From the NCBI GenBank assembly GCA_947504045.1, contig CANNFY010000002.1, forward strand, positions 372,001 through 436,000: DNA of 64,000 nucleotides. The letters are read 5' to 3'. Below, piece by piece: positions 1 to 64,000 of this stretch. The position numbers were made by a program, and so were the translations under genes. Under the pieces are notes generated by a model that saw only the letters and a program-made list of their open reading frames with translations, was not told the origin of the DNA and made no database searches. Origin of the DNA: an uncultured Maribacter sp. (GTDB lineage Bacteria > Bacteroidota > Bacteroidia > Flavobacteriales > Flavobacteriaceae). Position 1 is the first letter of the stretch. Each line of letters opens with the position of its first letter.

Positions 1-969
1 TTCTTCTAAAATATCTTCATGTACATATAACACTTTTAATGCTGTACAACGTTGCCCATTAAAAGATAACGTACCTGCTAAACACTCATTTATTGTTAAA
101 TCTAGATCTGCATCGGGCAATACAATTGCAGGGTTTTTAGCTTCTAAGCCTAAAACCAATCGTAAACGATTACTCTTAGGGTGTTGCTCTTGTAGAGCAT
201 TTGCAGATTTACTATTACCAATTAAAGCAAGGGCATCTACTTTTCCTGTTTGCATAATAGGTGCTGCAACTGCCCTACCTCTACCAAAAATAATATTTAC
301 TACTCCTTTAGGAAAACTACTTTGAAAAGCCTCTAAAAGTGGCGTAATTAATAATACCCCATGTTTTGCTGGCTTAAATATGGTAGTATTACCCATTATT
401 ATAGCTGGAATTAATAACGCAAAAGTTTCATTAAGAGGATAGTTATAAGGTCCTAAACAAAGTACAACCCCTAATGGTCCTCTTTTTATATGTGCATAAA
501 CTCCATCATGTTTTTGAAATTTAGCTGCATTACGATCTAATTGCTTATAATCTTCAATAGTATCATTAATATACTCTACAGTACGATCAAATTCTTTTTC
601 TGAATCTGGTAAAGATTTTCCAATTTCCCACATTAAAAGCTTAACAATCTCCTCACGTTTTGTGCTCATTTTTTGAACAAAGGTCTCCATACATTCTATA
701 CGGTCTTTTACATGCATTGTAGGCCATACACCTTGACCTTTATTATATGCCCCTAGAGCAGCATCTAAGGCACTTAAAGCTTCTGGTTCTCCCATATCTG
801 GAATAGTACCTAAAAGTGTAGGTTTATACTCTTTAGTAGAAGATATGGTAGAAAAAACTTCTGTAGAATTACCATCCCATTCTTTTAATTCTCCATCTAC
901 CAAATATTGTTTTTGGTTTATAGTTTCTGTAATTTGAAATTGCTCCGGAATTAGCACCTCGTTACTCAT
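1..969 (-). CDS. gapN: NADP-dependent glyceraldehyde-3-phosphate dehydrogenase, non-phosphorylating (3' end outside window)
   Basis: Aldehyde dehydrogenase superfamily enzyme, probably oxidising glyceraldehyde-3-phosphate directly to 3-phosphoglycerate and making NADPH. The ORF track misses it because it runs off the left edge: 323 codons are present and the C-terminal third is missing. The start is ATG at 969 ([11 protein letters not shown]). Visible motifs are GPYNYPLNE (substrate/cofactor region), LGLEAKNPA with the general-base glutamate, and FNGQRCTA with the catalytic cysteine. The [19 protein letters not shown] stretch resembles plant-type GapN more than generic ALDHs, which is why I choose GapN over succinate-semialdehyde or betaine aldehyde dehydrogenase. 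It lies downstream of ilvA on the same strand, but a 160-bp gap with a palindromic site suggests its own promoter. Confidence 0.85.
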
Positions 970-1081
970 TTTTGTTCTTTTTTAAGAATTTGATTTTATC
1001 ACATTCATTACGTACAACTAAGTTAGTAAAAAACACAGGTAAATAACCTTCTAAATTATCTAATTTATAAGTAGTTATAAC

Positions 1082-1095
1082 CGAAAACGTTTTCG
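1082..1095. promoter_or_regulatory. Perfect 14-bp palindrome, LacI-family-type operator candidate
   Basis: The sequence CGAAAACGTTTTCG is a perfect palindrome with a central CG flanked by AAA/TTT, the usual shape of LacI/GalR-family operators. It sits in the ilvA-gapN intergenic region, 113 bp upstream of the gapN start codon. Inference: a sugar-responsive LacI-type regulator controls gapN. No regulator gene is nearby, and it could also be part of a weak terminator for the ilv operon, because it is followed on the minus strand by a mixed rather than a T-rich run. Confidence 0.5.
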
Positions 1096-1131
1096 ATTTT
1101 TATTTTTCCAAAGAAGGTTCTAAAAGGTAGA

Positions 1132-2382
1132 TTATACCAGGTATTGAAAAAGGTCTGGCTTGTTATTTAAATACTCACCAAAGAAATTATTTTCTTTCAT
1201 TCTTACTATTAAAGGCTCTAAATCCGCAGGGCTTTTTAACTCTATTCCTACTACTGCAGGTGCGTTTTCTTTACTAGATTTTTTAGAGTATTCAAAGTGT
1301 GTAATATCGTCTGTAGGGCCTAAAATTTCAGTAACAAATTCTTTTAAAGCTCCTGGCCTTTGCGGAAAACGAACCATAAAATAGTGTTTTAACTGTCCGT
1401 ACAATAAAGCTCTTTCTTTTATTTCTGCAGTACGTGTAATATCGTTATTACTACCACTAATTATACAGACTACGTTTTTACCTTCTATTTCTTTTTTAAA
1501 ATAGTCTAAAGCTGTTATTGTTAAAGCTCCTGCTGGTTCAACAACTACAGCATCTCTATTATATAAATCTAAAATGGTTTGGCACACTTTACCTTCTGGT
1601 ACCGTTTGTATTTTATATAAATTATTTTTACAAACATTAAAAGTAAGATCACCAACTCTTTTTACAGCTGCGCCATCAATAAATTTATCTATAGTTTGTA
1701 ATGTAGTATTTTCTCCATTAGTAATAGAGGTTTTCATGGAGGGTGCTCCTTCTGGCTCTACTCCTATTATTTTAGTATTTGGAGAAAGTGATTTTATTAC
1801 TCCTAAAATTCCAGAAGCAAGTCCGCCTCCGCCAATGGGAACAAAAATATAATCTATAGGGCTTTTAGTTTGCTCTAAAATTTCTAATCCAACGGTTCCT
1901 TGTCCTTCTATAATTTTAGGGTCATCAAAAGGGTGAACAAAAGTTTTATTGTTTGTATCGCAAAAGGTTTTTGCTGCATTAAAGGAGTCATCAAAAGTAT
2001 CTCCTTCTAAAATTATTGTAACCCAATTTTCTCCAAACATTTTAGTTTGCTCAACTTTTTGCTTGGGAGTTACTGCAGGCATAAAAATAGTACCTTTTAT
2101 TCCTAAGTGTTTACATGCATATGCAACACCTTGTGCATGATTACCTGCACTAGCACAAACTACTCCTTTTTTTCTTTCATCAGAAGAAAGGGAACTTATT
2201 TTATTATATGCACCTCTTATTTTATAAGAGCGCACTCTTTGCAAATCTTCTCTTTTTAAAAGAATATTGGCATTGTATTTTTTAGCAAGTCGTAAACTAA
2301 AAGAAAGCGGCGTAACATCAACTACTTGTTGAATGTTATTCGCCGCTTTTTTAATATTCTCAATTGTTGGGAAGTACGTCAT
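1132..2382 (-). CDS. ilvA: Threonine ammonia-lyase (threonine dehydratase), biosynthetic
   Basis: PLP enzyme that deaminates L-threonine to 2-oxobutanoate, the first committed step to isoleucine. 416 aa. The N-terminal PLP domain carries the Schiff-base lysine in VRSYKIRGAYN, the asparagine loop SAGNHAQG and the phosphate-binding glycine loop GGGGLASG. The last ~90 residues (from about 330, LKHYFMVRFPQRPGALKEF) form one ACT-like regulatory domain, so this is the shorter form and not the two-ACT E. coli form. It is the last gene of the ilvDBNCA operon, 44 bp after ilvC. Its place with isoleucine genes supports a biosynthetic rather than catabolic role. Confidence 0.93.
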   Translation of the reverse strand: MTYFPTIENIKKAANNIQQVVDVTPLSFSLRLAKKYNANILLKREDLQRVRSYKIRGAYNKISSLSSDERKKGVVCASAGNHAQGVAYACKHLGIKGTIFMPAVTPKQKVEQTKMFGENWVTIILEGDTFDDSFNAAKTFCDTNNKTFVHPFDDPKIIEGQGTVGLEILEQTKSPIDYIFVPIGGGGLASGILGVIKSLSPNTKIIGVEPEGAPSMKTSITNGENTTLQTIDKFIDGAAVKRVGDLTFNVCKNNLYKIQTVPEGKVCQTILDLYNRDAVVVEPAGALTITALDYFKKEIEGKNVVCIISGSNNDITRTAEIKERALLYGQLKHYFMVRFPQRPGALKEFVTEILGPTDDITHFEYSKKSSKENAPAVVGIELKSPADLEPLIVRMKENNFFGEYLNNKPDLFQYLV

Positions 2383-2426
2383 AGGTTTTGTACTCCCTTA
2401 AGTTCTCCCAAGGGAGGGAAATTTAA

Positions 2427-3899
2427 TTATACAATTGGTTTCATTGCTGTCATAGAAGCTCTTAATCTTGCACCAACTATTTCAACTGGGTGCTCTCTTA
2501 AAATCTTATTAACTTCAATTAATTTAGCATTATCTACTCCATTATCATCATTAGCTAAACCTTTACCAATAATATCTGTATCAACATTTTTCATAAAATC
2601 TGTTAATAACGGCTTACAAGCATGGTCAAATAAATAACAACCGTATTCTGCAGTATCTGAAATTACTCTATTCATTTCAAATAATTTTTTTCTTGCGATA
2701 GTATTTGCAATTAACGGAGTTTCGTGTAAAGACTCGTAATAAGCAGACTCATCTATAATACCAGAATCTGTCATAGCTTCAAAAGCTAACTCTACACCAG
2801 CTCTTACCATTGCTACCATTAAGATACCATTATCATAAAATTCTTGCTCAGAAATTTCAACATCACCAGCAGGAGTTTTTTCAAAAGCAGTTTCTCCAGT
2901 TGCAGCTCTCCATCCTAATAAGTTTTTATCATCATTAGCCCAGTCTTCCATCATTGTTTTAGAAAACTCACCTTCCATAATATCATCCATATGTTTTTGG
3001 AATAATGGACGCATAATATCTTTTAACTCTTCTGATAATTCAAAAGCTTTTATTTTTGCTGGGTTAGATAAACGATCCATCATATTAGTAATTCCACCAT
3101 ATTTAAGACCTTCTGTAACAGTTTCCCATCCGTACTGAATAAGTTTAGAAGCATACCCTGCATCTATTCCTTTTTCAATCATTTTATCAAAACAAAGAAT
3201 AGAACCTGTTTGTAACAAACCACATAAAATAGTTTGCTCTCCCATTAAATCTGACTTTACTTCCGCTACAAAAGAAGATTCTAAAACTCCTGCTCTATCT
3301 CCACCTGTACCAACAGCATAAGCTTTAGCTTCTGCTAAACCTTTTCCTTGAGGGTCATTTTCTGGGTGAACTGCAATTAAAGTTGGCACACCAAATCCTC
3401 TTTTATATTCTTCTCTTACTTCAGAACCAGGACTTTTAGGCGCTACCATAATTACAGTAAGATCTTCTCTTACTTGCATACCTTCTTCTACAATGTTAAA
3501 ACCGTGAGAATATGATAATGTAGCTCCTTTTTTCATTAAAGGCATAACCGCACTTACCACAGCTGTATGTTGCTTATCTGGTGTAAGGTTAATTAACAAA
3601 TCTGCTGTTGGTATTAATTCTTCATACGTACCAACTGTAAATCCATTTTCAGAAGCGTTTTTAAAAGACTGTCTTTTTTCTTTTATAGCTGCATCTCTAA
3701 GTGTATAAGAAACATCTAAACCAGAGTCTCTCATGTTTAATCCTTGATTAAGACCTTGAGCTCCACAACCAACAATTACTATTTTCTTTCCTTTTAAAGC
3801 CGATACACCATCGGAGAATTCTGTAGAATCCATAAATCTACATTTCCCTAATTGGGTAAGTTTATCTCTTAAAGATAGTGTATTAAAATAATTTGCCAT
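2427..3899 (-). CDS. ilvC: Ketol-acid reductoisomerase (class II, long form)
   Basis: NADPH- and Mg-dependent enzyme that isomerises and reduces 2-acetolactate or 2-aceto-2-hydroxybutanoate to the dihydroxy acids of valine/leucine and isoleucine synthesis. At 490 aa it is the long class II form with a duplicated C-terminal knotted domain, like E. coli IlvC, rather than the ~330-aa class I form. A Rossmann motif [10 protein letters not shown] is at about residue 44. Metal-binding acidic residues typical of the knotted domain are in [11 protein letters not shown] and in the repeated [22 protein letters not shown] stretch. It is fourth in the ilv operon, 29 bp after ilvN. Confidence 0.95.
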
Positions 3900-3928
3900 T
3901 TTACTTTCTTATTTTGAATTTAGATTAT

Positions 3929-4456
3929 TTAATTTTCTTGTAATTTATTTAATATAGATGATATATCCATTTGTTCTTTAGAAACAGAAATACGCCCAGA
4001 ACGTACAAATTGCATTATACCAAATGGTTTTAATTGGTCATGCATTTCTTCAATCTCACTTCTTCTTCCTGTTTTAGCAAGTACAAAAAACTCTCTTGCA
4101 ACAGTAACAATCTGAGAATTACTCTCTTTAATTATATTTTGTATTTGACGTTCATCAAACAATAAATCTGATTTTATTTTAAATAAAGCAGATTCTTGAA
4201 AAATAGTTTCTTCATCGGTATGATAAAAAGCTTTAATAACTTCTATCTGCTTTTCTATTTGTCCAACAAGTTTTCTAGCTGTTTCTTCGGTTATATAACA
4301 TACTATTGTAAACTTAGAAACATCATCAATCTCTGATTTAGAGACATTTAAACTTACTACGTTTATATGTCTTTTTAAAAATATACCAGATATTCTATTT
4401 AACAAACCTACGTTATTCTCTGAGTATACTGAAATCGTAAATCTTTCTTTTTCCAT
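3929..4456 (-). CDS. ilvN: Acetolactate synthase small (regulatory) subunit
   Basis: Regulatory subunit that activates the IlvB catalytic subunit and usually gives valine feedback control. 175 aa, close to the usual 160-175. An ACT domain opens the protein (FTISVYSENNVGLLNRISGIF, glycine-leucine turn for amino acid binding). A second ferredoxin-like C-terminal domain includes IVTVAREFFVLAKTGRRSE. It lies 23 bp after ilvB in the same operon. The symbol ilvN or ilvH is a matter of convention. Confidence 0.92.
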   Translation of the reverse strand: MEKERFTISVYSENNVGLLNRISGIFLKRHINVVSLNVSKSEIDDVSKFTIVCYITEETARKLVGQIEKQIEVIKAFYHTDEETIFQESALFKIKSDLLFDERQIQNIIKESNSQIVTVAREFFVLAKTGRRSEIEEMHDQLKPFGIMQFVRSGRISVSKEQMDISSILNKLQEN

Positions 4457-4479
4457 GACTTCTTTTCTCTAAATCTTAA

Positions 4480-6213
4480 TTATTTTAATCTAACATCTGA
4501 AACCGATGCACCAGATGGTATCATTGGAAAAACGTTATCTTCTTGTTCTACTCTTACTTCTAAGAAATATGGATCTTTAGATGCCATCATTTCTTCTATA
4601 GCTCCTTTTAAATCTTTTCTTTCGGATACTCTATTTGCTTTAATATGATATCCTTCCGCAATTTTTACAAAATCAGGATTTGTCATTATAGTTGATGCAT
4701 ATCTTCTATCAAAGAACAATTCTTGCCATTGTCTTACCATTCCTAAATGCTCATTATTAAGCACTACAATTTTTACTGGAATATTGTGTTGAAAAATAAC
4801 ACCTAGTTCTTGAATAGTCATTTGGTATCCACCGTCTCCAATAATTGCAACTACCTCACGTTCCATTGCTCCCATTTTAGCTCCTATAGCAGCTGGCAAA
4901 GCAAAGCCCATGGTTCCTAAACCACCTGAAGTAACATTACTTTTGGTTTGTTTAAATTTAGCATATCTACAAGCAAACATTTGGTGTTGCCCAACATCAG
5001 AAACTATTACCGCTTTATTTTCTGAAGCTATATTAATTTCTTTCATTACCTCTCCCATTGTTAACCCTGGTTTAGTAGGATTCAACTGTGGATTAATAAT
5101 TTGCTCTTCTTCTATTTTATGCTTCTTCTTAAACTCGTTATGCCATTCTTCGTGACTATTTTTATTAATTTTTGGTAAAATTAATTCTAAAGTCTCTTTT
5201 GAGTTTCCTAAAACTGCAATATCGGACATTACATTTTTATTAATCTCAGCAGGGTCAATTTCAAAATGAATGACTTTTGCTTGTTTAGCATATGTGTCTA
5301 AGCTTCCTGTTACACGATCATCAAAACGCATTCCTATTGCAATTAACAGATCACACTCGTTTGTTAAAACATTTGGCCCATAATTACCATGCATACCTAC
5401 CATACCAACATTTAACGGGTGGTCAGAGTCTAAGGCAGACAAACCTAATATTGTCCATGCAGCAGGTATACCAGCTTTTTCTATTAAAGCCTTTAATTGT
5501 TCTTCTGCTTCACCTAAAATTACACCTTGACCAAAAACTATAAATGGTTTTTTTGCATTATTAATTAATGTAGCTGCAGCATCTATAGCAGACATATCTG
5601 GTTTAGGAACCGGATCATAACTACGAACTAGATTGCATGGTTCATAAGAAAATTCAATTTCTTCAAATTGTGCATTTTTTGTAATATCAACCAATACTGG
5701 CCCTGGTCTTCCTGAACGCGCTATATAAAAAGCTTTTGCTAATATTTCTGGTATTTCACTAGCTTTTGTTACTTGGTAATTCCATTTAGTTACTGGTGTA
5801 GAAATACCAATAATATCTGTTTCTTGAAAAGCATCTGAACCTAATAAATGTCTAGGCACTTGTCCTGTAATACAGACCATTGGTGTAGAATCTATTTGTG
5901 CATCGGCAATACCAGTAACAAGGTTTGTTGCTCCTGGTCCGGAGGTAGCCATAGCTACTCCTACTTTACCCGTAACTCTTGCATACCCTTGAGCTGCATG
6001 TGTAGCCCCTTGCTCATGACGTGTTAATATATGTGTTAATTTATCTTGAAATTTATATAGTTCGTCATAGACAGGCATTATTGCTCCTCCAGGATAACCG
6101 TATAATAAATCTACTCCTTCTGCTATTAGGCAATGTATAATAGCCTCTGCTCCACTTATTTTCATTGTGGTCTGCTTTTTAGTTTCTGTTTTATTTGCTT
6201 TCAATGTTTCCAT
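4480..6213 (-). CDS. ilvB: Acetolactate synthase large (catalytic) subunit, biosynthetic type
   Basis: TPP-, Mg- and FAD-dependent enzyme that condenses pyruvate with pyruvate or 2-oxobutanoate. 577 aa. Three domains can be followed: an N-terminal PYR domain with the TPP-activating glutamate in HEQGATHAAQGYARVTG, a central FAD-binding domain, and a C-terminal PP domain with the TPP motif GDGGYQMTIQEL through IVVLNNEHLGMVRQWQELFF. The N-terminus METLKANKTETKKQ is an untypical extension; an internal Met at MKISGAEAII (residue 17) is an equally good start. It is the second operon gene, 64 bp downstream of ilvD. Confidence 0.95.
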   Translation of the reverse strand: METLKANKTETKKQTTMKISGAEAIIHCLIAEGVDLLYGYPGGAIMPVYDELYKFQDKLTHILTRHEQGATHAAQGYARVTGKVGVAMATSGPGATNLVTGIADAQIDSTPMVCITGQVPRHLLGSDAFQETDIIGISTPVTKWNYQVTKASEIPEILAKAFYIARSGRPGPVLVDITKNAQFEEIEFSYEPCNLVRSYDPVPKPDMSAIDAAATLINNAKKPFIVFGQGVILGEAEEQLKALIEKAGIPAAWTILGLSALDSDHPLNVGMVGMHGNYGPNVLTNECDLLIAIGMRFDDRVTGSLDTYAKQAKVIHFEIDPAEINKNVMSDIAVLGNSKETLELILPKINKNSHEEWHNEFKKKHKIEEEQIINPQLNPTKPGLTMGEVMKEINIASENKAVIVSDVGQHQMFACRYAKFKQTKSNVTSGGLGTMGFALPAAIGAKMGAMEREVVAIIGDGGYQMTIQELGVIFQHNIPVKIVVLNNEHLGMVRQWQELFFDRRYASTIMTNPDFVKIAEGYHIKANRVSERKDLKGAIEEMMASKDPYFLEVRVEQEDNVFPMIPSGASVSDVRLK

Positions 6214-6277
6214 AAGCCATATCCCAACTTAAATAGATTATATTTAGGTTTTTGGGGATTACTTTATTTTAATTTAC

Positions 6278-7954
6278 TTAAAACTCGTCTGTTACACATC
6301 CTTCTGAAGCAGAAGAAACCGAACGAGCATACTTGTATAATACTCCTTTTTTAAATTTTAAATCTGGCTGTACCCAAGCTTCTTTTCTTTTTACTAATTC
6401 TTCATCAGAAACATCTACAGTAATTGAGTTTGTTTCTGCATCAATAGTAATAATATCGCCATCTTTTACTAATGCAATAGTACCACCTTCTTGTGCTTCT
6501 GGAGAAATATGACCAACCACAAAACCGTGTGTACCACCAGAAAAACGTCCGTCTGTAATTAGTGCCACATCTTTTCCTAAGCCTGCTCCCATAATAGCTG
6601 CTGTAGGTTTTAGCATTTCTGGCATTCCTGGTCCACCTTTAGGTCCTTCGTATCTAATAACTACGACATCTCCTTTTTTAACCAGACCGTTTTTAATACC
6701 ATCATTTGCAGCATACTCCCCATTAAATACTTTTGCGGTTCCTTTAAAAAGCAGTCCTTCTTTACCTGTTATTTTTGCTACAGAACCGTTTTTAGCTAAG
6801 TTTCCGTATAACATACGTAAATGCCCTGTTCTTTTAATAGGGTTTTCTAATGGCTTTATAACATCTTGCCCTTCGGTTAAATCTGGGGCATCTGCTAAAT
6901 TTTCTGCCAACGTTTTTCCTGTAACAGTTAAACAATCGCCATGTAATAAACCATTGTTTAATAAGTACTTTAATACCGCAGGTATTCCTCCTACTCTGTG
7001 CACATCTTCCATTAAATATTTACCACTTGGTTTTAAATCTGCGATAAATGGTGTTGTGTCACTAATTTTTTGAAAATCTTCTAATGTAAATTTAATATCT
7101 GCAGCTCTTGCAATTGCTAAGAAGTGTAATACTGCATTTGTTGAACCTCCCATTATTGTAACAAGACGAATAGCATTTTCTAATGATTTTCGTGTTACAA
7201 TATCTAAAGGTTTAATATCTTTTTCTAATAATATTTTTATAGCTTGACCCGCAGCTATTGAACCTTTTTTCTTTTCATCACCTTCTGCAGGGTTTGATGA
7301 ATTGTATGGTAATGCCATTCCTAAAGCTTCAATTGCAGAAGCCATAGTATTAGCAGTATACATACCTCCACAAGCTCCTGCACCTGGACAAGCTTTTTCA
7401 ATTACATTTTGGTATTCTTTATCATCTATACTACCAGCTACTTTAGCTCCCCACGCTTCAAAAGCAGAAACAACATCTAACTTTTTACCGCCATGAAGAC
7501 CAGAAGCTATGGTACCACCATAAACCAAAATTGCCGGACGATTTAAACGTAACATTGCCATAAGAGCTCCTGGCATATTTTTATCACATCCAACTACAGT
7601 AATTAATCCGTCATAAGACATTGCCTGTACAACAGTTTCCATTGAGTCTGCAATAACGTCTCTAGAAGGTAATGAAAAACGCATTCCTGGTGTACCCATA
7701 GAAATACCATCACTTACTCCAATAGTATTAAATATTAACCCAACAACGTCTTTATTAATGGTACCTTCTTTTACAAGTTTTGCCAAATCATTTAAATGCA
7801 TATTACAAGGGTTACCCTCATAACCTGTACTTGCTATTCCTACTAAAGGTTTTTCAAAATCTTCTTTTGTTAAACCTATAGCATGCAACATTGCTTGTGC
7901 TGCTGGCTGTGTATCATCTTGAGTAACGTTTTTACTGAACTTATTTAATTTCAT
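6278..7954 (-). CDS. ilvD: Dihydroxy-acid dehydratase
   Basis: Iron-sulfur enzyme that dehydrates 2,3-dihydroxy acids to the 2-oxo acids of valine and isoleucine. 558 aa, the usual length. Cluster cysteines are in [22 protein letters not shown] and [12 protein letters not shown], which matches the bacterial IlvD family. It is the first structural gene of the ilv operon. About 320 nt of leader RNA separate its ATG from a 15-codon leader ORF and terminator hairpin (separate entries), so its expression probably depends on attenuation. Confidence 0.95.
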
Positions 7955-8157
7955 TTATACTATTCTTTCAATTTTATATACTATTATGGTACTCTTAACT
8001 AATCAAATATAATTCTTTACTAGAACCATTTTATTTTAAACTTTTTTTTGGTTCAAATTCAAGTCTATTCAATTTTAATTAATTTACTTAAAATCAAATA
8101 ATTAACATATACTTTTATATCATATTCAATAGTTTTTACTTCTACTTTTTATTTAAT

Positions 8158-8198
8158 AAAGAGGCCTGTATCAGATAAAATATGATACAGGCCTCTTT
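8158..8198 (-). terminator. Perfect 16-bp terminator hairpin, proposed ilv attenuator terminator (also ends the pxp transcript)
   Basis: The arms are AAAGAGGCCTGTATCA and TGATACAGGCCTCTTT with a 9-nt AT-rich loop, a perfect 16-bp stem. Read on the minus strand it follows the leader ORF and precedes ilvD by about 200 nt. The 3' arm ends in TTT followed by ATTAAATAAAAAG, a modest U tract. The first arm can instead pair with an upstream segment (8211-8219), giving an antiterminator. It also stands 110 nt after the pxpC stop, so it could simply terminate the pxpABC transcript; the two roles are compatible. Confidence 0.8.
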
Positions 8199-8224
8199 AC
8201 TTATAGAATACTATATCATCTCTT

Positions 8225-8272
8225 TTAAGAGACAATACTATAGACACTAAATATTGTTAATTTAATTTTCAT
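8225..8272 (-). CDS. ilv operon leader peptide (attenuation), MKIKLTIFSVYSIVS
   Basis: A 15-codon ORF starting at ATG 8272 and ending at TAA 8225-8227. It encodes three Ile, two Val and one Leu, with Ile-Val just before the end. Immediately downstream on the minus strand lies a small hairpin (TCTCTT/AAGAGA), then a segment able to pair with the terminator arm, then the perfect terminator stem, then ilvD. This order of leader ORF, 1:2 hairpin, antiterminator and terminator is the classical plan for attenuation of branched-chain amino acid operons. It is too short for the ORF track. No ribosome binding site helps, as is normal in this phylum. Translation itself is inferred. Confidence 0.65.
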   Translation of the reverse strand: MKIKLTIFSVYSIVS

Positions 8273-8309
8273 TCATCAATATTAATAATTTTTTTTTAAC
8301 TATTACAAA

Positions 8310-9149
8310 CTATAACAACTTTAAAATTACATTATCTCCAAATTTCTTTTGCGCCAATACACTAATTGCCTTATCTGTTAATTGTAAAACCCTTGGATAA
8401 CCCCCAGTAGTTTGACCATCTTTCATAAGTATAATTAATTTACCTGATGGAGTTAATTGTATTGTTCCTGGAAGTGTTGCTGATGTTAACATAGAATAGC
8501 TTAAACCTTCTATAGTTTCTTGAAGCTGGTAAGCCATTCTATCATATTGATTAGAAACTGAAAATAATGTAGTAAACAACCCTTTTATCTGATTTTTATT
8601 TAATAAATTATATTCAGGTCCTTTTGCTACTTCTAATACATTAGTATTTAATAGCGAATTGATTTTTAAATGAGATATTTTAGGATTAAAATCTTTACAT
8701 TCTACATAACCTATTTCATCGGAATTTTTAAAGCACCTTTTATTTGTTATTGGAAAGTAAAAGGAAGCACTATTTAATACCATATTAGATTTAAAACCAC
8801 CTTTAATTGCCAAATAAGCTCTTAATCCTTTATTGAGCTTAGCATAAGACAATACATCGCCACTTTTAACCTTATACACTTTATACAAAGAAATAGGGCT
8901 GGTGTTTAAGGTTACCAAAAACTCTGCTCCTCCTATACAAATGTAGGAATCTGCAGTAAATTCTAAAGTAGGTCCTGTCATTGTAATTTCAATAACTGGT
9001 GCACTTATATTATTTTCTAATAACGCATTTATAACTTTAGTGCTATACGTATCCATACTACCAGACACAGGAACTCCTTTGTCTTTATACCCAAACCTTC
9101 CTTGGTCTTGCAGTGTTGTAAAAAAACCTTGCTTTAATACTTTAAGCAT
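8310..9149 (-). CDS. pxpC: 5-oxoprolinase subunit C (biotin-dependent carboxyltransferase-like, KipA family)
   Basis: Subunit of the ATP-dependent prokaryotic 5-oxoprolinase PxpABC, which opens pyroglutamate to glutamate. 279 aa, slightly short against ~300 for the family. It opens with the typical LKQGFFTTLQDQGRFGYKDKG and has PVSGSMD near residue 29, the KipA signature. The C-terminus holds QTTGGYPRVLQLT. It overlaps pxpB by 8 nt (9142-9149), which suggests translational coupling. It is the last gene of the pxpA-pxpB-pxpC set. Confidence 0.88.
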   Translation of the reverse strand: MLKVLKQGFFTTLQDQGRFGYKDKGVPVSGSMDTYSTKVINALLENNISAPVIEITMTGPTLEFTADSYICIGGAEFLVTLNTSPISLYKVYKVKSGDVLSYAKLNKGLRAYLAIKGGFKSNMVLNSASFYFPITNKRCFKNSDEIGYVECKDFNPKISHLKINSLLNTNVLEVAKGPEYNLLNKNQIKGLFTTLFSVSNQYDRMAYQLQETIEGLSYSMLTSATLPGTIQLTPSGKLIILMKDGQTTGGYPRVLQLTDKAISVLAQKKFGDNVILKLL

Positions 9150-9882
9150 TTATTTTATTTTTTTGAATCGTATAAACCCCTGCTTCATTTTCTATAACAC
9201 ATAAATCGTATTCCGCTTTTTCTATTGCAAAAAACTCTACTTTATCTCCTACGGAAACAAATACTGGTTTATCTACATCAGGATTAAACATAGTTACTGG
9301 GCAATTTCCTATTATATTCCAACCTCCTGGAGATTCTTGCGGATAAATTCCTGTTTGCTTACCTGCAATACCAACCGATCCTTTAATTACTTTTAACCGC
9401 GGAGACTCTCTCCTATTTATTTCTAAACTTGCAGATAGTCCTCCTAAGTACATAAAACCTGGCAAAAAACCGATACCATAAATCGTATATGATTTTTTAG
9501 TATGCATTAAAATTACTTCTTCTACAGTTGTATTAAGCTTATTTGCCACTTCTTCTATATCTATAGCAAATTCTTTATCGTAACAAACTGGAAGTCTCCA
9601 CAAATAAGATTCTCTTGTAACCTTAATTAAGTTTCTTTCTGCATACCACTTATTTAAATTAAATTTTAACACATTAAAGTGTATCGGAAAATTTCTTTCA
9701 ACTAAGGTTAAAGAATTATAAGAGGCAATTATTTCCCATTTTTCTGGAAATAAATATTTTGCAGATAAATAAGCTTTAAATTGCAGAATATCTTCTAAAA
9801 TAGCTTCTTCTACCCTATTTGGCCATTCTATTAAAATTGCATGTTGACCAAATGGCCTTATAGATATAGTATAGTCAGACAC
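9142..9882 (-). CDS. pxpB: 5-oxoprolinase subunit B (KipI family)
   Basis: Second subunit of 5-oxoprolinase. The ORF track begins at 9963, but the first 27 residues (MCSWRYGFRIR...) lie inside pxpA in another frame and do not look like the family. I place the start at GTG 9882 (V-SDYTISIRPFGQHAILIEW), 2 nt after the pxpA stop, giving 246 aa. KipI-type motifs are IYGIGFLPGFMYLGGL and SVGIAGKQTGIYPQESPGGWNIIG, which fit the family well. The tight spacing on both sides fits a pxpABC operon. Confidence 0.88.
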   Translation of the reverse strand: MSDYTISIRPFGQHAILIEWPNRVEEAILEDILQFKAYLSAKYLFPEKWEIIASYNSLTLVERNFPIHFNVLKFNLNKWYAERNLIKVTRESYLWRLPVCYDKEFAIDIEEVANKLNTTVEEVILMHTKKSYTIYGIGFLPGFMYLGGLSASLEINRRESPRLKVIKGSVGIAGKQTGIYPQESPGGWNIIGNCPVTMFNPDVDKPVFVSVGDKVEFFAIEKAEYDLCVIENEAGVYTIQKNKINA

Positions 9883-9884
9883 TC

Positions 9885-10616
9885 TTATATATTTAGTTTT
9901 GGTAATTCTACAGAAAGATAGGCTAAAATATCTAATGCGGAAACCGTATCTCCATGAACACAAAAAGTATTTGCTTTTATTGGGACTAAAACACCAGAAA
10001 CAGTTCTTACTTTTTCTTGTTTTACCATTATTTTTATATGTTCTAAAACTTTTTTGGGGTTTTCTATTAACGCTTTATTAGATTTTCTAGAAACCAAACT
10101 TAAATCTTCTTCATAATTCCGATCAGCAAAAGCCTCATAAAACACCTTAAAACCTTGTTTTTTTGCCTCCTTTGCTATTATTGAGCCATATGGCGCATAT
10201 AACAATGTTTTTTCTTTAAAAGCTTCTATACATTTTAAAAATAAAACAGCAAGCTTATGGTTTTTAGCCAAATCGTTATACAATGCACCATGAGGTTTTA
10301 TATGGTGTAAGTTTATTTTTTTCTGAGACAGTATAGCAACAAAAAAATTAATTTGCTCTTTTATAGTATTAACAAAAGACTCTTCTGACATTTGTATTGA
10401 TACTCTTCCAAAATTATCTTTATCTGGATACGATGGGTGTACTCCAATATCAACACCATGTTGAATGGCTAAATTAATAGTATCTTTTATAGTATTTTCT
10501 GTTCCAAAATGACCTCCACAAGCAATACTACAAGAAGAAATATAAGGAAACAATACCTCCTCTGTAACAACACCTTCTCCTACATCGCAATTAATATCTA
10601 TAATTACCTTACTCAT
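9885..10616 (-). CDS. pxpA: 5-oxoprolinase subunit A (LamB/YcsF family)
   Basis: Third subunit of the pyroglutamate-hydrolysing complex. 243 aa, the usual length. The LamB/YcsF signature is clear: IDINCDVGEG at the N-terminus, SCSIACGGHFG, VDIGVHPSYPD and HIKPHGALYND. It is the first gene of the minus-strand pxpABC set and divergent from the gene at 10804. Pyroglutamate arises spontaneously from glutamine and in peptide turnover, so this is a salvage and detoxification function. Confidence 0.9.
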   Translation of the reverse strand: MSKVIIDINCDVGEGVVTEEVLFPYISSCSIACGGHFGTENTIKDTINLAIQHGVDIGVHPSYPDKDNFGRVSIQMSEESFVNTIKEQINFFVAILSQKKINLHHIKPHGALYNDLAKNHKLAVLFLKCIEAFKEKTLLYAPYGSIIAKEAKKQGFKVFYEAFADRNYEEDLSLVSRKSNKALIENPKKVLEHIKIMVKQEKVRTVSGVLVPIKANTFCVHGDTVSALDILAYLSVELPKLNI

Positions 10617-10684
10617 AAATTATTCTAAATAATAAAAAGCTATTTACATAAAGATAAAATTTAGAGGCAGATTTAACAAAAAAA

Positions 10685-10740
10685 GTGCAGTTCATCTAAA
10701 AAAATGCAGTTCGTCTAAAAGTACTATGCATTACATCGAA
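10685..10740. promoter_or_regulatory. Tandem direct repeats, LytTR-type response regulator site candidate
   Basis: Two near-identical repeats, TGCAGTTCATCTAAAA and TGCAGTTCGTCTAAAA, lie 19 bp apart, and a weaker third copy (TGCATTACATCGAAA) is 22 bp further on. The CAGTTC[AG]T core fits eight of nine positions of the LytTR-domain consensus [TA][AC][CA]GTTN[AG][TG]. It lies in the divergent 187-bp region between pxpA and the gene at 10804, so either direction could be regulated. The link to LytTR is inference; no LytTR regulator is in the window. Confidence 0.45.
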
Positions 10741-10803
10741 ACTATATAATAATACTAAAAGTACAGGGTTATAATAGTCCCAAATTTTAATTCCCCTATA
10801 TAA

Positions 10804-11247
10804 ATGACCTGCTTAGAATGTAACAAAGAACTAGGATACCTTGACCATAAAAACGCTATGGATTCTCTTGGAGTAGAACTTTGCGAAAAACATCAAGCTA
10901 GAATAGAAAAGCTTATAGAAAAAAACAATACCCCTTTAGAAGCTATACAATTATACTATGGCTTAAAAGAAGCAGGCGTTAGTGCTATGCTAGAATGGTG
11001 GGACGGAAAAAAGTCTATAGACATTGCTATTTCTAGAGTAAAATTAAATATTGAAATAGATTGCCAATATGACAAACTAAGTCATGAACAAGCAATTAAC
11101 GATTTAGAAGAAGATATGCACTCTTTTAAAAACGGATTTACAACCATAAGAATACCGCATGTGTTAGTTAGATACTATTTGAAAGAAACTGTTAATAATA
11201 TTATAGGGATTATGGAAGGCTTAAAAGCCAACATAAAAGTAATATAA
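10804..11247 (+). CDS. Zinc-ribbon protein with DUF559/Vsr-like nuclease fold candidate
   Basis: 147 aa, no named family recognised. The N-terminus (MTCLECNKELGYLDHK, then LCEKH) has a CxxC plus C..H pattern that could bind zinc. The C-terminal half reads SIDIAISRVKLNIEID, then a helix with paired acidic residues, then FTTIRIPHVLVRY. That order (D-x-A, K-L-x-x-E-I-D, helix, x-x-R-I) resembles DUF559 and Vsr-like PD-(D/E)XK nucleases. The usual ExD/K arrangement is only partly met, so activity is uncertain. It is 15 bp upstream of the membrane protein gene at 11263 and probably cotranscribed. Confidence 0.6.
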   Translation: MTCLECNKELGYLDHKNAMDSLGVELCEKHQARIEKLIEKNNTPLEAIQLYYGLKEAGVSAMLEWWDGKKSIDIAISRVKLNIEIDCQYDKLSHEQAINDLEEDMHSFKNGFTTIRIPHVLVRYYLKETVNNIIGIMEGLKANIKVI

Positions 11248-11262
11248 CAAAACTAAAAAGCT

Positions 11263-11832
11263 ATGTCTAAATTAAATAAAATATTAAAAACACCATTACG
11301 TATATCTATTGCAACGCTATTGATAGGAATGGTTGCAAGAATATTAAATTGGCCATATGCATTTTATATTATTATAACCTCTTTTATTTTAATTGGGGTT
11401 TTATATACTATTCGCTTTAATAAAAAAGAAAATAAACAAACGGTTGACTATATTAAAATGATATTAGTTGCCTTTTGGACTACTAACGGTGTTTTAAAAT
11501 TATTAGATTTCCCATATACTTTATTTTTTCAAGTAGTTACTGCATTTACTTTTATTGCATGGTTTGTTATGGAAGGCACCGCTTATTTTATGGACGATGA
11601 TAGAAAAGCAAAAAACACTCACGTACAAATTATTTGGAATGTTTTATTGGTAATAGGTATACTTTCTATTATTGCAGGCAGTTTACTTAATATTTTACAT
11701 TGGGAATATGCTATACACTTATTATCTGCAGGTATTACAGTTATTACTGGTTATGTGCTTAAAGATTTATTTATACCCCAAAAAACAGATGATAAAGACC
11801 CACACAATAACAATGGGGAATTTCAAGTATAA
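11263..11832 (+). CDS. Multi-pass membrane protein, GldL-like repeats, function unknown
   Basis: 189 aa with about five to six hydrophobic segments and little else. Two short stretches, ARILNWPYAFYI and SLLNILHWEYAIHLL, look like repeats of a motif (G/A-x-x-L-x-W-x-Y/P-x-A) seen in GldL-related membrane proteins of Bacteroidota. A third partial copy is LKLLDFPYTLFF. The C-terminus is polar (DDKDPHNNNGE) and probably cytoplasmic. It follows the gene at 10804 by 15 bp. It converges with the recombinase-like gene at 11835, the two stops being only 2 bp apart. Confidence 0.6.
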   Translation: MSKLNKILKTPLRISIATLLIGMVARILNWPYAFYIIITSFILIGVLYTIRFNKKENKQTVDYIKMILVAFWTTNGVLKLLDFPYTLFFQVVTAFTFIAWFVMEGTAYFMDDDRKAKNTHVQIIWNVLLVIGILSIIAGSLLNILHWEYAIHLLSAGITVITGYVLKDLFIPQKTDDKDPHNNNGEFQV

Positions 11833-11834
11833 AA

Positions 11835-12431
11835 CTACATCAGTCGTTTAACTTTTTGTACTGTTCCTAAACTAACATTACACAACGCAGCTGTTTTTCT
11901 TAATGTGGTTCCTTTTAAAAGCGTTGCTACCACTTTTTTATGTTTTTTTAGTACAATCTCTTTTGATTCTACAGAGCCTTTTACCCTACCTTTATAAGCA
12001 CCTTTTTCTTTTGCTTTAGCAATTCCTTTTTGCTGTATTTCTAAAGCGCTTTTTTTCTCCATATATGCCACATTTGCAAATGCGGTAAGCAACATCAAAA
12101 AACTCTTATTAGGCTTTCCTTTTTCTAAAGATTCTATATCTAAATTATCTACCTTTATTGTTATTCCTAAACCATCTATAATTTTAACTGTAGCTAGTAT
12201 GTCTTGTAAATTTTTTCCTAATTGATCAATAGACTCTACACTTAAAAAATCTATTTTAAAACCTTCTAGTGTATTTAAAAATGCTAGTAGTTCGGCACCT
12301 TTTTCTCGCTTTTTAAAAGGTATTGCTGCGCTACAAAAATCAATAAAAAGTTGTTCCGACTTGTATTTTTTCTGGAGTTTTTTCTCTATTTTTTGGTCAA
12401 AAGAAAAAAGTTGCACATATCTTGCTTTCAT
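11835..12431 (-). CDS. Serine-recombinase-like protein with degenerate catalytic domain
   Basis: 198 aa with the full resolvase/invertase layout: a Rossmann-like N-terminal domain, SIDQLGKNLQDIL in place of the usual D-R-L-x-R-x-x-x-D, the E-helix region (AFANVAYMEKKSALEIQQKGIAKAKEKGAYKGR) and a C-terminal helix-turn-helix (LRKTAALCNVSLGTVQKVKRL). The catalytic motif Y-x-R-V-S-T-x-x-Q reads YVQLFSFDQ here, so the nucleophilic serine position is Phe and the first arginine is Gln. Later arginines are replaced by Gln or Lys. It is probably a DNA-binding protein without recombinase activity. No transposon ends or partner genes are visible. Confidence 0.7.
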   Translation of the reverse strand: MKARYVQLFSFDQKIEKKLQKKYKSEQLFIDFCSAAIPFKKREKGAELLAFLNTLEGFKIDFLSVESIDQLGKNLQDILATVKIIDGLGITIKVDNLDIESLEKGKPNKSFLMLLTAFANVAYMEKKSALEIQQKGIAKAKEKGAYKGRVKGSVESKEIVLKKHKKVVATLLKGTTLRKTAALCNVSLGTVQKVKRLM

Positions 12432-12655
12432 GCCGTAAAATTATGGCTTAAGTTAATTATGTGCTAATTTTAAGGTATATATTTTTAATACATTTTAAAA
12501 AATACATTAGTTCCAAAATTATACACTTTGTTCTAATTTTAGAATATATATTATAATTGACACCTATTGTAATCTTATTAAAAAATATTTAACCTTTATA
12601 AGATAGTATATAAAGAAGTATTTTCTCTAATAAATTCAATTTATTAATGCTACAA

Positions 12656-12697
12656 ATAAAAAAGCCCTTCTATATGAAAAACACATACAGAGGGCTC
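12656..12697 (-). terminator. Rho-independent terminator of the 12728 gene
   Basis: An imperfect stem (AGCCCT...TATATG with CATAC...AGGGCT) is followed on the minus strand by a run of six T residues. It lies 30 bp after the stop codon of the gene at 12728. The rest of the 12432-12727 interval is AT-rich with no other clear signal. Confidence 0.7.
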
Positions 12698-12727
12698 TAA
12701 AAATTGCAAATAAATACTATTTTTAAG

Positions 12728-13063
12728 CTATTTAGCTAATTTTATATATACTACAACACCTTGTTCTAGAGCAATAGTTTTATTTATTAACTCATCAACT
12801 TGTTGTTGTTTACTTTCTATAAAGGTAACTGGAGATTTTAAAGACTCTATGAGTTTTAAATGCGAAAGACGCAATAACTCTAATTGTAACTTTAAATCTT
12901 CAAATTCTTCAAATAATTTATACGTTTTTGGTTCGCAAGAATAGGAACACAACTGATTTTTTAATAGCACTATATTTCTATAACTACGCTCTATCCTTAC
13001 TAAAGAATTACCAACTTCAGATTCTTTGTTTAAATGCGGCCCATTTTTGTCTTTTAGTAACAT
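12728..13063 (-). CDS. Small hypothetical protein, helical/coiled-coil
   Basis: 111 aa, not recognised. The central and C-terminal parts (FEEFEDLKLQLELLRLSHLKLIESL, then ESKQQQVDELINKTIALEQ) have heptad-like leucine spacing and suggest an alpha-helical, perhaps coiled-coil, cytoplasmic protein. There is no signal peptide or membrane segment. A dedicated terminator follows at 12656-12697, so it is probably a monocistronic real gene. Cysteines C38 and C43 (QLCSYSCEP) are the only ones. Confidence 0.55.
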   Translation of the reverse strand: MLLKDKNGPHLNKESEVGNSLVRIERSYRNIVLLKNQLCSYSCEPKTYKLFEEFEDLKLQLELLRLSHLKLIESLKSPVTFIESKQQQVDELINKTIALEQGVVVYIKLAK

Positions 13064-13405
13064 TGGCTTTGTTTTATAGTTTCTCTAAATACAATCAGAA
13101 AAGTAGCTTACCTCCATAATAAAACATATGAAGTACTTTTTAGGAAAATCTCTTATATAGATAAATTAAGCAAGTATTGGGCTAGTATACCTCCTTTAAA
13201 TTTAAGAAAAAACTTTCTTTTAAAAAAATATTTAAACTATAATATTCTTTGCAGTAAAAGTAATTTTTCTTATTAGACAAAATCTTAAATTAACTAAACT
13301 ATAACAATTAATTACGAAAAGTTTTAGTGGACCATAAAAGAAATGCAAAAATTATATGTAAGCTTTTTAAGCTCTTACGAACTATTATGCTAAAACATAA
13401 TAATC
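13064..13405. other. Intergenic region, 342 bp, divergent promoter space
   Basis: Very AT-rich, with no ORF above about 30 codons that looks coding and no strong hairpin. It separates the minus-strand gene at 12728 from the plus-strand gene at 13406 and must hold promoters for both. The motif TATTCTTTGC at about 13245 is one base longer than the TAnnTTTG consensus. I see nothing else. Confidence 0.5.
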
Positions 13406-13414
13406 ATGACATTG

Positions 13415-14212
13415 ATGAAATTAAAAACAAACGTATTTCAAATTTTTATTTTAGCCATTCTTACTGGTTTTCAATCTATTAATGCACAAACTGACGAAAA
13501 ATCTAAAGAGTTAATAGAAGCATTAGTATCTATTAATGGAGGATATAAAAAATTAGCATCAAAAAAAGATGTTTCTTTTACTTACAAGTATGATAACTTT
13601 GAAAAAGGATACGATTTATCTACTGAAAAACACATTTTTGATGGAGAGCATTCTTGGGCTTCTTACAAACATCATAAAATAAACGTTTTACCAAAACAAG
13701 ACGGAGAAGCTATACAAGCTCTTGTAGACAACAAGCCGCAATTAACATTAAATGGCAAAGCTATTACCGATGCTGAGAATATTGGAGGAACTGTATTTTT
13801 AAGAAAAGTAAACTCGTACTGGTTTACTATGATATACAAACTACAAGACCCTGGAACAAATTATACCTATTTAGGAACAGAAACTTTAAATGGTGTTGTT
13901 TATGACAAAGTTAGATTAACTTATGATGGAGCTGTTACCAAAAAAGAAAAAAACGATGCCTATATACTATACTTTAACCCAGAAACACATTTAGTAGACT
14001 TATTTTACTTTTCTTTACCAGCATTTGGAATTGATAAGCCAGTATTAAAAATGATGGTACAATATGAGATTATTGATGAAATTTATGTGCCAATATCTAG
14101 AAAAGTATATGGTCCTGACTCAAAAGGAGAATACCATTTAGCAGGTGAATTTACTTTTAGCAATGTAAAGTTTAATAATGGGTTTAAAAAAGAAGATTTT
14201 ATCTTAAAATAA
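13415..14212 (+). CDS. Secreted protein, DUF6503-like, function unknown
   Basis: About 265 aa. A signal peptide is clear (MKLKTNVFQIFILAILTGFQSINAQ, cleavage after AQ), so the product is periplasmic or outer-membrane associated. I prefer the Met at 13415 over the ORF start at 13406 because it gives the compact lysine-containing n-region. The body is beta-rich (YTYLGTETLNGVVYDKVRLTY, FNPETHLVDLFYFSLP), resembling LolA/LppX-type folds and what I recall as DUF6503 of Flavobacteriia; the assignment is tentative. It is monocistronic, with a terminator at 14261. Confidence 0.65.
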   Translation: MKLKTNVFQIFILAILTGFQSINAQTDEKSKELIEALVSINGGYKKLASKKDVSFTYKYDNFEKGYDLSTEKHIFDGEHSWASYKHHKINVLPKQDGEAIQALVDNKPQLTLNGKAITDAENIGGTVFLRKVNSYWFTMIYKLQDPGTNYTYLGTETLNGVVYDKVRLTYDGAVTKKEKNDAYILYFNPETHLVDLFYFSLPAFGIDKPVLKMMVQYEIIDEIYVPISRKVYGPDSKGEYHLAGEFTFSNVKFNNGFKKEDFILK

Positions 14213-14260
14213 AAACAAATAGATTTTTATAATTTATTGCATCAAACAAGCTTTCACATA

Positions 14261-14291
14261 AAAAACCGCCTATTATGGGTGGTTTTTTTAT
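14261..14291 (+). terminator. Rho-independent terminator of the 13415 gene
   Basis: The stem AAACCGCC pairs with GGTGGTTT (one G-U pair) around the loop TATTATG and is followed by a T run. It is 49 bp after the stop codon. The remaining 14292-14539 bases, up to the sensor kinase gene, are AT-rich with no other signal that I can support. Confidence 0.75.
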
Positions 14292-14539
14292 TCCTATAAA
14301 TTAAACTACTTACTTAGTTCTATTATTTATACTACTCATTAACAAAAGTTAATTTAAATATAAAGTAATATTATTCTTACTGATATAGTCGTATATTATG
14401 TAAATTTAACACCCTAAAATATAACTTTATAAATTATTCTACGTTATTAATACACCTTAAACTATATTCTTTTATTAAATTACATGTTCATAAATAGTCT
14501 AAGAGTACTTATAAAATAATAATGGGTATCCAATAATTA

Positions 14540-16888
14540 ATGAATAACAATTTTAATAAACCTAAAACTACAAAAAGATATATTCCTTGGATTCATCTAC
14601 CCAAGACTATATATATACTACTTGGCAAATTAAAGCAGACTCACACTTTAACACACTTAGTATTATTTTTTATTGGTTTTACATATTGTTCGGCGCAAAC
14701 CCCTGCCATAGATAGTTTAGAAAATAAACTTTCTATGACTACAAATAATTTGGAACGCATTACGCTTTACAATGAATTAAGTGACCAATTACATGGAATT
14801 AATTTTGACAAATCTCTGATTTATGCGCAAAAGGCCTTAAAAATTTCTCAAAAAATAAAGGATAAAGAAAATGAAATTAACACCTTATTTATTCTAGGAA
14901 AATTAACTTATGATTCGCATAAAAGAGACTCCGCTATGGCATATTTTACTCGAGGAGAGTATTTAGCCCAAAAACACAATTACCCAAGGTTACAGGCAGA
15001 AATTCTAATGCGAATAGCAAATTGGTATAGATATTATGAAGTAGACTCTACAAAAACTGTAGATTTTCTTAAAAAGAGTCTTTCTGTAAGTAAAGCCAAC
15101 AACGACAATCATAGTATTGGACGTTCTTATGCCAAATTAGCCTCTTTTTACACTAGGTATAAAGAAGTGCAATTATGTGAATATTACTTAAACGAATCGG
15201 CTAAACACTATCTTAAAACCAGTGGAGGAGAAAAAACTATTGCACATTACTACAATGAAGTTGGATATAAAATATGGGATTATAATCCGAAAAAATCTTT
15301 AGAATTTTATTACAAAGGTTTATCCTATTCTCCTAAAAATGCAAACACAAAAGTTAGTATTGCCACTGCATATAATACTATAGGAGAACCATTAATTGCC
15401 TTAAAGTTTTTAGAAGAAGCCATAGTTGACCTTAATGAAAAAAAGCATCATCGCACAAGAGGAGTTGCTTTTGCTCAACTTGCAGAAACTTATTTAAAAT
15501 TAGGTAGAAATGAGCAAGCTTTAAAGGTTTGTAATGAAGGTATAGATTTTTTAACTAATCTTAGTATTAGTAACCAAGCCGGTCTTCCTTCTCTTTATAG
15601 ATCTAAAGGTTTTTTAATGAAACTTAATGGAGATTTACATTCCGCTTTAGAGCTATACAACACAAGTCTTACCAAAGCAAGCGAAGTTAATGAACCGTAC
15701 GAGGTTGTAAAGTCTAATATAACTTTAGGTGTATTTTTCAGCTCTAAGTTTCCTGAAAAAAGTGAAAAATATTGTTCTACAGCCTTAAAAAAGGCCAAAG
15801 AAGGGAATTTTAATAACCTAGAAATTCAAGCTTGCGATTGCCTTTATAAGGTTAACAAGAAAAAAGAAAATTACGTTAAAGCTTTACAATTTCATGAAAG
15901 AAAAGTAGCGCTAAACGATTCTTTAGGTACTGTAAAAGTGAAACACACCTTAGATATTAATAATAAAATAGTAGAAAAAGATAAACAAATTGCTAAAGAA
16001 CTACACTTAAAAAATATAAAAGAAGAACAACTTAAAAATAAAAACAGAACCATAACTATACTTTTTGCATCCTTCTTTTTAGGTCTAATATTAATTTTAA
16101 TTCTACTAAAAAGTATTAATAAAATTACCAAGCAAAATTCAGAAATATCTAAAAAAACAATCGATTTAGAAAAAGCAAATGCCAATTTAGAACGATCTAA
16201 TGAAGAGTTAGAACGTTTTGCACACGTTGCATCGCATGACCTTAAAAGCCCTTTAAATAACATAATGCTTTGCGCTTCAGTATTACGCAACATGCTAAAA
16301 GAAAAATCGAACGAACTATTAAATGAACCTTTAGATTATATAGAAAAAAGTGGCGCTAGTATGAAATCTCTTATTGATGATATATTAGAATATTCCAAAC
16401 TATCTAACACAGAAACAGAAAAATTAGAACATATTGACCTTAACAAAATAGTTAACGAAATAGAACAACTTACCATAACTAATAAAAATGGAGGTTCCAA
16501 AAAAATTGAGGCCAGCCAACTTCCTACAATTAAATGGAATCATCCTAAAATTCTTCTTCTCTTTAAAAACTTAATTGAAAACGGATTAAAATACAACACC
16601 TCTGATACGCCTACTGTTAGGCTACATTTTACCAAACAGAAAAATTCAAGTTTCCTATATATTGAAGATAATGGAATAGGAATAAAAAAGGAAAATTACG
16701 ATTCTATTTTTGTGATGTTTAAAAGATTGCACAAAAAATCGGAATATGACGGAACTGGCTTAGGTTTAGCTACATGCAAAAAAATAATCGAAGAATTTAA
16801 TGGCGAAATTACAATAGATAGTACAATAGACAAAGGCACTATTTTTAAAATAAAAATACCTAATAAGTTACTTGTAGATGTAGACTAA
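14540..16888 (+). CDS. TPR-containing sensor histidine kinase
   Basis: 782 aa. Order of parts: a hydrophobic N-terminal segment ending THLVLFFIGFTYCSAQ (signal sequence), about 400 residues of degenerate tetratricopeptide repeats placed in the periplasm, one membrane helix at about 505-525 (ILFASFFLGLILILILL), a coiled-coil linker, a HisKA domain with the phospho-acceptor His in FAHVASHDLKSPLNN, and a HATPase domain with N box NGLKYN, G1 box DNGIGI and G2 GTGLGLA. No receiver or response regulator gene is adjacent, so the partner is unknown. The start is uncertain; a later start is possible because the first ~30 residues are polar. Confidence 0.88.
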   Translation: MNNNFNKPKTTKRYIPWIHLPKTIYILLGKLKQTHTLTHLVLFFIGFTYCSAQTPAIDSLENKLSMTTNNLERITLYNELSDQLHGINFDKSLIYAQKALKISQKIKDKENEINTLFILGKLTYDSHKRDSAMAYFTRGEYLAQKHNYPRLQAEILMRIANWYRYYEVDSTKTVDFLKKSLSVSKANNDNHSIGRSYAKLASFYTRYKEVQLCEYYLNESAKHYLKTSGGEKTIAHYYNEVGYKIWDYNPKKSLEFYYKGLSYSPKNANTKVSIATAYNTIGEPLIALKFLEEAIVDLNEKKHHRTRGVAFAQLAETYLKLGRNEQALKVCNEGIDFLTNLSISNQAGLPSLYRSKGFLMKLNGDLHSALELYNTSLTKASEVNEPYEVVKSNITLGVFFSSKFPEKSEKYCSTALKKAKEGNFNNLEIQACDCLYKVNKKKENYVKALQFHERKVALNDSLGTVKVKHTLDINNKIVEKDKQIAKELHLKNIKEEQLKNKNRTITILFASFFLGLILILILLKSINKITKQNSEISKKTIDLEKANANLERSNEELERFAHVASHDLKSPLNNIMLCASVLRNMLKEKSNELLNEPLDYIEKSGASMKSLIDDILEYSKLSNTETEKLEHIDLNKIVNEIEQLTITNKNGGSKKIEASQLPTIKWNHPKILLLFKNLIENGLKYNTSDTPTVRLHFTKQKNSSFLYIEDNGIGIKKENYDSIFVMFKRLHKKSEYDGTGLGLATCKKIIEEFNGEITIDSTIDKGTIFKIKIPNKLLVDVD

Positions 16889-16963
16889 AGTAGAAAATAT
16901 AATATAGCTCCTTTATAAAATTAAATAGTAGGTTTAATTGTAATATTGTGAGGAATTTTTACT

Positions 16964-18499
16964 TTACCCTAACCAACCTTCTCTATCCAAACTACGGTAT
17001 TGTATAGCTTCGCTTATATGCGTACCGTTTACTTCTTTAGCCTTTTCTAAATCTGCAATAGTACGTGCTACTTTTAAAATACGGTCATAGGCTCTAGCTG
17101 ATAAATTCAACCTTTCCATAGCATTTTTAAGTAATTCTTTAGATGCAACATCTAACTTACAGTATTCTCTAATTTGCTTGGTATTCATTTGCGCATTATA
17201 ATGCACATTTTCTAATGCTTTAAAACGCTCTGTCTGTAATTCTCTTGCTTTGGTTACGCGTTTACGTATTTCTACACTACTTTCTCCTTTTCGTTCTTCA
17301 GACAGCTTATCAAAAGGTACAGGAGTAACTTCTATATGTATATCTATTCTATCTAATAGCGGTCCAGATATTTTTCCAAGATATCTTTGCATTTCTGCTG
17401 GTGATGAGGTAACGGGTGCATCAGGATCGTTAAAATAACCTCCAGGACTAGGGTTCATACTTGCTACTAACATAAAACTACTAGGATAGGTAACCGTAAA
17501 CCTTGCTCTAGATATAGTTACCTCTCTATCTTCTAACGGCTGGCGCATAACTTCTAGCACACCACGTTTAAACTCTGGTAATTCATCTAAAAATAAAACT
17601 CCGTTGTGTGATAAGGATATTTCTCCTGGTTGTGGGTATGCTCCTCCTCCAACTAATGCTACATCAGATATAGTATGATGCGGGCTTCTAAATGGCCGTT
17701 GGCTCATTAATCCCATATTTTTAACCTTACCAACAACACTATGTATTTTTGTAGTCTCTAAAGCTTCATTTAAAGTCATTGGCGGTAAAATTGAAGGTAA
17801 ACGTTTTGCTAACATTGTTTTTCCTGCACCAGGAGGTCCAATAAGAATAATATTATGTCCTCCAGCTGCTGCAATTTCCATACAACGCTTAATACTTTCT
17901 TGTCCTTTTACATCTGAAAAATCAAATTCTGGAAAGTCTAAATTTTTAGCAAACTCTTCTCTAGTATTAATTATAGTTTGTTCTAATAAAATTCCTTTAT
18001 CAAAAAAATCTATAACTTCTTTTATATTTTCTACGCCATAAACTTCTAAATCAGAAACTATAGCAGCTTCTTTAGCATTTTCTTTGGGCAAAATAAAACC
18101 TTTAAAACCTTCTTCTCTTGCTTTTATAGCAATTGGCAATGCGCCTTTTATTGGTTGCAGGCTTCCGTCTAAAGACAGTTCTCCCATAATAATATAAGCA
18201 TCTAAATTACTAGATTCTATTTGGTTAGATGCTGTAAGAATTCCTATTGCTAAAGTTAAATCATACGCCGAACCTTCTTTACGCAAATCGGCAGGAGCCA
18301 TATTAATAGTAATCTTTTTTCCAGGAATTTTATAGCCATTATTTAATAATGCGGCTGCTATTCTATAATTACTTTCTTTTATGGCATTATCTGGCAACCC
18401 AACTAAATGATACCCAATACCTTTGTCTATATTAACTTCTACAACAATAGTGGTAGCTTCTACTCCAAATACAGAACTACCGTAAACTTTTGTAAGCAT
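16964..18499 (-). CDS. comM: YifB/ComM family Mg-chelatase-like AAA+ ATPase
   Basis: 511 aa. ComM is a hexameric helicase that promotes branch migration during natural transformation. An N-terminal Lon-protease-like domain (MLTKVYGSSVFGVEATTI, APADLRKEGSAYDL) is followed by a Mg-chelatase AAA+ domain with Walker A GPPGAGKTMLAKRL at about residue 215 and Walker B NGVLFLDELPEF, then the C-terminal lid with LSARAYDRILKVARTIADL. The length and domain order are normal. It ends tail to tail with the sensor kinase gene and lies 9 bp after the penicillin-acylase-family gene, so cotranscription is likely. Confidence 0.9.
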   Translation of the reverse strand: MLTKVYGSSVFGVEATTIVVEVNIDKGIGYHLVGLPDNAIKESNYRIAAALLNNGYKIPGKKITINMAPADLRKEGSAYDLTLAIGILTASNQIESSNLDAYIIMGELSLDGSLQPIKGALPIAIKAREEGFKGFILPKENAKEAAIVSDLEVYGVENIKEVIDFFDKGILLEQTIINTREEFAKNLDFPEFDFSDVKGQESIKRCMEIAAAGGHNIILIGPPGAGKTMLAKRLPSILPPMTLNEALETTKIHSVVGKVKNMGLMSQRPFRSPHHTISDVALVGGGAYPQPGEISLSHNGVLFLDELPEFKRGVLEVMRQPLEDREVTISRARFTVTYPSSFMLVASMNPSPGGYFNDPDAPVTSSPAEMQRYLGKISGPLLDRIDIHIEVTPVPFDKLSEERKGESSVEIRKRVTKARELQTERFKALENVHYNAQMNTKQIREYCKLDVASKELLKNAMERLNLSARAYDRILKVARTIADLEKAKEVNGTHISEAIQYRSLDREGWLG

Positions 18500-18508
18500 A
18501 ATCCTATT

Positions 18509-20920
18509 TTACTTTGGATTAAATATAAGCAATGATTTTGAAGTCTCTTTAATCTCTTTCTTGTTCAATAACATTTTTCGGTATTCGCCATTTACAAACA
18601 TCTTTGCTTGGTCTTGATAATGAGGACTAAAGGGGTTTCCTGACTGTCCTGTTGGTATAATACTTATGCTATTCTCTACATCGGAGAAATCTACAATTCG
18701 TCTGGTTGAGGGTCCAGAAGTTACCTCATACATTCCGGTATCATTATATAAAAAACCTAAGTTATTTATTACTTCTCTGGTTCCACTAACAGAAAAAGGT
18801 CCTACATTAAAAAAAGAACGCAGAGCTTTTACTTTACCTATTGGGTGGTGGTGTTCTAAAGTATGTACTTTTTTCCAAGTCCAATCGGCATAGTCTTTTC
18901 CAAAATCATCTTCTAAAGATTGCCACGCTTTTGCAAAAGAAATATGCACAATATCTTTTTTAGTTTCCTTTACATCTGTTGTATTTAAATTGTCCCACCA
19001 AACAGATTCTGTTTTGTTCGCCATAGGAGCAATTACTCTTTTTAATAAATGCGTTTCTAAAAATTGTTGAAATAATTCTTCTTCTAATTCATCAGAAAAA
19101 GTTTGCTGTAAAAAATAATAAACCCATCTATGGTATACTGTTGCTAAATAGCTATTTAACTCGTAATCTCCCTTCCAATTTTTTATATTATCTAAAACCT
19201 CTATTTGTTTATCATTCAGTAATTTAACATCAATTACTTTACTCAACCCTGTAACTACATCAGGATTAACTTCTGAAGTAACATCTAACATCATATTACT
19301 TACTGTTTTTTTATCCCAATCGTTTTTTGGCTCTAATAAACGTGTTATCCTTTTTGCTCTATTTTCTGGTAAATAATAACCCGGATATAATTTACCATTT
19401 ACAGAATCTGGTTGATTATTTGCAGAATAAACATAGTTCCAAGGTGGATTAATTGCCTTTGGATTTTGGCTAAAATCTAAATAATTTAATCGTTCATTTT
19501 TTCCGTTTGTACCATTTAAAATTCTTTTAGAATGTACTCCTTTAGGCAAGGTATGTAATTTAGCAGAAGCAAACCATGCTATATTTCCTTCTGCATCTCC
19601 ATACATAACATTTAAACCTGGAGCATGAATATCTGGCAGCGCTTTTTTAAACTCTTGTAGTGTGTTTGCTTTAGATATATTATAAAAAGCTTTTAATACC
19701 TTATTCTCGTACAAAGTATATGTCCAAGACATACTTATAGGCCTCTCCCCTGTTATTTGTTTAGCAACACCTGTTAATACAGGCCCATGTTTTGTTTTCT
19801 TATATGTAAAACTAACATCTTTTTCTCCTTTTACTTTTATGTTTTTTGTAACAAAAGAATATGGCTCCCAACCATTTGGTGTTTTATACGTAGTACTGTC
19901 TGACGGATTTGTTTTTTCATAGTAAAAATCAACATCATCATTTTCAAACATTGTTAAACCATATGCTACATTTCTATTATGTCCTAAAAGAGGAAAAGGT
20001 ATTCCTCCTAAATGGTAACCGTATTTTTCATACGTAGGAGTACTTAAATGCGCTTCATACCATACAGATGGTTGTGAAAAGCCTATATGAGGGTCGTTTG
20101 CAAATAATACCGCTCCTGTCTTTGATTTTTCTGGAGAAAGCACCCAACTATTACTCCCTTCAAACAAGGGTAAATTTAACTTGCTTAAAGCGTTAGCAAC
20201 TGTAGTACTTACAGAATTTTTTAAAGCAGTATACACCCCCAAAGAATCTGGTTTTATAGAGTCATAATTTTTTAACCAAACCGTACTAGAATCTACATCT
20301 ATTTCTAAATCTACTAAATACGACTCTCCTAGCTTGTCTTTTATATTTGTTATTAAAGGGTCTGTTTTATGCGCCATAGCAAAACTAAATGCCATATAGC
20401 CCATTGTATTATACATATCTTCTAATGTAAAGTCTTCCTTTTTAATTCCTGTTAAATAAAATTCTATTGGTGTAGGACCTTCTTTTATAAATTTATTTAT
20501 TCCTTCTAAATACGCATTTGAAAGTTGTATAGCTTGGCTATTTACATCTAAATTTTTAACAGTTTTTTTTGTGGCTTCTTCAATATCTAATGAAATAAAA
20601 AACTTATCTGTAGCAATTAAATCTTTACCAAAAACTTCTGACAATCTACCAGGAGCAATTCTACGCATTAGTTCCATTTGCCAAAGTCTATCTTGCGCAT
20701 GAACATACCCTAATGCTCTATAAGCATCTTCTTCAGTTTCTCCATAAATATGTGATATACCATAAGTATCATAATAAACTGACACTTTAGTATGTAAAGA
20801 ATTAAAAGGTATTTCGCCTTTATAGGTTGGCTTTAAATGCTGAATTGCTATAAAAAAAGCCATAATTAAAACACCCAAAATTAATAGTAGAGAAACGGCT
20901 ATTTTTTTTAATCTTACCAT
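18509..20920 (-). CDS. Penicillin acylase family protein (Ntn hydrolase)
   Basis: About 803 aa from the chosen start. An N-terminal anchor (MVRLKKIAVSLLLILGVLIM) precedes the alpha chain. The autocatalytic site is the Gly-Ser in FEGSNSWVLSP (Ser 256 in this numbering), which becomes the N-terminal nucleophile of the beta chain. N-terminal motifs YDTYGISHIYGETEEDAYRALGYVHAQDR and later HNRNVAYGLT are family hallmarks. The ORF track starts at 20971, but those extra codons are encoded by the terminator hairpin of dsbD, so the Met at 20920 is the real start. The natural substrate is unknown; members also hydrolyse acyl-homoserine lactones. Confidence 0.88.
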   Translation of the reverse strand: MVRLKKIAVSLLLILGVLIMAFFIAIQHLKPTYKGEIPFNSLHTKVSVYYDTYGISHIYGETEEDAYRALGYVHAQDRLWQMELMRRIAPGRLSEVFGKDLIATDKFFISLDIEEATKKTVKNLDVNSQAIQLSNAYLEGINKFIKEGPTPIEFYLTGIKKEDFTLEDMYNTMGYMAFSFAMAHKTDPLITNIKDKLGESYLVDLEIDVDSSTVWLKNYDSIKPDSLGVYTALKNSVSTTVANALSKLNLPLFEGSNSWVLSPEKSKTGAVLFANDPHIGFSQPSVWYEAHLSTPTYEKYGYHLGGIPFPLLGHNRNVAYGLTMFENDDVDFYYEKTNPSDSTTYKTPNGWEPYSFVTKNIKVKGEKDVSFTYKKTKHGPVLTGVAKQITGERPISMSWTYTLYENKVLKAFYNISKANTLQEFKKALPDIHAPGLNVMYGDAEGNIAWFASAKLHTLPKGVHSKRILNGTNGKNERLNYLDFSQNPKAINPPWNYVYSANNQPDSVNGKLYPGYYLPENRAKRITRLLEPKNDWDKKTVSNMMLDVTSEVNPDVVTGLSKVIDVKLLNDKQIEVLDNIKNWKGDYELNSYLATVYHRWVYYFLQQTFSDELEEELFQQFLETHLLKRVIAPMANKTESVWWDNLNTTDVKETKKDIVHISFAKAWQSLEDDFGKDYADWTWKKVHTLEHHHPIGKVKALRSFFNVGPFSVSGTREVINNLGFLYNDTGMYEVTSGPSTRRIVDFSDVENSISIIPTGQSGNPFSPHYQDQAKMFVNGEYRKMLLNKKEIKETSKSLLIFNPK

Positions 20921-20960
20921 ATTAATTTTACAAATGAACTCTAAGATAAAATTATTAAAC

Positions 20961-20986
20961 AAAAAAAGCATCTTTTAAGATGCTTT
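20961..20986 (-). terminator. Rho-independent terminator of the tilS-dsbD transcript
   Basis: A perfect 10-bp stem, AAAGCATCTT with AAGATGCTTT, and a 2-base loop, followed on the minus strand by TTTTTTTG. It lies only 40 bp before the penicillin-acylase start at 20920 and so rules out the longer ORF start at 20971. Confidence 0.8.
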
Positions 20987-21040
20987 AATCTGTTATATAA
21001 ATGGGGAACTATATTTGTATTTAAGAATAAAAGACGTTGT

Positions 21041-21151
21041 TTAGCCTAAAAAACAAAAAAAGCTTGCTATATATTTTATAAAATATACGCTGTAAAAAAC
21101 TAAACCAAACAGTAATAGCAACAATACTAAAGCTTTTTTTAATTTTACCAT
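21041..21151 (-). CDS. Putative 36-aa single-pass membrane peptide
   Basis: Start ATG 21151, stop TAA 21041. It is too short for the ORF track. The product begins MVKLKKALVLLLLLFGLVF, a lysine-flanked membrane helix, and ends in an aromatic tail (YIASFFCFLG). The opening closely resembles that of the neighbouring penicillin acylase (MVRLKKIAVSLLLILGV), so it may be a remnant of a duplicated N-terminus. It lies between dsbD and the terminator at 20961, so it would be on the dsbD mRNA. Translation is unproven. Confidence 0.35.
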   Translation of the reverse strand: MVKLKKALVLLLLLFGLVFYSVYFIKYIASFFCFLG

Positions 21152-21184
21152 TACTATGCTTTTTACTATAACGTAGTATTATTC

Positions 21185-23146
21185 CTACTTATTGTAATTT
21201 TCTAAACCTTTTTTTAACCACAACTCATAAGTTTTGCTATCTGTACTTTGTATTGCAGTATTAAGAATGTGTAAATCTGGCGAAAGTAACACATAATAAG
21301 GCTGAGAGGCAATATTAAAATTTACATCCTGAAAAGTTCCCCATTTTTCTCCAATGGTTTCTATACTTTTTATTCGGCCAGAGTTATATTTAAATTTAAA
21401 TTGATTTTCTGCGGCTAATTCTTTTCTATCATCCACATATAAAGAAATAAGAACATAATCTTCTTTCAGAAAATTAAACACTCCAGGCTCACTCCATACG
21501 TTTTCCTCCATTTTTCTACAATTAACACAAGCCCACCCTGTAAAGTCCAGTAAAATAGGTTTATTTACTTTTTTAGCATGCAATAAACCTTCTTCAAAAT
21601 CTTTAAAACAATCGATTCCTAACGGACAATCACTTTCTTGCTCAAAAACACTATAAAATTCTGGTGGCGGAAAACCGCTTAATAATTTTAAATTAGTAAT
21701 CTTAAGTGTACCTAATACCAAATAAACTAAAAACGCAGCGCTTAGTACTCCTATTATCTTTCTTCCTTTTGACAATTTTTGTTTTAAACCATCATGCGGA
21801 AACCTAAATAAACCAAACAAATACAATGTTAATAACAAAGAAAGTATAATCCATATTCCTAAAAATATTTCGCGCTTTAAAATACCCCAATTACCCACTA
21901 AATCTGCATTAGATAAAAACTTAAGTGCTAAACCTAATTCTAAAAAGCCTAAAACAACTTTTACAGTAGTCATCCAACCGCCAGATTTAGGCAAAGAATT
22001 TAACCAAGCCGGAAACATTGCAAACAACATAAACGGCAAAGCAAGTGCTACACCAAAGCCAGTCATTCCTGCTGTTAAATTAGTTGCCATGTCGCCATCT
22101 GCTAGAGCCGTACTTCCTAACAAACCTCCTAAAATTGGTCCTGTACAAGAGAAAGACACTATAGCAAGAGTTACTGCCATAAAAAAGATTCCTATAAAAC
22201 CTCCTGTTTTTGTAGAAGCACTATCCATTTTGTTTGCCCAAGAACTTGGTAATGTTAACTCGTAATAACCAAAAAACGAAAACGCAAAAAACACAAATAC
22301 AATAAAGAAAGCTAGATTTAACCAAACATTGGTTGCTATAGTATTAAGTATTTGAGAGTCTACAGAGTCAAATAAATGAAATGGCAAGCTTAATAGAAAG
22401 TAAATTACAATAATAAAAAAACCATACAATAAAGCACTTGCAACCCCTTTTGATTTGTTTTGAGAATGTTTAGTAAAAAAAGATACCGTCAACGGAATCA
22501 TTGGAAAAACACAAGGAGTTAATAATGCTATTAATCCACCTAAAAATCCTAAACCAAAAATCATCCACAAGCTAGAAGATTCTGCGTCAACAACACTATC
22601 TTTTAAAATTTCTTTATTTTTTAAATTTAGCTTTAAAGCTTCTGACATAGCTATGCTATGTTCATCTAAACTTTCTTCTGTGTTTATTATAGTCTCTCCA
22701 TTTAAAGAAAAAGTAAAAGCTTCTTCTTTATTCATACACACTTCTTTACAAATTTGATAAAAGAGCTCTACATTTATTTGAGAGATTGAAGGGTTTAAAA
22801 TTTTAATTTTTTGGGTAAATACTGCTTTATCTTTAAAAAAGGTTTCCTCAACTTCAAAAATTTCGCTGTATTCGGTATAGGTTTTATTTTCAGTAGTTTC
22901 TCCTACCAAAACATAATCTTTATTCACATCTACAAAAGTAAACTCCGATTTTAAAGAACCTCCATCTGCAGTGTGTTGAGAATATATATGCCAGTCTTTT
23001 GCTAATGTTCCTGTAAAAACAAGAGAATATTCCGTTTCGTTTAACTTATGTATTTCTTGTTTCCAAATTACCGGATTTTCGTCGTCTTGCGATACCCCTG
23101 TAAAAGCTGTAAAAATGACTGCTAATAGTACTAATAAATACTTCAT
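21185..23146 (-). CDS. dsbD: Thiol:disulfide interchange protein DsbD-like
   Basis: 653 aa. It carries electrons from cytoplasmic thioredoxin to the periplasm. Parts in order: signal peptide (MKYLLVLLAVIFTAFTGVSQ), N-terminal DsbD domain with a cysteine pair in YQICKEVCMNKEEA, eight-helix transmembrane domain from about 190 to 460 with cysteines in LTPCVFPMIPLT and SCTGPILGG, and a C-terminal thioredoxin-like domain with CxxC in GWACVNCRKME. All three redox pairs are present, so it should be functional. It overlaps tilS by 4 nt (ATGA), which implies coupled translation. Confidence 0.9.
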   Translation of the reverse strand: MKYLLVLLAVIFTAFTGVSQDDENPVIWKQEIHKLNETEYSLVFTGTLAKDWHIYSQHTADGGSLKSEFTFVDVNKDYVLVGETTENKTYTEYSEIFEVEETFFKDKAVFTQKIKILNPSISQINVELFYQICKEVCMNKEEAFTFSLNGETIINTEESLDEHSIAMSEALKLNLKNKEILKDSVVDAESSSLWMIFGLGFLGGLIALLTPCVFPMIPLTVSFFTKHSQNKSKGVASALLYGFFIIVIYFLLSLPFHLFDSVDSQILNTIATNVWLNLAFFIVFVFFAFSFFGYYELTLPSSWANKMDSASTKTGGFIGIFFMAVTLAIVSFSCTGPILGGLLGSTALADGDMATNLTAGMTGFGVALALPFMLFAMFPAWLNSLPKSGGWMTTVKVVLGFLELGLALKFLSNADLVGNWGILKREIFLGIWIILSLLLTLYLFGLFRFPHDGLKQKLSKGRKIIGVLSAAFLVYLVLGTLKITNLKLLSGFPPPEFYSVFEQESDCPLGIDCFKDFEEGLLHAKKVNKPILLDFTGWACVNCRKMEENVWSEPGVFNFLKEDYVLISLYVDDRKELAAENQFKFKYNSGRIKSIETIGEKWGTFQDVNFNIASQPYYVLLSPDLHILNTAIQSTDSKTYELWLKKGLENYNK

Positions 23147-24450
23147 TCTTTTACTTCAAATTTTAAAATATGTTTTGTCTCTTCAGTAACTTTAAAACGA
23201 TTATCTGGTCTTTTTCCTACCACCCAAACAATTTTGTCGCCACTACAAAGCAACCATTGATTTTCTTTTGATAAAATATTAAATTTCTCGTCTTTAAAAT
23301 ACTTGGCTAACTTTTTCTTGCCTTGCATACCAAAGGGATAAAAATAGTCGCCTTTTTTCCATTTTCTTAACGTAAGAGGATATTTTATCTTTTCTTTATC
23401 TATATACAACGTTTTTAATAACGGTTTTTCTAAGGTATGTACTTCTGAAATTTGTATGTGTAACGGATTTGTTATAGTAACATCATCCTCTAACACCATG
23501 TAAATCTCTTTCTCTTCTTCTTTTATTGGCGATAATAGTAAATAATCTCTATCCTTTAGTAATCTATAGGTTTTAGAACGAATTTCTTTGCCCGACATTG
23601 CTGTAAGTAAATTGGTTACATTTTCCCACTCTGTAAAACCATAAGGCTTAAAAAAGCTATATAAATAACCTTCTAATGGATCCAATTGTTTTAATTTATC
23701 TATTTCTATTTTAATAGTTTCTCCTTCTACAAAAAATAGTTGACTCTTAATTTGTTCCACAGCTTTTTTGGCTATGGCAGAAGTTTGCCCTAAGTAATGC
23801 TGACTCTTTAAAAAATTATCTAAAAAAGAAGGGTGTAATTGCTTTAACAACGGCACTATTTTATGCCTTATATTATTTCGCAAATACTTTGTTTCTGCAT
23901 TACTTTTATCTTCTCTCCACTCTAATTTATTTTCTTGCGCAAAATTTAAAATTTGTTTTCTCGAAAATTGCAGCAAAGGCCTTTTTAAAGTATTTGTATT
24001 ATAAGGCATTCCCTTTAACCCTTCAATACCACTACCTCTAGAAAGGTTAATTAGAAAAGTTTCTAAATCATCATCGGCATGGTGTGCTGTAACCAAATAC
24101 CGAATAGTATTTTCTGATTGTATTTTGGCAAACCAAGCATACCTAAGTTCACGTGCAGATATTTGAATAGATACTTTATTTAACTTAGAATAAGCATCTG
24201 TTTTAAAATTAGTTACATGTACTTTTTTTGATAGATATTTTCCTAGCTTATTTACAAATATAGCATCTGCATCACTTTCTTCTCCTCGTAATTCAAAATT
24301 ACAATGCGCTAAATCAAAATCTAGATTAGCCTTGGCACATAAATGCGCCAAAACAACACTATCTACTCCTCCACTACAAGCTAAAAGAAATTTAGATGTT
24401 TTTAAATCTGGAAACGATTTTTCTATATGAGTATTAAAAAGTTCTTGCAC
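23143..24450 (-). CDS. tilS: tRNA(Ile)-lysidine synthase
   Basis: Essential enzyme that modifies C34 of the CAU-anticodon tRNA-Ile with lysine, using ATP. 435 aa. The PP-loop motif ACSGGVDSVVLAHL is at about residue 25, and the N-type ATPase core continues to TAHHADDDLETFLINLSRGSGIEGL. The C-terminal TilS domain (TLRKWKKGDYFYPFGMQGKKKLAKYFKDEK) is intact and specific for the family. It shares a 4-nt stop/start overlap with dsbD downstream. Confidence 0.93.
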   Translation of the reverse strand: MQELFNTHIEKSFPDLKTSKFLLACSGGVDSVVLAHLCAKANLDFDLAHCNFELRGEESDADAIFVNKLGKYLSKKVHVTNFKTDAYSKLNKVSIQISARELRYAWFAKIQSENTIRYLVTAHHADDDLETFLINLSRGSGIEGLKGMPYNTNTLKRPLLQFSRKQILNFAQENKLEWREDKSNAETKYLRNNIRHKIVPLLKQLHPSFLDNFLKSQHYLGQTSAIAKKAVEQIKSQLFFVEGETIKIEIDKLKQLDPLEGYLYSFFKPYGFTEWENVTNLLTAMSGKEIRSKTYRLLKDRDYLLLSPIKEEEKEIYMVLEDDVTITNPLHIQISEVHTLEKPLLKTLYIDKEKIKYPLTLRKWKKGDYFYPFGMQGKKKLAKYFKDEKFNILSKENQWLLCSGDKIVWVVGKRPDNRFKVTEETKHILKFEVKE

Positions 24451-24488
24451 AATACAAAGGTAGTAAAGTCTTTTTGCCTAACAACAGT

Positions 24489-25787
24489 TTAAGTGTTTTC
24501 TAACACTTGCTTCATTGCCTTAGCCTTTATAAGACATTCTTCATATTCTTTTTCTGGGCTCGCCTTAGCAGTTATAGCACTACCTACCGCATAGGAAACA
24601 TACTCTTGTGTTGCATTATACAGAATACTTCTAATAACTACATTAAAATCAAAATTTTGTTCTGGTGTAATGTAGCCTACTGCCCCACTATAAACCCCTC
24701 TTTTAAAAGATTCTAACTCTTCTATTATTTCCATAGCAGATAACTTTGGAGCTCCTGTCATACTGCCCATTGGAAAAGTTTCTTTTAATACCTCTACAAT
24801 ATTTTTTTTATCAGGAATTGTAGCTGTAATAGTAGATACCATTTGATGCACTTGTTGATAGGAATACACCTTGCAAAGCTCTTTAACCTTTACAGTGCCT
24901 TTAATTGCACTTTTAGATAAATCGTTTCTAACTAAATCAACAATCATAATATTTTCTGCTCTCTCTTTTTTATCTAAAGACAGATTGCGCTTTAAACTAT
25001 CGTCCTCCTCCTTGTTTGTAGAGCGTTTTGCAGTACCTTTTATTGGTTGAGAAATAAGAACATTACCTTCTTTTTTTAAATAGCGCTCAGGAGATGCAGA
25101 TAAAATATATTTATCTTGTATTTTTAAATACGTTGCAAATGGCGCTTTAGAAATTTTATTTAATTTTTTAAAAACACTCAAAGGTTCTATGGTGGTTTTT
25201 TCCGCATAAAACTCTTGACAAAAATTAGCTTCATATATATCCCCTCTTTGTATATATTGAAGCATTTTAGTTACTTTTTTAAAATACTCATCTTTAAAAA
25301 TTCGTAACTTAATTTTTATTTTCTTGGGGTTCTCTTTTATCGCATTAATTACTTCTAATGAAGTTATAGATTTATAGTCTTCCTCTATTTCATCATCCAC
25401 CATATTCAGGTAAATAAACTCTGCTGTATTACCTGTTATTTTAATAATTTTTTTAGGCTGATAAAAATAAAGTTCAGGAAAATGCAATCCGTCCGAATTT
25501 TTTGAAGACAAACGTTCTACATCATTCTTTAAATCGTATGACAAATAACCAAACAACCAATCATTTGTTGTTCTTTGGTATTCCTCAAAGTCTTTAAATG
25601 CATTTTCAGCATCTGTTACAAATGCAGTTAAACCATCTACTGCTAGTAAAGCATCAAAAGAATTGTATTTAGAATTATGGTTATTATCATCTAACCAAGT
25701 AACCTCATTAAACTGCTGCGCCCATTGCAAAGCTGCTTTTTTAAAATGGACTATGTCAGGAATAGCATATGCTATAGTTTTCCTCAA
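24489..25787 (-). CDS. pabB: Aminodeoxychorismate synthase component I
   Basis: Chorismate-utilising enzyme that makes 4-amino-4-deoxychorismate for folate. 432 aa. The key discriminating motif is QPIKGTAKR: PabB has the lysine (PIKGT) whereas anthranilate synthase TrpE has PIAGT. The remaining motifs, ASPERYL, ENIMIVDLVRNDLSK and MGSMTGAPKLSAMEIIEELE with GVYSGAVGYI, are standard for the family. It lies 38 bp before tilS and 3 bp after the FMN reductase gene, all on the minus strand. No glutaminase (PabA) or lyase (PabC) is in the window. Confidence 0.88.
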   Translation of the reverse strand: MRKTIAYAIPDIVHFKKAALQWAQQFNEVTWLDDNNHNSKYNSFDALLAVDGLTAFVTDAENAFKDFEEYQRTTNDWLFGYLSYDLKNDVERLSSKNSDGLHFPELYFYQPKKIIKITGNTAEFIYLNMVDDEIEEDYKSITSLEVINAIKENPKKIKIKLRIFKDEYFKKVTKMLQYIQRGDIYEANFCQEFYAEKTTIEPLSVFKKLNKISKAPFATYLKIQDKYILSASPERYLKKEGNVLISQPIKGTAKRSTNKEEDDSLKRNLSLDKKERAENIMIVDLVRNDLSKSAIKGTVKVKELCKVYSYQQVHQMVSTITATIPDKKNIVEVLKETFPMGSMTGAPKLSAMEIIEELESFKRGVYSGAVGYITPEQNFDFNVVIRSILYNATQEYVSYAVGSAITAKASPEKEYEECLIKAKAMKQVLENT

Positions 25788-25790
25788 ATT

Positions 25791-26327
25791 CTAAACTATT
25801 TTACTTAAAAAAAGATTTAAAGCATCTTGGTGTTCTTTTGCTAAGTTAGCATCAGAAATACCTTTTTCAGCATCAAAATTAGAATTAAACTCTGGCAAAG
25901 AAAAAGTTGCAATTACCTCTGCTCCCATTCTTGGCAAAATACCTTCTATTTTTTGTAGCGCTCCTATTCCTCCTCTTTTTCCTGGAGAAGTAGACATTAA
26001 CAAAACCTTTTTTCCTGCAAAAAAACTACGCTCAAGCCTAGAAAGCCAATCTAAAACATTTTTAAAATATGCAGAAGGCGCACCATTATGCTCATTTACA
26101 GCAATTATTACTCCGTCAGATTTTTGAATATCCTTCATAAATTCTGATAAAGAATTAGAAAAACCATTCTCCCTTTCATAATCCTCGCTATACATGGGAA
26201 AAGGATAATTTGCCAAATTAAGTAGCTGAATCGAATGCTCTTTTGCTAAAGCAGCAGTATATTTTACAAGTTTAAAATTAATTGAAGTTGAAGAATTACT
26301 ACCTGCAAAAGCTAATATTGCTGCCAT
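25791..26327 (-). CDS. NADPH-dependent FMN reductase family protein
   Basis: 178 aa flavodoxin-like fold. The FMN phosphate loop is AFAGSNSSTSINFKL at the N-terminus. The second motif is NEHNGAPSAYFKNVLDWLSR, a conserved flavin-contact region, followed by KKVLLMSTSPGKRGG. Family members reduce quinones, azo compounds or chromate, so the substrate is open. It is the first gene of the minus-strand set FMN reductase-pabB-tilS-dsbD and is divergent from the acyltransferase gene. Confidence 0.82.
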   Translation of the reverse strand: MAAILAFAGSNSSTSINFKLVKYTAALAKEHSIQLLNLANYPFPMYSEDYERENGFSNSLSEFMKDIQKSDGVIIAVNEHNGAPSAYFKNVLDWLSRLERSFFAGKKVLLMSTSPGKRGGIGALQKIEGILPRMGAEVIATFSLPEFNSNFDAEKGISDANLAKEHQDALNLFLSKIV

Positions 26328-26395
26328 ATTTTTGATTTAAAAAGGTTTATTTAACGAAAATAAAATAAATACGCTTTAATTGCGACTTTTTTATA

Positions 26396-26403
26396 TAATT
26401 TTG
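26396..26403 (+). promoter_or_regulatory. Flavobacterial -7 box (TAATTTTG) before the 26459 gene
   Basis: TAATTTTG matches the Bacteroidota TAnnTTTG promoter element and lies 56 bp upstream of the start codon of the acyltransferase gene. The -33 TTG element is not well placed, so this is moderate evidence. Confidence 0.45.
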
Positions 26404-26458
26404 CAGCAATAAAAAACCTAAACATTTGTTATTCAAATAAATAACTTAAATAAAGGTT

Positions 26459-27643
26459 ATGAACAAAAGCAAAAAACGCCTTTATTTTATTGATGCAATG
26501 AGAGCCTGGGCTATTCTTATGATGCTACAAGGGCATTTTATTGATGGCTTACTAGACCCTGTATTTAGAGACGATTCTAATATTTTTTATGCTGTTTGGA
26601 AGTATTTTAGAGGTATAACGGCCCCTGTTTTCTTTACCGTTTCTGGTTTTATATTTACTTTTCTTTTAATTAAAAACCCAATAAAAGGATATAATAATCC
26701 AAGAGTTAAAAAAGGAATTATTAGAGGTTTACAATTAATTGGCTTTGGGTATTTATTACGATTAAATTTATTAGGGTTATTGTTTGGCGAAATTTATGAA
26801 GCATTTTATTTAATTGATGTTTTACATTGCATAGGACTGTCTTTGCTTGGTATTATTACCATTTACTTACTTAGCTGCAAACAAAAATCTTACGTATTTC
26901 CTATTATTTTAGGTGGCATTGCTACAGGTCTTTTTATTTTAGAACCACTTTACGCAGATGCTAGCTTTGGCTTTTTACCAAAAGCATTAGCTAATTATTT
27001 TACAAAAAATAACGGTTCTGTATTTACCATAATACCATGGTTTGGATATACTGCTTTTGGCGGTTTAATAGCTGTTTTATTTAACGCTTATAGAGAAAAA
27101 AATAAATTTTACTCCATAACCATACCAGCTAGCCTTGTTCTTGGTCTTGCATTAATATTCTTTTCGTCAGATGTTTTTATGTGGCTTTCTAACGTTACAG
27201 GCATATATTTATTTGAAGCAATACAAAACAACAATTATCTTTTTATCCGTTTTGGAGACGTTCTTGTTCTTTTTGCAATTTTTATGACATTAAGAAAACT
27301 TCTAACAAATAAAACAATTATTACACTAGGGCAAAGCACACTATCTATATATATTATTCATTTTATAATTTTATACGGTAGTTTTACAGGCGTAGGACTT
27401 TATCGTTTTTTAAGCCACTCCTTACCTCCTTTCATAGCTATTCTTGGAGCCATTCTTTTTATATTAGCTTGTACATCACTTGCATTACAATATGAAAAAC
27501 AAAAAAATATTTACAAAGAAAAAGTGAACACCATATTCATAAGCAGTTTAAAAAAAATGGAACCGAATATTCTTTTTACAATAAAACAATTACGTTCTTT
27601 TACTTTTAAACTTCTACGTAAATTAGGTTTGGTTAAAAATTAA
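26459..27643 (+). CDS. Multi-pass membrane acyltransferase (DUF1624/heparan-glucosaminide N-acetyltransferase-like)
   Basis: 394 aa with about ten membrane helices. The N-terminal segment RLYFIDAMRAWAILMMLQGHFIDG has the D-x-x-R-(x)8-Q-G-H pattern of DUF1624/HGSNAT-like and acyltransferase-3 proteins, in which the histidine is catalytic. FTVSGFIFTFLLI and LSIYIIHFIILYGS fit the family. The C-terminus is basic and cytoplasmic. The acceptor is probably a cell-surface polysaccharide or lipid, but the substrate cannot be told. It is monocistronic, with a -7 box upstream. Confidence 0.7.
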   Translation: MNKSKKRLYFIDAMRAWAILMMLQGHFIDGLLDPVFRDDSNIFYAVWKYFRGITAPVFFTVSGFIFTFLLIKNPIKGYNNPRVKKGIIRGLQLIGFGYLLRLNLLGLLFGEIYEAFYLIDVLHCIGLSLLGIITIYLLSCKQKSYVFPIILGGIATGLFILEPLYADASFGFLPKALANYFTKNNGSVFTIIPWFGYTAFGGLIAVLFNAYREKNKFYSITIPASLVLGLALIFFSSDVFMWLSNVTGIYLFEAIQNNNYLFIRFGDVLVLFAIFMTLRKLLTNKTIITLGQSTLSIYIIHFIILYGSFTGVGLYRFLSHSLPPFIAILGAILFILACTSLALQYEKQKNIYKEKVNTIFISSLKKMEPNILFTIKQLRSFTFKLLRKLGLVKN

Positions 27644-27682
27644 AACTTTAAATTATAAAAACTTGACACTGCTTTTACTGCA

Positions 27683-28693
27683 TTAAGAATTTTCATTAAT
27701 TACTCGTATTTCCTCCGCAGTAAAGTCTAAATTATCTAACGCTTTTACATTTTCCCTTAACTGGTTAGAAGAACTTGCTCCTATTAAAACAGATGTAATA
27801 GTTGGTCTATTTAATAACCAAGCTATTGCCATTTGCGATAGTTTTTGACCTCGTTTTTCTGCCAAAGCAGCTAAATTTTTAATTTTTAATAAATTATCCT
27901 CTACTTGTTCTCTTTCTAAATATGTAAAATTCTTAGCCGCCCTAGAATCGTTCGGAATTCCGTTTATATACCTATTGGTTAGCATACCTTGTGCTAAAGG
28001 CGAAAAAGCTATACACCCTACATTAACATCTTCTAAAGTATCTAATAATCCACCTTCTACCCAGCGATCAAAAATAGAATATCTGGCTTGGTGTAGAATA
28101 AAAGGAACTCGCAACTCTTTTAAAAGCGTAGCTGCTTCTGCAGTTTCTTTAGGCCCGTAATTAGATATACCTACATAAAGCGCTTTTCCTTGTCTTACAA
28201 TATCTGCTAAGGCAACCATTGTCTCTTCTAAGGGAGTATCTGGATCAGGCCTGTGATGGTAAAAAATATCTACATAATCTAAGCCCATACGTTTTAAACT
28301 TTGATCTATACTAGCAATTAAGTATTTTCTAGAACCTAAATTACCGTATGGACCAGGCCACATATCAAATCCAGCTTTAGTTGCTATAAAAAGTTCATCT
28401 CTATAAGGCTTAAAATCTTTTTTAAACAACAACCCAAAATTCTCTTCTGCAGAACCATACGGAGGACCATAATTATTTGCCAAATCAAAATGCGTAATAC
28501 CTAAATCAAAAGCTGTTCTAAGAATTTCTCTTGCATTATGCTGGTTATCTACAAAACCAAAGTTATGCCACAAACCTAATGCTATTGCCGGAAGCAAAAC
28601 CCCACTTTTACCGCAACGATTATACTGCATGGTATTATACCGATTAGCATTAGCTACGTATTTTTCTGTTCCAGATTTGTCATTTATATTCAT
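27683..28693 (-). CDS. L-glyceraldehyde-3-phosphate reductase-like aldo/keto reductase
   Basis: 336 aa, AKR14 (YghZ)-like. The first residues contain GKSGVLLPAIALGLWHNFG. The catalytic tetrad fits: Asp and Tyr in DLANNYGPPYGSAEENFG, Lys in ATKAGFDMWPGPYG and His in YHHRPDPDTPLEETM. The nicotinamide-site loop TSVLIGASSSNQLRENV is at the C-terminus. It reduces toxic aldehydes such as methylglyoxal in E. coli. It stands alone on the minus strand. Confidence 0.83.
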   Translation of the reverse strand: MNINDKSGTEKYVANANRYNTMQYNRCGKSGVLLPAIALGLWHNFGFVDNQHNAREILRTAFDLGITHFDLANNYGPPYGSAEENFGLLFKKDFKPYRDELFIATKAGFDMWPGPYGNLGSRKYLIASIDQSLKRMGLDYVDIFYHHRPDPDTPLEETMVALADIVRQGKALYVGISNYGPKETAEAATLLKELRVPFILHQARYSIFDRWVEGGLLDTLEDVNVGCIAFSPLAQGMLTNRYINGIPNDSRAAKNFTYLEREQVEDNLLKIKNLAALAEKRGQKLSQMAIAWLLNRPTITSVLIGASSSNQLRENVKALDNLDFTAEEIRVINENS

Positions 28694-28869
28694 ATTACAA
28701 CTTTACATATATTTAGTGCATAGTATGTACTAAACTCTAAAATTACACAGAAAAAAGTAAATTACAATCTTAGCTTTTTATTATTTGGATTAAATTCAAA
28801 TTAAGCAGTATACACGCTATATAAATTAGTTTCTTTTATTTTTAGCTTTTTCAAATCAAAAACTGCACT

Positions 28870-29100
28870 ATGAGTGATAAAAAATTTACACCAGTAAAAA
28901 CAATATTAGAAAAAGATAAAAAATATGCTTGGTGTAGTTGCGGACATTCTGCAACCAATGTTTTCTGTGATGGGTCTCATAAAAAACATGAAAAATCTGG
29001 GGCTCTAGTATTTACTACAGAAGAAGAAAAAATTGCAAAAATATGCACCTGCAAGCTTACTAGTAATCCTCCTTATTGTGATGGTAGTCATACTAACTAA
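28870..29100 (+). CDS. CDGSH-type iron-sulfur protein (two CDGSH motifs)
   Basis: 76 aa. Two 2Fe-2S motifs of the form C-x-C-x(n)-C-D-G-S-H are present: CSCGHSATNVFCDGSH and CTCKLTSNPPYCDGSH. The two-motif bacterial form is a soluble single-chain protein, unlike the homodimeric mitoNEET. Its probable role is redox or iron handling. A bidirectional terminator follows directly. Confidence 0.9.
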   Translation: MSDKKFTPVKTILEKDKKYAWCSCGHSATNVFCDGSHKKHEKSGALVFTTEEEKIAKICTCKLTSNPPYCDGSHTN

Positions 29101-29104
29101 AATA

Positions 29105-29136
29105 AAAATCCCATCTTTTTAAGATGGGATTTTTTA
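29105..29136. terminator. Bidirectional terminator between the CDGSH gene and lpdA
   Basis: AAAATCCCATCTT pairs with AAGATGGGATTTT (13 bp, TTT loop) and has T or A tracts on both sides. It separates convergent genes and can end both transcripts. Confidence 0.85.
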
Positions 29137-29154
29137 TATAACATAAAGTTTATT

Positions 29155-30561
29155 TTAAATATGTAATGCTCGGTCCTCTGTAGCTGCTAATGCTGCTTCT
29201 TTTACAGCTTCGGCATATGTTGGGTGTGCATGACTCATTCTAGAAATATCTTCTGCAGAAGCACGGAATTCCATTGCCGTAACTCCTTCTGCAATTAAAT
29301 CTGCAACACGAGCTCCAATCATATGTACTCCTAAAACTTCATCTGTTTTCTTATCTGCTAGAATTTTTACAAAACCATCAATATCGCCACTAGCTCTAGA
29401 ACGACCTAAAGCACGCATTGGAAACTGACCAGACTTGTATTCTATTCCGCTTTCTTTTAACTGCTCTTCTGTTTTACCAACAGCTGCAACTTCTGGCCAT
29501 GTATATACTACACCAGGTATTAGGTTATAATCTATGTGCGGCTTTTGTCCTGCTAAAATTTCAGCAACCAAAGTACCTTCTTCTTCCGCTTTATGTGCTA
29601 ACATAGCACCTTTAATAACGTCACCAATAGCATAAATATTAGACACATTAGTTTGTAAATGGTCATTTACTGCTATTCTACCTCTTTCTTCCATTTTAAC
29701 TCCTGCAGCCTCTAAGTTTAGTCCGTCTGTATATGCATGACGCCCAACAGCAACTAAACAATAATCTCCTGTGAAAGTTATTTCTTCTCCTTTTTTATTA
29801 TCTGCTTTAACTACAACTTCATCTCCTTTACGTTCTACAGATTTAACTTTATGAGATAACGCAAATTTTACTTTTTGTTTCTTAAGAACTTTTGTTAACT
29901 CTTTAGACAAAGCACCATCCATACCCGGAATAATACGATCCATATATTCTATAACCGTTACTTCTGCTCCTAACCTTTTGTATACTTGCCCTAGTTCTAG
30001 TCCTATTACACCACCACCAATTACTAACATATGCTTTGGCACTTCTTTTAATTCTAGCGCTTCGGTAGATGTAATTATTCTTTCTTTATCTAATTTTATA
30101 AATGGTAAAGTAGATGGCTTAGATCCTGTTGCTATAATTGTATTTTTAGCTTCAATCACTTCTGCCTTACCGTCTTTTTTAGTAATTGTAATGTTTGTAG
30201 CATCTTTAAAACTACCAACACCTTCAAAAACATCAATTTTATTTTTATCCATTAAAAAATTGATTCCCTTAGTAGTTTGATCTACAACAGACTGTTTACG
30301 ACCAATCATTTTTTCTAAGTTTATCTTTATTTCTCCAGGAACCTCAATACCATGTTCTTCAAAATGTTTTACCGCATCTATGTAATGGTGCGAAGAATCT
30401 AATAATGCTTTAGAAGGAATACATCCTACATTTAAACAAGTACCACCAAGTGTACTGTATTTTTCAATAATTGCTGTTTTCATTCCTAATTGTGCACAGC
30501 GTATTGCTGCTACATATCCTCCAGGGCCTGAACCGATAACGGCTACATCATATGAACTCAT
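29155..30561 (-). CDS. lpdA: Dihydrolipoyl dehydrogenase (E3)
   Basis: FAD disulfide oxidoreductase shared by the pyruvate and 2-oxoglutarate dehydrogenase complexes and the glycine cleavage system. 468 aa. An N-terminal FAD motif GSGPGGYVAAIRCAQLG is followed by the redox pair GGTCLNVGCIPSK, the NAD-binding GGGVIGLELGQVYKRLGA, and the C-terminal dimer domain with the catalytic histidine in SHAHPTYAEAVKEAAL. It is monocistronic, with no E1 or E2 genes nearby. Confidence 0.93.
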   Translation of the reverse strand: MSSYDVAVIGSGPGGYVAAIRCAQLGMKTAIIEKYSTLGGTCLNVGCIPSKALLDSSHHYIDAVKHFEEHGIEVPGEIKINLEKMIGRKQSVVDQTTKGINFLMDKNKIDVFEGVGSFKDATNITITKKDGKAEVIEAKNTIIATGSKPSTLPFIKLDKERIITSTEALELKEVPKHMLVIGGGVIGLELGQVYKRLGAEVTVIEYMDRIIPGMDGALSKELTKVLKKQKVKFALSHKVKSVERKGDEVVVKADNKKGEEITFTGDYCLVAVGRHAYTDGLNLEAAGVKMEERGRIAVNDHLQTNVSNIYAIGDVIKGAMLAHKAEEEGTLVAEILAGQKPHIDYNLIPGVVYTWPEVAAVGKTEEQLKESGIEYKSGQFPMRALGRSRASGDIDGFVKILADKKTDEVLGVHMIGARVADLIAEGVTAMEFRASAEDISRMSHAHPTYAEAVKEAALAATEDRALHI

Positions 30562-30586
30562 AAAATTGTAATGTTTTTTTGTTACA

Positions 30587-30594
30587 CAAAATTA
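30587..30594 (-). promoter_or_regulatory. Flavobacterial -7 box (TAATTTTG) of lpdA
   Basis: On the minus strand TAATTTTG matches TAnnTTTG and lies 26-33 nt upstream of the lpdA start. That spacing gives a short leader, as is common in this group. Confidence 0.5.
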
Positions 30595-30892
30595 GTGTTA
30601 TTTTCTGATTTTTAAGTATGTATTAGTGTTGTATGCTTAACTTCATTACTAATAAATGTGCTAAGGGTACTATTTATATATTTAATTTACACATTTAAGA
30701 AACGTTACTCTTATTTTTTTCTTATCTAAAGTTGCTAAATATTTTTTTCTCAAAATTGGATTATATTTTTAATAAACACGTAGAATCTACTATAGTAATA
30801 TGTGAAAAATTAAATTTAAAAGCTTAAACAATTAGCAGTTTGGAGAACTCTATTCAAAATCGTAATATTACAAGCAAATCAAAAAAAGTTAC
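30595..30892. other. Intergenic region between lpdA and nhaC, divergent promoter space
   Basis: About 300 bp of AT-rich sequence beyond the lpdA promoter box. No convincing small ORF, hairpin or repeat is visible. It must contain the nhaC promoter, which I cannot place. Confidence 0.4.
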
Positions 30893-32359
30893 ATGCATAA
30901 CAATAGTCTAAACCCAAATGGTCCTGAAAATGAAAATATTGTTGAAAATAAAGAGCTAAACATTTGGGAGGCATTAATACCTGTTATTTTACTAATGGGC
31001 ATGCTTGCTTATAATATTTTTTATGCTGATGGCGAATGGTTTGGAGAATATTCTAATCAAATAATTTTACTTATTGGCGGCGTTTTTGCTGCTATTGTAG
31101 GCTTTTTTAATAAAGTTACCTTAAAAACAATGGGGCAAGAAATACTTGAAAACTTAAAAAGTGTTCTTCTACCTATTATGATACTTTTTTTAGTTGGTGC
31201 TCTATCTGGCTCTTGGTTAGTTAGTGGTATTATACCTGCTATGGTCTATTATGGTTTAAAAGTTCTGAGTCCTGAAATATTTTTACCAGCAACGGTATTA
31301 ATTTCTGCAATAATATCTATAGCAACAGGAAGTTCATGGACAACTTCTGCTACAGTTGGTATTGCACTAATTGGAATAGGAACAGCATTAGGCATCTACC
31401 CTGGTATGATTGCCGGAGCAGTGCTTTCTGGAGCTTATTTTGGAGATAAAATGTCTCCACTAAGCGACACCACAAATTTAGCTCCTGCAATGGCTGGAAC
31501 CGATTTATTTACACATATAAAATATATGAGTTTAACCACTATACCCACCATTGTTATTACTCTTCTTATTTTTATTATTCTAAATTTAAATATAGATATT
31601 GCAGGTAGTACAGATGTTTCTCATTTATTAAATACCATAGAAAAAACATTTAACATAACCCCGTACTTATTTATAGTACCAGGTATTGTTGTAGGCTTAA
31701 TACTTTTAAAAACAAAACCTTTAATTGCCCTTGGCACTGGTATAGCTTTAGCTGGCGGATGCGCAATCTTTTTTCAAACAGAAATACTAAGCAGTTTATC
31801 CGAATCTAACCTTACTGCAGTTTTTAATTCTATATTATCAGATACCTCAATAGTTACCGATAATGAAAAGTTAAACGATTTATTTACTGCTGGCGGAATG
31901 AAAGGTATGCTCTGGACTATCTATCTTATCTGTTGCGCAATGATATTTGGAGGTATAATGGATGGCATTGGCGCTCTTGCAAAAATTACAAAAGCTTTAC
32001 TAACCATTGCATCAAGTACTTTTGGCCTTTTTGCAAGTACCGTTTTAAGCTGTTTAGGTTTAAACGCCATAGCAAGCGATCAATACTTAGCACTTGTAAT
32101 TCCTGGTAAAATGTTTAAAAAAGCATATGAAGACAAAGGCTTAGCCCCTGAAAATCTAAGTAGAACTTTAGAAGATTCTGGTACTGTTACTTCTGCATTA
32201 ATACCTTGGAATACATGTGGCGCTTACCATAGCGGCGTTTTAAATGTTGGTGTTGGAGAATATTTTATTTACGCTACCTTTAATTGGTTAAGTCCGTTTA
32301 CTACTTTATTATTTGCTGCATTACATATTAAAATCAGAAAAATTATTTCAACAAAATAA
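30893..32359 (+). CDS. nhaC: Na+/H+ antiporter, NhaC family
   Basis: 488 aa with about eleven membrane helices. The most specific stretch is TGSSWTTSATVGIALIGIG followed by GAYFGDKMSPLSDTTNLAPAMAGTDLFTHI, which is the conserved ion-binding core of NhaC proteins. The C-terminal half contains GLNAIASDQYLALVIPGKMF and SALIPWNTCGAYHSGVLNVG. It exchanges sodium for protons at the inner membrane, as expected in a marine bacterium. Members of the family can also carry amino acids or malate, so the ion is inferred. Confidence 0.87.
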   Translation: MHNNSLNPNGPENENIVENKELNIWEALIPVILLMGMLAYNIFYADGEWFGEYSNQIILLIGGVFAAIVGFFNKVTLKTMGQEILENLKSVLLPIMILFLVGALSGSWLVSGIIPAMVYYGLKVLSPEIFLPATVLISAIISIATGSSWTTSATVGIALIGIGTALGIYPGMIAGAVLSGAYFGDKMSPLSDTTNLAPAMAGTDLFTHIKYMSLTTIPTIVITLLIFIILNLNIDIAGSTDVSHLLNTIEKTFNITPYLFIVPGIVVGLILLKTKPLIALGTGIALAGGCAIFFQTEILSSLSESNLTAVFNSILSDTSIVTDNEKLNDLFTAGGMKGMLWTIYLICCAMIFGGIMDGIGALAKITKALLTIASSTFGLFASTVLSCLGLNAIASDQYLALVIPGKMFKKAYEDKGLAPENLSRTLEDSGTVTSALIPWNTCGAYHSGVLNVGVGEYFIYATFNWLSPFTTLLFAALHIKIRKIISTK

Positions 32360-32475
32360 CAGCATTACACATACGTAAAACACTAATTATCAACCCAATA
32401 AATTTAGCATTAATTTTTTCTATATCTCTATTGTTTTTTTTAATAGCAGATACTTTTATATAACAACCTATACCC

Positions 32476-32483
32476 TAAATTTG
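32476..32483 (+). promoter_or_regulatory. Flavobacterial -7 box (TAAATTTG) of the peroxiredoxin operon
   Basis: TAAATTTGC matches the TAnnTTTG consensus and lies 34 bp before the peroxiredoxin ATG. It probably drives the prx-trx-DUF6952 unit. Confidence 0.55.
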
Positions 32484-32517
32484 CGTTTTAATTAAAACTA
32501 TTTAAAATTAAAACACT

Positions 32518-33162
32518 ATGGCTATAGTAGGAAAAAAATTCCCAAATTTAGAAGTAAATGCAATGAATGAATTGGGAGATACATTTAAATTAAATGTATT
32601 AGAAGAAGCGCAAAAAAATAAGAAAAAAGTATTATTATTCTGGTATCCAAAAGATTTTACTTTTGTTTGTCCTACAGAGCTACATGCATTCCAAGCTGCA
32701 CTAGGAGAGTTTGATAAAAGAAACACACTAGTAATTGGTGCATCATGTGACACTGCTGAAGTACATTTTGCATGGTTAAACACTGCAAAAGACAATGGTG
32801 GTATAGAAGGTGTAACTTACCCATTATTAGCAGATAGCAATAGAAATTTAGCTGCAACATTAGATATTTTAGATGTTACTAACGAGCAGTACAATGAAGA
32901 GACAGGAGTTATTACTGTAGATGGAGACAATGTTACCTACAGAGCTACTTATTTAATAGACGAAGAAGGTACTGTTTTTCATGAAGGAGTAAACCATATG
33001 CCTGTTGGTAGAAACGTAAACGAATTTCTACGTTTAGTTGACGCATACACACATGTACAAGAAAAAGGAGAAGTTTGTCCTGCAAACTGGGAAGAAGGTA
33101 AAGAAGCTATGCAAGCAAACTCTAAAGGTACAGCAGAATATTTAGCATCTCATGTAAACTAA
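32518..33162 (+). CDS. Typical 2-Cys peroxiredoxin (AhpC/Prx1 type)
   Basis: Thiol peroxidase that reduces hydrogen and alkyl peroxides. 214 aa. The peroxidatic cysteine is in FTFVCPTELHAFQ and the resolving cysteine in GEVCPANWEEG near the C-terminus. Between them TYRATYLIDEEGTVFH fits the family. A thioredoxin gene follows 11 bp downstream and is the likely reductant, since no AhpF is present. The product should be cytoplasmic. Confidence 0.92.
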   Translation: MAIVGKKFPNLEVNAMNELGDTFKLNVLEEAQKNKKKVLLFWYPKDFTFVCPTELHAFQAALGEFDKRNTLVIGASCDTAEVHFAWLNTAKDNGGIEGVTYPLLADSNRNLAATLDILDVTNEQYNEETGVITVDGDNVTYRATYLIDEEGTVFHEGVNHMPVGRNVNEFLRLVDAYTHVQEKGEVCPANWEEGKEAMQANSKGTAEYLASHVN

Positions 33163-33173
33163 ATTTTTCAATT

Positions 33174-33488
33174 ATGTTAGTAGAGTTAGAAAATGATAAT
33201 TTAGGAGAAATTATTTCTAAAAACAACACTGTTGTTGTGCAATACTCCGCTACATGGTGTGGTAATTGCAGAATAATGAAACCAAAGTTTAAAAAAGAAG
33301 CTTCTCTTAACGAGAATGTAACTTTTATACTTGCCGATGCAGAAAAGTTTCCTGAATCAAGAAAATTAGCAAATGTGGATAATTTACCAACTTTTGCAAC
33401 ATTTGTGAATGGCGAATTTAAAAACCAAACACAAACTAACAAATATGACGTCTTAAAAGAACTGATACATGAAGTTACCAGTAATTAA
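33174..33488 (+). CDS. Thioredoxin family protein
   Basis: 104 aa, one thioredoxin domain without signal peptide. The active site is YSATWCGNCRIMKPKFKKE with a CGNC pair rather than the classical CGPC. The conserved cis-proline is in NLPTFATFVNG. It lies 11 bp after the peroxiredoxin and overlaps the next gene by 20 nt. It is likely the dedicated electron donor for the peroxiredoxin. Confidence 0.88.
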   Translation: MLVELENDNLGEIISKNNTVVVQYSATWCGNCRIMKPKFKKEASLNENVTFILADAEKFPESRKLANVDNLPTFATFVNGEFKNQTQTNKYDVLKELIHEVTSN

Positions 33489-33726
33489 ACACCTTACTAA
33501 TTTTATTGAGGCTAACGATGAGGATTTTTTAGTGGAAACTATAGAAACTCTAGAAGACCTTACAGAAGTTCCTTCTTTAAAAGATGAAGAACTAGACGTT
33601 ATTGGAGAACTAATCTCTAATATGTACGGTGCTTTAGAAGTAAATAAAGCCATAAAAGAAGGTAAACCAAAAAAAGAAGCTTTAAATGAATTTATGCAAC
33701 GTGTAATGGGTGCAATAGACTCTTAA
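33469..33726 (+). CDS. DUF6952-like small protein
   Basis: 85 aa, acidic and all-helical in appearance (IEANDEDFLVETIETLEDLTEVPSLKDEELDVIGELISN). I recall this as DUF6952, a short protein found next to the peroxiredoxin-thioredoxin pair in Flavobacteriia. It overlaps the thioredoxin gene by 20 nt in another frame, so translation is tightly coupled. No cysteine is present, so a redox catalyst role is unlikely; an adaptor or regulator role is guesswork. Confidence 0.7.
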   Translation: MKLPVIKHLTNFIEANDEDFLVETIETLEDLTEVPSLKDEELDVIGELISNMYGALEVNKAIKEGKPKKEALNEFMQRVMGAIDS

Positions 33727-33747
33727 AAGAATTCTTATAGTTTATTT

Positions 33748-33779
33748 AAGTCCGTTATATTCATATAGCGGACTTTTTT
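33748..33779 (+). terminator. Rho-independent terminator of the prx operon
   Basis: A 13-bp stem, AAGTCCGTTATAT with ATATAGCGGACTT (one T-G pair, TC loop), is followed by TTTTTA. It separates the prx-trx-DUF6952 unit from tpx. Confidence 0.85.
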
Positions 33780-33847
33780 ATTTACAAAAAGTTACATTTC
33801 CACTTATTATTTTTTAATTTCACACTTTAAATTTAAAAAACGATAAC

Positions 33848-34354
33848 ATGGCATCGGTAACATTAAAAGGAAACGCATTAACAACTATAGGAAATTTACC
33901 TACTGCAGGTAGTAAAGCTCCAAACTTTTCACTTACTAAAAACGATTTATCTACAGCTCAACTTTCGGATTATTCAGGTAAAAAAATTGTATTAAACATT
34001 TTTCCAAGTATAGATACTGGTACTTGCGCACAATCTGTTCGTCAATTTAACCAAGAAGCTGCAGAGTTAGATAATACAGCAGTATTGTGTATATCTAAAG
34101 ATTTACCTTTTGCTCAAGCAAGGTTTTGTGGTGCGGAAGGAATTGATAATGTAGAAGTTCTTTCCGATTTTAAAGATGGTAATTTCGGAAAAGCATACCA
34201 AGTAGATTTTGCAGACGGTCCATTACAACCATTACACTCTAGATCTGTAGTAGTAATAGATGCAGATGGAACAGTGGTTTATAATGAGCAAGTTACAGAA
34301 ACTGTAGACGAGCCTAACTACAAAGCAGCTTTAGAAGCCTTAATAAATGCCTAA
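33848..34354 (+). CDS. tpx: Thiol peroxidase (atypical 2-Cys peroxiredoxin)
   Basis: 168 aa. The peroxidatic cysteine is in SIDTGTCAQSVRQFN and the resolving cysteine in FAQARFCGAEGIDNV, both at the Tpx positions. The N-terminal ASVTLKGNALTTIGNLP and GSKAPNFSLTKNDLS are typical. It reduces lipid and alkyl peroxides with thioredoxin. Its closeness to the prx-trx operon makes a peroxide-defence cluster. It overlaps dgkA by 8 nt. Confidence 0.93.
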   Translation: MASVTLKGNALTTIGNLPTAGSKAPNFSLTKNDLSTAQLSDYSGKKIVLNIFPSIDTGTCAQSVRQFNQEAAELDNTAVLCISKDLPFAQARFCGAEGIDNVEVLSDFKDGNFGKAYQVDFADGPLQPLHSRSVVVIDADGTVVYNEQVTETVDEPNYKAALEALINA

Positions 34355-34715
34355 AGAATCTTTTCTTGTAAACAGAATTAAAAGTGTAGGTTTTGCCCTT
34401 AAAGGCGCCTTTCTTTTAATACGAACAGAAGCTAGTATTAAAATCCAGCTTTTTATTGCAATTGTAATGACTATTGCTGGGTTTTATTTTCAAATTTCTA
34501 ATTTAGAATGGATTTTGCAAATATTTGCAATTGGTATAGTTATGGGTATTGAGGGCCTTAATACTGCCGTAGAAAAACTAGCCGATTTTATTCAACCAGA
34601 ATTTGACAAAAAAATTGGTTTTATAAAAGATGTTGCTGCTGGCGCAGTTATGCTTGTATCTATAGCATCAACAATTATAGGTCTTATAATATATCTACCT
34701 AAAATTCTATACTAA
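34347..34715 (+). CDS. dgkA: Diacylglycerol kinase (prokaryotic, membrane)
   Basis: 122 aa with three membrane helices. The active-site helix reads GIEGLNTAVEKLADFI, the E-x(2)-N-T-A-x-E motif of DgkA. The amphipathic N-terminus RIKSVGFALKGAFLLIRTEASIKIQ is also conserved. It recycles diacylglycerol, or undecaprenol in the related family, at the inner membrane. The overlap with tpx suggests one transcript. Confidence 0.88.
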   Translation: MPKESFLVNRIKSVGFALKGAFLLIRTEASIKIQLFIAIVMTIAGFYFQISNLEWILQIFAIGIVMGIEGLNTAVEKLADFIQPEFDKKIGFIKDVAAGAVMLVSIASTIIGLIIYLPKILY

Positions 34716-34772
34716 GAAACAAACGCATTCCAGAGGTAAATTCGTAATTTAGTTCTCAGAATAAAAGATTAC

Positions 34773-37169
34773 ATGGCAAAAAAGGCAAAAAAAACAAAGC
34801 CAACACCCACACCTAAGAAAAAGGCTACTTTTAAATTATCCCAACAAAATAAAATATTGTTAGGTAGTATTTTTATACTTTTTAGTATTGCCTTATTCTT
34901 TTCTTTTATTTCTTTTTATTTTACTTGGCAAGATGACCAAAGTATGTTATCCGAATTTGCTAATAGAAATGAAAAAGCCAGTAATTTACTAAACAAATTT
35001 GGAGCAAACATAAGTCATATTTTTATTTACAAGGGTTTTGGTATTGCTGCATTAATTTTTCCATTTTTACTTTCTGTAACCGGTTTACATTTATTTTTAG
35101 GCCTAGATAAAAAAGGACTTTTAAAAAAATGGATTTGGGGTTTTATTTTCATACTCTGGATTTCTATTGCCTTAGGCTTTTTTGCAATTGAACAACCATT
35201 ATTAGGTGGTTTAGTTGGATACGAGATGAACGACTTTTTACAAGATTATGCTGGTAAAATTGGTGTTCTACTACTATTAATTTTTGGTTTAATATTTATT
35301 CTAGTTCGTTTATTTAAATTTTCTCCTGAAAACATAGTCAGCTACATTAAAAATAAAAAACAATCTATAGCATCAGACTTTAAAACCACTACTTCCTCTA
35401 CTAAAAATGAAGTAATTGTTCCGTTAGATAAAGGCGAAAAAAATACTACTATTCCAGATGCATACACCCATAAAGAAGAAATTCCTTCTATAAAAAAAGA
35501 AATAAAACTATCTGACGATTTTGAAGTAACCGTACCCGAAGAAGAAAAAGAGGTTGTAAAACCGAATGTTCCAGAAGTGGCTATGGAAGTAGAAAAAGTG
35601 GTAGAAGAAAATGAAGAGCCAACTAATATTGCTAAAAAATTAGTAGAAGATTTTGGAGAGTTTGACCCTACCCTTGAACTTGGAAATTATAAATTTCCAA
35701 ATTTAGATTTACTAGACAAACATGGTACAACAGGAAGTATAACCATAAACCAAGAAGAATTAGAGGAAAACAAAAATAAAATTGTAGAAACTCTTAAAAA
35801 TTATAAAATTGGTATTGCGCAAATTAAAGCTACTATTGGACCAACTGTTACATTGTATGAAATTGTACCAGAAGCAGGTGTTCGTATTTCTAAAATTAAA
35901 AATTTAGAAGATGATATTGCTTTATCACTTGCAGCATTAGGTATACGTATAATTGCGCCTATTCCTGGTAAAGGAACAATTGGTATTGAGGTACCAAATA
36001 AAAATTCTACCATAGTATCTATGCGTTCTGTTATTGCTTCAAAAAAATTCCAAGAAGCAGAAATGGAACTACCTATTGCTTTTGGAAAAACTATTAGTAA
36101 CGAAACCTTTGTAGTAGACCTAGCTAAAATGCCACACTTATTAATGGCAGGTGCTACAGGACAAGGTAAATCGGTTGGTTTAAATGCTGTACTAACTTCC
36201 TTACTATACAAAAAACACCCTGCAGAAGTAAAATTTGTTCTCGTAGATCCTAAAAAAGTAGAACTAACCTTATTTAATAAAATAGAACGTCATTTCTTAG
36301 CAAAACTTCCGGATAGCGCAGAAGCTATTCTTACCGATAATGCAAAAGTAATTAATACCGTAAATTCTCTTTGTATAGAAATGGATGACAGATACGAACT
36401 GCTTAAAAAAGCAATGGTTCGTAATCTTAAAGAGTATAATCATAAATTTAAATCTAGAAAACTTAACCCAGAAGACGGTCACAAGTTTTTACCATATATT
36501 GTTTTGGTTATTGACGAATTTGCCGATTTAATTATGACTGCTGGTAAAGAGGTAGAAACCCCTATTGCAAGACTAGCACAATTAGCCCGAGCAATTGGTA
36601 TTCACTTAATTATTGCAACACAAAGACCATCTGTAAACGTTATTACAGGTATTATAAAAGCTAACTTCCCTGCAAGAATAGCGTTTAGAGTAACTTCTAA
36701 AATAGATTCTAGAACAATATTAGATGCCTCCGGAGCAGACCAATTAATTGGTCGCGGAGATATGCTTTACACTCAAGGTAATGATGTTACACGTATACAA
36801 TGTGCGTTTGTAGACACCCCAGAAGTGGAAAAAATCACCGAATATATTGGTGCACAAAGAGCCTATCCGGAAGCACACGAATTACCAGAATATAGTGGCG
36901 AAGAATCTTCTGGCACAAGTCTTGATAATAACATATCGGAAAGAGATGCTATGTTCCGAGATGCTGCAGAAGTTATAGTAATTGCGCAGCAAGGTTCTGC
37001 CTCTCTTATACAAAGAAAATTAAAATTAGGATACAATAGAGCTGGTCGTATTATTGATCAATTAGAAGCTGCTGGTATTGTTGGCCCTTTTGAAGGTAGT
37101 AAAGCAAGACAAGTTTATGTGCCAGATATGATTGCTCTAGAAGAAATTTTTAATAATGAAAAAAAATAA
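34773..37169 (+). CDS. ftsK: DNA translocase FtsK
   Basis: Septum-located DNA pump for chromosome segregation. 798 aa. A lysine-rich N-terminus is followed by four membrane helices within residues 25-190, then a linker rich in Lys/Glu (about 195-290). Next come the alpha/beta translocase domains with Walker A MAGATGQGKSVGLNAV at about residue 460 and Walker B YIVLVIDEFADLIM, and a C-terminal gamma winged helix (QQGSASLIQRKLKLGYNRAGR) that reads KOPS-like sites. It is 14-21 nt from lolA and probably cotranscribed. Confidence 0.95.
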   Translation: MAKKAKKTKPTPTPKKKATFKLSQQNKILLGSIFILFSIALFFSFISFYFTWQDDQSMLSEFANRNEKASNLLNKFGANISHIFIYKGFGIAALIFPFLLSVTGLHLFLGLDKKGLLKKWIWGFIFILWISIALGFFAIEQPLLGGLVGYEMNDFLQDYAGKIGVLLLLIFGLIFILVRLFKFSPENIVSYIKNKKQSIASDFKTTTSSTKNEVIVPLDKGEKNTTIPDAYTHKEEIPSIKKEIKLSDDFEVTVPEEEKEVVKPNVPEVAMEVEKVVEENEEPTNIAKKLVEDFGEFDPTLELGNYKFPNLDLLDKHGTTGSITINQEELEENKNKIVETLKNYKIGIAQIKATIGPTVTLYEIVPEAGVRISKIKNLEDDIALSLAALGIRIIAPIPGKGTIGIEVPNKNSTIVSMRSVIASKKFQEAEMELPIAFGKTISNETFVVDLAKMPHLLMAGATGQGKSVGLNAVLTSLLYKKHPAEVKFVLVDPKKVELTLFNKIERHFLAKLPDSAEAILTDNAKVINTVNSLCIEMDDRYELLKKAMVRNLKEYNHKFKSRKLNPEDGHKFLPYIVLVIDEFADLIMTAGKEVETPIARLAQLARAIGIHLIIATQRPSVNVITGIIKANFPARIAFRVTSKIDSRTILDASGADQLIGRGDMLYTQGNDVTRIQCAFVDTPEVEKITEYIGAQRAYPEAHELPEYSGEESSGTSLDNNISERDAMFRDAAEVIVIAQQGSASLIQRKLKLGYNRAGRIIDQLEAAGIVGPFEGSKARQVYVPDMIALEEIFNNEKK

Positions 37170-37176
37170 GATTGTA

Positions 37177-37821
37177 ATGAAAAAATTATGTTCCCTATGC
37201 CTATTTATAATTGCAACCAATTTTGCAATTGGACAAAATGCACAAAAAGCAAAAACACTTTTAGATCAAGTTTATACCAATGTAAAAAGTTATAAAAACA
37301 TATATGTAGACTTTAAAATAGCTTTACATAATTCTGAAGCAAATATAAACCAGGAGACAAAAGGCAATGTAACCATACAAGGCGATAAGTATTTATTTAA
37401 TTATCTAGGAGCCAAACAACTTTTTGATGGCTCTAAAGTTTACACCATAGTTCCTGAAAATGAAGAAGTTACTATAGAAAATAAATCTGAAGATGAAAAT
37501 ACCGTTACCCCATCTAAAATGCTAACCTTTTACAAAACAGGACACACCTACGCTTGGGATATTTTACAAAATATACAAGGACGTAAAATACAATTTGTAA
37601 AAGTTACACCAATAGAATCTAACTCTGAGATTAGCTCAATTTTAATTGGCATAGATGTAGAAACAAAAAATATTTATAAAATTATTGAGACCGGAAAAAA
37701 CAGTACCAAAACCACAATTACTGTTAATTCTTTTAAAACAGACCAACCATTGTCAAAAACCTTATTTACTTTTGATGAAAGTAAGTATAAAAAAGACGGA
37801 TACTACATAATAAGAAATTAA
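37177..37821 (+). CDS. lolA: Outer membrane lipoprotein carrier LolA-like
   Basis: About 214 aa. The ORF track begins at 37156 inside ftsK; I prefer the Met at 37177, 7 bp after the ftsK stop, because it gives a compact signal peptide (MKKLCSLCLFIIATNFAIGQ). The mature part is the open beta-barrel of the LolA family (GNVTIQGDKYLFNYLGAKQLFDGSKVYTI). It ferries lipoproteins across the periplasm. The ftsK-lolA-lptF order is common in Flavobacteriia. Confidence 0.87.
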   Translation: MKKLCSLCLFIIATNFAIGQNAQKAKTLLDQVYTNVKSYKNIYVDFKIALHNSEANINQETKGNVTIQGDKYLFNYLGAKQLFDGSKVYTIVPENEEVTIENKSEDENTVTPSKMLTFYKTGHTYAWDILQNIQGRKIQFVKVTPIESNSEISSILIGIDVETKNIYKIIETGKNSTKTTITVNSFKTDQPLSKTLFTFDESKYKKDGYYIIRN

Positions 37822-37826
37822 ACCCA

Positions 37827-39329
37827 TTGAGAATACTAGACCGATATATATTATCCAGGTTCGTATCTAATTTTGTCAGCTCGTTTGTAATATTGATGTT
37901 CATCTTCATATTTCAAACGATTTGGTTATTTATAGATGATTTTGCTGGCAAAGGCTTAGACGTTGTTATTATTGGTAAATTCTTACTATACTTAATGCCA
38001 GACTTAACAGAAAAAGTATTACCACTTACGGTTTTACTTTCTTCTATATTAACTTTTGGAACCTTTGCCGAAAATTATGAATTTGCAGCAATGAAAGCCT
38101 CTGGCATATCATTAGAAAGAGCCATGCTTAGTTTAATTATTTTTGTAAGCTTTTTAGGTGTGGTAACTTTCTTTTTTGCAAATAGTGTAATACCAGCCTC
38201 TCAACGTAAAATTTACAATCTTAGAAAAAATATTGCCCAAGTAAAACCCGCAGCTATTATAGCAGAAGGTGTTTTTAGCGATTTTGAGGGGATGAGTATT
38301 AAGGTAGATGAAAAATCTGGTGAGAATGATAAGTTTTTAAAAAATGTAATCATCCATAAAAAAACCAAAACCAATATAAATAGCACTGTTATAAAGGCTA
38401 AAAAAGGAGAGCTAATTAGTAGTGAAGAATCTGAAATTATTCAACTATTACTTTCTGACGGACACTATTACGAAGATGTACAAGCCAAGAGAAACGAAAA
38501 AAAATTAAAACAACCTTTTGCTAAAGCTAATTTTGACACCTACACCATAAACATGGAAGTGCCAGAATTAAACCACGATGATTTAGAAGCGGACAGAGAT
38601 GTTAGCACCGATAAAATGAAAAACGTTTCTAGGTTAAATAAAGATATCGATTCTATAAAAAAAGATAATGCTCGAATAGTCAAATCTTTTTCCAAAAACA
38701 TATCTAACAGAATGGGTTTTTTTAAAAAAATAAGACCTATAAAATTTAGAAATGATTCTATTCCCCTTAAAAAAGAATTAAACGACACTATTTTAACCAA
38801 GCCCGTAACAGTTGATATACATGCAAAAGACTTTAATGTATTAGACTTGTTTGAAGAAAATAAAAAAATTCAGATTATAACTTCTGCTAATAATAATAGC
38901 ACCAATATTTTAAATACAATAAAAGGAAAAAAAATAGAGTTAGAAAAACGATATAAAATACATAACCTACATATTTTATCTCTACACAAAAAATTTGCAT
39001 TAGCATTTTCTTGCATTATACTTTTCTTTGTTGGAGCTCCTTTAGGCGCTATAATACGTAAAGGAGGTTTAGGTTTACCAATGGTAATAGCAATTGTACT
39101 ATTTCTAGTATATTACTTTATTGGTGTATTTGCAGGCAATTACTCTAAAGAAGGAAATATACACCCTATTTTAGGAGCTTGGCTCTCCACTTTAATTATG
39201 CTGCCATTAAGTATTTTCTTAACAAGAAGAGCTACAGCAGATAAAGGCATGCTAAATATAGGAGGAATTATAGTAGATTTCTTCAAGAAAATATTTAAGA
39301 AAAAAGATAAAAATTTAGTTTCAGAATAA
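37827..39329 (+). CDS. LptF/LptG family permease (LPS export)
   Basis: 500 aa. The start is TTG at 37827 (M-RILDRYILSRFVSNF), 5 bp after the lolA stop. Three helices at the N-terminus, a large periplasmic beta-jellyroll of about 270 residues, and three C-terminal helices (FALAFSCIILFFVGAPLGAIIRKGGLGLP) are the LptF/G layout. It is part of the LptB2FGC machine that extracts lipopolysaccharide. LptF or LptG cannot be told from one copy. The central region has a long Asp/Lys-rich insertion (about 245-330). Confidence 0.88.
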   Translation: MRILDRYILSRFVSNFVSSFVILMFIFIFQTIWLFIDDFAGKGLDVVIIGKFLLYLMPDLTEKVLPLTVLLSSILTFGTFAENYEFAAMKASGISLERAMLSLIIFVSFLGVVTFFFANSVIPASQRKIYNLRKNIAQVKPAAIIAEGVFSDFEGMSIKVDEKSGENDKFLKNVIIHKKTKTNINSTVIKAKKGELISSEESEIIQLLLSDGHYYEDVQAKRNEKKLKQPFAKANFDTYTINMEVPELNHDDLEADRDVSTDKMKNVSRLNKDIDSIKKDNARIVKSFSKNISNRMGFFKKIRPIKFRNDSIPLKKELNDTILTKPVTVDIHAKDFNVLDLFEENKKIQIITSANNNSTNILNTIKGKKIELEKRYKIHNLHILSLHKKFALAFSCIILFFVGAPLGAIIRKGGLGLPMVIAIVLFLVYYFIGVFAGNYSKEGNIHPILGAWLSTLIMLPLSIFLTRRATADKGMLNIGGIIVDFFKKIFKKKDKNLVSE

Positions 39330-39331
39330 TA

Positions 39332-40468
39332 ATGGTAAAAGAAAAAGAGATACAACTAAATTCTATAGAAGAAGCTATTGAAGATATTAGAAAAGGAAAG
39401 GTTATTATTGTTGTAGATGATGAAAATCGTGAAAATGAAGGCGATTTTTTAGCAGCAGCCGAATTAGCTACCCCAGAAACCGTAAACTTTATGGCTTTAC
39501 ACGGTAGAGGACTAATTTGCGCACCATTAACTGAAGGACGTTGTACAGAACTTGGTTTACATATGATGGTAAACAACAATACAGACCCTATGGAAACTGC
39601 TTTTACCGTTTCTGTAGACTTACGTGGCAATGGCGTTACTACAGGAATTTCCGCTAGTGATCGTTCTAAAACAGTTATTGCACTAACTAAAAAAGACACA
39701 AAACCGCATGATTTAGCAAGACCAGGACATATATTCCCTCTTGTAGCTAAAGAAGGTGGCGTTTTGCGTAGAACAGGACATACAGAGGCCGCAATAGACT
39801 TTGCAAGACTGGCTGGTTTAAAACCGGCCGGTATTATTGTAGAAATAATGAACGAAGATGGCTCTATGGCCAGACTTCCAGAATTACTAGATGTTGCCAA
39901 AAAATTTGACCTTAAAATTGTAACTATTGAAGACTTAGTTGCATACAGAATGGAGCACGATAGTTTAATTAAAAAAGTAAACGATTTTAATATAACTACT
40001 CGTTTTGGCGATTTTAGATTACGTGCTTTTAAACAAACTACCAATAACCATATACATATTGCATTAACCAAAGGAAGTTGGACTAAAAACGAAAAAGTAT
40101 TAACTAGAATACATTCTAACCTTGTTAATAACGATATTTTAGGAACCCTAACAAATAACCCTAATAAAAAATTAGAGGTTATGTTTAATGCTATTAATAA
40201 AGAGGAAAAAGGAGCGGTTATTTTTATAAACCAAGACGTAGAATCTATGAACCTACTATCTAGATTAGTAGATTTACAAGAACTACAAAAACAAGGAATA
40301 TACGAAGCCCCTCATATTGAAATGGACTCTAGAGATTTTGGTATTGGCGCACAAATTTTACACAATTTAGATATTTCTAAATTACGATTACTTACTAATA
40401 GTGGAGCCACTAAAAGAGTTGGTATTATTGGTTACGGTTTAGAAATTGTAGAATACGTAAAGTACTAA
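39332..40468 (+). CDS. ribB: 3,4-dihydroxy-2-butanone-4-phosphate synthase with degenerate GTP cyclohydrolase II domain (RibBA-like)
   Basis: 378 aa. The N-terminal 205 residues are an intact RibB with VDDENRENEGDFLAAAE, GLICAPL, GVTTGISASDRSKT, RPGHIFPL and RTGHTEAAIDFARLAG. The C-terminal half aligns with GTP cyclohydrolase II in order, but the zinc-binding C-x(10)-C-x-C segment reads RIHSNLVNNDILGTLTNNP and has no cysteine. The QEGR loop reads NQDVESM. So the cyclohydrolase half should be inactive. It begins 2 bp after lptF and ends 4 bp into the convergent aminotransferase gene. Confidence 0.9.
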   Translation: MVKEKEIQLNSIEEAIEDIRKGKVIIVVDDENRENEGDFLAAAELATPETVNFMALHGRGLICAPLTEGRCTELGLHMMVNNNTDPMETAFTVSVDLRGNGVTTGISASDRSKTVIALTKKDTKPHDLARPGHIFPLVAKEGGVLRRTGHTEAAIDFARLAGLKPAGIIVEIMNEDGSMARLPELLDVAKKFDLKIVTIEDLVAYRMEHDSLIKKVNDFNITTRFGDFRLRAFKQTTNNHIHIALTKGSWTKNEKVLTRIHSNLVNNDILGTLTNNPNKKLEVMFNAINKEEKGAVIFINQDVESMNLLSRLVDLQELQKQGIYEAPHIEMDSRDFGIGAQILHNLDISKLRLLTNSGATKRVGIIGYGLEIVEYVKY

Positions 40469-41661
40469 TTAAGTAAACCTTTTATGGTTTCTACCATTTT
40501 TTGTGCTCTTTCTTCCACTTCTTCCGTAGTCCAAGAAAGCTTTATAAGACAAGATATGTTTCTGCCCACCCATTTATCCGATAAAGAGAAATCTGATTTT
40601 GTGTAATCTGGTAGTTGCTCTTGCACTTCTTTTGGTAATTTACCTAAAGAAGTTTTGTTTGTTAAGTGATCCCATTTTTTATAATAATGCCAATTATTAG
40701 CAAACCAATAAAAACAAGCATCTACACCTTCTGCTCCTAAAGCTTTATGTGCTTTTTCTGCTAATTCTTGTGTTGGCATAAAAAAACTTAAAAAAGAATA
40801 GTTTTCTATTCCACCAACTGGCACTTCTCTAAACGTTATTTCTGAAATGGTAGACAAGGCTTCTCTTACTATAGTATAATATTGTTGTTGCCTTTGTAAA
40901 AACTCATCTAAACGCTCTAATTGCGCTATTCCTACAGCAGCATGTAATTCTGAAATTCTATAATTATATCCTAAAAAAGGGTGCTCTTCTGCTCCTCTAT
41001 CGGAACCAATATGATCATGTCCGTGGTCCGAATAGTGATCCGCATTAACATAATAGTTTTTGTTATTTGTTACAACAGCCCCGCCTTCACCACTGGTAAT
41101 TGTTTTTACAAAATCAAAAGAAAAGCAACCTAAGTCTCCATAAGTTCCTAATGGTTTTCCTTCATAAGACCCACCAATTGCCTGGCAAGCATCCTCTACT
41201 AACAACAAATTATGAGAATCACAAATAGTTTTCAGAGCTTTTAAATCTGCCATAGAACCGCACATATGCACCGGCATAACAGCTTTAGTTTTACTTGTAA
41301 TTGCCTTTTTTACCGCATCTGGATTAAGTGTTAATGTAGCGTCTACATCTACCAAAATAGGAACTGCACCTAACGCCAAAATAGACTCAAAACTAGCTAC
41401 AAAAGTAAATGTTGGCATTAGTACTTCATCTCCTGCACCTACTCCAGCACTTGCCAAAGCAACAGTAAGCGCTGCAGTACCACTACTTACAAGATGTGTA
41501 TACTTACATTGCATTCTTTTAGACAAGGCATTCTCAAATTCTTTTGCTTTCCATTGCCCATTACGCATACCATCAAAACCATAGCGCATTAAAACGCCTG
41601 TTTCTAAAACATCATTTACTTGTTTTTTCTCTTTTTCTCCAAATAATTCAAATCCTGGCAT
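40465..41661 (-). CDS. kdnA: DegT/DnrJ-family aminotransferase, KdnA-like (Kdo8N synthesis candidate)
   Basis: 398 aa PLP aminotransferase. The Schiff-base lysine is in SFDFVKTITSGEGGAV. Several stretches match what I remember of Shewanella KdnA, 8-amino-3,8-dideoxy-manno-octulosonate transaminase: MPGFELFGEKEKKQVNDVL, VHMCGSMADLKALK, YSDHGHDHIGSDRGAEEHP and GVDACFYWFANNWHYYKKW. KdnA works with the dehydrogenase KdnB to replace the Kdo 8-hydroxyl with an amine in lipopolysaccharide. KdnB is not adjacent here. A generic sugar aminotransferase is the alternative. Confidence 0.7.
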   Translation of the reverse strand: MPGFELFGEKEKKQVNDVLETGVLMRYGFDGMRNGQWKAKEFENALSKRMQCKYTHLVSSGTAALTVALASAGVGAGDEVLMPTFTFVASFESILALGAVPILVDVDATLTLNPDAVKKAITSKTKAVMPVHMCGSMADLKALKTICDSHNLLLVEDACQAIGGSYEGKPLGTYGDLGCFSFDFVKTITSGEGGAVVTNNKNYYVNADHYSDHGHDHIGSDRGAEEHPFLGYNYRISELHAAVGIAQLERLDEFLQRQQQYYTIVREALSTISEITFREVPVGGIENYSFLSFFMPTQELAEKAHKALGAEGVDACFYWFANNWHYYKKWDHLTNKTSLGKLPKEVQEQLPDYTKSDFSLSDKWVGRNISCLIKLSWTTEEVEERAQKMVETIKGLLN

Positions 41662-41771
41662 ACTGTTATGTTCGTTACTTGTTGGCTTTTGGCGTTTGTT
41701 GATTATAAAAATTATAAAATCCTACTTAACAATCTTCTCTCTATATACTATAGTTACTTAGAACTCCTAAC

Positions 41772-42407
41772 CTATCTAATAGAAATCACAGATTCCGATA
41801 CTTCTTTTCGAACTTTATTAAAATCTGCAAAAATATCATCTTTTGCTCTAATTCCTATTGGTAAAATTAATACAGGTTCTAAATTTAATTTATCCAAATC
41901 TAAAACTTCTTTATAACCTTTTGGTACAAAACCCTCCATAGGGCATGAGTCTATCTTTTCTAATGCACAAACTGTCATTAAATTTCCTAAGGCAATATAG
42001 GCTTGGTGCTTAGACCATATAAAAATTTCTTCTTCTGTTTTATTTTCAAAAGAACTCAACATCATTTTTCTATAAGGCTCTAAAATTTCATCCGCAGTTT
42101 TTCGTATTGCCTTAACAGAAGTAAAATAGGAATTTATAGTATCTTTTATTACCGTTTTTTCTACACATAAAATTAGTACATGAGACGCTTGTAAAACCTG
42201 CGGTTGATTAAAAGAATGCGAAACTAATTTTTCTTGAATTTCTTTATTTTCTAAAATCAGCATTTTAATAGGTTGCAAACCGTATGATGTAGCTGTAAGA
42301 TTAAATGCCTGTTTTAATTTCTCTATATTTATATTACTTACACGTTTAGATGTATCAAACTTTTTTACCGCATAGCGCCATTTTAAACTTTCTATTACTT
42401 TACTCAC
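41772..42407 (-). CDS. Nitroreductase family protein (NAD(P)H-dependent oxidoreductase)
   Basis: 211 aa flavoprotein of the NfsB-like family. The N-terminus KWRYAVKKFDTSKRV carries the conserved FMN-phosphate Arg and Lys. Other typical features are LTATSYGLQPIKMLIL, QAYIALGNLMTVCALEKIDSCPMEGF, which contacts FMN, and the closing ILPIGIRAKDD. It is likely cytosolic and reduces quinones or nitro compounds; the natural substrate is unknown. It stands 110 bp from the KdnA-like gene. Confidence 0.83.
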   Translation of the reverse strand: MSKVIESLKWRYAVKKFDTSKRVSNINIEKLKQAFNLTATSYGLQPIKMLILENKEIQEKLVSHSFNQPQVLQASHVLILCVEKTVIKDTINSYFTSVKAIRKTADEILEPYRKMMLSSFENKTEEEIFIWSKHQAYIALGNLMTVCALEKIDSCPMEGFVPKGYKEVLDLDKLNLEPVLILPIGIRAKDDIFADFNKVRKEVSESVISIR

Positions 42408-42550
42408 TTCCTACATTTTTATTAAATAAGATACTAGCTTAATACTTCTTATACACGTACAAAAAATATTATATTCTAAACATGTACTAAAACAATTTTA
42501 GATTGCTAAAAATAAGCCTATTTTCTAATTTTATCTTAATTTTTGAAACA

Positions 42551-42578
42551 AAAAAACCGCAATTTCATAAAATTGCGG
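42551..42578 (-). terminator. Rho-independent terminator of the tdh-kbl operon
   Basis: CCGCAATTT pairs with AAATTGCGG (9 bp, CATA loop), followed on the minus strand by TTTTTTTG. It lies 23 bp after the kbl stop. Confidence 0.85.
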
Positions 42579-42600
42579 TACTAAATACTAGAATGTAGAA

Positions 42601-43791
42601 TTAGCCAAATACACCTAGTTCTTTTCCAACTTTTGTAAATGCAGCAACAGCTTTATCAATTTGTTCTGTAGTATGTGAAGCAGAAATTTGAACCCGAATA
42701 CGCGCTTTATTTTTTGGTACAACTGGGTAGAAAAAGGCAACAACATAAATACCTTCTACTAACAAGCTTGACGCAAATTTCTGAGCAAGTTTAGCATCCA
42801 TAAGCATTATTGGAACTATTGGATGCACCCCAGGAGTAATTTTAAAACCAGCCTTAGTCATAGCATTTCTAAACCTTAAAGTATTTTCTTTTGATTTAAC
42901 AATCAATGATTTATAATTACTTATTATATCTAATACTTTAATTGAAGCTCCAACAATTGACGGAGCCAATGTGTTTGAAAATAAGTAAGGTCTAGATTTT
43001 TGTCTAAGAATATCTACTATTTCTTTTCTTGCTGCAGTAAACCCACCAGATGCCCCTCCGAGTGCCTTACCATATGTGCCGGTTATAATATCAATTCTAC
43101 CTATTACATTTTTGTATTCATGTGTACCACGACCTGTTTCTCCAATAAATCCGGTTGCATGGCATTCGTCTACCATTACCATTGCATCGTATTTATCTGC
43201 TAAGTCACAAATTTCATTAAGTTTAGCAATAATACCATCCATAGAAAAAACACCATCGCTAACAATTAACTTTCTTCTAGCACCAGAGGCAGCTTTTAAT
43301 TGCTCCTCTAAAGAAACCATATCGTTATTTTTATACCTGTATCTAGATGCTTTGCATAATCGTATACCATCTATAATACTTGCATGATTTAATTCATCCG
43401 AAATAACAGCATCTTCTTTAGTTAGCAAAGGTTCAAAAACACCGCCATTTGCATCAAAAGCTGCAGCATATAAAATACAATCTTCCATGCCCAAAAACTT
43501 TGCAGTTTTTTCTTCTAGCTCCTTATGAATATTTTGCGTTCCACAAATAAAACGTACGGAAGAGAGTCCAAAACCATGCGAATGCATAGCCGAAATACCT
43601 GCCTTTATAACGTCTGGATGCGAGGATAAGCCTAAATAGTTATTTGCGCAAAAATTTAAAACAGGTTCTCCTAAGGTGGTTTTAATTTCTGCACCTTGCC
43701 TTGTTGTTATTATTCTTTCTTTTTTATATAAGCCAGAAGCCTCAATTTCTCTCAGCTCTTTTTGTAGTTCGTTTTTTACTTTTCCGTACAT
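42601..43791 (-). CDS. kbl: Glycine C-acetyltransferase (2-amino-3-ketobutyrate CoA ligase)
   Basis: PLP enzyme that cleaves 2-amino-3-oxobutanoate with CoA to glycine and acetyl-CoA. 396 aa, alpha-oxoamine synthase family. The PLP lysine is in [17 protein letters not shown]. Others are [13 protein letters not shown] at the N-terminus, [15 protein letters not shown] and [20 protein letters not shown]. The pairing with threonine dehydrogenase upstream on the same transcript makes it KBL rather than 8-amino-7-oxononanoate synthase. Confidence 0.92.
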
Positions 43792-43800
43792 AGTGTGTTC

Positions 43801-44760
43801 CTATAATTGTGAATGTAAATTGTATTTTTTGTTTAATTCTATAAACATTTCGTTACTAACATCATCTAACTTATAATGCGGTTCCCAATTCCAATCTTCT
43901 TGTGCTTGCGTATCTAGAATAGAGGATGGCCAACTTTGCGCAATTTTTTCTCTAAAATCCTCTTTATAACACACTTTAAAATCTGGATACCATTTTTTTA
44001 TAGAAGTTACTAATTGCTTTGGCGTAACACTTAATGCATTTATATTGTATGAAGTTCTTGTTTTTATACAATGCTTAGGCGCATCCATGAGCTCTAAAGT
44101 GGCTCTAACTGCATCCGTCATAAAAATCATTGGTAAAGCGGTGTTTTCATTTAAATAACACTCAAAGGCCTCTTTTTTTACTGCTTTATGGTAAATATCT
44201 ACCGCATAATCTGTAGTACCACCACCAGCTAAAGATTGATGACCAATAATACCAGGGTAACGTAATGACCGAACATCTAAACCATACTTAGAAAAATAAT
44301 AATTTGCCCATTGCTCTCCTGCTATTTTACTAATACCGTATACAGTTGTTGGATCCAAATATGCATTTTGTGGTGTATTTTGTTTTGGTGCAGAATTACC
44401 AAAAACTGCAATAGAACTTGGAAAAAAAACCTTATTTATTTTGTATTTACATGCTACCTCAAATATGGTAAACAACGATTTTAAGTTAATATCCCAAGTT
44501 TGTAAAGGCCTCTCCTCTCCTTTTGCAGATAAAATTGCTGCTAAATGATAAATTTCAGTTATATCATTTTTTTCTACTATCTCTTCTACTGCCTTAATAT
44601 TAGTTGCATCTAAAGAAACCAAAATATTTTGCATTTCTGGTTTTACATATACATCAGTTGCAATTACATTTTCTTTTCCTTTACGATCTTGCAAAGCTTT
44701 TACTAAAACTGTTCCCAACTGTCCTCCTGCTCCAGTAACTAATATTTTTTTCTTCTTCAT
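43801..44760 (-). CDS. tdh: L-threonine 3-dehydrogenase (SDR-type)
   Basis: 319 aa, extended short-chain dehydrogenase (epimerase-like) form of TDH, as in Flavobacterium frigidimaris. The NAD motif is VTGAGGQLGTVLVKAL. The catalytic Tyr-Lys pair is in YGISKIAGEQWANYY, with SLRYPGIIG and GGGTTDYAVDIY following. It oxidises threonine to 2-amino-3-oxobutanoate, which Kbl uses; the two genes are 9 bp apart. A divergent Lrp-type regulator lies 165 bp upstream. Confidence 0.88.
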   Translation of the reverse strand: MKKKKILVTGAGGQLGTVLVKALQDRKGKENVIATDVYVKPEMQNILVSLDATNIKAVEEIVEKNDITEIYHLAAILSAKGEERPLQTWDINLKSLFTIFEVACKYKINKVFFPSSIAVFGNSAPKQNTPQNAYLDPTTVYGISKIAGEQWANYYFSKYGLDVRSLRYPGIIGHQSLAGGGTTDYAVDIYHKAVKKEAFECYLNENTALPMIFMTDAVRATLELMDAPKHCIKTRTSYNINALSVTPKQLVTSIKKWYPDFKVCYKEDFREKIAQSWPSSILDTQAQEDWNWEPHYKLDDVSNEMFIELNKKYNLHSQL

Positions 44761-44925
44761 TTTAGCACCTTTTAAAGAACAAAATTAAATATATACGCAT
44801 TTATACCATTAAATTCACTTAATTATATTAAAAATTAAGTAAATTTATCTTTAATAGTATTAATTCGACATTTTTTTTACTTACAACAAGTGCTTTTAAA
44901 TATTTTAGAACTAAAAAAAACTGCA

Positions 44926-45390
44926 ATGGAACAAATGATTGACGAAACTGACCTTAAAATTTTACAAATTTTACAGAAAGACGCTAAAAAAACCACAAAG
45001 GAAATTGCACAAGAATTAAACTTAACAGCATCTCCTATTTACGAGCGTATTAGAAAGTTGGAAAAAAAAGGGATTATTAAAAAATATGTAGCACTATTAG
45101 ACCAAAGCAAACTAAACATTCCTGTTACAGCTATTTGCTTGGTATCTCAACGCTATCATAATGAAGGGTTTATAGAAAAATTTGAAGAGCAAATTAAAGA
45201 CCTTAACGAAGTACAGGAGTGTTACCATATGGCTGGTAAGGTAGATTTTTTCTTGAAAATAAATGTAAAAAGTCTACCGGATTACCATAACTTTATACGA
45301 ACTAAACTTTCTAAAATTTCTAACATAGGTGTATTAGAAAGCTATTTTGTTTTAAAAAAGGTAACAGTTTCTACAGAATATGCCATTTAA
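44926..45390 (+). CDS. Lrp/AsnC family transcriptional regulator
   Basis: About 154 aa from the Met at 44926 (MEQMIDETDLKILQILQKDA), which I prefer over the ORF start at 44890 because it matches the family N-terminus. An N-terminal winged helix-turn-helix (TTKEIAQELNLTASPIYERIRKLEKKGIIKKY) is followed by a RAM ligand domain (AGKVDFFLKINVKSLPDYHNF). It is divergent from tdh-kbl and likely senses leucine, threonine or glycine to control them. That control is inferred from position. Confidence 0.87.
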   Translation: MEQMIDETDLKILQILQKDAKKTTKEIAQELNLTASPIYERIRKLEKKGIIKKYVALLDQSKLNIPVTAICLVSQRYHNEGFIEKFEEQIKDLNEVQECYHMAGKVDFFLKINVKSLPDYHNFIRTKLSKISNIGVLESYFVLKKVTVSTEYAI

Positions 45391-45511
45391 AACATTTTCT
45401 ATTAAAAAAAATATTACAACCTATAAATAAAAGTAGATTAAAGCAGTATATTACGTTGTTTTTTGTATTTTTTAAAAGTGCAAAATAAAAGACTAGAAAT
45501 TTAGAAAATTT

Positions 45512-45715
45512 ATGCCTACTAAAGAACCTGGCCATTATGTTTTACTAACCGAGGATAATACGTATTTTGTTGAATACTTATTAGGACACCTAGAACTTAG
45601 CCCCAGCATACACCAAGCTATGGTTTTTGAAGACAACGAAACCGCTTTTAGTTTTCAGAAATATTTACGAGAAAAATGCAATCTTGTTACTTCAGTTAAT
45701 ACTTTTATAGATTAA
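45512..45715 (+). CDS. Small hypothetical protein, 67 aa
   Basis: 67 aa, unrecognised. It has no signal peptide or membrane helix. The sequence HYVLLTEDNTYFVEYLLGHLELS resembles the opening of response-regulator or PAS-like folds only superficially. It sits convergent with selO, 13 bp apart. Coding status is plausible by codon use typical of the genome. Confidence 0.45.
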   Translation: MPTKEPGHYVLLTEDNTYFVEYLLGHLELSPSIHQAMVFEDNETAFSFQKYLREKCNLVTSVNTFID

Positions 45716-45728
45716 CATCTTATGCATT

Positions 45729-47291
45729 TTACGAACTACAAGAAAGCATAGAGCAACCTACTTTATTTCTGGCCCACTCTGGACGCTTAGCGTACCATTT
45801 AGTATATTTTGGTTGTTCATTATACGGATTTAAAATAACATTAAACAACTCATTAACAACACTATAATTACCTTTATCTGCAGCATCAATTGCAACTTGA
45901 ACCATATAGTTACGCAACACATATTTAGGATTTATTTTATTCATTTTTTCTATGCGCTCTTTTGCCGAAAGGTTTTCTTGTTTTATTCTTTCTGCATAAT
46001 CTTTAAACCAAATATTCCATTTTTCCTTTACATCCAAAGTAAGTTCATTTATGGCATAAAAAGCATTTTGTACCACTTGCAGACCATCTAAAGGATTATC
46101 TACTTTAAATGCCGCTAAATCTCTATAAAAAATTGTCATATCAACCTCTATAATTTGTAACAGCTCCTGTAAGGTATGCAGCAATTTTGCATCTTCTTGT
46201 TTAGTGGTAAATAAGCCTAATTTAGAAGCTAGCATTTTTTGCTCTTTACAATCATAATTAGTACTAAAATCATGTAATATTTGTTCTAAACCTTCTGCCT
46301 CTTCAATTAATGGATATAAAGCATTTGCTAATTGATAAAGATTCCACTGTACTACTTGCGGTTGGTTACCGTAACGATATCTTTTATGTTGACTATCTGT
46401 GGTATTGGGCGTCCACCCCAAATCATACCCTTCTAACCAACCATAGGGGCCATAATCTATGGTAAGCCCAAGAATACTCATATTATCGGTATTCATTACG
46501 CCGTGTACAAAACCAACTCTTTGCCAATTTAATACCATTTCTAAGCTTTTTTCTGCCACTTCTTTAAAAAAAGAAACATATACTTTTTTTGAAGGTTCTC
46601 CTAAATGTGGATAAAAATACTTAATGGTATAATCTGTTAATTTTTTAAGTGTAGCAATATCGTTTCTTGAAGAAAAAATTTCAAAATTTCCAAAACGGAT
46701 AAAACTTGGTGCTAATCTTGTAACTACTGCTCCTTTTTCATAAGCCGCATTTCCATTATACAAAACATCTCTAAGAACTTTATCGCCTGTTAGTATTAAA
46801 GACAAAGCTCTTGTTGTTGGCACCCCCAAATAATGCATAGCCTCACTACACAAATATTCTCTTATAGAGGATCGTAATACTGCTAAACCGTCTGCGCTTC
46901 TAGAATAGGGTGTTTCCCCAGCTCCTTTTAATTGTAGCGCCCAACGTTGACCCAAATGTTCTATTTCACCTAAATTAATTGCTCTACCGTCGCCTAACTG
47001 CCCTGCCCAGTTACCAAATTGGTGTCCGCCGTAACACATAGCATAGGGTTTAGAACTCGGAAGTATAGCATTACCACTAAAAATTTCTAAAAAGCCTTTA
47101 CTTTGCGTTTCTTCTTCAGAAATACCCAACGCATGCGCCATAGAAGGTACCACATGCAAAAGCTCTGGCTTTGCAGTTTTTTTAGGATTAACAAAAGAAA
47201 AACAAGCTGCTGTAACCTGTCTTCTACTATTTTCTGTATTAGTATCCGCTGGTAGTTCTTTAGAAAAGGTGTTTTTTAGGTTCAATTTCAT
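45729..47291 (-). CDS. selO: Protein adenylyltransferase SelO (YdiU/UPF0061)
   Basis: Pseudokinase-fold enzyme that transfers AMP to Ser, Thr or Tyr of proteins and is linked to redox stress. 520 aa. The motif GGHQFGNWAGQLGDGRAINLGE is diagnostic, as are LQLKGAGETPYSRSADGLAVLRSSIREYL and HGVMNTDNMSILGLTIDYGPYGW with the metal-binding Asn and Asp. The C-terminus ends GCSMLSCSS: a cysteine three residues from the end stands where the eukaryotic protein has selenocysteine. It stands alone on the minus strand. Confidence 0.93.
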   Translation of the reverse strand: MKLNLKNTFSKELPADTNTENSRRQVTAACFSFVNPKKTAKPELLHVVPSMAHALGISEEETQSKGFLEIFSGNAILPSSKPYAMCYGGHQFGNWAGQLGDGRAINLGEIEHLGQRWALQLKGAGETPYSRSADGLAVLRSSIREYLCSEAMHYLGVPTTRALSLILTGDKVLRDVLYNGNAAYEKGAVVTRLAPSFIRFGNFEIFSSRNDIATLKKLTDYTIKYFYPHLGEPSKKVYVSFFKEVAEKSLEMVLNWQRVGFVHGVMNTDNMSILGLTIDYGPYGWLEGYDLGWTPNTTDSQHKRYRYGNQPQVVQWNLYQLANALYPLIEEAEGLEQILHDFSTNYDCKEQKMLASKLGLFTTKQEDAKLLHTLQELLQIIEVDMTIFYRDLAAFKVDNPLDGLQVVQNAFYAINELTLDVKEKWNIWFKDYAERIKQENLSAKERIEKMNKINPKYVLRNYMVQVAIDAADKGNYSVVNELFNVILNPYNEQPKYTKWYAKRPEWARNKVGCSMLSCSS

Positions 47292-47439
47292 AAAAACAAA
47301 GGTAAGGAAGTAATTTTTTTAAGTGTAAAAACTTTTATTAACTCTCTGATATTTAAGTCTACAAACGATTTTAAGGCTTTATACTAAAAAAAATATACAG
47401 AAAAACAGAAAAAGATTTTATATAAATAAAAAAGCTTTC

Positions 47440-47447
47440 TATATTTG
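47440..47447 (+). promoter_or_regulatory. Flavobacterial -7 box (TATATTTG) of tRNA-Ser
   Basis: TATATTTGC matches TAnnTTTG and lies 38 bp upstream of the tRNA 5' end, a plausible distance for transcription start plus leader. Confidence 0.55.
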
Positions 47448-47484
47448 CAGCCGCATTAAGGCAAATAGCCTTATGAGGCACTCA

Positions 47485-47569
47485 GGAGAAATGGCAGAGT
47501 GGTCGAATGCGGCAGTCTTGAAAACTGTTGAGGGTCACACCTCCGGGGGTTCGAATCCCTCTTTCTCCG
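47485..47569 (+). tRNA. tRNA-Ser (anticodon UGA)
   Basis: An 85-nt class II tRNA. The acceptor arm GGAGAAA pairs with TTTCTCC. The anticodon arm is GGCAGT-CTTGAAA-ACTGTT with anticodon TGA, and a long variable arm (TTGAGGGTCACACCTCC) follows. The T arm contains GGTTCGAATCC. The CCA end is not encoded in full (G then CA). The adjacent terminator and promoter box make it a single-gene unit. Confidence 0.97.
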
Positions 47570-47577
47570 CACAATGT

Positions 47578-47612
47578 AAAACTCAATACCTTTTTGGTAT
47601 TGAGTTTTTCTT
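47578..47612 (+). terminator. Rho-independent terminator of tRNA-Ser
   Basis: AAAACTCAATACC pairs with GGTATTGAGTTTT (13 bp, TTTTT loop), followed by TC and more T. It begins 9 nt after the tRNA and could also serve the opposite strand. Confidence 0.85.
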
Positions 47613-47678
47613 TTTTAGAGAAAATTGAACCTTATTTTAGGTTAATCTATCTAAGCATATAAAAGTGCTTTTTATATT

Positions 47679-48107
47679 TTACAATGCGTCACAATCTGTA
47701 AGTATGTAATTAAAATGCTCAATATCGTCAGCATTTAATTTTAATGTTCCAATAACATTTATTATAGTATCTGTCTTAAAATTTTTCTTTGTTTTAAATT
47801 GAAGTTCCATTGCAGTTTCTGGCCCTCCAACACCACAAAAGAAACAAGATGCCATAGGACCTTTAGACAGAATAAGTAATTCGCCTTTAGGATCTATATT
47901 TAAAAAGTACCCTGTAATTGATACGCGTTTACCTTCTAAAGATTTTATTTCTTCAGAAAACTCTGGATATAAAAAATTTTCTCCATACGCAGGAAAAAAT
48001 TTTTCTGTAAAAGTAACCTTTGCTAAATCTTCCCATGTAATATCCTTTTGACTAAAGCATATACATGAAACTAAAAGAAATACTATAATTATAATTTTAT
48101 TTTTCAT
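47679..48107 (-). CDS. Periplasmic protein, DUF3299-like, in ABC transporter operon
   Basis: 142 aa with signal peptide (MKNKIIIIVFLLVSCICFSQ). The body has an OB-like or beta-barrel pattern, with SLEGKRVSITGYFLNIDPKG and a cysteine pair in MASCFFCGVGGPETAM. This resembles DUF3299 proteins that sit next to MacB/FtsX-type transporters; the match is from memory and tentative. It overlaps the permease gene by 11 nt, so it is translated with it. Confidence 0.6.
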   Translation of the reverse strand: MKNKIIIIVFLLVSCICFSQKDITWEDLAKVTFTEKFFPAYGENFLYPEFSEEIKSLEGKRVSITGYFLNIDPKGELLILSKGPMASCFFCGVGGPETAMELQFKTKKNFKTDTIINVIGTLKLNADDIEHFNYILTDCDAL

Positions 48108-49362
48108 TACTTAGAATGGTTGATATGTTTAATTTAATTATTGGATATATAGCTAACAAAATAGATAAAATAATCATTACTACCACTACTACTGCTATTT
48201 CAATAAAATCTTGCATTGGTAATTGATGTAGCATGTTTTGCTTATACTCCGTTTCTATTACTTTAAATAGGAAGAAAAGCCCTGTTTTTAACAGTAGAAA
48301 TGCTAAAAAGAAAGCAAATACTACTATTAAAAAGCCTTCATAAGCAATCATGGTAATTAATTGTAAGTTACTTGCTCCATAAGTTCGTAAAAGAGCTAAA
48401 TCAAAAGCTCGTTCTTTTACCATTTTATACAAACTTATAAATATTGTAATGCTAGAAATAACAAGTATTAAATACCCTATCCAAGAAATTGTTTTAAAAC
48501 CAACTCCTGTATATTGATACAGTTTGTCTAATTCATATTTTGGTAATGCCGCTTGCATATTTGTTGCATCGTTAATTTTTCTTGGAAGCGTTAAAAAAGC
48601 TGATGGGTTTCTAAATGAAACCAACAAAGAAGTTATTTGTTTATGCTCATCATGTTCATGTTCCTCATCATGTTCATGTTCCTCATGTTCCTCATGGTGT
48701 TCATGCTCTTCTTTTAAGTGGTTTTCAACCTCTTCCTCATCTTCTGTATGCTCATGAACCTCCCAAATACTTTCTAAATTAGTAATAATTAAACGATCTA
48801 TTACTTTATTAGTTTGCGCATATATACCAACTACGGTTAATTCTTCGGAATGTACTTCAATAGTATTTTCTACTAAACCGTGTGAACTTAAAAAAGTATC
48901 TCCAATTTTAAGCTGTAATTGTTTTGCAACAGTTGCGCCAAGAACCACTTCCATAGATTTTTCTACAGAACGCCCTTTATTTATTTTAGCTTCATATAGC
49001 GTTGCAAATTCTGGTGTTGTACCTACTATTTTATAATTTTTATAATTATCTCCAATAGAAATAGGTATTGCAGATTTTACAAATGGGCTTTTACTTATCT
49101 TTTTAGCATCTTCATAAACTATATTTCCTGTAGGATTGTCCATGTGTAACACCGAAGATAAAACTAATTGCAATGGACTTCCTTTTGCTCCAATAACCAA
49201 ATCTATATTCCCTAGGTTATTCTGCATTTGGTATTTAAAAGAAGCTTCTATTTGCTTTATTCCTAAAAGAAGAGCTATACTTAATGCCAGTATAAATACA
49301 CTTAGAAAAGTATATAACGGTTTAGACTTGATGTTTTTTAAACTAATTTTCCAAATATTCAT
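48097..49362 (-). CDS. MacB/FtsX-family ABC transporter permease with histidine-rich loop
   Basis: 421 aa. One N-terminal helix (LYTFLSVFILALSIALLLG), a large extracytoplasmic MacB-like domain, and three C-terminal helices (ISWIGYLILVISSITIFISLY, FLIVVFAFFLAFLLL, FIEIAVVVVVMIILSILLAI). At about residues 197-235 lies an unusual run rich in His and Glu/Asp (HEEHEEHEHDEEHEHDEHK), just what a metal-binding loop would look like. It overlaps the ATPase gene by 4 nt. Transport of metal or metal-loaded protein is inference. Confidence 0.85.
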   Translation of the reverse strand: MNIWKISLKNIKSKPLYTFLSVFILALSIALLLGIKQIEASFKYQMQNNLGNIDLVIGAKGSPLQLVLSSVLHMDNPTGNIVYEDAKKISKSPFVKSAIPISIGDNYKNYKIVGTTPEFATLYEAKINKGRSVEKSMEVVLGATVAKQLQLKIGDTFLSSHGLVENTIEVHSEELTVVGIYAQTNKVIDRLIITNLESIWEVHEHTEDEEEVENHLKEEHEHHEEHEEHEHDEEHEHDEHKQITSLLVSFRNPSAFLTLPRKINDATNMQAALPKYELDKLYQYTGVGFKTISWIGYLILVISSITIFISLYKMVKERAFDLALLRTYGASNLQLITMIAYEGFLIVVFAFFLAFLLLKTGLFFLFKVIETEYKQNMLHQLPMQDFIEIAVVVVVMIILSILLAIYPIIKLNISTILSNEK

Positions 49363-49988
49363 AACGTAATTGTATTTGAAAAAAAAGACTTAATTCTATT
49401 ATCGTGTGTAATTACAATTAAATTAGCATTGGTAAGTTTTGCTTGCTCTATTAGTAACTGTATAACCGTTTTACAGTTTTCATCATCTAAACTAGAGGTT
49501 GGCTCATCTGCCAATATAATTTTAGGATTATGTATTACAGCCATTGCAATACCTAAACGCTGCAGCTGCCCTTCGCTAAGGGTATTTATCTTACTTTTTT
49601 TACAATTGCTAATATGTAATTGCTCTAATAAAGTATGTATTGCAGTAGTATTAATTGCTTTTTTACTTAAAAAAAGACGTGTTTTTAAATTATCTAAAAC
49701 GTTTAAAGATGTTATTGCATGTTTTTTTTGAAATACAAGTCCAATATTTTGCCCTCTAAAGGTATCTAATTTAGAATTGGATATAGAATGAATAGAAATA
49801 CCATTAATAATAACTTTTCCGCTTTCTGGTTTTAAAAGCCCAGCTAAAAGATGTAAAAGAGTGGTTTTACCAATTCCTGATTTACCATGTATAAGCAAAT
49901 TTTCCCCTTCGTTTAGTTGCACGTTAGGAAAACTAAAAAGATGTTCTTCTTTTTTGTAACGAAAAGTGAGGTTATCTATTTGTATCAT
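49359..49988 (-). CDS. ABC transporter ATP-binding protein (LolD/MacB type)
   Basis: 209 aa. The Walker A motif is IHGKSGIGKTTLLHLLAG, the signature LSEGQLQRLGIAMAV, the Walker B ILADEPTSSLDDEN, and the switch histidine is in VITHDNR. These short nucleotide-binding proteins pair with FtsX-like permeases, here the next gene. It is the first gene of the ATPase-permease-DUF3299-like unit. Confidence 0.9.
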   Translation of the reverse strand: MIQIDNLTFRYKKEEHLFSFPNVQLNEGENLLIHGKSGIGKTTLLHLLAGLLKPESGKVIINGISIHSISNSKLDTFRGQNIGLVFQKKHAITSLNVLDNLKTRLFLSKKAINTTAIHTLLEQLHISNCKKSKINTLSEGQLQRLGIAMAVIHNPKIILADEPTSSLDDENCKTVIQLLIEQAKLTNANLIVITHDNRIKSFFSNTITL

Positions 49989-50544
49989 TTTAATACTAAA
50001 AAATATTTATACCTCTAAAAGGTCATTTACGTTCTTTTTAAATAAGACTTTTTCTAAAAACTTATAGAATTTGTCAGTAAAAAGACCTCTGTTTTTAAGC
50101 AGTATTTTTTCTTAAATACAGACGTATATAAACTTATTCAAAATTTATGTCTTCAAATATAGTATCAAAATCTAATTAGATACAATCTTTACTATCATAA
50201 AAAAAACATAATTAACGCTTTACCATATGGCATAAACACAGTTTAAAAAAATACACTACTTTTTTATGAAACTCTTAAAAAGTTCCATTTCTAAATAAGT
50301 TTAAGGTTTAAAAATGAGTTCTTTAATATTTATTAACCCTCTACAAAAAACTGTTGTAGGCATTCTAATAAAAACGGCATGCAAATAGCTTAATTTATTA
50401 CTATTAGTATTGTCTACCTGATTGTATTAAAGGTATTTAATGTATAGAAAGAGATAATAGAATATTAGTGTACCTACATAAACTCATCAAAAAAAAAGAT
50501 ATGTAAGCGTTTTAATAAGCCAATACTATTAATGCATATTTATC
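49989..50544. other. Low-complexity intergenic region, about 550 bp
   Basis: Very AT-rich with many T/A runs. I see no ORF of credible length, no clear hairpin and no repeat family. It may hold the promoter of the ABC operon on the minus strand. Confidence 0.4.
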
Positions 50545-50694
50545 TTAAATAGGAAAATTAATACTTCCTACTAATTCTTCTAAACTAGAAGTAGTACCTT
50601 TTTCTACAAGATCATGTTTTATATGATTATTTTTTAAAAATATAGAAATGCGTTCTAACTCTTCGGCATTGTTTTTTATTTCAATTTTAGTCAT
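50545..50694 (-). CDS. Small hypothetical protein, 49 aa
   Basis: ATG 50694 to TAA 50545, 49 codons, below the ORF track cut-off. The product begins MTKIEIKNNAEELERISIFL and ends SLEELVGSINFPI, a soluble helical small protein with genome-typical codon use. It is unrecognised. It lies alone in an otherwise gene-poor interval on the same strand as the gene at 51030, about 335 bp downstream. Confidence 0.45.
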   Translation of the reverse strand: MTKIEIKNNAEELERISIFLKNNHIKHDLVEKGTTSSLEELVGSINFPI

Positions 50695-51029
50695 AACAAA
50701 TAATACATTTTCAATTAATGTTTATCTATAATGCATTTTAATTAAAAATATTGCAGCCTATATTTTATTTAATAAAAAGACCAAAAGGTATTAGAAAGTA
50801 CTTGTATTTTAATATTAGTATAAACAGAAAATAAATAGTATTTATTTCTAAATAAAATCCTCAATAAATTTATTTTTATTAAAAAAATACACCTTCTATT
50901 TAAGAAATGACTAATTGTATTTATTAAGAATACTAATTAAAATTTAACAGAAAAAATATTCTTAAAGTGCTTTTATAAAAATCTATTTCTCCTCTTACAT
51001 TAAACAAAGACCAAAGTATAAAACATAGT
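50695..51029. other. Intergenic region, 335 bp, nothing recognised
   Basis: AT-rich sequence between the 49-aa ORF and the gene at 51030. I see no promoter, terminator or repeat that I can support. Confidence 0.4.
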
Positions 51030-51377
51030 TTAATTATAATTTTTTATTTCATTTTCTTCTAATGTATTTTTCATATTTAAAATAAACATAGTGCCTAAAA
51101 TAAGGTCTTCTAATAATTCTAAAATAGTATCATCTATTTTAATACAAATATCAATTAAACTACTTGTTGTCCATATTTTAGTACACTTATCCCCATTACA
51201 ATTATCACAAACACAGGGTTTTCCGGAGTTTCTAACAATTTCTAAAAGGCTATTAAGTTCATATTCCGACATAAAAATACCTGTAGACCCTATTACTAGT
51301 TGCACTCTACATTCTGGATTAGGTACATTGTCCATACTAAAGCTACTACCGTATTTATTATTATATATTAATTTCAT
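51030..51377 (-). CDS. Hypothetical protein with Cys-rich motif
   Basis: 115 aa, unrecognised. The middle contains GKPCVCDNCNGDKCTK: five cysteines in 12 residues, a likely metal or cluster site. The N-terminus (MKLIYNNKYGSSFSMDN) is similar in opening to the gene at 52317. It is divergent from the RIC-like gene, sharing a 178-bp intergenic region with two inverted repeats. A role in metal or nitrosative stress with its neighbour is plausible but unproven. Confidence 0.55.
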   Translation of the reverse strand: MKLIYNNKYGSSFSMDNVPNPECRVQLVIGSTGIFMSEYELNSLLEIVRNSGKPCVCDNCNGDKCTKIWTTSSLIDICIKIDDTILELLEDLILGTMFILNMKNTLEENEIKNYN

Positions 51378-51431
51378 AGTTATATTTTAAAATTATTTTT
51401 CTGACAAATTTTCTTACAAAACGTTCATTAA

Positions 51432-51447
51432 TTAGAATGATTCTTAA
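51432..51447. promoter_or_regulatory. Imperfect inverted repeat resembling a Fur-type box
   Basis: TTAGAATGATTCTTAA has arms TTAGAAT and ATTCTTA around a central G with one mismatch. The GAATGATTC core is like Fur-family operators. It lies in the divergent region between the genes at 51030 and 51556. This is weak evidence on its own. Confidence 0.35.
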
Positions 51448-51463
51448 TAACTTTACCGAAAAT

Positions 51464-51502
51464 AAATATTATTTTTATTTATTCCAAATAAAAATAATAT
51501 TT
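51464..51502. repeat. Perfect 17-bp inverted repeat upstream of the RIC-like gene
   Basis: AAATATTATTTTTATTT and its exact reverse complement flank a 5-base spacer (ATTCC). It ends 53 bp before the start of the gene at 51556. An all-A/T perfect 17-bp repeat is unlikely to be chance even here. It may be an operator or an mRNA leader hairpin; without a U run it is not a standard terminator. Confidence 0.7.
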
Positions 51503-51555
51503 GATAAAATTAAAATAGCAACTGTTTAAGAGTATCGTTTTTAGAAAAAATACAC

Positions 51556-52284
51556 ATGATTACAACCTATACAACCCCAGCTTTAATTACAAAACAAAAC
51601 CGAACTGCAGAACATATTTTTAATAGATATAAAATAAATGCAAATAGTATAGAAGAAATAGCTACAAATACAGCTTTAAAAGAAATTAACCCAAACTTTT
51701 TGGTAACTGTTTTAAATGTTTTTTGCGATTATAAAAAAATAAATTTAAAGCTATTTGAAAATTATTCTTTACCTATTATTATAGACTACTTAATACGTTC
51801 GCATACTTACTACTCTGAAAAAATAATTCCTGAAATAGGGCAAAGCATAACACAATTACTAAACAATTATGAAAAAGGGCACCCTCTATTAGAAATTTTA
51901 TATAAATTTTATTTTAAATATAAAGTAGATTTAGAAGCTCATTTTAAAGATGAAGAGAGTGGATTATTTACTTACGGCAGTACGCTTTATAAGGCTGTTT
52001 ACTTTAAAAAAAACTGTTCTTTTTTTATTGAATTTTTACAACAAAACTCTATTAGAGATTTTATTGACACACATACGGATACTACGGATGATTTAAAAAA
52101 TATCACCTCTATTTTATTAGAATATACTCCACCAAAAACGAATGAAACTTCCTATAGAATTTTACTAGAAAAATTAAAAAACTTTGTTCAAGATTTAGAA
52201 GTGCATGCTTTTATAGAAGACGAAGTATTACTTAATAAACTATATGCATTAGAACAACGCATACTATTAGAGCATAACAACTAA
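51556..52284 (+). CDS. Hemerythrin-like RIC-type protein (iron-centre repair)
   Basis: 242 aa. RIC (YtfE/ScdA) proteins carry a di-iron site and restore iron-sulfur clusters after nitric oxide or oxidative stress. The His/Glu pattern is present: LIRSHTYYSEKIIPEI, LEAHFKDEESGLF, THTDTTDDLKNI and DLEVHAFIEDEVLLNKL. The N-terminal ScdA-like part (LITKQNRTAEHIFNRYKINAN) lacks the usual CC pair. So the metal core looks complete but the N-terminal thiol site is lost. It is divergent from the Cys-rich gene. Confidence 0.75.
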   Translation: MITTYTTPALITKQNRTAEHIFNRYKINANSIEEIATNTALKEINPNFLVTVLNVFCDYKKINLKLFENYSLPIIIDYLIRSHTYYSEKIIPEIGQSITQLLNNYEKGHPLLEILYKFYFKYKVDLEAHFKDEESGLFTYGSTLYKAVYFKKNCSFFIEFLQQNSIRDFIDTHTDTTDDLKNITSILLEYTPPKTNETSYRILLEKLKNFVQDLEVHAFIEDEVLLNKLYALEQRILLEHNN

Positions 52285-52316
52285 TATATTACATAAAACA
52301 CTCAAAAAAAAGGTCT

Positions 52317-52652
52317 TTACATTAATTTATCTTGCCAACTACTATAAGAGTAATTAGTACTATTATCTTTAGATATTTTTGTGAACTCTGAGGAAATAAA
52401 TGTTTTAATATCTGAATGTATATACACAGGGTATAAATTATATAGTAAAGGATATTCTTCTATTAGCGCATTATAAACACTGTTAAACGTATTTTCCAAA
52501 CTACTCCTTTTTTGTATTGTAGAAAAATCTTCTAAATCATAATCTATTTCTTCTAAAGAATAGAAATATTTAGTTTGCACTTTATCCATTATTTTATATA
52601 AAGTTATGGCTCCTCCCTCTGCCCCTACTTCTAATAATTTAATTAGTTTCAT
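52317..52652 (-). CDS. Hypothetical protein, 111 aa
   Basis: Unrecognised soluble protein. The opening MKLIKLLEVGAEGGAITLYKI and acidic stretches (EEIDYDLEDFS) are visible, with no signal, membrane segment or cysteine. It converges with the RIC-like gene with 32 bp between stops. Codon use is typical of the genome. Confidence 0.5.
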   Translation of the reverse strand: MKLIKLLEVGAEGGAITLYKIMDKVQTKYFYSLEEIDYDLEDFSTIQKRSSLENTFNSVYNALIEEYPLLYNLYPVYIHSDIKTFISSEFTKISKDNSTNYSYSSWQDKLM

Positions 52653-52857
52653 TAATAACTTATCTCTGCAATTAACTTATTTTATACTATTACTTTAATT
52701 TTACAGTCCGCAAATTTTGAATGCTTATAAATAAAGATACTTATTTACCATTAAACTAATTAGACAATAAAAAATATATAAAATTCCTTCTCTAAAAAAA
52801 ACACAATTAAAAATTACTTTATATACTTTTGAAAAATACAATATAAAGTAACCCACT

Positions 52858-53622
52858 ATGCCCTTTATTTCTGAGACTCTCATACTGCTTTTTTCAGTAT
52901 TTTTTATAATTGCGGCTTTTTATTCGTCCGTAGGTTTTGGTGGTGGTTCTAGTTATTTGGCAGTGTTATCTTTATTTACTTTCAGCTTTTTTTTTATACG
53001 TTCTAATGCTCTTATTTGCAACCTAGTAGTAGTTACAGGTAGTACATATTTGTTTTATAAAGATGGCCATTTTTCTTTAAAAGATTTTTTTCCTTTTTTA
53101 GTAACCAGTATTCCTTTAGCTTTTATTGGTGCCTTATTTAAACTTAATGAGAGCGCTTTTTTTTTGTTATTAGGTGTAACTTTAACTCTTTCTGCAGTGT
53201 CTTTATTTTACCAAGCCAGAAGTAATACTACGGTTAGAGCTAAACCATATCCTAAATACATGAGTTATGTAATAGGTGCTGCAATTGGTTTACTTTCTGG
53301 TTTAGTTGGTATTGGTGGTGGTATATTTTTAGCTCCTGTATTAAACCATTTAAATTGGGATAAACCAGTAAAAATTGCTGCTTTATCTGCTTTATTTATT
53401 TTAGTAAACTCTATATCTGGTTTAATAGGTTTATTAGCTAGTAAATCGTTAGATATTTCTTGGTCTATTACTTTAGTTTTAATAGTTGCTGTTCTATTAG
53501 GTGGGCAATTAGGAGTACGTTTTAGCCTTAAAAAAGCCTCTCCAAAAGTAATTCGAATAATTACTGGTATTCTTGTTTTAGTAGTGGGGCTCCGTTTATT
53601 ATTTATTCAAAATTTTTCTTAA
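52858..53622 (+). CDS. Sulfite exporter TauE/SafE family transporter
   Basis: 254 aa with about eight helices. The family repeat is clear: FYSSVGFGGGSSYLAVLSLF at the N-terminus and IGLLSGLVGIGGGIFLAPVLN in the second half, each with the G-x-G-G-G motif. It probably exports sulfite or organosulfonates, or takes up other anions; the substrate cannot be told. It is monocistronic, with a hairpin at 53640. Confidence 0.85.
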   Translation: MPFISETLILLFSVFFIIAAFYSSVGFGGGSSYLAVLSLFTFSFFFIRSNALICNLVVVTGSTYLFYKDGHFSLKDFFPFLVTSIPLAFIGALFKLNESAFFLLLGVTLTLSAVSLFYQARSNTTVRAKPYPKYMSYVIGAAIGLLSGLVGIGGGIFLAPVLNHLNWDKPVKIAALSALFILVNSISGLIGLLASKSLDISWSITLVLIVAVLLGGQLGVRFSLKKASPKVIRIITGILVLVVGLRLLFIQNFS

Positions 53623-53639
53623 TAAATAGAAACACAAAA

Positions 53640-53671
53640 GGTTCTTACTATCTAATTATATAATAAGAACC
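53640..53671. terminator. Hairpin between convergent tauE and GNAT/nitrilase genes
   Basis: GGTTCTTA pairs with TAAGAACC (8 bp, 16-nt AT loop). It lies 18 bp after the TauE stop and 26 bp from the opposing gene's stop. The T run is weak, so this is a moderate terminator call. Confidence 0.55.
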
Positions 53672-53696
53672 CTATTTTAATTTATAACTAATTATT

Positions 53697-55223
53697 CTAC
53701 TTTTTACGTAGTTCAAAAATATCTTTTCTTCGGTCTTTTAAATTTCTAACCGCACCAAATTGGTTTAACTCTCTAAGTAAATCTATATCTACATCAGCAA
53801 TTAAAATCATTTCAGTATTTGGGGTAGCTTCTGCTTTAATACCATTACTTGGAAAAGAAAAATCGCATGGTGTAAATACCATAGATTGCGCAAACTGTAT
53901 ATCCATATTCTGCACATTTGGCAAATTACCAACACTACCAGCAATAGCTACATAACACTCGTTTTCTATAGCTCTTGCACGCGCACAGTTACGAACTCTA
54001 GAATATCCATTTTGCGTATCTGTTAAAAAGGGCACAAATAAAATATCCATTCCTTCTTCTGCTAAAAGCCTACTTAATTCTGGAAATTCTGAATCGTAAC
54101 AAATTAATACTCCTATTTTACCACAATCGGTATCAAAAGCTTTTAATTGTGTTCCACCTTGCATGCCCCAAACTTTAGCCTCATCTGGGGTAACGTGCAA
54201 TTTTTCATACCTTTCGGTACTACCATCTCTTCTACATAAATAACCAACATTATATAACCTGCCATCTATAACTTGTGGCATACTACCTGTTATAATATTT
54301 ATATTGTAGGAAATAGAAAACTCTGAAAACTTTTGCACTATTGCATTGGTATGCTTTGCTAATTCTCTAATAGCATCTGGTGTAGACAAATGGTTATCTT
54401 TTGCCATTAATGGAGCGTTAAAAAACTCTGGAAAAAGTGCAAAATCTGACCGATAACCAGATACCGCATCTATAAAATATTCTGCTTGCTCTAATAAAGC
54501 TTCTAAATTTTTATACGGGCGCATTTGCCATTGTATTAAACCAAGACGAATAATTTTCTTTTTGGTAGCTGCTTTTTTAGATGGCTTTTGATAATAAATA
54601 TTATCCCACTCCATTAGTATTGCAAAATCTTTAGATGCTTTATCGCCTTCTAAATAACCACGCATTACTTTAGCCGGATGAAAATCGTTACTTATCTGAA
54701 AGTTTAAAACAGGATCTGCTATTTCTTTTCTTTTAACTTTTGCTATATATTCTTTAGCTGTTAGTTCTGCAGAATAGTTATGAAAATTGGGCATTCTACC
54801 TCCAAAAACGATACTTTTTAGATTAAGCTTTTCACATAATTCTTTACGATAATCATATAATCTACGTCCTAAGCGTAAACCTCTAAATTGTGGTTTTATA
54901 AAAACTTCTATTCCGTATAAAACATCACCATCATTATCATGCGTGTTAAACGAATAGTTTCCTGTAATTTGTTCATACGTATGCTCCTCATCAAACTTAT
55001 CATAATCAACTATTATAGATAATGCTACACCAGCTAATTCTCCATTAATTTTTATAACAACTTGCCCTTCTGGAAATTTGTTTATTAAAGATTGTATGTG
55101 TTTTTCTTTCCAATATGCCCCAGGCATATTAGAATATACAGATATCATAGCACTCTTAAGTTCTTGATAATCATCTAAATTTAAGAACTTAAGTTCTATA
55201 TTGGTTATATCTTCTATTTTCAT
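53697..55223 (-). CDS. GNAT acetyltransferase fused to carbon-nitrogen hydrolase (nitrilase superfamily)
   Basis: 508 aa. Residues 1-210 form a GNAT domain with the acetyl-CoA loop PQFRGLRLGRRLYDYRKELC. Residues 225-505 form a nitrilase-type domain with the catalytic triad Glu in FPEFFNAPL, Lys in YEKLHVTPDE and Cys in VLICYDSEFPELSRLL. It overlaps the 98-aa gene by 4 nt at the end of the polyamine operon. Known relatives include N-carbamoylputrescine amidases; with agmatinase present, a role in acetylated or carbamoylated polyamine turnover is inferred. Confidence 0.85.
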   Translation of the reverse strand: MKIEDITNIELKFLNLDDYQELKSAMISVYSNMPGAYWKEKHIQSLINKFPEGQVVIKINGELAGVALSIIVDYDKFDEEHTYEQITGNYSFNTHDNDGDVLYGIEVFIKPQFRGLRLGRRLYDYRKELCEKLNLKSIVFGGRMPNFHNYSAELTAKEYIAKVKRKEIADPVLNFQISNDFHPAKVMRGYLEGDKASKDFAILMEWDNIYYQKPSKKAATKKKIIRLGLIQWQMRPYKNLEALLEQAEYFIDAVSGYRSDFALFPEFFNAPLMAKDNHLSTPDAIRELAKHTNAIVQKFSEFSISYNINIITGSMPQVIDGRLYNVGYLCRRDGSTERYEKLHVTPDEAKVWGMQGGTQLKAFDTDCGKIGVLICYDSEFPELSRLLAEEGMDILFVPFLTDTQNGYSRVRNCARARAIENECYVAIAGSVGNLPNVQNMDIQFAQSMVFTPCDFSFPSNGIKAEATPNTEMILIADVDIDLLRELNQFGAVRNLKDRRKDIFELRKK

Positions 55224-55516
55224 GATAGGTCTGGGTCTGGAACCGCTGCAGGATCATCATCATCAAAATCCTCATAGTCATCCTCATCGTAATTCTCCAT
55301 AGTATACTCTAGTTTTTCACTAATTTTTACCAAATACTTAGTATCTACAGTTAAAACTTCTACCGCCTCTATACGTTCCCCATGCGAGTTTCTAAACGAA
55401 ATAATATCGCTATCATCATACCCATCTGGGTAGCGATCTACCAATAGCTTTAATACTTCTGGAGTTAACTTTTTAAAATCTACTATAACTCGGTTTAAAT
55501 GTGCGTTTTTATCCAT
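55220..55516 (-). CDS. Small protein with highly acidic C-terminus
   Basis: 98 aa. The N-terminal half looks globular (RVIVDFKKLTPEVLKLLVDRYPDGYDDSDI, VEVLTVDTKYLVKISEKLEY). The last ~25 residues are nearly all Asp/Glu (NYDEDDYEDFDDDDP). It lies 2 bp after the DHS-like gene and overlaps the next by 4 nt, so it belongs to the operon. An acidic tail might bind polyamines or metal, but that is guesswork. Confidence 0.7.
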   Translation of the reverse strand: MDKNAHLNRVIVDFKKLTPEVLKLLVDRYPDGYDDSDIISFRNSHGERIEAVEVLTVDTKYLVKISEKLEYTMENYDEDDYEDFDDDDPAAVPDPDLS

Positions 55517-55518
55517 AA

Positions 55519-56493
55519 TTACATATTTAATAGGTAAGCAAAAACAAGAGGTGCAACTATTGTTGCATCACTTTCTATTATAAATTTAGGGGTATTAATA
55601 TCTAATTTTCCCCAAGTAATTTTTTCATTAGGTACTGCTCCGGAATAAGAACCATAACTAGTGGTGCTATCGCTAATTTGGCAAAAATAACTCCAGAATG
55701 GTGTATCTGTACGCTCCATATCTTGGTATAACATGGGCACTACACAAATAGGAAAATCACCGGCTATGCCTCCTCCTATTTGAAAAAATCCTATTCCTTT
55801 TTCTGAATTATTAGTATACCAATCTGCCAAGAAAGTCATATATTCTATACCCGATTTCATGGTAGAGGCTTTTAATTCTCCTTTTAAAACATAAGATGCA
55901 AAAATGTTTCCCATAGTACTATCTTCCCATCCTGGGCAAACTATTGGAAGGTTTTTTTCTGCCGCGGCATACATCCATGAGTTTTTAATATCTATTTCAT
56001 AATATTCTTCTAAAACTCCTGAAAGTAACAACTTATACATATATTCATGTGGTAAATAACTTTCTCCTTTAGCTTCGGCATCTTTCCAAATTTTTACAAT
56101 ATGTTCTTGGATTCTTCTAAAGGCTTCTTCTTCTGGTATACAAGTATCTGTAACACGGTTTAATCCTTTTTCTAATAAATCCCACTCGTCTTGTGGAGTT
56201 AAGTCTCTATAATTAGGTACACGCTTATAATGTGAGTGCGCTACTAAATTCATTATATCTTCTTCTAAATTTGCTCCTGTACAAGAAATAATATGTACCT
56301 TATCTTGGCGAATAACTTCTGCAAAAATTTTACCTAATTCTGCCGTAGACATTGCACCTGCTAAGGATACCAACATTTTAGACCCTTTAGCTAATTGCTC
56401 TTCATACCCTTTTGCTGCATCTACCAAGGCAGCTGCATTAAAATGTAAATAGTAATTTTCTATAAAATTAGAAATAGCTCCCTTAGTCTTCAT
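55519..56493 (-). CDS. Deoxyhypusine synthase family protein (probable polyamine aminobutyl transferase)
   Basis: About 324 aa from the Met at 56493; the ORF track start at 56502 is three codons earlier. Both overlap speB. The enzyme lysine region is EKITWGKL, matching the catalytic Lys of human DHS (VSWGKI). Other fits are SLAGAMSTAELGKIFAEVI, VHIISCTGANLEEDI and GWEDSTMGNIFASYVLKG. Bacteria lack eIF5A, so this member probably makes homospermidine or a related aminobutylated product. The operon with speA and speB supports that. Confidence 0.83.
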   Translation of the reverse strand: MKTKGAISNFIENYYLHFNAAALVDAAKGYEEQLAKGSKMLVSLAGAMSTAELGKIFAEVIRQDKVHIISCTGANLEEDIMNLVAHSHYKRVPNYRDLTPQDEWDLLEKGLNRVTDTCIPEEEAFRRIQEHIVKIWKDAEAKGESYLPHEYMYKLLLSGVLEEYYEIDIKNSWMYAAAEKNLPIVCPGWEDSTMGNIFASYVLKGELKASTMKSGIEYMTFLADWYTNNSEKGIGFFQIGGGIAGDFPICVVPMLYQDMERTDTPFWSYFCQISDSTTSYGSYSGAVPNEKITWGKLDINTPKFIIESDATIVAPLVFAYLLNM

Positions 56494-57424
56494 TATCTGC
56501 AAATTTTAAAATATTGTTTCCTTCTTTTTTGTTTGTATTGTATGTATTATCATAATCTTCTTTAACATCTTGCCCATTAAATTTATAGCTTAGCATTTTA
56601 TAGTATAGCTTAGCTGCAAGAAAATCGGAAGATTTATCTACTGTATTTGGGCATAGTTCTACAATATCAAACCCAACTACATTTTTTTCTTCAAAAACTT
56701 GTTTTAAAAATTCTAAGGTCTCATACCATAATAATCCGCCTGGTTCTGGTGTTCCTGTAGATGGCATTATAGATGGGTCAAGCGCATCTAAATCAAACGT
56801 AATAAATACATTATCTGTTAAAGATTCTACCACTTTATCCATCCAAAACTCATCATTCACCATATCATGTGCAAAGAATGTTTTTTCTTGATCCATATAG
56901 GTATTTTCTATAGCATCCATAGAGCGTATACCAACTTGTACTAAGTTTGTATTTTGACTAGCTTCATGTACTGCACAAGCATGGTTATATTGTGTACCAT
57001 CATAACTTTTTCGTAAATCTGCATGCGCATCTATATGCAATACTGTTAGGTTATTAAAACACTCATTAAATGCTCTAATTGTACCTATAGATATAGAATG
57101 TTCCCCACCAAAAAGAGTTACAAATTTGTTTCTTTTTATATACTCTTTTGTGGTTTTATGTACCGCATTTACCATAGCTTCTGGCGAACTGTCTTCTGTA
57201 ATTGCATTGGCTAAATACACTCCTTGTTTATAAACTTCAGAAGCCGTTTCAATATCATAAAGTTCCATATTTTCTGATGCTTCTAAAAAAGCTTTTGGAC
57301 CTTTGTCCGCCCCTTTTCCCCAAGTACTTGTGCCATCATAAGGCACTGGTATTAAAACTATTTTTGCAGTTTCTAATTGAGCAAATTTATCTTCAATACC
57401 TGCGTAATTTTTTATTGTGTTCAT
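56483..57424 (-). CDS. speB: Agmatinase (ureohydrolase)
   Basis: Hydrolyses agmatine to putrescine and urea with two Mn ions. 313 aa. The metal-binding motifs are GGEHSISIGT, HIDAHADLRKSYDG and TFDLDALDPSIMPSTGTPEPGG. The N-terminal substrate segment IPVPYDGTSTWGKGADKGP is typical for agmatinase rather than arginase. It lies 21 bp after speA and overlaps the DHS-like gene. It makes the putrescine branch of the polyamine pathway. Confidence 0.92.
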   Translation of the reverse strand: MNTIKNYAGIEDKFAQLETAKIVLIPVPYDGTSTWGKGADKGPKAFLEASENMELYDIETASEVYKQGVYLANAITEDSSPEAMVNAVHKTTKEYIKRNKFVTLFGGEHSISIGTIRAFNECFNNLTVLHIDAHADLRKSYDGTQYNHACAVHEASQNTNLVQVGIRSMDAIENTYMDQEKTFFAHDMVNDEFWMDKVVESLTDNVFITFDLDALDPSIMPSTGTPEPGGLLWYETLEFLKQVFEEKNVVGFDIVELCPNTVDKSSDFLAAKLYYKMLSYKFNGQDVKEDYDNTYNTNKKEGNNILKFADNED

Positions 57425-57445
57425 TTTTTATGTACTATACTATTG

Positions 57446-58885
57446 TTAAACAGTAACAAGTTCTTCAACTTTTTCTACTGGTGTTTCTTCTTTTTTATAT
57501 CCTAATATTTTTAAGAAGTCTTCTGATTTTTGCTGAGGATTAAATAATGTGGTTATTAAATTACCTTCTGCATCTTTATCTATTAAAATATGTTTTGGCT
57601 GCGGAATTAAGCAATGTTGCAAGCCTCCATATCCTCCTATAGTTTCTTGGTATGCTCCTGTATTAAAAAATCCTATATAAAGTGGTTTATCTCTTTTATA
57701 TTTAGGTAGATAAATAGCATTACGGTTTTGCTCGCTATTGTAATAATCATCACTATCACAAGTTAAACCTCCTAATAAAACACGCTCATACTCATCATTC
57801 CAACGGTTAATTGGTAACATTATAAAACGCTTATTTATAGCCCATGTATCTGGTAAAGTGGTAATAAAAGAGGAATCTATCATATTCCATTTTTCTCTAT
57901 CGTTTTGTTGCTTTTGATATAATATCTTGTAAATAGCACCACCACTCTCCCCTACTGTAAAACTTCCAAATTCTGTAAAAATATGCGGTACAGCTACGTC
58001 TGCTTCTGCACATGTTATGTTAATTTGATTAATAATCTCATCAATCATATATTGATAATCATACTCAAAAACTAAAGAATTTTTTATTGGGAAACCTCCT
58101 CCAATATTTAAGCTGTCTAATGATGGGCATATTTTTTTAAGCCTTGTGTATACTTTTAAACACTTTACCAGCTCATTCCAATAATAAGCATTATCTCGAA
58201 TACCTGTATTAATAAAAAAGTGAAGCATTTTAAGCTCTAACTTTTCATTATCTTTTATCTGATTCTCATAAAATGGAACAATATTTTTATATCCTATTCC
58301 TAATCGAGAGGTATAAAACTCGAATTTAGGTTCTTCTTCTGATGCTATACGTATACCTATTTTAAAGGTGTCATTTATCGCTTCAGACAATAAATCTATT
58401 TCCTCATAATTGTCTATAATTGGAATACAGTTTTGGTGTCCATTATTAATTAATCGTGCAATATTTTCTATATACTGCTCACGCTTAAAACCATTACAAA
58501 TTACGTAAGCATCGTTACTTAACTTCCCGTCTTGTTTTAATTGTTCTACAATATTAATATCAAAAGCAGAAGAAGTTTCTATATGTATATTATTCTTTAA
58601 AGTTTCATGCAAAACATGCTGAAAATGAGAGCTTTTAGTACAATAACAGTAGTTATACTTTCCTTTATACTTATTTTTTTCTATGGCATTTGCAAACCAT
58701 TGTTTTGCTCTACTAATATTCTCCGAAATTTTAGGCAAATACGTGAATTTTAAAGGGCTACCATATTGGGCAACTAATTCATTTAATGGAATGTTGTGAA
58801 ATTGTAAGTTTTCACCTTCTACGTTAAATTCCTCCTGCGGAAACTCGTAGGTTTGATTAATTAGGTCACTATACTTAGTGTTCAT
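57446..58885 (-). CDS. speA: Arginine decarboxylase (PLP, fold type III)
   Basis: 479 aa, shorter than E. coli SpeA (~650) but usual for the flavobacterial form. The PLP lysine is in YCYCTKSSHFQHVL. The glycine-rich phosphate loop is LDSLNIGGGFPIKNS, and the C-terminal part includes LLGGLTCDSDDYY and YIGFFNTGAYQETIGGYGG. It converts arginine to agmatine. It heads the five-gene operon, with a 57-codon ORF and GC-rich leader upstream. Confidence 0.9.
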   Translation of the reverse strand: MNTKYSDLINQTYEFPQEEFNVEGENLQFHNIPLNELVAQYGSPLKFTYLPKISENISRAKQWFANAIEKNKYKGKYNYCYCTKSSHFQHVLHETLKNNIHIETSSAFDINIVEQLKQDGKLSNDAYVICNGFKREQYIENIARLINNGHQNCIPIIDNYEEIDLLSEAINDTFKIGIRIASEEEPKFEFYTSRLGIGYKNIVPFYENQIKDNEKLELKMLHFFINTGIRDNAYYWNELVKCLKVYTRLKKICPSLDSLNIGGGFPIKNSLVFEYDYQYMIDEIINQINITCAEADVAVPHIFTEFGSFTVGESGGAIYKILYQKQQNDREKWNMIDSSFITTLPDTWAINKRFIMLPINRWNDEYERVLLGGLTCDSDDYYNSEQNRNAIYLPKYKRDKPLYIGFFNTGAYQETIGGYGGLQHCLIPQPKHILIDKDAEGNLITTLFNPQQKSEDFLKILGYKKEETPVEKVEELVTV

Positions 58886-58922
58886 TTAGTAAAAAATTAA
58901 AAAATAAATAATATGAGATAGG

Positions 58923-58942
58923 GTAATAGGTATGCCTATTAC
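58923..58942 (-). promoter_or_regulatory. Hairpin in speA leader
   Basis: GTAATAGG and CCTATTAC form a perfect 8-bp stem with TATG loop, 38 nt upstream of the speA start codon and 29 nt after the leader ORF. On the minus strand it is followed by CCTATCTC rather than T, so it is not a simple terminator. A regulatory role is inferred. Confidence 0.5.
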
Positions 58943-58970
58943 TAAATAAAAAGAAAAATGATATAGTGTA

Positions 58971-59144
58971 TCAAATAAGAATTTGTTCCCTAGTTGTGGG
59001 AATAAAAAAGTAGTTGTGCTGGCTTTGCACAATTGTAGTATTACCTTCGGAAGTTAGCTTTAAAATTCGGTTACCTATCTTATAAGCTACTTTGGGTTTT
59101 GACTTCCTAAACTCCCAAAGCCCGAACATAGAAACACTTTTCAT
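58971..59144 (-). other. GC-rich structured element with 57-codon ORF upstream of speA
   Basis: This stretch is near 40% GC by eye, while the flanking intergenic DNA is near 20%. On the minus strand it holds an ORF (ATG 59144, TGA 58971; 57 aa, MKSVSMFGLWEFRK...) with codons such as GGG, GAG, AGG and CCC, which are rare in neighbouring genes. RNA hairpins are possible: CTTTGGG with CCCAAAG (17-nt loop) and TTGTGC with GCACAA (7-nt loop). It could be a structured leader RNA, a leader peptide gene, or a copy of a dispersed repeat. I do not recognise it. Confidence 0.5.
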
Positions 59145-59362
59145 TATGCTCAGCTAAATGCTAAATATACATTCAAATATATATTGAATAGTATGGGACA
59201 AATGAAATCAAAAAAAATGAAAAAACAACTTTTTTATAAAAAAAAATGAAAAATATTTTTAGTGCCTTTTTTATTAAAAATTACTCCTAAATACATAATC
59301 GTAATCTGTTTTTAACAGACATAACTTACTTTTTATAGAATATTACATATTTATCTAATTTT

Positions 59363-60790
59363 TTATTCTGTAAGTTTATTTAACATTCCCTTAAATATAA
59401 AGCCATGGAAAGGATATACAAAATACCAATACAGACGTCCGGACAAACCCAAGGGTCTAAATGTTGCTGTTTGGATTAAAACTTCGTCTTTAATCTTAAA
59501 CTCTAACCAAGCCTCTCCTGGTAATTTCATTTCTGCAAATAACAATAACCTCCCTTCTTTTTTATTTGCATAAAATACGCGCCAAAAATCTATAGAATCG
59601 CCAGCTATTACGGCATTTTCATTTGTTCTTCCTCTACGTAAGCCAACACCTCCAAATAGCTTGTCTATGTAGCCCCGTATCCTCCATAACCAATTTGCAT
59701 AATACCAACCTGTTGTACCTCCTATACTCCATATTTTTTCTATACAGTCTTGTTTGTTATTATATTTTCTTGTTCGGACATCTGTAAAACAACCAAATTT
59801 TGGCACTTTAATGTATTGTGCTATTTTCATATCCATGCCTCCACTACTAAAAGCATCTTTCCAGCTAGAAGCTATTTGGTTACTTTTGATTTTCACAAAA
59901 GCTTTATCTAAACTTTCTCTATAAGAAAGAGGTGTTATGCCTAAAATTTCTGATAGATCATTATTTTTACAAATAACCTCAACTTTCATACTACTTACTA
60001 GTGCTGTTGCTAATTTATAAGAGGTGGAAGTAACAAAATATAACCAATAAGATGATAACTTAGGCGTCATTACAGGTATAGTTATAATAGTTCTTTTTAA
60101 GTTTCTAGCTTTTCCAAACTGAAGCAACATTTCTTTATACGTAAGTATATCGGCACCTCCAATATCAAAACTCTTATTAAAGACCTCTTCTTTAAATAAG
60201 GCTTTTTCTAAAAAAGACAAAACATCGGTTATTCCTATGGGTTGACACTTTGTATTTAACCATTTTGGTGTAATCATTAATGGCAATTTTTCTACAATAT
60301 CTCTTATAATTTCAAAAGATGCGCTTCCAGACCCAATAATAATACCTGCTCTTAAAGTGGTAAAATTATAAGTCCCTTTTGCAAGTTCATTCTCTACATC
60401 TTTTCTAGAAGATAAATGTTTAGATAAATTTTTATCATTTACAATACCGCTTAAATAAATAACATGTTTAACCTTAATTTTATCTAATGCAGTTCTAAAA
60501 TTAATAGCGCATTTTAATTCTAGCTCTTTATAGTTACTTGAGGTTGACATAGAGTGTATTAAATAATATGCACCATCTATATCTTCTGGTATAGTATTAA
60601 GAGTGGTAGTATCTAATAAATCTAATTTTATTACAGTTACGTCTTGTTCTAATTCTTCCGGAACTACAAACCTATCTAAATCTCTTACTCCACAAATTAC
60701 ATGAAATCCTTTTTGAATTAGAATAGGTAAAAAACGCTTACCAATATATCCTGTTGCACCAGTAAGCAATATTTTCTTTTTAGGCATCAT
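59363..60790 (-). CDS. SDR family oxidoreductase with DUF2867-type C-terminus
   Basis: 475 aa. An N-terminal NmrA-like Rossmann domain begins KKILLTGATGYIGKRFLPIL, and the rest follows DGAYYLIHSMSTSSNYKELE. Residues ~330 to the end form a DUF2867-like domain (EKIWSIGGTTGWYYANWLWRIRG through LAFEMKLPGEAWLEFK-like sequence). Such proteins are common beside photolyases in marine Flavobacteriia. It lies 9 bp after the photolyase-like gene and is the last gene of the operon. The reaction is unknown. Confidence 0.85.
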   Translation of the reverse strand: MMPKKKILLTGATGYIGKRFLPILIQKGFHVICGVRDLDRFVVPEELEQDVTVIKLDLLDTTTLNTIPEDIDGAYYLIHSMSTSSNYKELELKCAINFRTALDKIKVKHVIYLSGIVNDKNLSKHLSSRKDVENELAKGTYNFTTLRAGIIIGSGSASFEIIRDIVEKLPLMITPKWLNTKCQPIGITDVLSFLEKALFKEEVFNKSFDIGGADILTYKEMLLQFGKARNLKRTIITIPVMTPKLSSYWLYFVTSTSYKLATALVSSMKVEVICKNNDLSEILGITPLSYRESLDKAFVKIKSNQIASSWKDAFSSGGMDMKIAQYIKVPKFGCFTDVRTRKYNNKQDCIEKIWSIGGTTGWYYANWLWRIRGYIDKLFGGVGLRRGRTNENAVIAGDSIDFWRVFYANKKEGRLLLFAEMKLPGEAWLEFKIKDEVLIQTATFRPLGLSGRLYWYFVYPFHGFIFKGMLNKLTE

Positions 60791-60799
60791 TTTATGTGT

Positions 60800-62278
60800 T
60801 TATAGATTTTCTAGATATAAATTTCCTTTTTCTATATGTTGTTTTCGTTTTTCCACAGGCATTTTATCAAACATACGAACTAGCATTCCTAGCCTAGGGT
60901 TAGATAAAAAGAAATCTCTTTTCGTATGTATAAATCTCCAAAAAAGACCATCCCATATAGCTTGCCAATCTCCCTTTTTATAATTACTCATTTTCATTAT
61001 ATAATTACTGCCACTTATATAAGGCTTAGTGGCCATTAAGCCACCATCTGCAAATTGGCTCATGCCATAAACATTAGCTACCATTACCCAATCGTAAGCG
61101 TCTATAAAAAGTTCCATAAACCATGTATACACCTCATCCGGGTCAAACTCACACAACAACATAAAGTTACCTAAAACCATTAAACGTTCAATATGATGGC
61201 AATATCCTGTTTTTAAGACCTTCTTTATAGTTTGGTCTATTGGTGCTATACCAGTGGTTCCATTATAAAAAGAAGTAGGGATTTTTCTTTTAAATTTCCA
61301 AAAATTCCTAGTCCGTTCTTCACTTCCTCTAGATTCATAAATACCCCTTATAAATTCTCGCCATCCTACAATTTGTCGAACAAAACCTTCTGTAGAATTT
61401 ATAGGGATAGCATTAGCTTTTGTGTACGCCAAACATGCTTCTATAACATTTTTTGGAGTTATTAAACCCACATTAAGCATTGGTGTTAAAACGCTATGGT
61501 TTAGAATAGAATTTTCTGCAACTATAGCATCTTCATAAGTCCCAAATTCTAAAAAGCGCTGTTCAAAAAATTGCTGTAACCAATCTTTGGCACTTTTAAA
61601 ACTAGTAGGATACAAGGAATACGTAGTAAGTAAACCTATATTTTTAGAGAAATTAGTTTCTACATAAGATGTTGCTTCTTTAAAATAACTATCCACATCT
61701 GGATATTGAATAGATGGCGGTATTTTTTTTGCAGGGTATTTTTTTCTGTTTTCAGTATCAAAAGTCCATTTTCCTCCACTAGGCTTTCCATCATTCTCTA
61801 TAAGTATATTTCTTTTTTTACGCTGTTCTTTGTAAAATGTAGTTTGATGGAATGTTTTTTTATCTTTTTTAAAGAAAACTTCTATCTCTTCTTTAGTATT
61901 TAAAAACAAAGGAGAGTCATAAATTACAGTTTCTATTTTATGCTCCTTACAAGCATTCTGCATCCTTTTTTGTAACCAATTATCTGTTGGATCTATGTAG
62001 TTAATATGTGTAATTCCTTTTTTCTTTAAAGCCGGAATTAATATTCTTATATCTGATATGTCTTTTATTGCTTCAATATAATGAACTTCCATTTTTTTTT
62101 CCTCAAGAAAATCCGCATAATGTTTCATGCTTGCTCTATGGAAAGCAATTTTTTGTTTATGAAAGGAGTATTGATTAAAAAAAAGGTGTTCTTCTACTAG
62201 ATATACAGGGGCTTTTCCTTGAAAAATTGGAGATTCTTCAAATAATTGATGCGGAAATACTACATTACATTTTTTCAT
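60800..62278 (-). CDS. Cryptochrome/photolyase family protein (FeS-BCP/PhrB clade)
   Basis: 492 aa. The N-terminal photolyase-like domain begins [15 protein letters not shown]. The FAD-binding half contains the clade motif [18 protein letters not shown] and [24 protein letters not shown]. In PhrB-type proteins the C-terminal loop after NYIxxMSxY holds cysteines for a 4Fe-4S cluster; here that loop reads [18 protein letters not shown] and has none. It overlaps the DUF2256 gene by 4 nt (ATGA). It likely repairs (6-4) photoproducts or senses light. Confidence 0.87.
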
Positions 62279-62403
62279 TTATTTCTTCTACAACGTTCAC
62301 TACAATATTTTACAACATCCCAATTCTTTTCCCATTTTTTTCTCCAACTAAAAGGCCGCTCACAAACAATACATATTTTTTGAGGAAGATTTTGCTTTTT
62401 CAT
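62275..62403 (-). CDS. DUF2256 small zinc-finger-like protein
   Basis: 42 aa, ATG 62403 to TGA 62275, below the ORF track cut-off. The product reads [19 protein letters not shown]... then YCSERCR, with two CxxC/CxxxC pairs. This is the DUF2256 signature, a protein nearly always next to photolyase genes. It overlaps the photolyase-like gene by 4 nt and starts 2 bp after the flavin reductase stop. Confidence 0.88.
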
Positions 62404-62404
62404 A

Positions 62405-63031
62405 TTAAAACTCGGGTACATCTTCTATTCTTACATAAGGATGCTTAGCTATCTTTTTTAAAGAGTAGTAACTATTTAATCCAGAAATACCTATACCGCT
62501 AGTTGCCTCTAAATCTATATCCCCATCTACAAAAGCATTTTCCGGAAAAATTAAATGTTCTATTTCTCCTATAATTAACTTAGTACCATTTTGCTTAATA
62601 TCTATTGCTTCTACAAAACGCATACCTATTTTAAAATTACTTTCTTTTACAAAAGGAGCTTTAAAATCTTCTAAATATTCTTCGGTTAGGTTACAGCGCT
62701 TAAACTCAGATGTATTAGCATTAAATTTTGCTGAAGTGTAATGTGCATTTTTTATAAAATCTTTGGGAATATGATTTATAGTATAAACCTCATTTTCTAT
62801 AATATTAAAATAAGTATGCCCCACTTCTTCTGTTTGTGGTCTTGTAATAAACCCTAATAATGGCGGAGCACTCCCTAGGTGAACTACTGAACTAAAAATT
62901 GCTACATTAGTTTGCGCTTTATTATTTATAGTACCTATTAGATTCGCTGGTTTTATTCCCGTTACCGAATTTATTATTTTTAATTTTGTAACACGGTCTA
63001 GCTCCTCTATTTCTTTTTTAGTATACTTCAT
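62405..63031 (-). CDS. Flavin reductase family protein (FMN-binding split barrel)
   Basis: 208 aa. Typical stretches are [44 protein letters not shown] and [17 protein letters not shown], with the split-barrel signature. It may supply reduced flavin to the photolyases, although that is inference. Its start overlaps the stop of the upstream photolyase (TAATG) and it ends 2 bp before the DUF2256 gene. Confidence 0.85.
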
Positions 63032-64000
63032 TATTTTTTATTTACATGCATTTTTAAAATACGATGCTTTTCTTTTTGCACTGCCGGATGTTTTTTATGT
63101 TCCCAATTTTTTTCTCTTGCAAGCCTTGCACTTTCTTGTAAATTAACAATTGGCAGTGGGTAATCTTCCCCAATAATTGTTTCACAAAAAGCTTGTTCTA
63201 TTAGTGTCATTTTCCAAGGCTCATGAATATGAGCTAGAGGAACTTTTTGTAATTCTGGAATCCATTTTTTTATAAAAACACCTTCTGGGTCATGTTCCTG
63301 AGAATTTTTCACTGGATTGTATAAACGTATGGTATTAACTCCTGTTGTTCCTGCTTGCATTTGAAACTGCGTATAATGGATGCCTGGCTCGTAATCTAAA
63401 AATTGCCTAGCTAAATGGTAAACGCCATGTCTCCAATCTTGGTCTAAGTTCATAGTTAAGAAAGAAACTACCATGGCACGCATTCTAAAATTAATCCAAC
63501 CCGTTTTTTCTACAGCACGCATACAGGCATCTACCAAAGGATAACCCGTATTTCCTGTTTTCCATGCTCTAATAAAAGCTTCGTTTTCTTTATGTGGTAA
63601 TAATTCATACCCTTGATTAATACAAACAGTTTCGTATCTACACTCTACTTCAAACTTTTGTATAAAATGACAATGCCAGTGTAAACGAGTTAGCAATGCC
63701 GAAAATGCCCTTGTACTGTTCTTCTTTTTAGGATGTGTAGCTACAAATTGATACGCTTGTTTTACACTTATATTTCCCCAAGCTAAATAAGGAGATAATC
63801 TACTACAAGATAGTCTGCTTTCTGCAGGTTTTGATATATGTAGTTGGTAATTAACCCCTCGTTTATCTACAAAAGATTTTAAATATTGCCAAGCCTTTTT
63901 TTCCCCTGCTGGTTGATATTTTTTTGGGTATTGCCTCCACCCTACTTTAATTACTTTTGGAATTAAAAAAGGATGTTTTAATGGTGCTATTTTAGATATT
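63031..64000 (-). CDS. Class I deoxyribodipyrimidine photolyase/cryptochrome (5' end outside window)
   Basis: Partial gene: 323 codons are visible, reading back to the right edge, well beyond the 221-aa ORF listed from an internal TTG. The C-terminal FAD-binding domain shows SRLSPYLAWGNISVKQAYQ, AWKTGNTGYPLVDACMRAV, WINFRMRAMVVSFLTMNLDQDWRHG and DYEPGIHYTQFQMQAGTTGVNTIRLYNPVKNS, all photolyase hallmarks. It heads the photoprotection operon within the window. CPD photolyase and cryptochrome cannot be distinguished without the N-terminus. Confidence 0.92.
   Translation of the reverse strand, partial: ISKIAPLKHPFLIPKVIKVGWRQYPKKYQPAGEKKAWQYLKSFVDKRGVNYQLHISKPAESRLSCSRLSPYLAWGNISVKQAYQFVATHPKKKNSTRAFSALLTRLHWHCHFIQKFEVECRYETVCINQGYELLPHKENEAFIRAWKTGNTGYPLVDACMRAVEKTGWINFRMRAMVVSFLTMNLDQDWRHGVYHLARQFLDYEPGIHYTQFQMQAGTTGVNTIRLYNPVKNSQEHDPEGVFIKKWIPELQKVPLAHIHEPWKMTLIEQAFCETIIGEDYPLPIVNLQESARLAREKNWEHKKHPAVQKEKHRILKMHVNKK

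What the first reader, a model, noticed from the sequence alone, without database searches (positions are those of the whole stretch)
8158..8272. Complete attenuator with Ile/Val leader peptide before ilvDBNCA
Seen in sequence: a 15-codon ORF (MKIKLTIFSVYSIVS) with Ile-Val near its end; a 1:2 hairpin TCTCTT/AAGAGA overlapping its last codons (8219-8232); a segment ATGATATAG (8211-8219, minus strand) that pairs over nine bases with CTGTATCAT of the first terminator arm (8182-8190); and a perfect 16-bp terminator stem before ilvD. Known: ribosome stalling in such leaders lets region 2 pair with 3 and prevents termination. Inference: starvation for Ile/Val opens the operon. Attenuators by leader peptide are far less documented in Flavobacteriia than in Proteobacteria.
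Basis: partly seen in the sequence, partly recalled or inferred. Interest (0 to 1): 0.7.

Follow-up and report, generated by a model that had tools for sequence, protein, structure and literature searches.

The report
Ile/Val leader-peptide attenuator before ilvDBNCA
Just ahead of the isoleucine/valine synthesis genes of this marine flavobacterium lies a textbook RNA switch, in which a ribosome reading a tiny Ile/Val-containing peptide decides whether transcription goes on; the same switch stands before ilvD in dozens of related genera, but the genes probably also have a second promoter that bypasses it.

Summary
The interpretation passes the conservation tests. Of 192 ilvD upstream regions, 86 carry 97 attenuators with Ile/Val-rich leaders. 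The 1:2 and terminator stems covary; region 2 pairs best with its own region 3 (-10.1 vs -6.4 kcal/mol swapped, p=8e-15). Ile/Val codons are almost absent within 11 nt of region 2 but make up 50-85% of codons 12-32 nt before it, and the stop codon sits at region 2: the footprint geometry that classic attenuation needs. The same genome has a His leader before hisG and a Trp leader before trpE. Refinements: the predicted transcript starts at the leader ATG (leaderless; 19 of 23 relatives of this type agree). A conserved second promoter (8011-8004) lies between terminator and ilvD, so part of expression probably escapes attenuation. The window's copy is a weak exemplar (interrupted U-tract, few Ile/Val codons). 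Eleven relatives have tandem attenuators. Leader-peptide attenuation in Flavobacterium was already proposed in 2021: a new member of a known kind. No transcript data were available.

The parts
8277..8284 (-). Predicted promoter P1, -7 box TAATATTG (consensus TAnnTTTG, one mismatch); with the box at -12..-5 the predicted start site is 8272, the A of the leader ATG (leaderless)
   Evidence: box 3-5 nt before the leader ATG in 21 of 86 loci against 0.7 +/- 0.8 in shuffles (max 4 in 300); in 19 of 23 single CTGTATC-type loci. Box position -12..-5 from PMC9723704.
8225..8272 (-). Leader peptide ORF MKIKLTIFSVYSIVS*, candidate control codons Val10 (8245), Ile13 (8236), Val14 (8233)
   Evidence: orthologous leaders in relatives are Ile/Val rich; window Ile13/Val14 lie 17 and 14 nt before region 2, inside the conserved 12-41 nt zone.
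8215..8236 (-). 1:2 (anti-antiterminator) stem ATTGTCTC/GAGATGAT, stop codon in and next to its loop
   Evidence: 97.9% of cells paired over 24 loci, 4 of 8 pairs with compensatory double changes.
8211..8219 (-). Region 2, ATGATATAG, pairs with region 3 (antiterminator)
   Evidence: 92.6% of cells paired; RNA from 8222 to 8182 folds into the 2:3 stem (-10.5 kcal/mol).
8182..8190 (-). Region 3, CTGTATCAT, within the 5' arm of the terminator
8158..8198 (-). Intrinsic terminator (3:4), 16-bp perfect stem, interrupted U-tract
   Evidence: stem conserved with 5 compensated pairs; U-tract in the window weaker than in relatives.
8004..8129 (-). Second promoter module P2 between terminator and ilvD: block A TTGAATATGATA (8129-8118), block C TTGAATTTGAACC (from 8062), -7 box TATATTTG (8011-8004; predicted start 7999, 45-nt 5' UTR)
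   Evidence: strict box 20-90 nt before ilvD in 50 of 115 loci (8.2 +/- 2.8 expected); block A to box distance 117 or 118 in all 31 loci that have both; at most one copy per genome of the genus.
6278..7954 (-). ilvD, dihydroxy-acid dehydratase, first gene of the operon
   Evidence: TIGR00110 above cut-off
1132..6213 (-). ilvB (6213-4480), ilvN (4456-3929, by position and first-reader label only), ilvC (3899-2427), ilvA (2382-1132)
   Evidence: TIGR00118, NF003557/TIGR00465, TIGR02079 above cut-off; the small subunit gave no NCBIfam match at 1e-30.

Best explanation
This is a ribosome-mediated (leader-peptide) transcription attenuator sensing charged Ile- and Val-tRNA and controlling read-through into ilvDBNCA. 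RNA polymerase starts at P1, at the A of the leader ATG. With enough Ile and Val the ribosome runs to the stop codon at 8227-8225 and covers region 2 (8219-8211); region 3 then pairs with region 4 and transcription ends near 8158. When Ile- or Val-tRNA runs short the ribosome stalls at Val10, Ile13 or Val14, disrupts the 1:2 stem but leaves region 2 free, region 2 pairs with region 3, the terminator cannot form and polymerase reads on into the operon. Without translation the 1:2 stem forms and termination is the default. A second promoter (P2) downstream of the terminator probably supplies attenuation-independent transcription. Shown here: sequence, conservation, compensatory pairing, codon/footprint geometry. 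Inferred: start sites, stalling, termination, P2 activity.
For: Leader ORF conserved with Ile/Val at 44% of codons in frame against 10% and 6% in the other two frames (n=97). Ile/Val fraction by distance to region 2: at most 0.08 at 0-11 nt, 0.51 at 12-14, 0.60-0.85 at 15-32, below 0.12 beyond 54; stop codon median 2 nt from region 2 (n=82). 1:2 and 3:4 stems: 98.4% of cells paired, 25 double-change cells against 6.3 in shuffles, slid controls 37-51% paired. Native 2:3 duplex -10.1 against -6.4 (swapped) and -5.1 (shuffled) kcal/mol, Wilcoxon p=8e-15, n=97. Persists with different upstream genes: pxpC lies upstream in only 19 of 86 loci. Same genome: MRNKTTHHHFHTGYQAR + terminator before hisG, MKNLKLNTWWWNNLRKTS + terminator before trpE. 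Operon makes Ile and Val.
Against: No transcript, ribosome-profiling or reporter data. In the window species the U-tract is interrupted and the leader holds only five Ile/Val codons. Within the CTGTATC type, region 3 is invariant, so 2:3 shows no covariation there; the 2:3 support comes from comparison between types. The 1:2 and 2:3 stems are only partly exclusive in the minimum-energy fold of 8236-8182. P2 may carry much of the expression. The leader set was chosen on I/V/L content, so the overall I/V enrichment is partly circular; the footprint boundary at 12 nt was not selected for.
Confidence: 0.92

Rival explanations
1. The hairpin is only the terminator of the upstream co-directional pxpABC (5-oxoprolinase) operon; the short ORF and alternative pairing are coincidental.
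For: pxpC stops at 8310, 37 nt before the leader ATG, same strand, so the hairpin would also end pxpABC transcripts.
Against: No pxpC was found upstream in 67 of 86 attenuator loci; leader codons, geometry and compensatory 1:2 changes are unexplained by a plain terminator; P1 box conserved.
Confidence: 0.03
2. The attenuator is real in relatives but decayed or nearly inactive in this species; ilvDBNCA is driven mainly from P2.
For: Interrupted U-tract, no terminator call; leader in the lowest fifth for I/V; perfect P2 box in the window with the conserved array.
Against: All stems, the stop position, P1 box and the two control codons next to region 2 are intact; terminator stem is a perfect 16 bp.
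Confidence: 0.15
3. A leader-peptide element that acts otherwise (Rho-dependent or translational control, or a trans-acting peptide) rather than by intrinsic-terminator attenuation.
For: Streptomyces ilvB has a similar-looking leader whose codon changes had no effect (PMC1262725).
Against: Terminator stem with U-rich tail conserved in the family; the terminator lies about 200 nt before ilvD, too far to sequester its start; region 2 is placed at the footprint boundary.
Confidence: 0.05

Closest known systems
Corynebacterium glutamicum ilvBNC attenuator (leader MTIIRLVVVTARRLP)
   Same: Ile/Val/Leu leader peptide, three alternative hairpins, transcription start one nucleotide from the leader ATG, further internal promoters (PMC11857589)
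   Different: Different phylum, no sequence relation apparent, first gene ilvB not ilvD, no ilvD/ilvA in the operon.
Leader-peptide attenuation proposed upstream of amino-acid operons of Flavobacterium psychrophilum
   Same: Same family of bacteria, same proposed mechanism (PMC9723704)
   Different: The main text gives no operon-by-operon anatomy, covariation or geometry test; its supplement could not be read here.
Escherichia coli ilvGMEDA / ilvBN leader attenuators (from general knowledge)
   Same: 1:2, 2:3, 3:4 logic with Ile/Val/Leu control codons
   Different: Longer leaders with Shine-Dalgarno sites; here leaderless or near-leaderless and few Leu codons (6%).
Mycobacterium tuberculosis ilvB1NC attenuator
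   Same: BCAA-rich uORF, terminator/antiterminator switch in front of ilv genes (PMC13236596)
   Different: Different phylum and sequence; supported there by SEnd-seq and reporter evidence.
Salmonella mgtCBR tandem attenuators
   Same: Two short ORFs in one leader, as in 11 relatives here (PMC3641672)
   Different: Not a biosynthetic amino-acid operon; the flavobacterial pairs both code for Ile/Val.

Membership tests
Ribosome-mediated (leader-peptide) transcription attenuator | Short ORF with codons for the end product, upstream of the biosynthetic operon | tested here: met
Ribosome-mediated (leader-peptide) transcription attenuator | Intrinsic terminator between leader and first gene | tested here: met
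   Perfect 16-bp stem conserved with compensatory changes; U-tract of the window weak and missed by the consensus scan
Ribosome-mediated (leader-peptide) transcription attenuator | Mutually exclusive antiterminator (2:3) and protector (1:2) stems | tested here: met
   exclusivity in the window only partial in the minimum-energy fold
Ribosome-mediated (leader-peptide) transcription attenuator | Control codons placed so that a stalled ribosome frees region 2 and one at the stop covers it | tested here: met
   (n=82), window values
Ribosome-mediated (leader-peptide) transcription attenuator | Starvation-dependent read-through | not testable with these tools
   Needs RNA data or reporters
Leaderless mRNA | Transcription start at or within a few nt of the start codon | tested here: inconclusive
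   Predicted from the -7 box position in 19 of 23 loci; no mapped start site
Rfam families (T-box, Leu/His/Trp leaders and others) | Covariance-model match at the gathering score | tested here: not met
   only a tRNA in the window

The most novel reading that the evidence does not exclude
Bacteroidota use a family-wide, independently evolved set of leaderless or near-leaderless Ile/Val attenuators before ilvD, in some genera two of the same specificity in series, combined with an attenuation-free second promoter under a rigid 118-nt DNA control array.
Probability: 0.5. Interest if true: 0.6.

Novelty: new member of a known kind. Interest (0 to 1): 0.45.

Why it matters
It shows with quantitative comparative evidence that classic leader-peptide attenuation governs Ile/Val synthesis across Flavobacteriaceae and some relatives, bacteria that lack Shine-Dalgarno initiation, and it gives a ready codon-resolution system: the Ile/Val boundary 12 nt before region 2 reads out the ribosome footprint from genomes alone. 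The leaderless start, the tandem copies and the downstream promoter make directly testable predictions about how such switches evolve and how much of the operon they control.

Tried and rejected
Rfam search gave no regulatory RNA. The first automatic detector missed the window's own terminator because of its interrupted U-tract; a relaxed threshold was used for that locus only. Within-type covariation of 2:3 was looked for and is absent, since region 3 must pair with both 2 and 4; it was replaced by the swap test. False-positive leaders (L024, L077, L158, L182, one each in L091 and L190) were removed by eye before the statistics. No leader/terminator was found before the aspartokinase genes (L214-L216) and no Leu leader recognised before leu genes (L211); not pursued. 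The plain pxpABC-terminator idea was considered and rejected. Literature on an Lrp-type site at flavobacterial ilv promoters: none found.

Full report
What is there. On the minus strand, between the stop of pxpC (8310) and ilvD (ATG at 7954), lie a 15-codon ORF (8272-8225, MKIKLTIFSVYSIVS), a stem overlapping its end (8236-8215), a segment ATGATATAG (8219-8211) complementary over nine bases to CTGTATCAT (8190-8182), and a 16-bp perfect stem-loop (within 8198-8158) with a short, interrupted U-tract. The stretch folds 8.7 standard deviations better than shuffles. The five genes downstream are ilvD, ilvB, ilvN, ilvC, ilvA; four of them are above curated cut-offs, ilvN rests on position and label.

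Conservation. I collected ilvD loci from genome contigs, the genus and one genome per genus of the family: 192 distinct upstream regions. A mechanical search for a terminator preceded by a short I/V/L-containing ORF, cleaned by eye, left 97 attenuators in 86 loci. They reach beyond the family (for example loci labelled Saprospiraceae, Chitinophagaceae and an Ignavibacteriae MAG). Same-genus leaders read MKINNFLINVIIIIPCRG, MKTNLVLSNVIVLIPCLG, MKVKSILINVIVIVSSQR, MKIIKTIVSINIIVP: the window's copy is one of the poorer ones.

Structure. In 24 aligned CTGTATC-type loci the 1:2 and 3:4 stems are 98.4% paired, nine pairs show changes on both sides, 25 double-change cells against 6.3 in shuffles, and sliding the partners by one to three columns drops pairing to 37-51%; RNAalifold independently returns the same two stems. 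The 2:3 stem is 92.6% paired but region 3 does not vary there. Across types region 3 does vary (CTGTATC, CCTTCC, CCTCCC, CCATTC, CCGTTC and others) and region 2 follows: own-partner duplexes average -10.1 kcal/mol, partners swapped between types -6.4, shuffled -5.1, p = 8e-15.

Geometry. For 82 attenuators with a clear region 2, Ile/Val codons are nearly absent within 11 nt upstream of region 2, jump to half at 12-14 nt and to 60-85% at 15-32 nt, and fade beyond about 42 nt; the stop codon lies a median of 2 nt from region 2. This is what the classic model demands if a ribosome covers about 12 nt ahead of its A-site codon: stalled on an Ile/Val codon it leaves region 2 free and breaks stem 1:2; at the stop codon it covers region 2. 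In the window Ile13 and Val14 sit 17 and 14 nt before region 2 and the stop 8 nt.

Same device elsewhere in the genome. Upstream of hisG: MRNKTTHHHFHTGYQAR and a terminator; upstream of trpE: MKNLKLNTWWWNNLRKTS and a terminator. So this organism appears to use leader-peptide attenuation for several amino acids.

Start sites (predicted). The flavobacterial -7 box TAnnTTTG sits at -12 to -5 (PMC9723704). A TAnnNTTG box ends 3-5 nt before the leader ATG in 21 of 86 loci (0.7 expected) and in 19 of 23 single loci of the window's type, putting the start at the ATG or within a nucleotide of it. Leaderless mRNAs are only 5.5% in F. psychrophilum; C. glutamicum ilvBNC has the same arrangement.

Second promoter. 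A strict TAnnTTTG box lies 20-90 nt before ilvD in 50 of 115 loci (8.2 expected). In 31 loci it follows TTGAATATGATA-type block A at exactly 117 or 118 nt although mean pairwise identity of the stretch is 55%. These include 13 loci in which the detector found no attenuator (one of them, L091, does carry one with a GTG-started leader that the detector missed). In six of eight genomes of the genus the strict pattern matches exactly once; the window's match is the one before ilvD. In the window the box is 8011-8004. So the attenuator controls P1 transcripts, and P2 probably provides the rest. This is inference from motif conservation.

Verdict. It is a new member of a known kind, already suspected in flavobacteria (PMC9723704); the leaderless start, tandem copies and P2 module are the fresh parts.

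Noticed in passing
L012, L034, L099, L115, L120, L123, L129, L147, L162, L010, L030 (upstream of ilvD): Two complete Ile/Val attenuators in series; the second leader ATG lies 9-22 nt after the first terminator and has no promoter box of its own. In nine of the eleven the downstream copy is of the CTGTATC type. L142 and L168 look the same by eye.
   Followed up: partly
window 8129-8004 (-) and 30 related loci: Rigidly spaced promoter module: block A TTGAATATGATA, a TGA-N3-TCA dyad, TTGAATTTAAACC and a TAnnTTTG box, 117-118 nt from A to box; at most one match per genome in the genus; looks like an array of protein-binding sites.
   Followed up: partly
L210 about 700-810 and L213 (minus strand) about 290-170: His-rich (HHHFH) and Trp-rich (WWW) leader peptides with terminators before hisG and trpE in the same genome, also with a promoter-like box about 7 nt before the leader ATG.
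   Followed up: partly
window 8310-10616 (-): pxpABC-like 5-oxoprolinase genes directly upstream; linked to the CTGTATC-type attenuator in 18 of 32 such loci.
   Followed up: no
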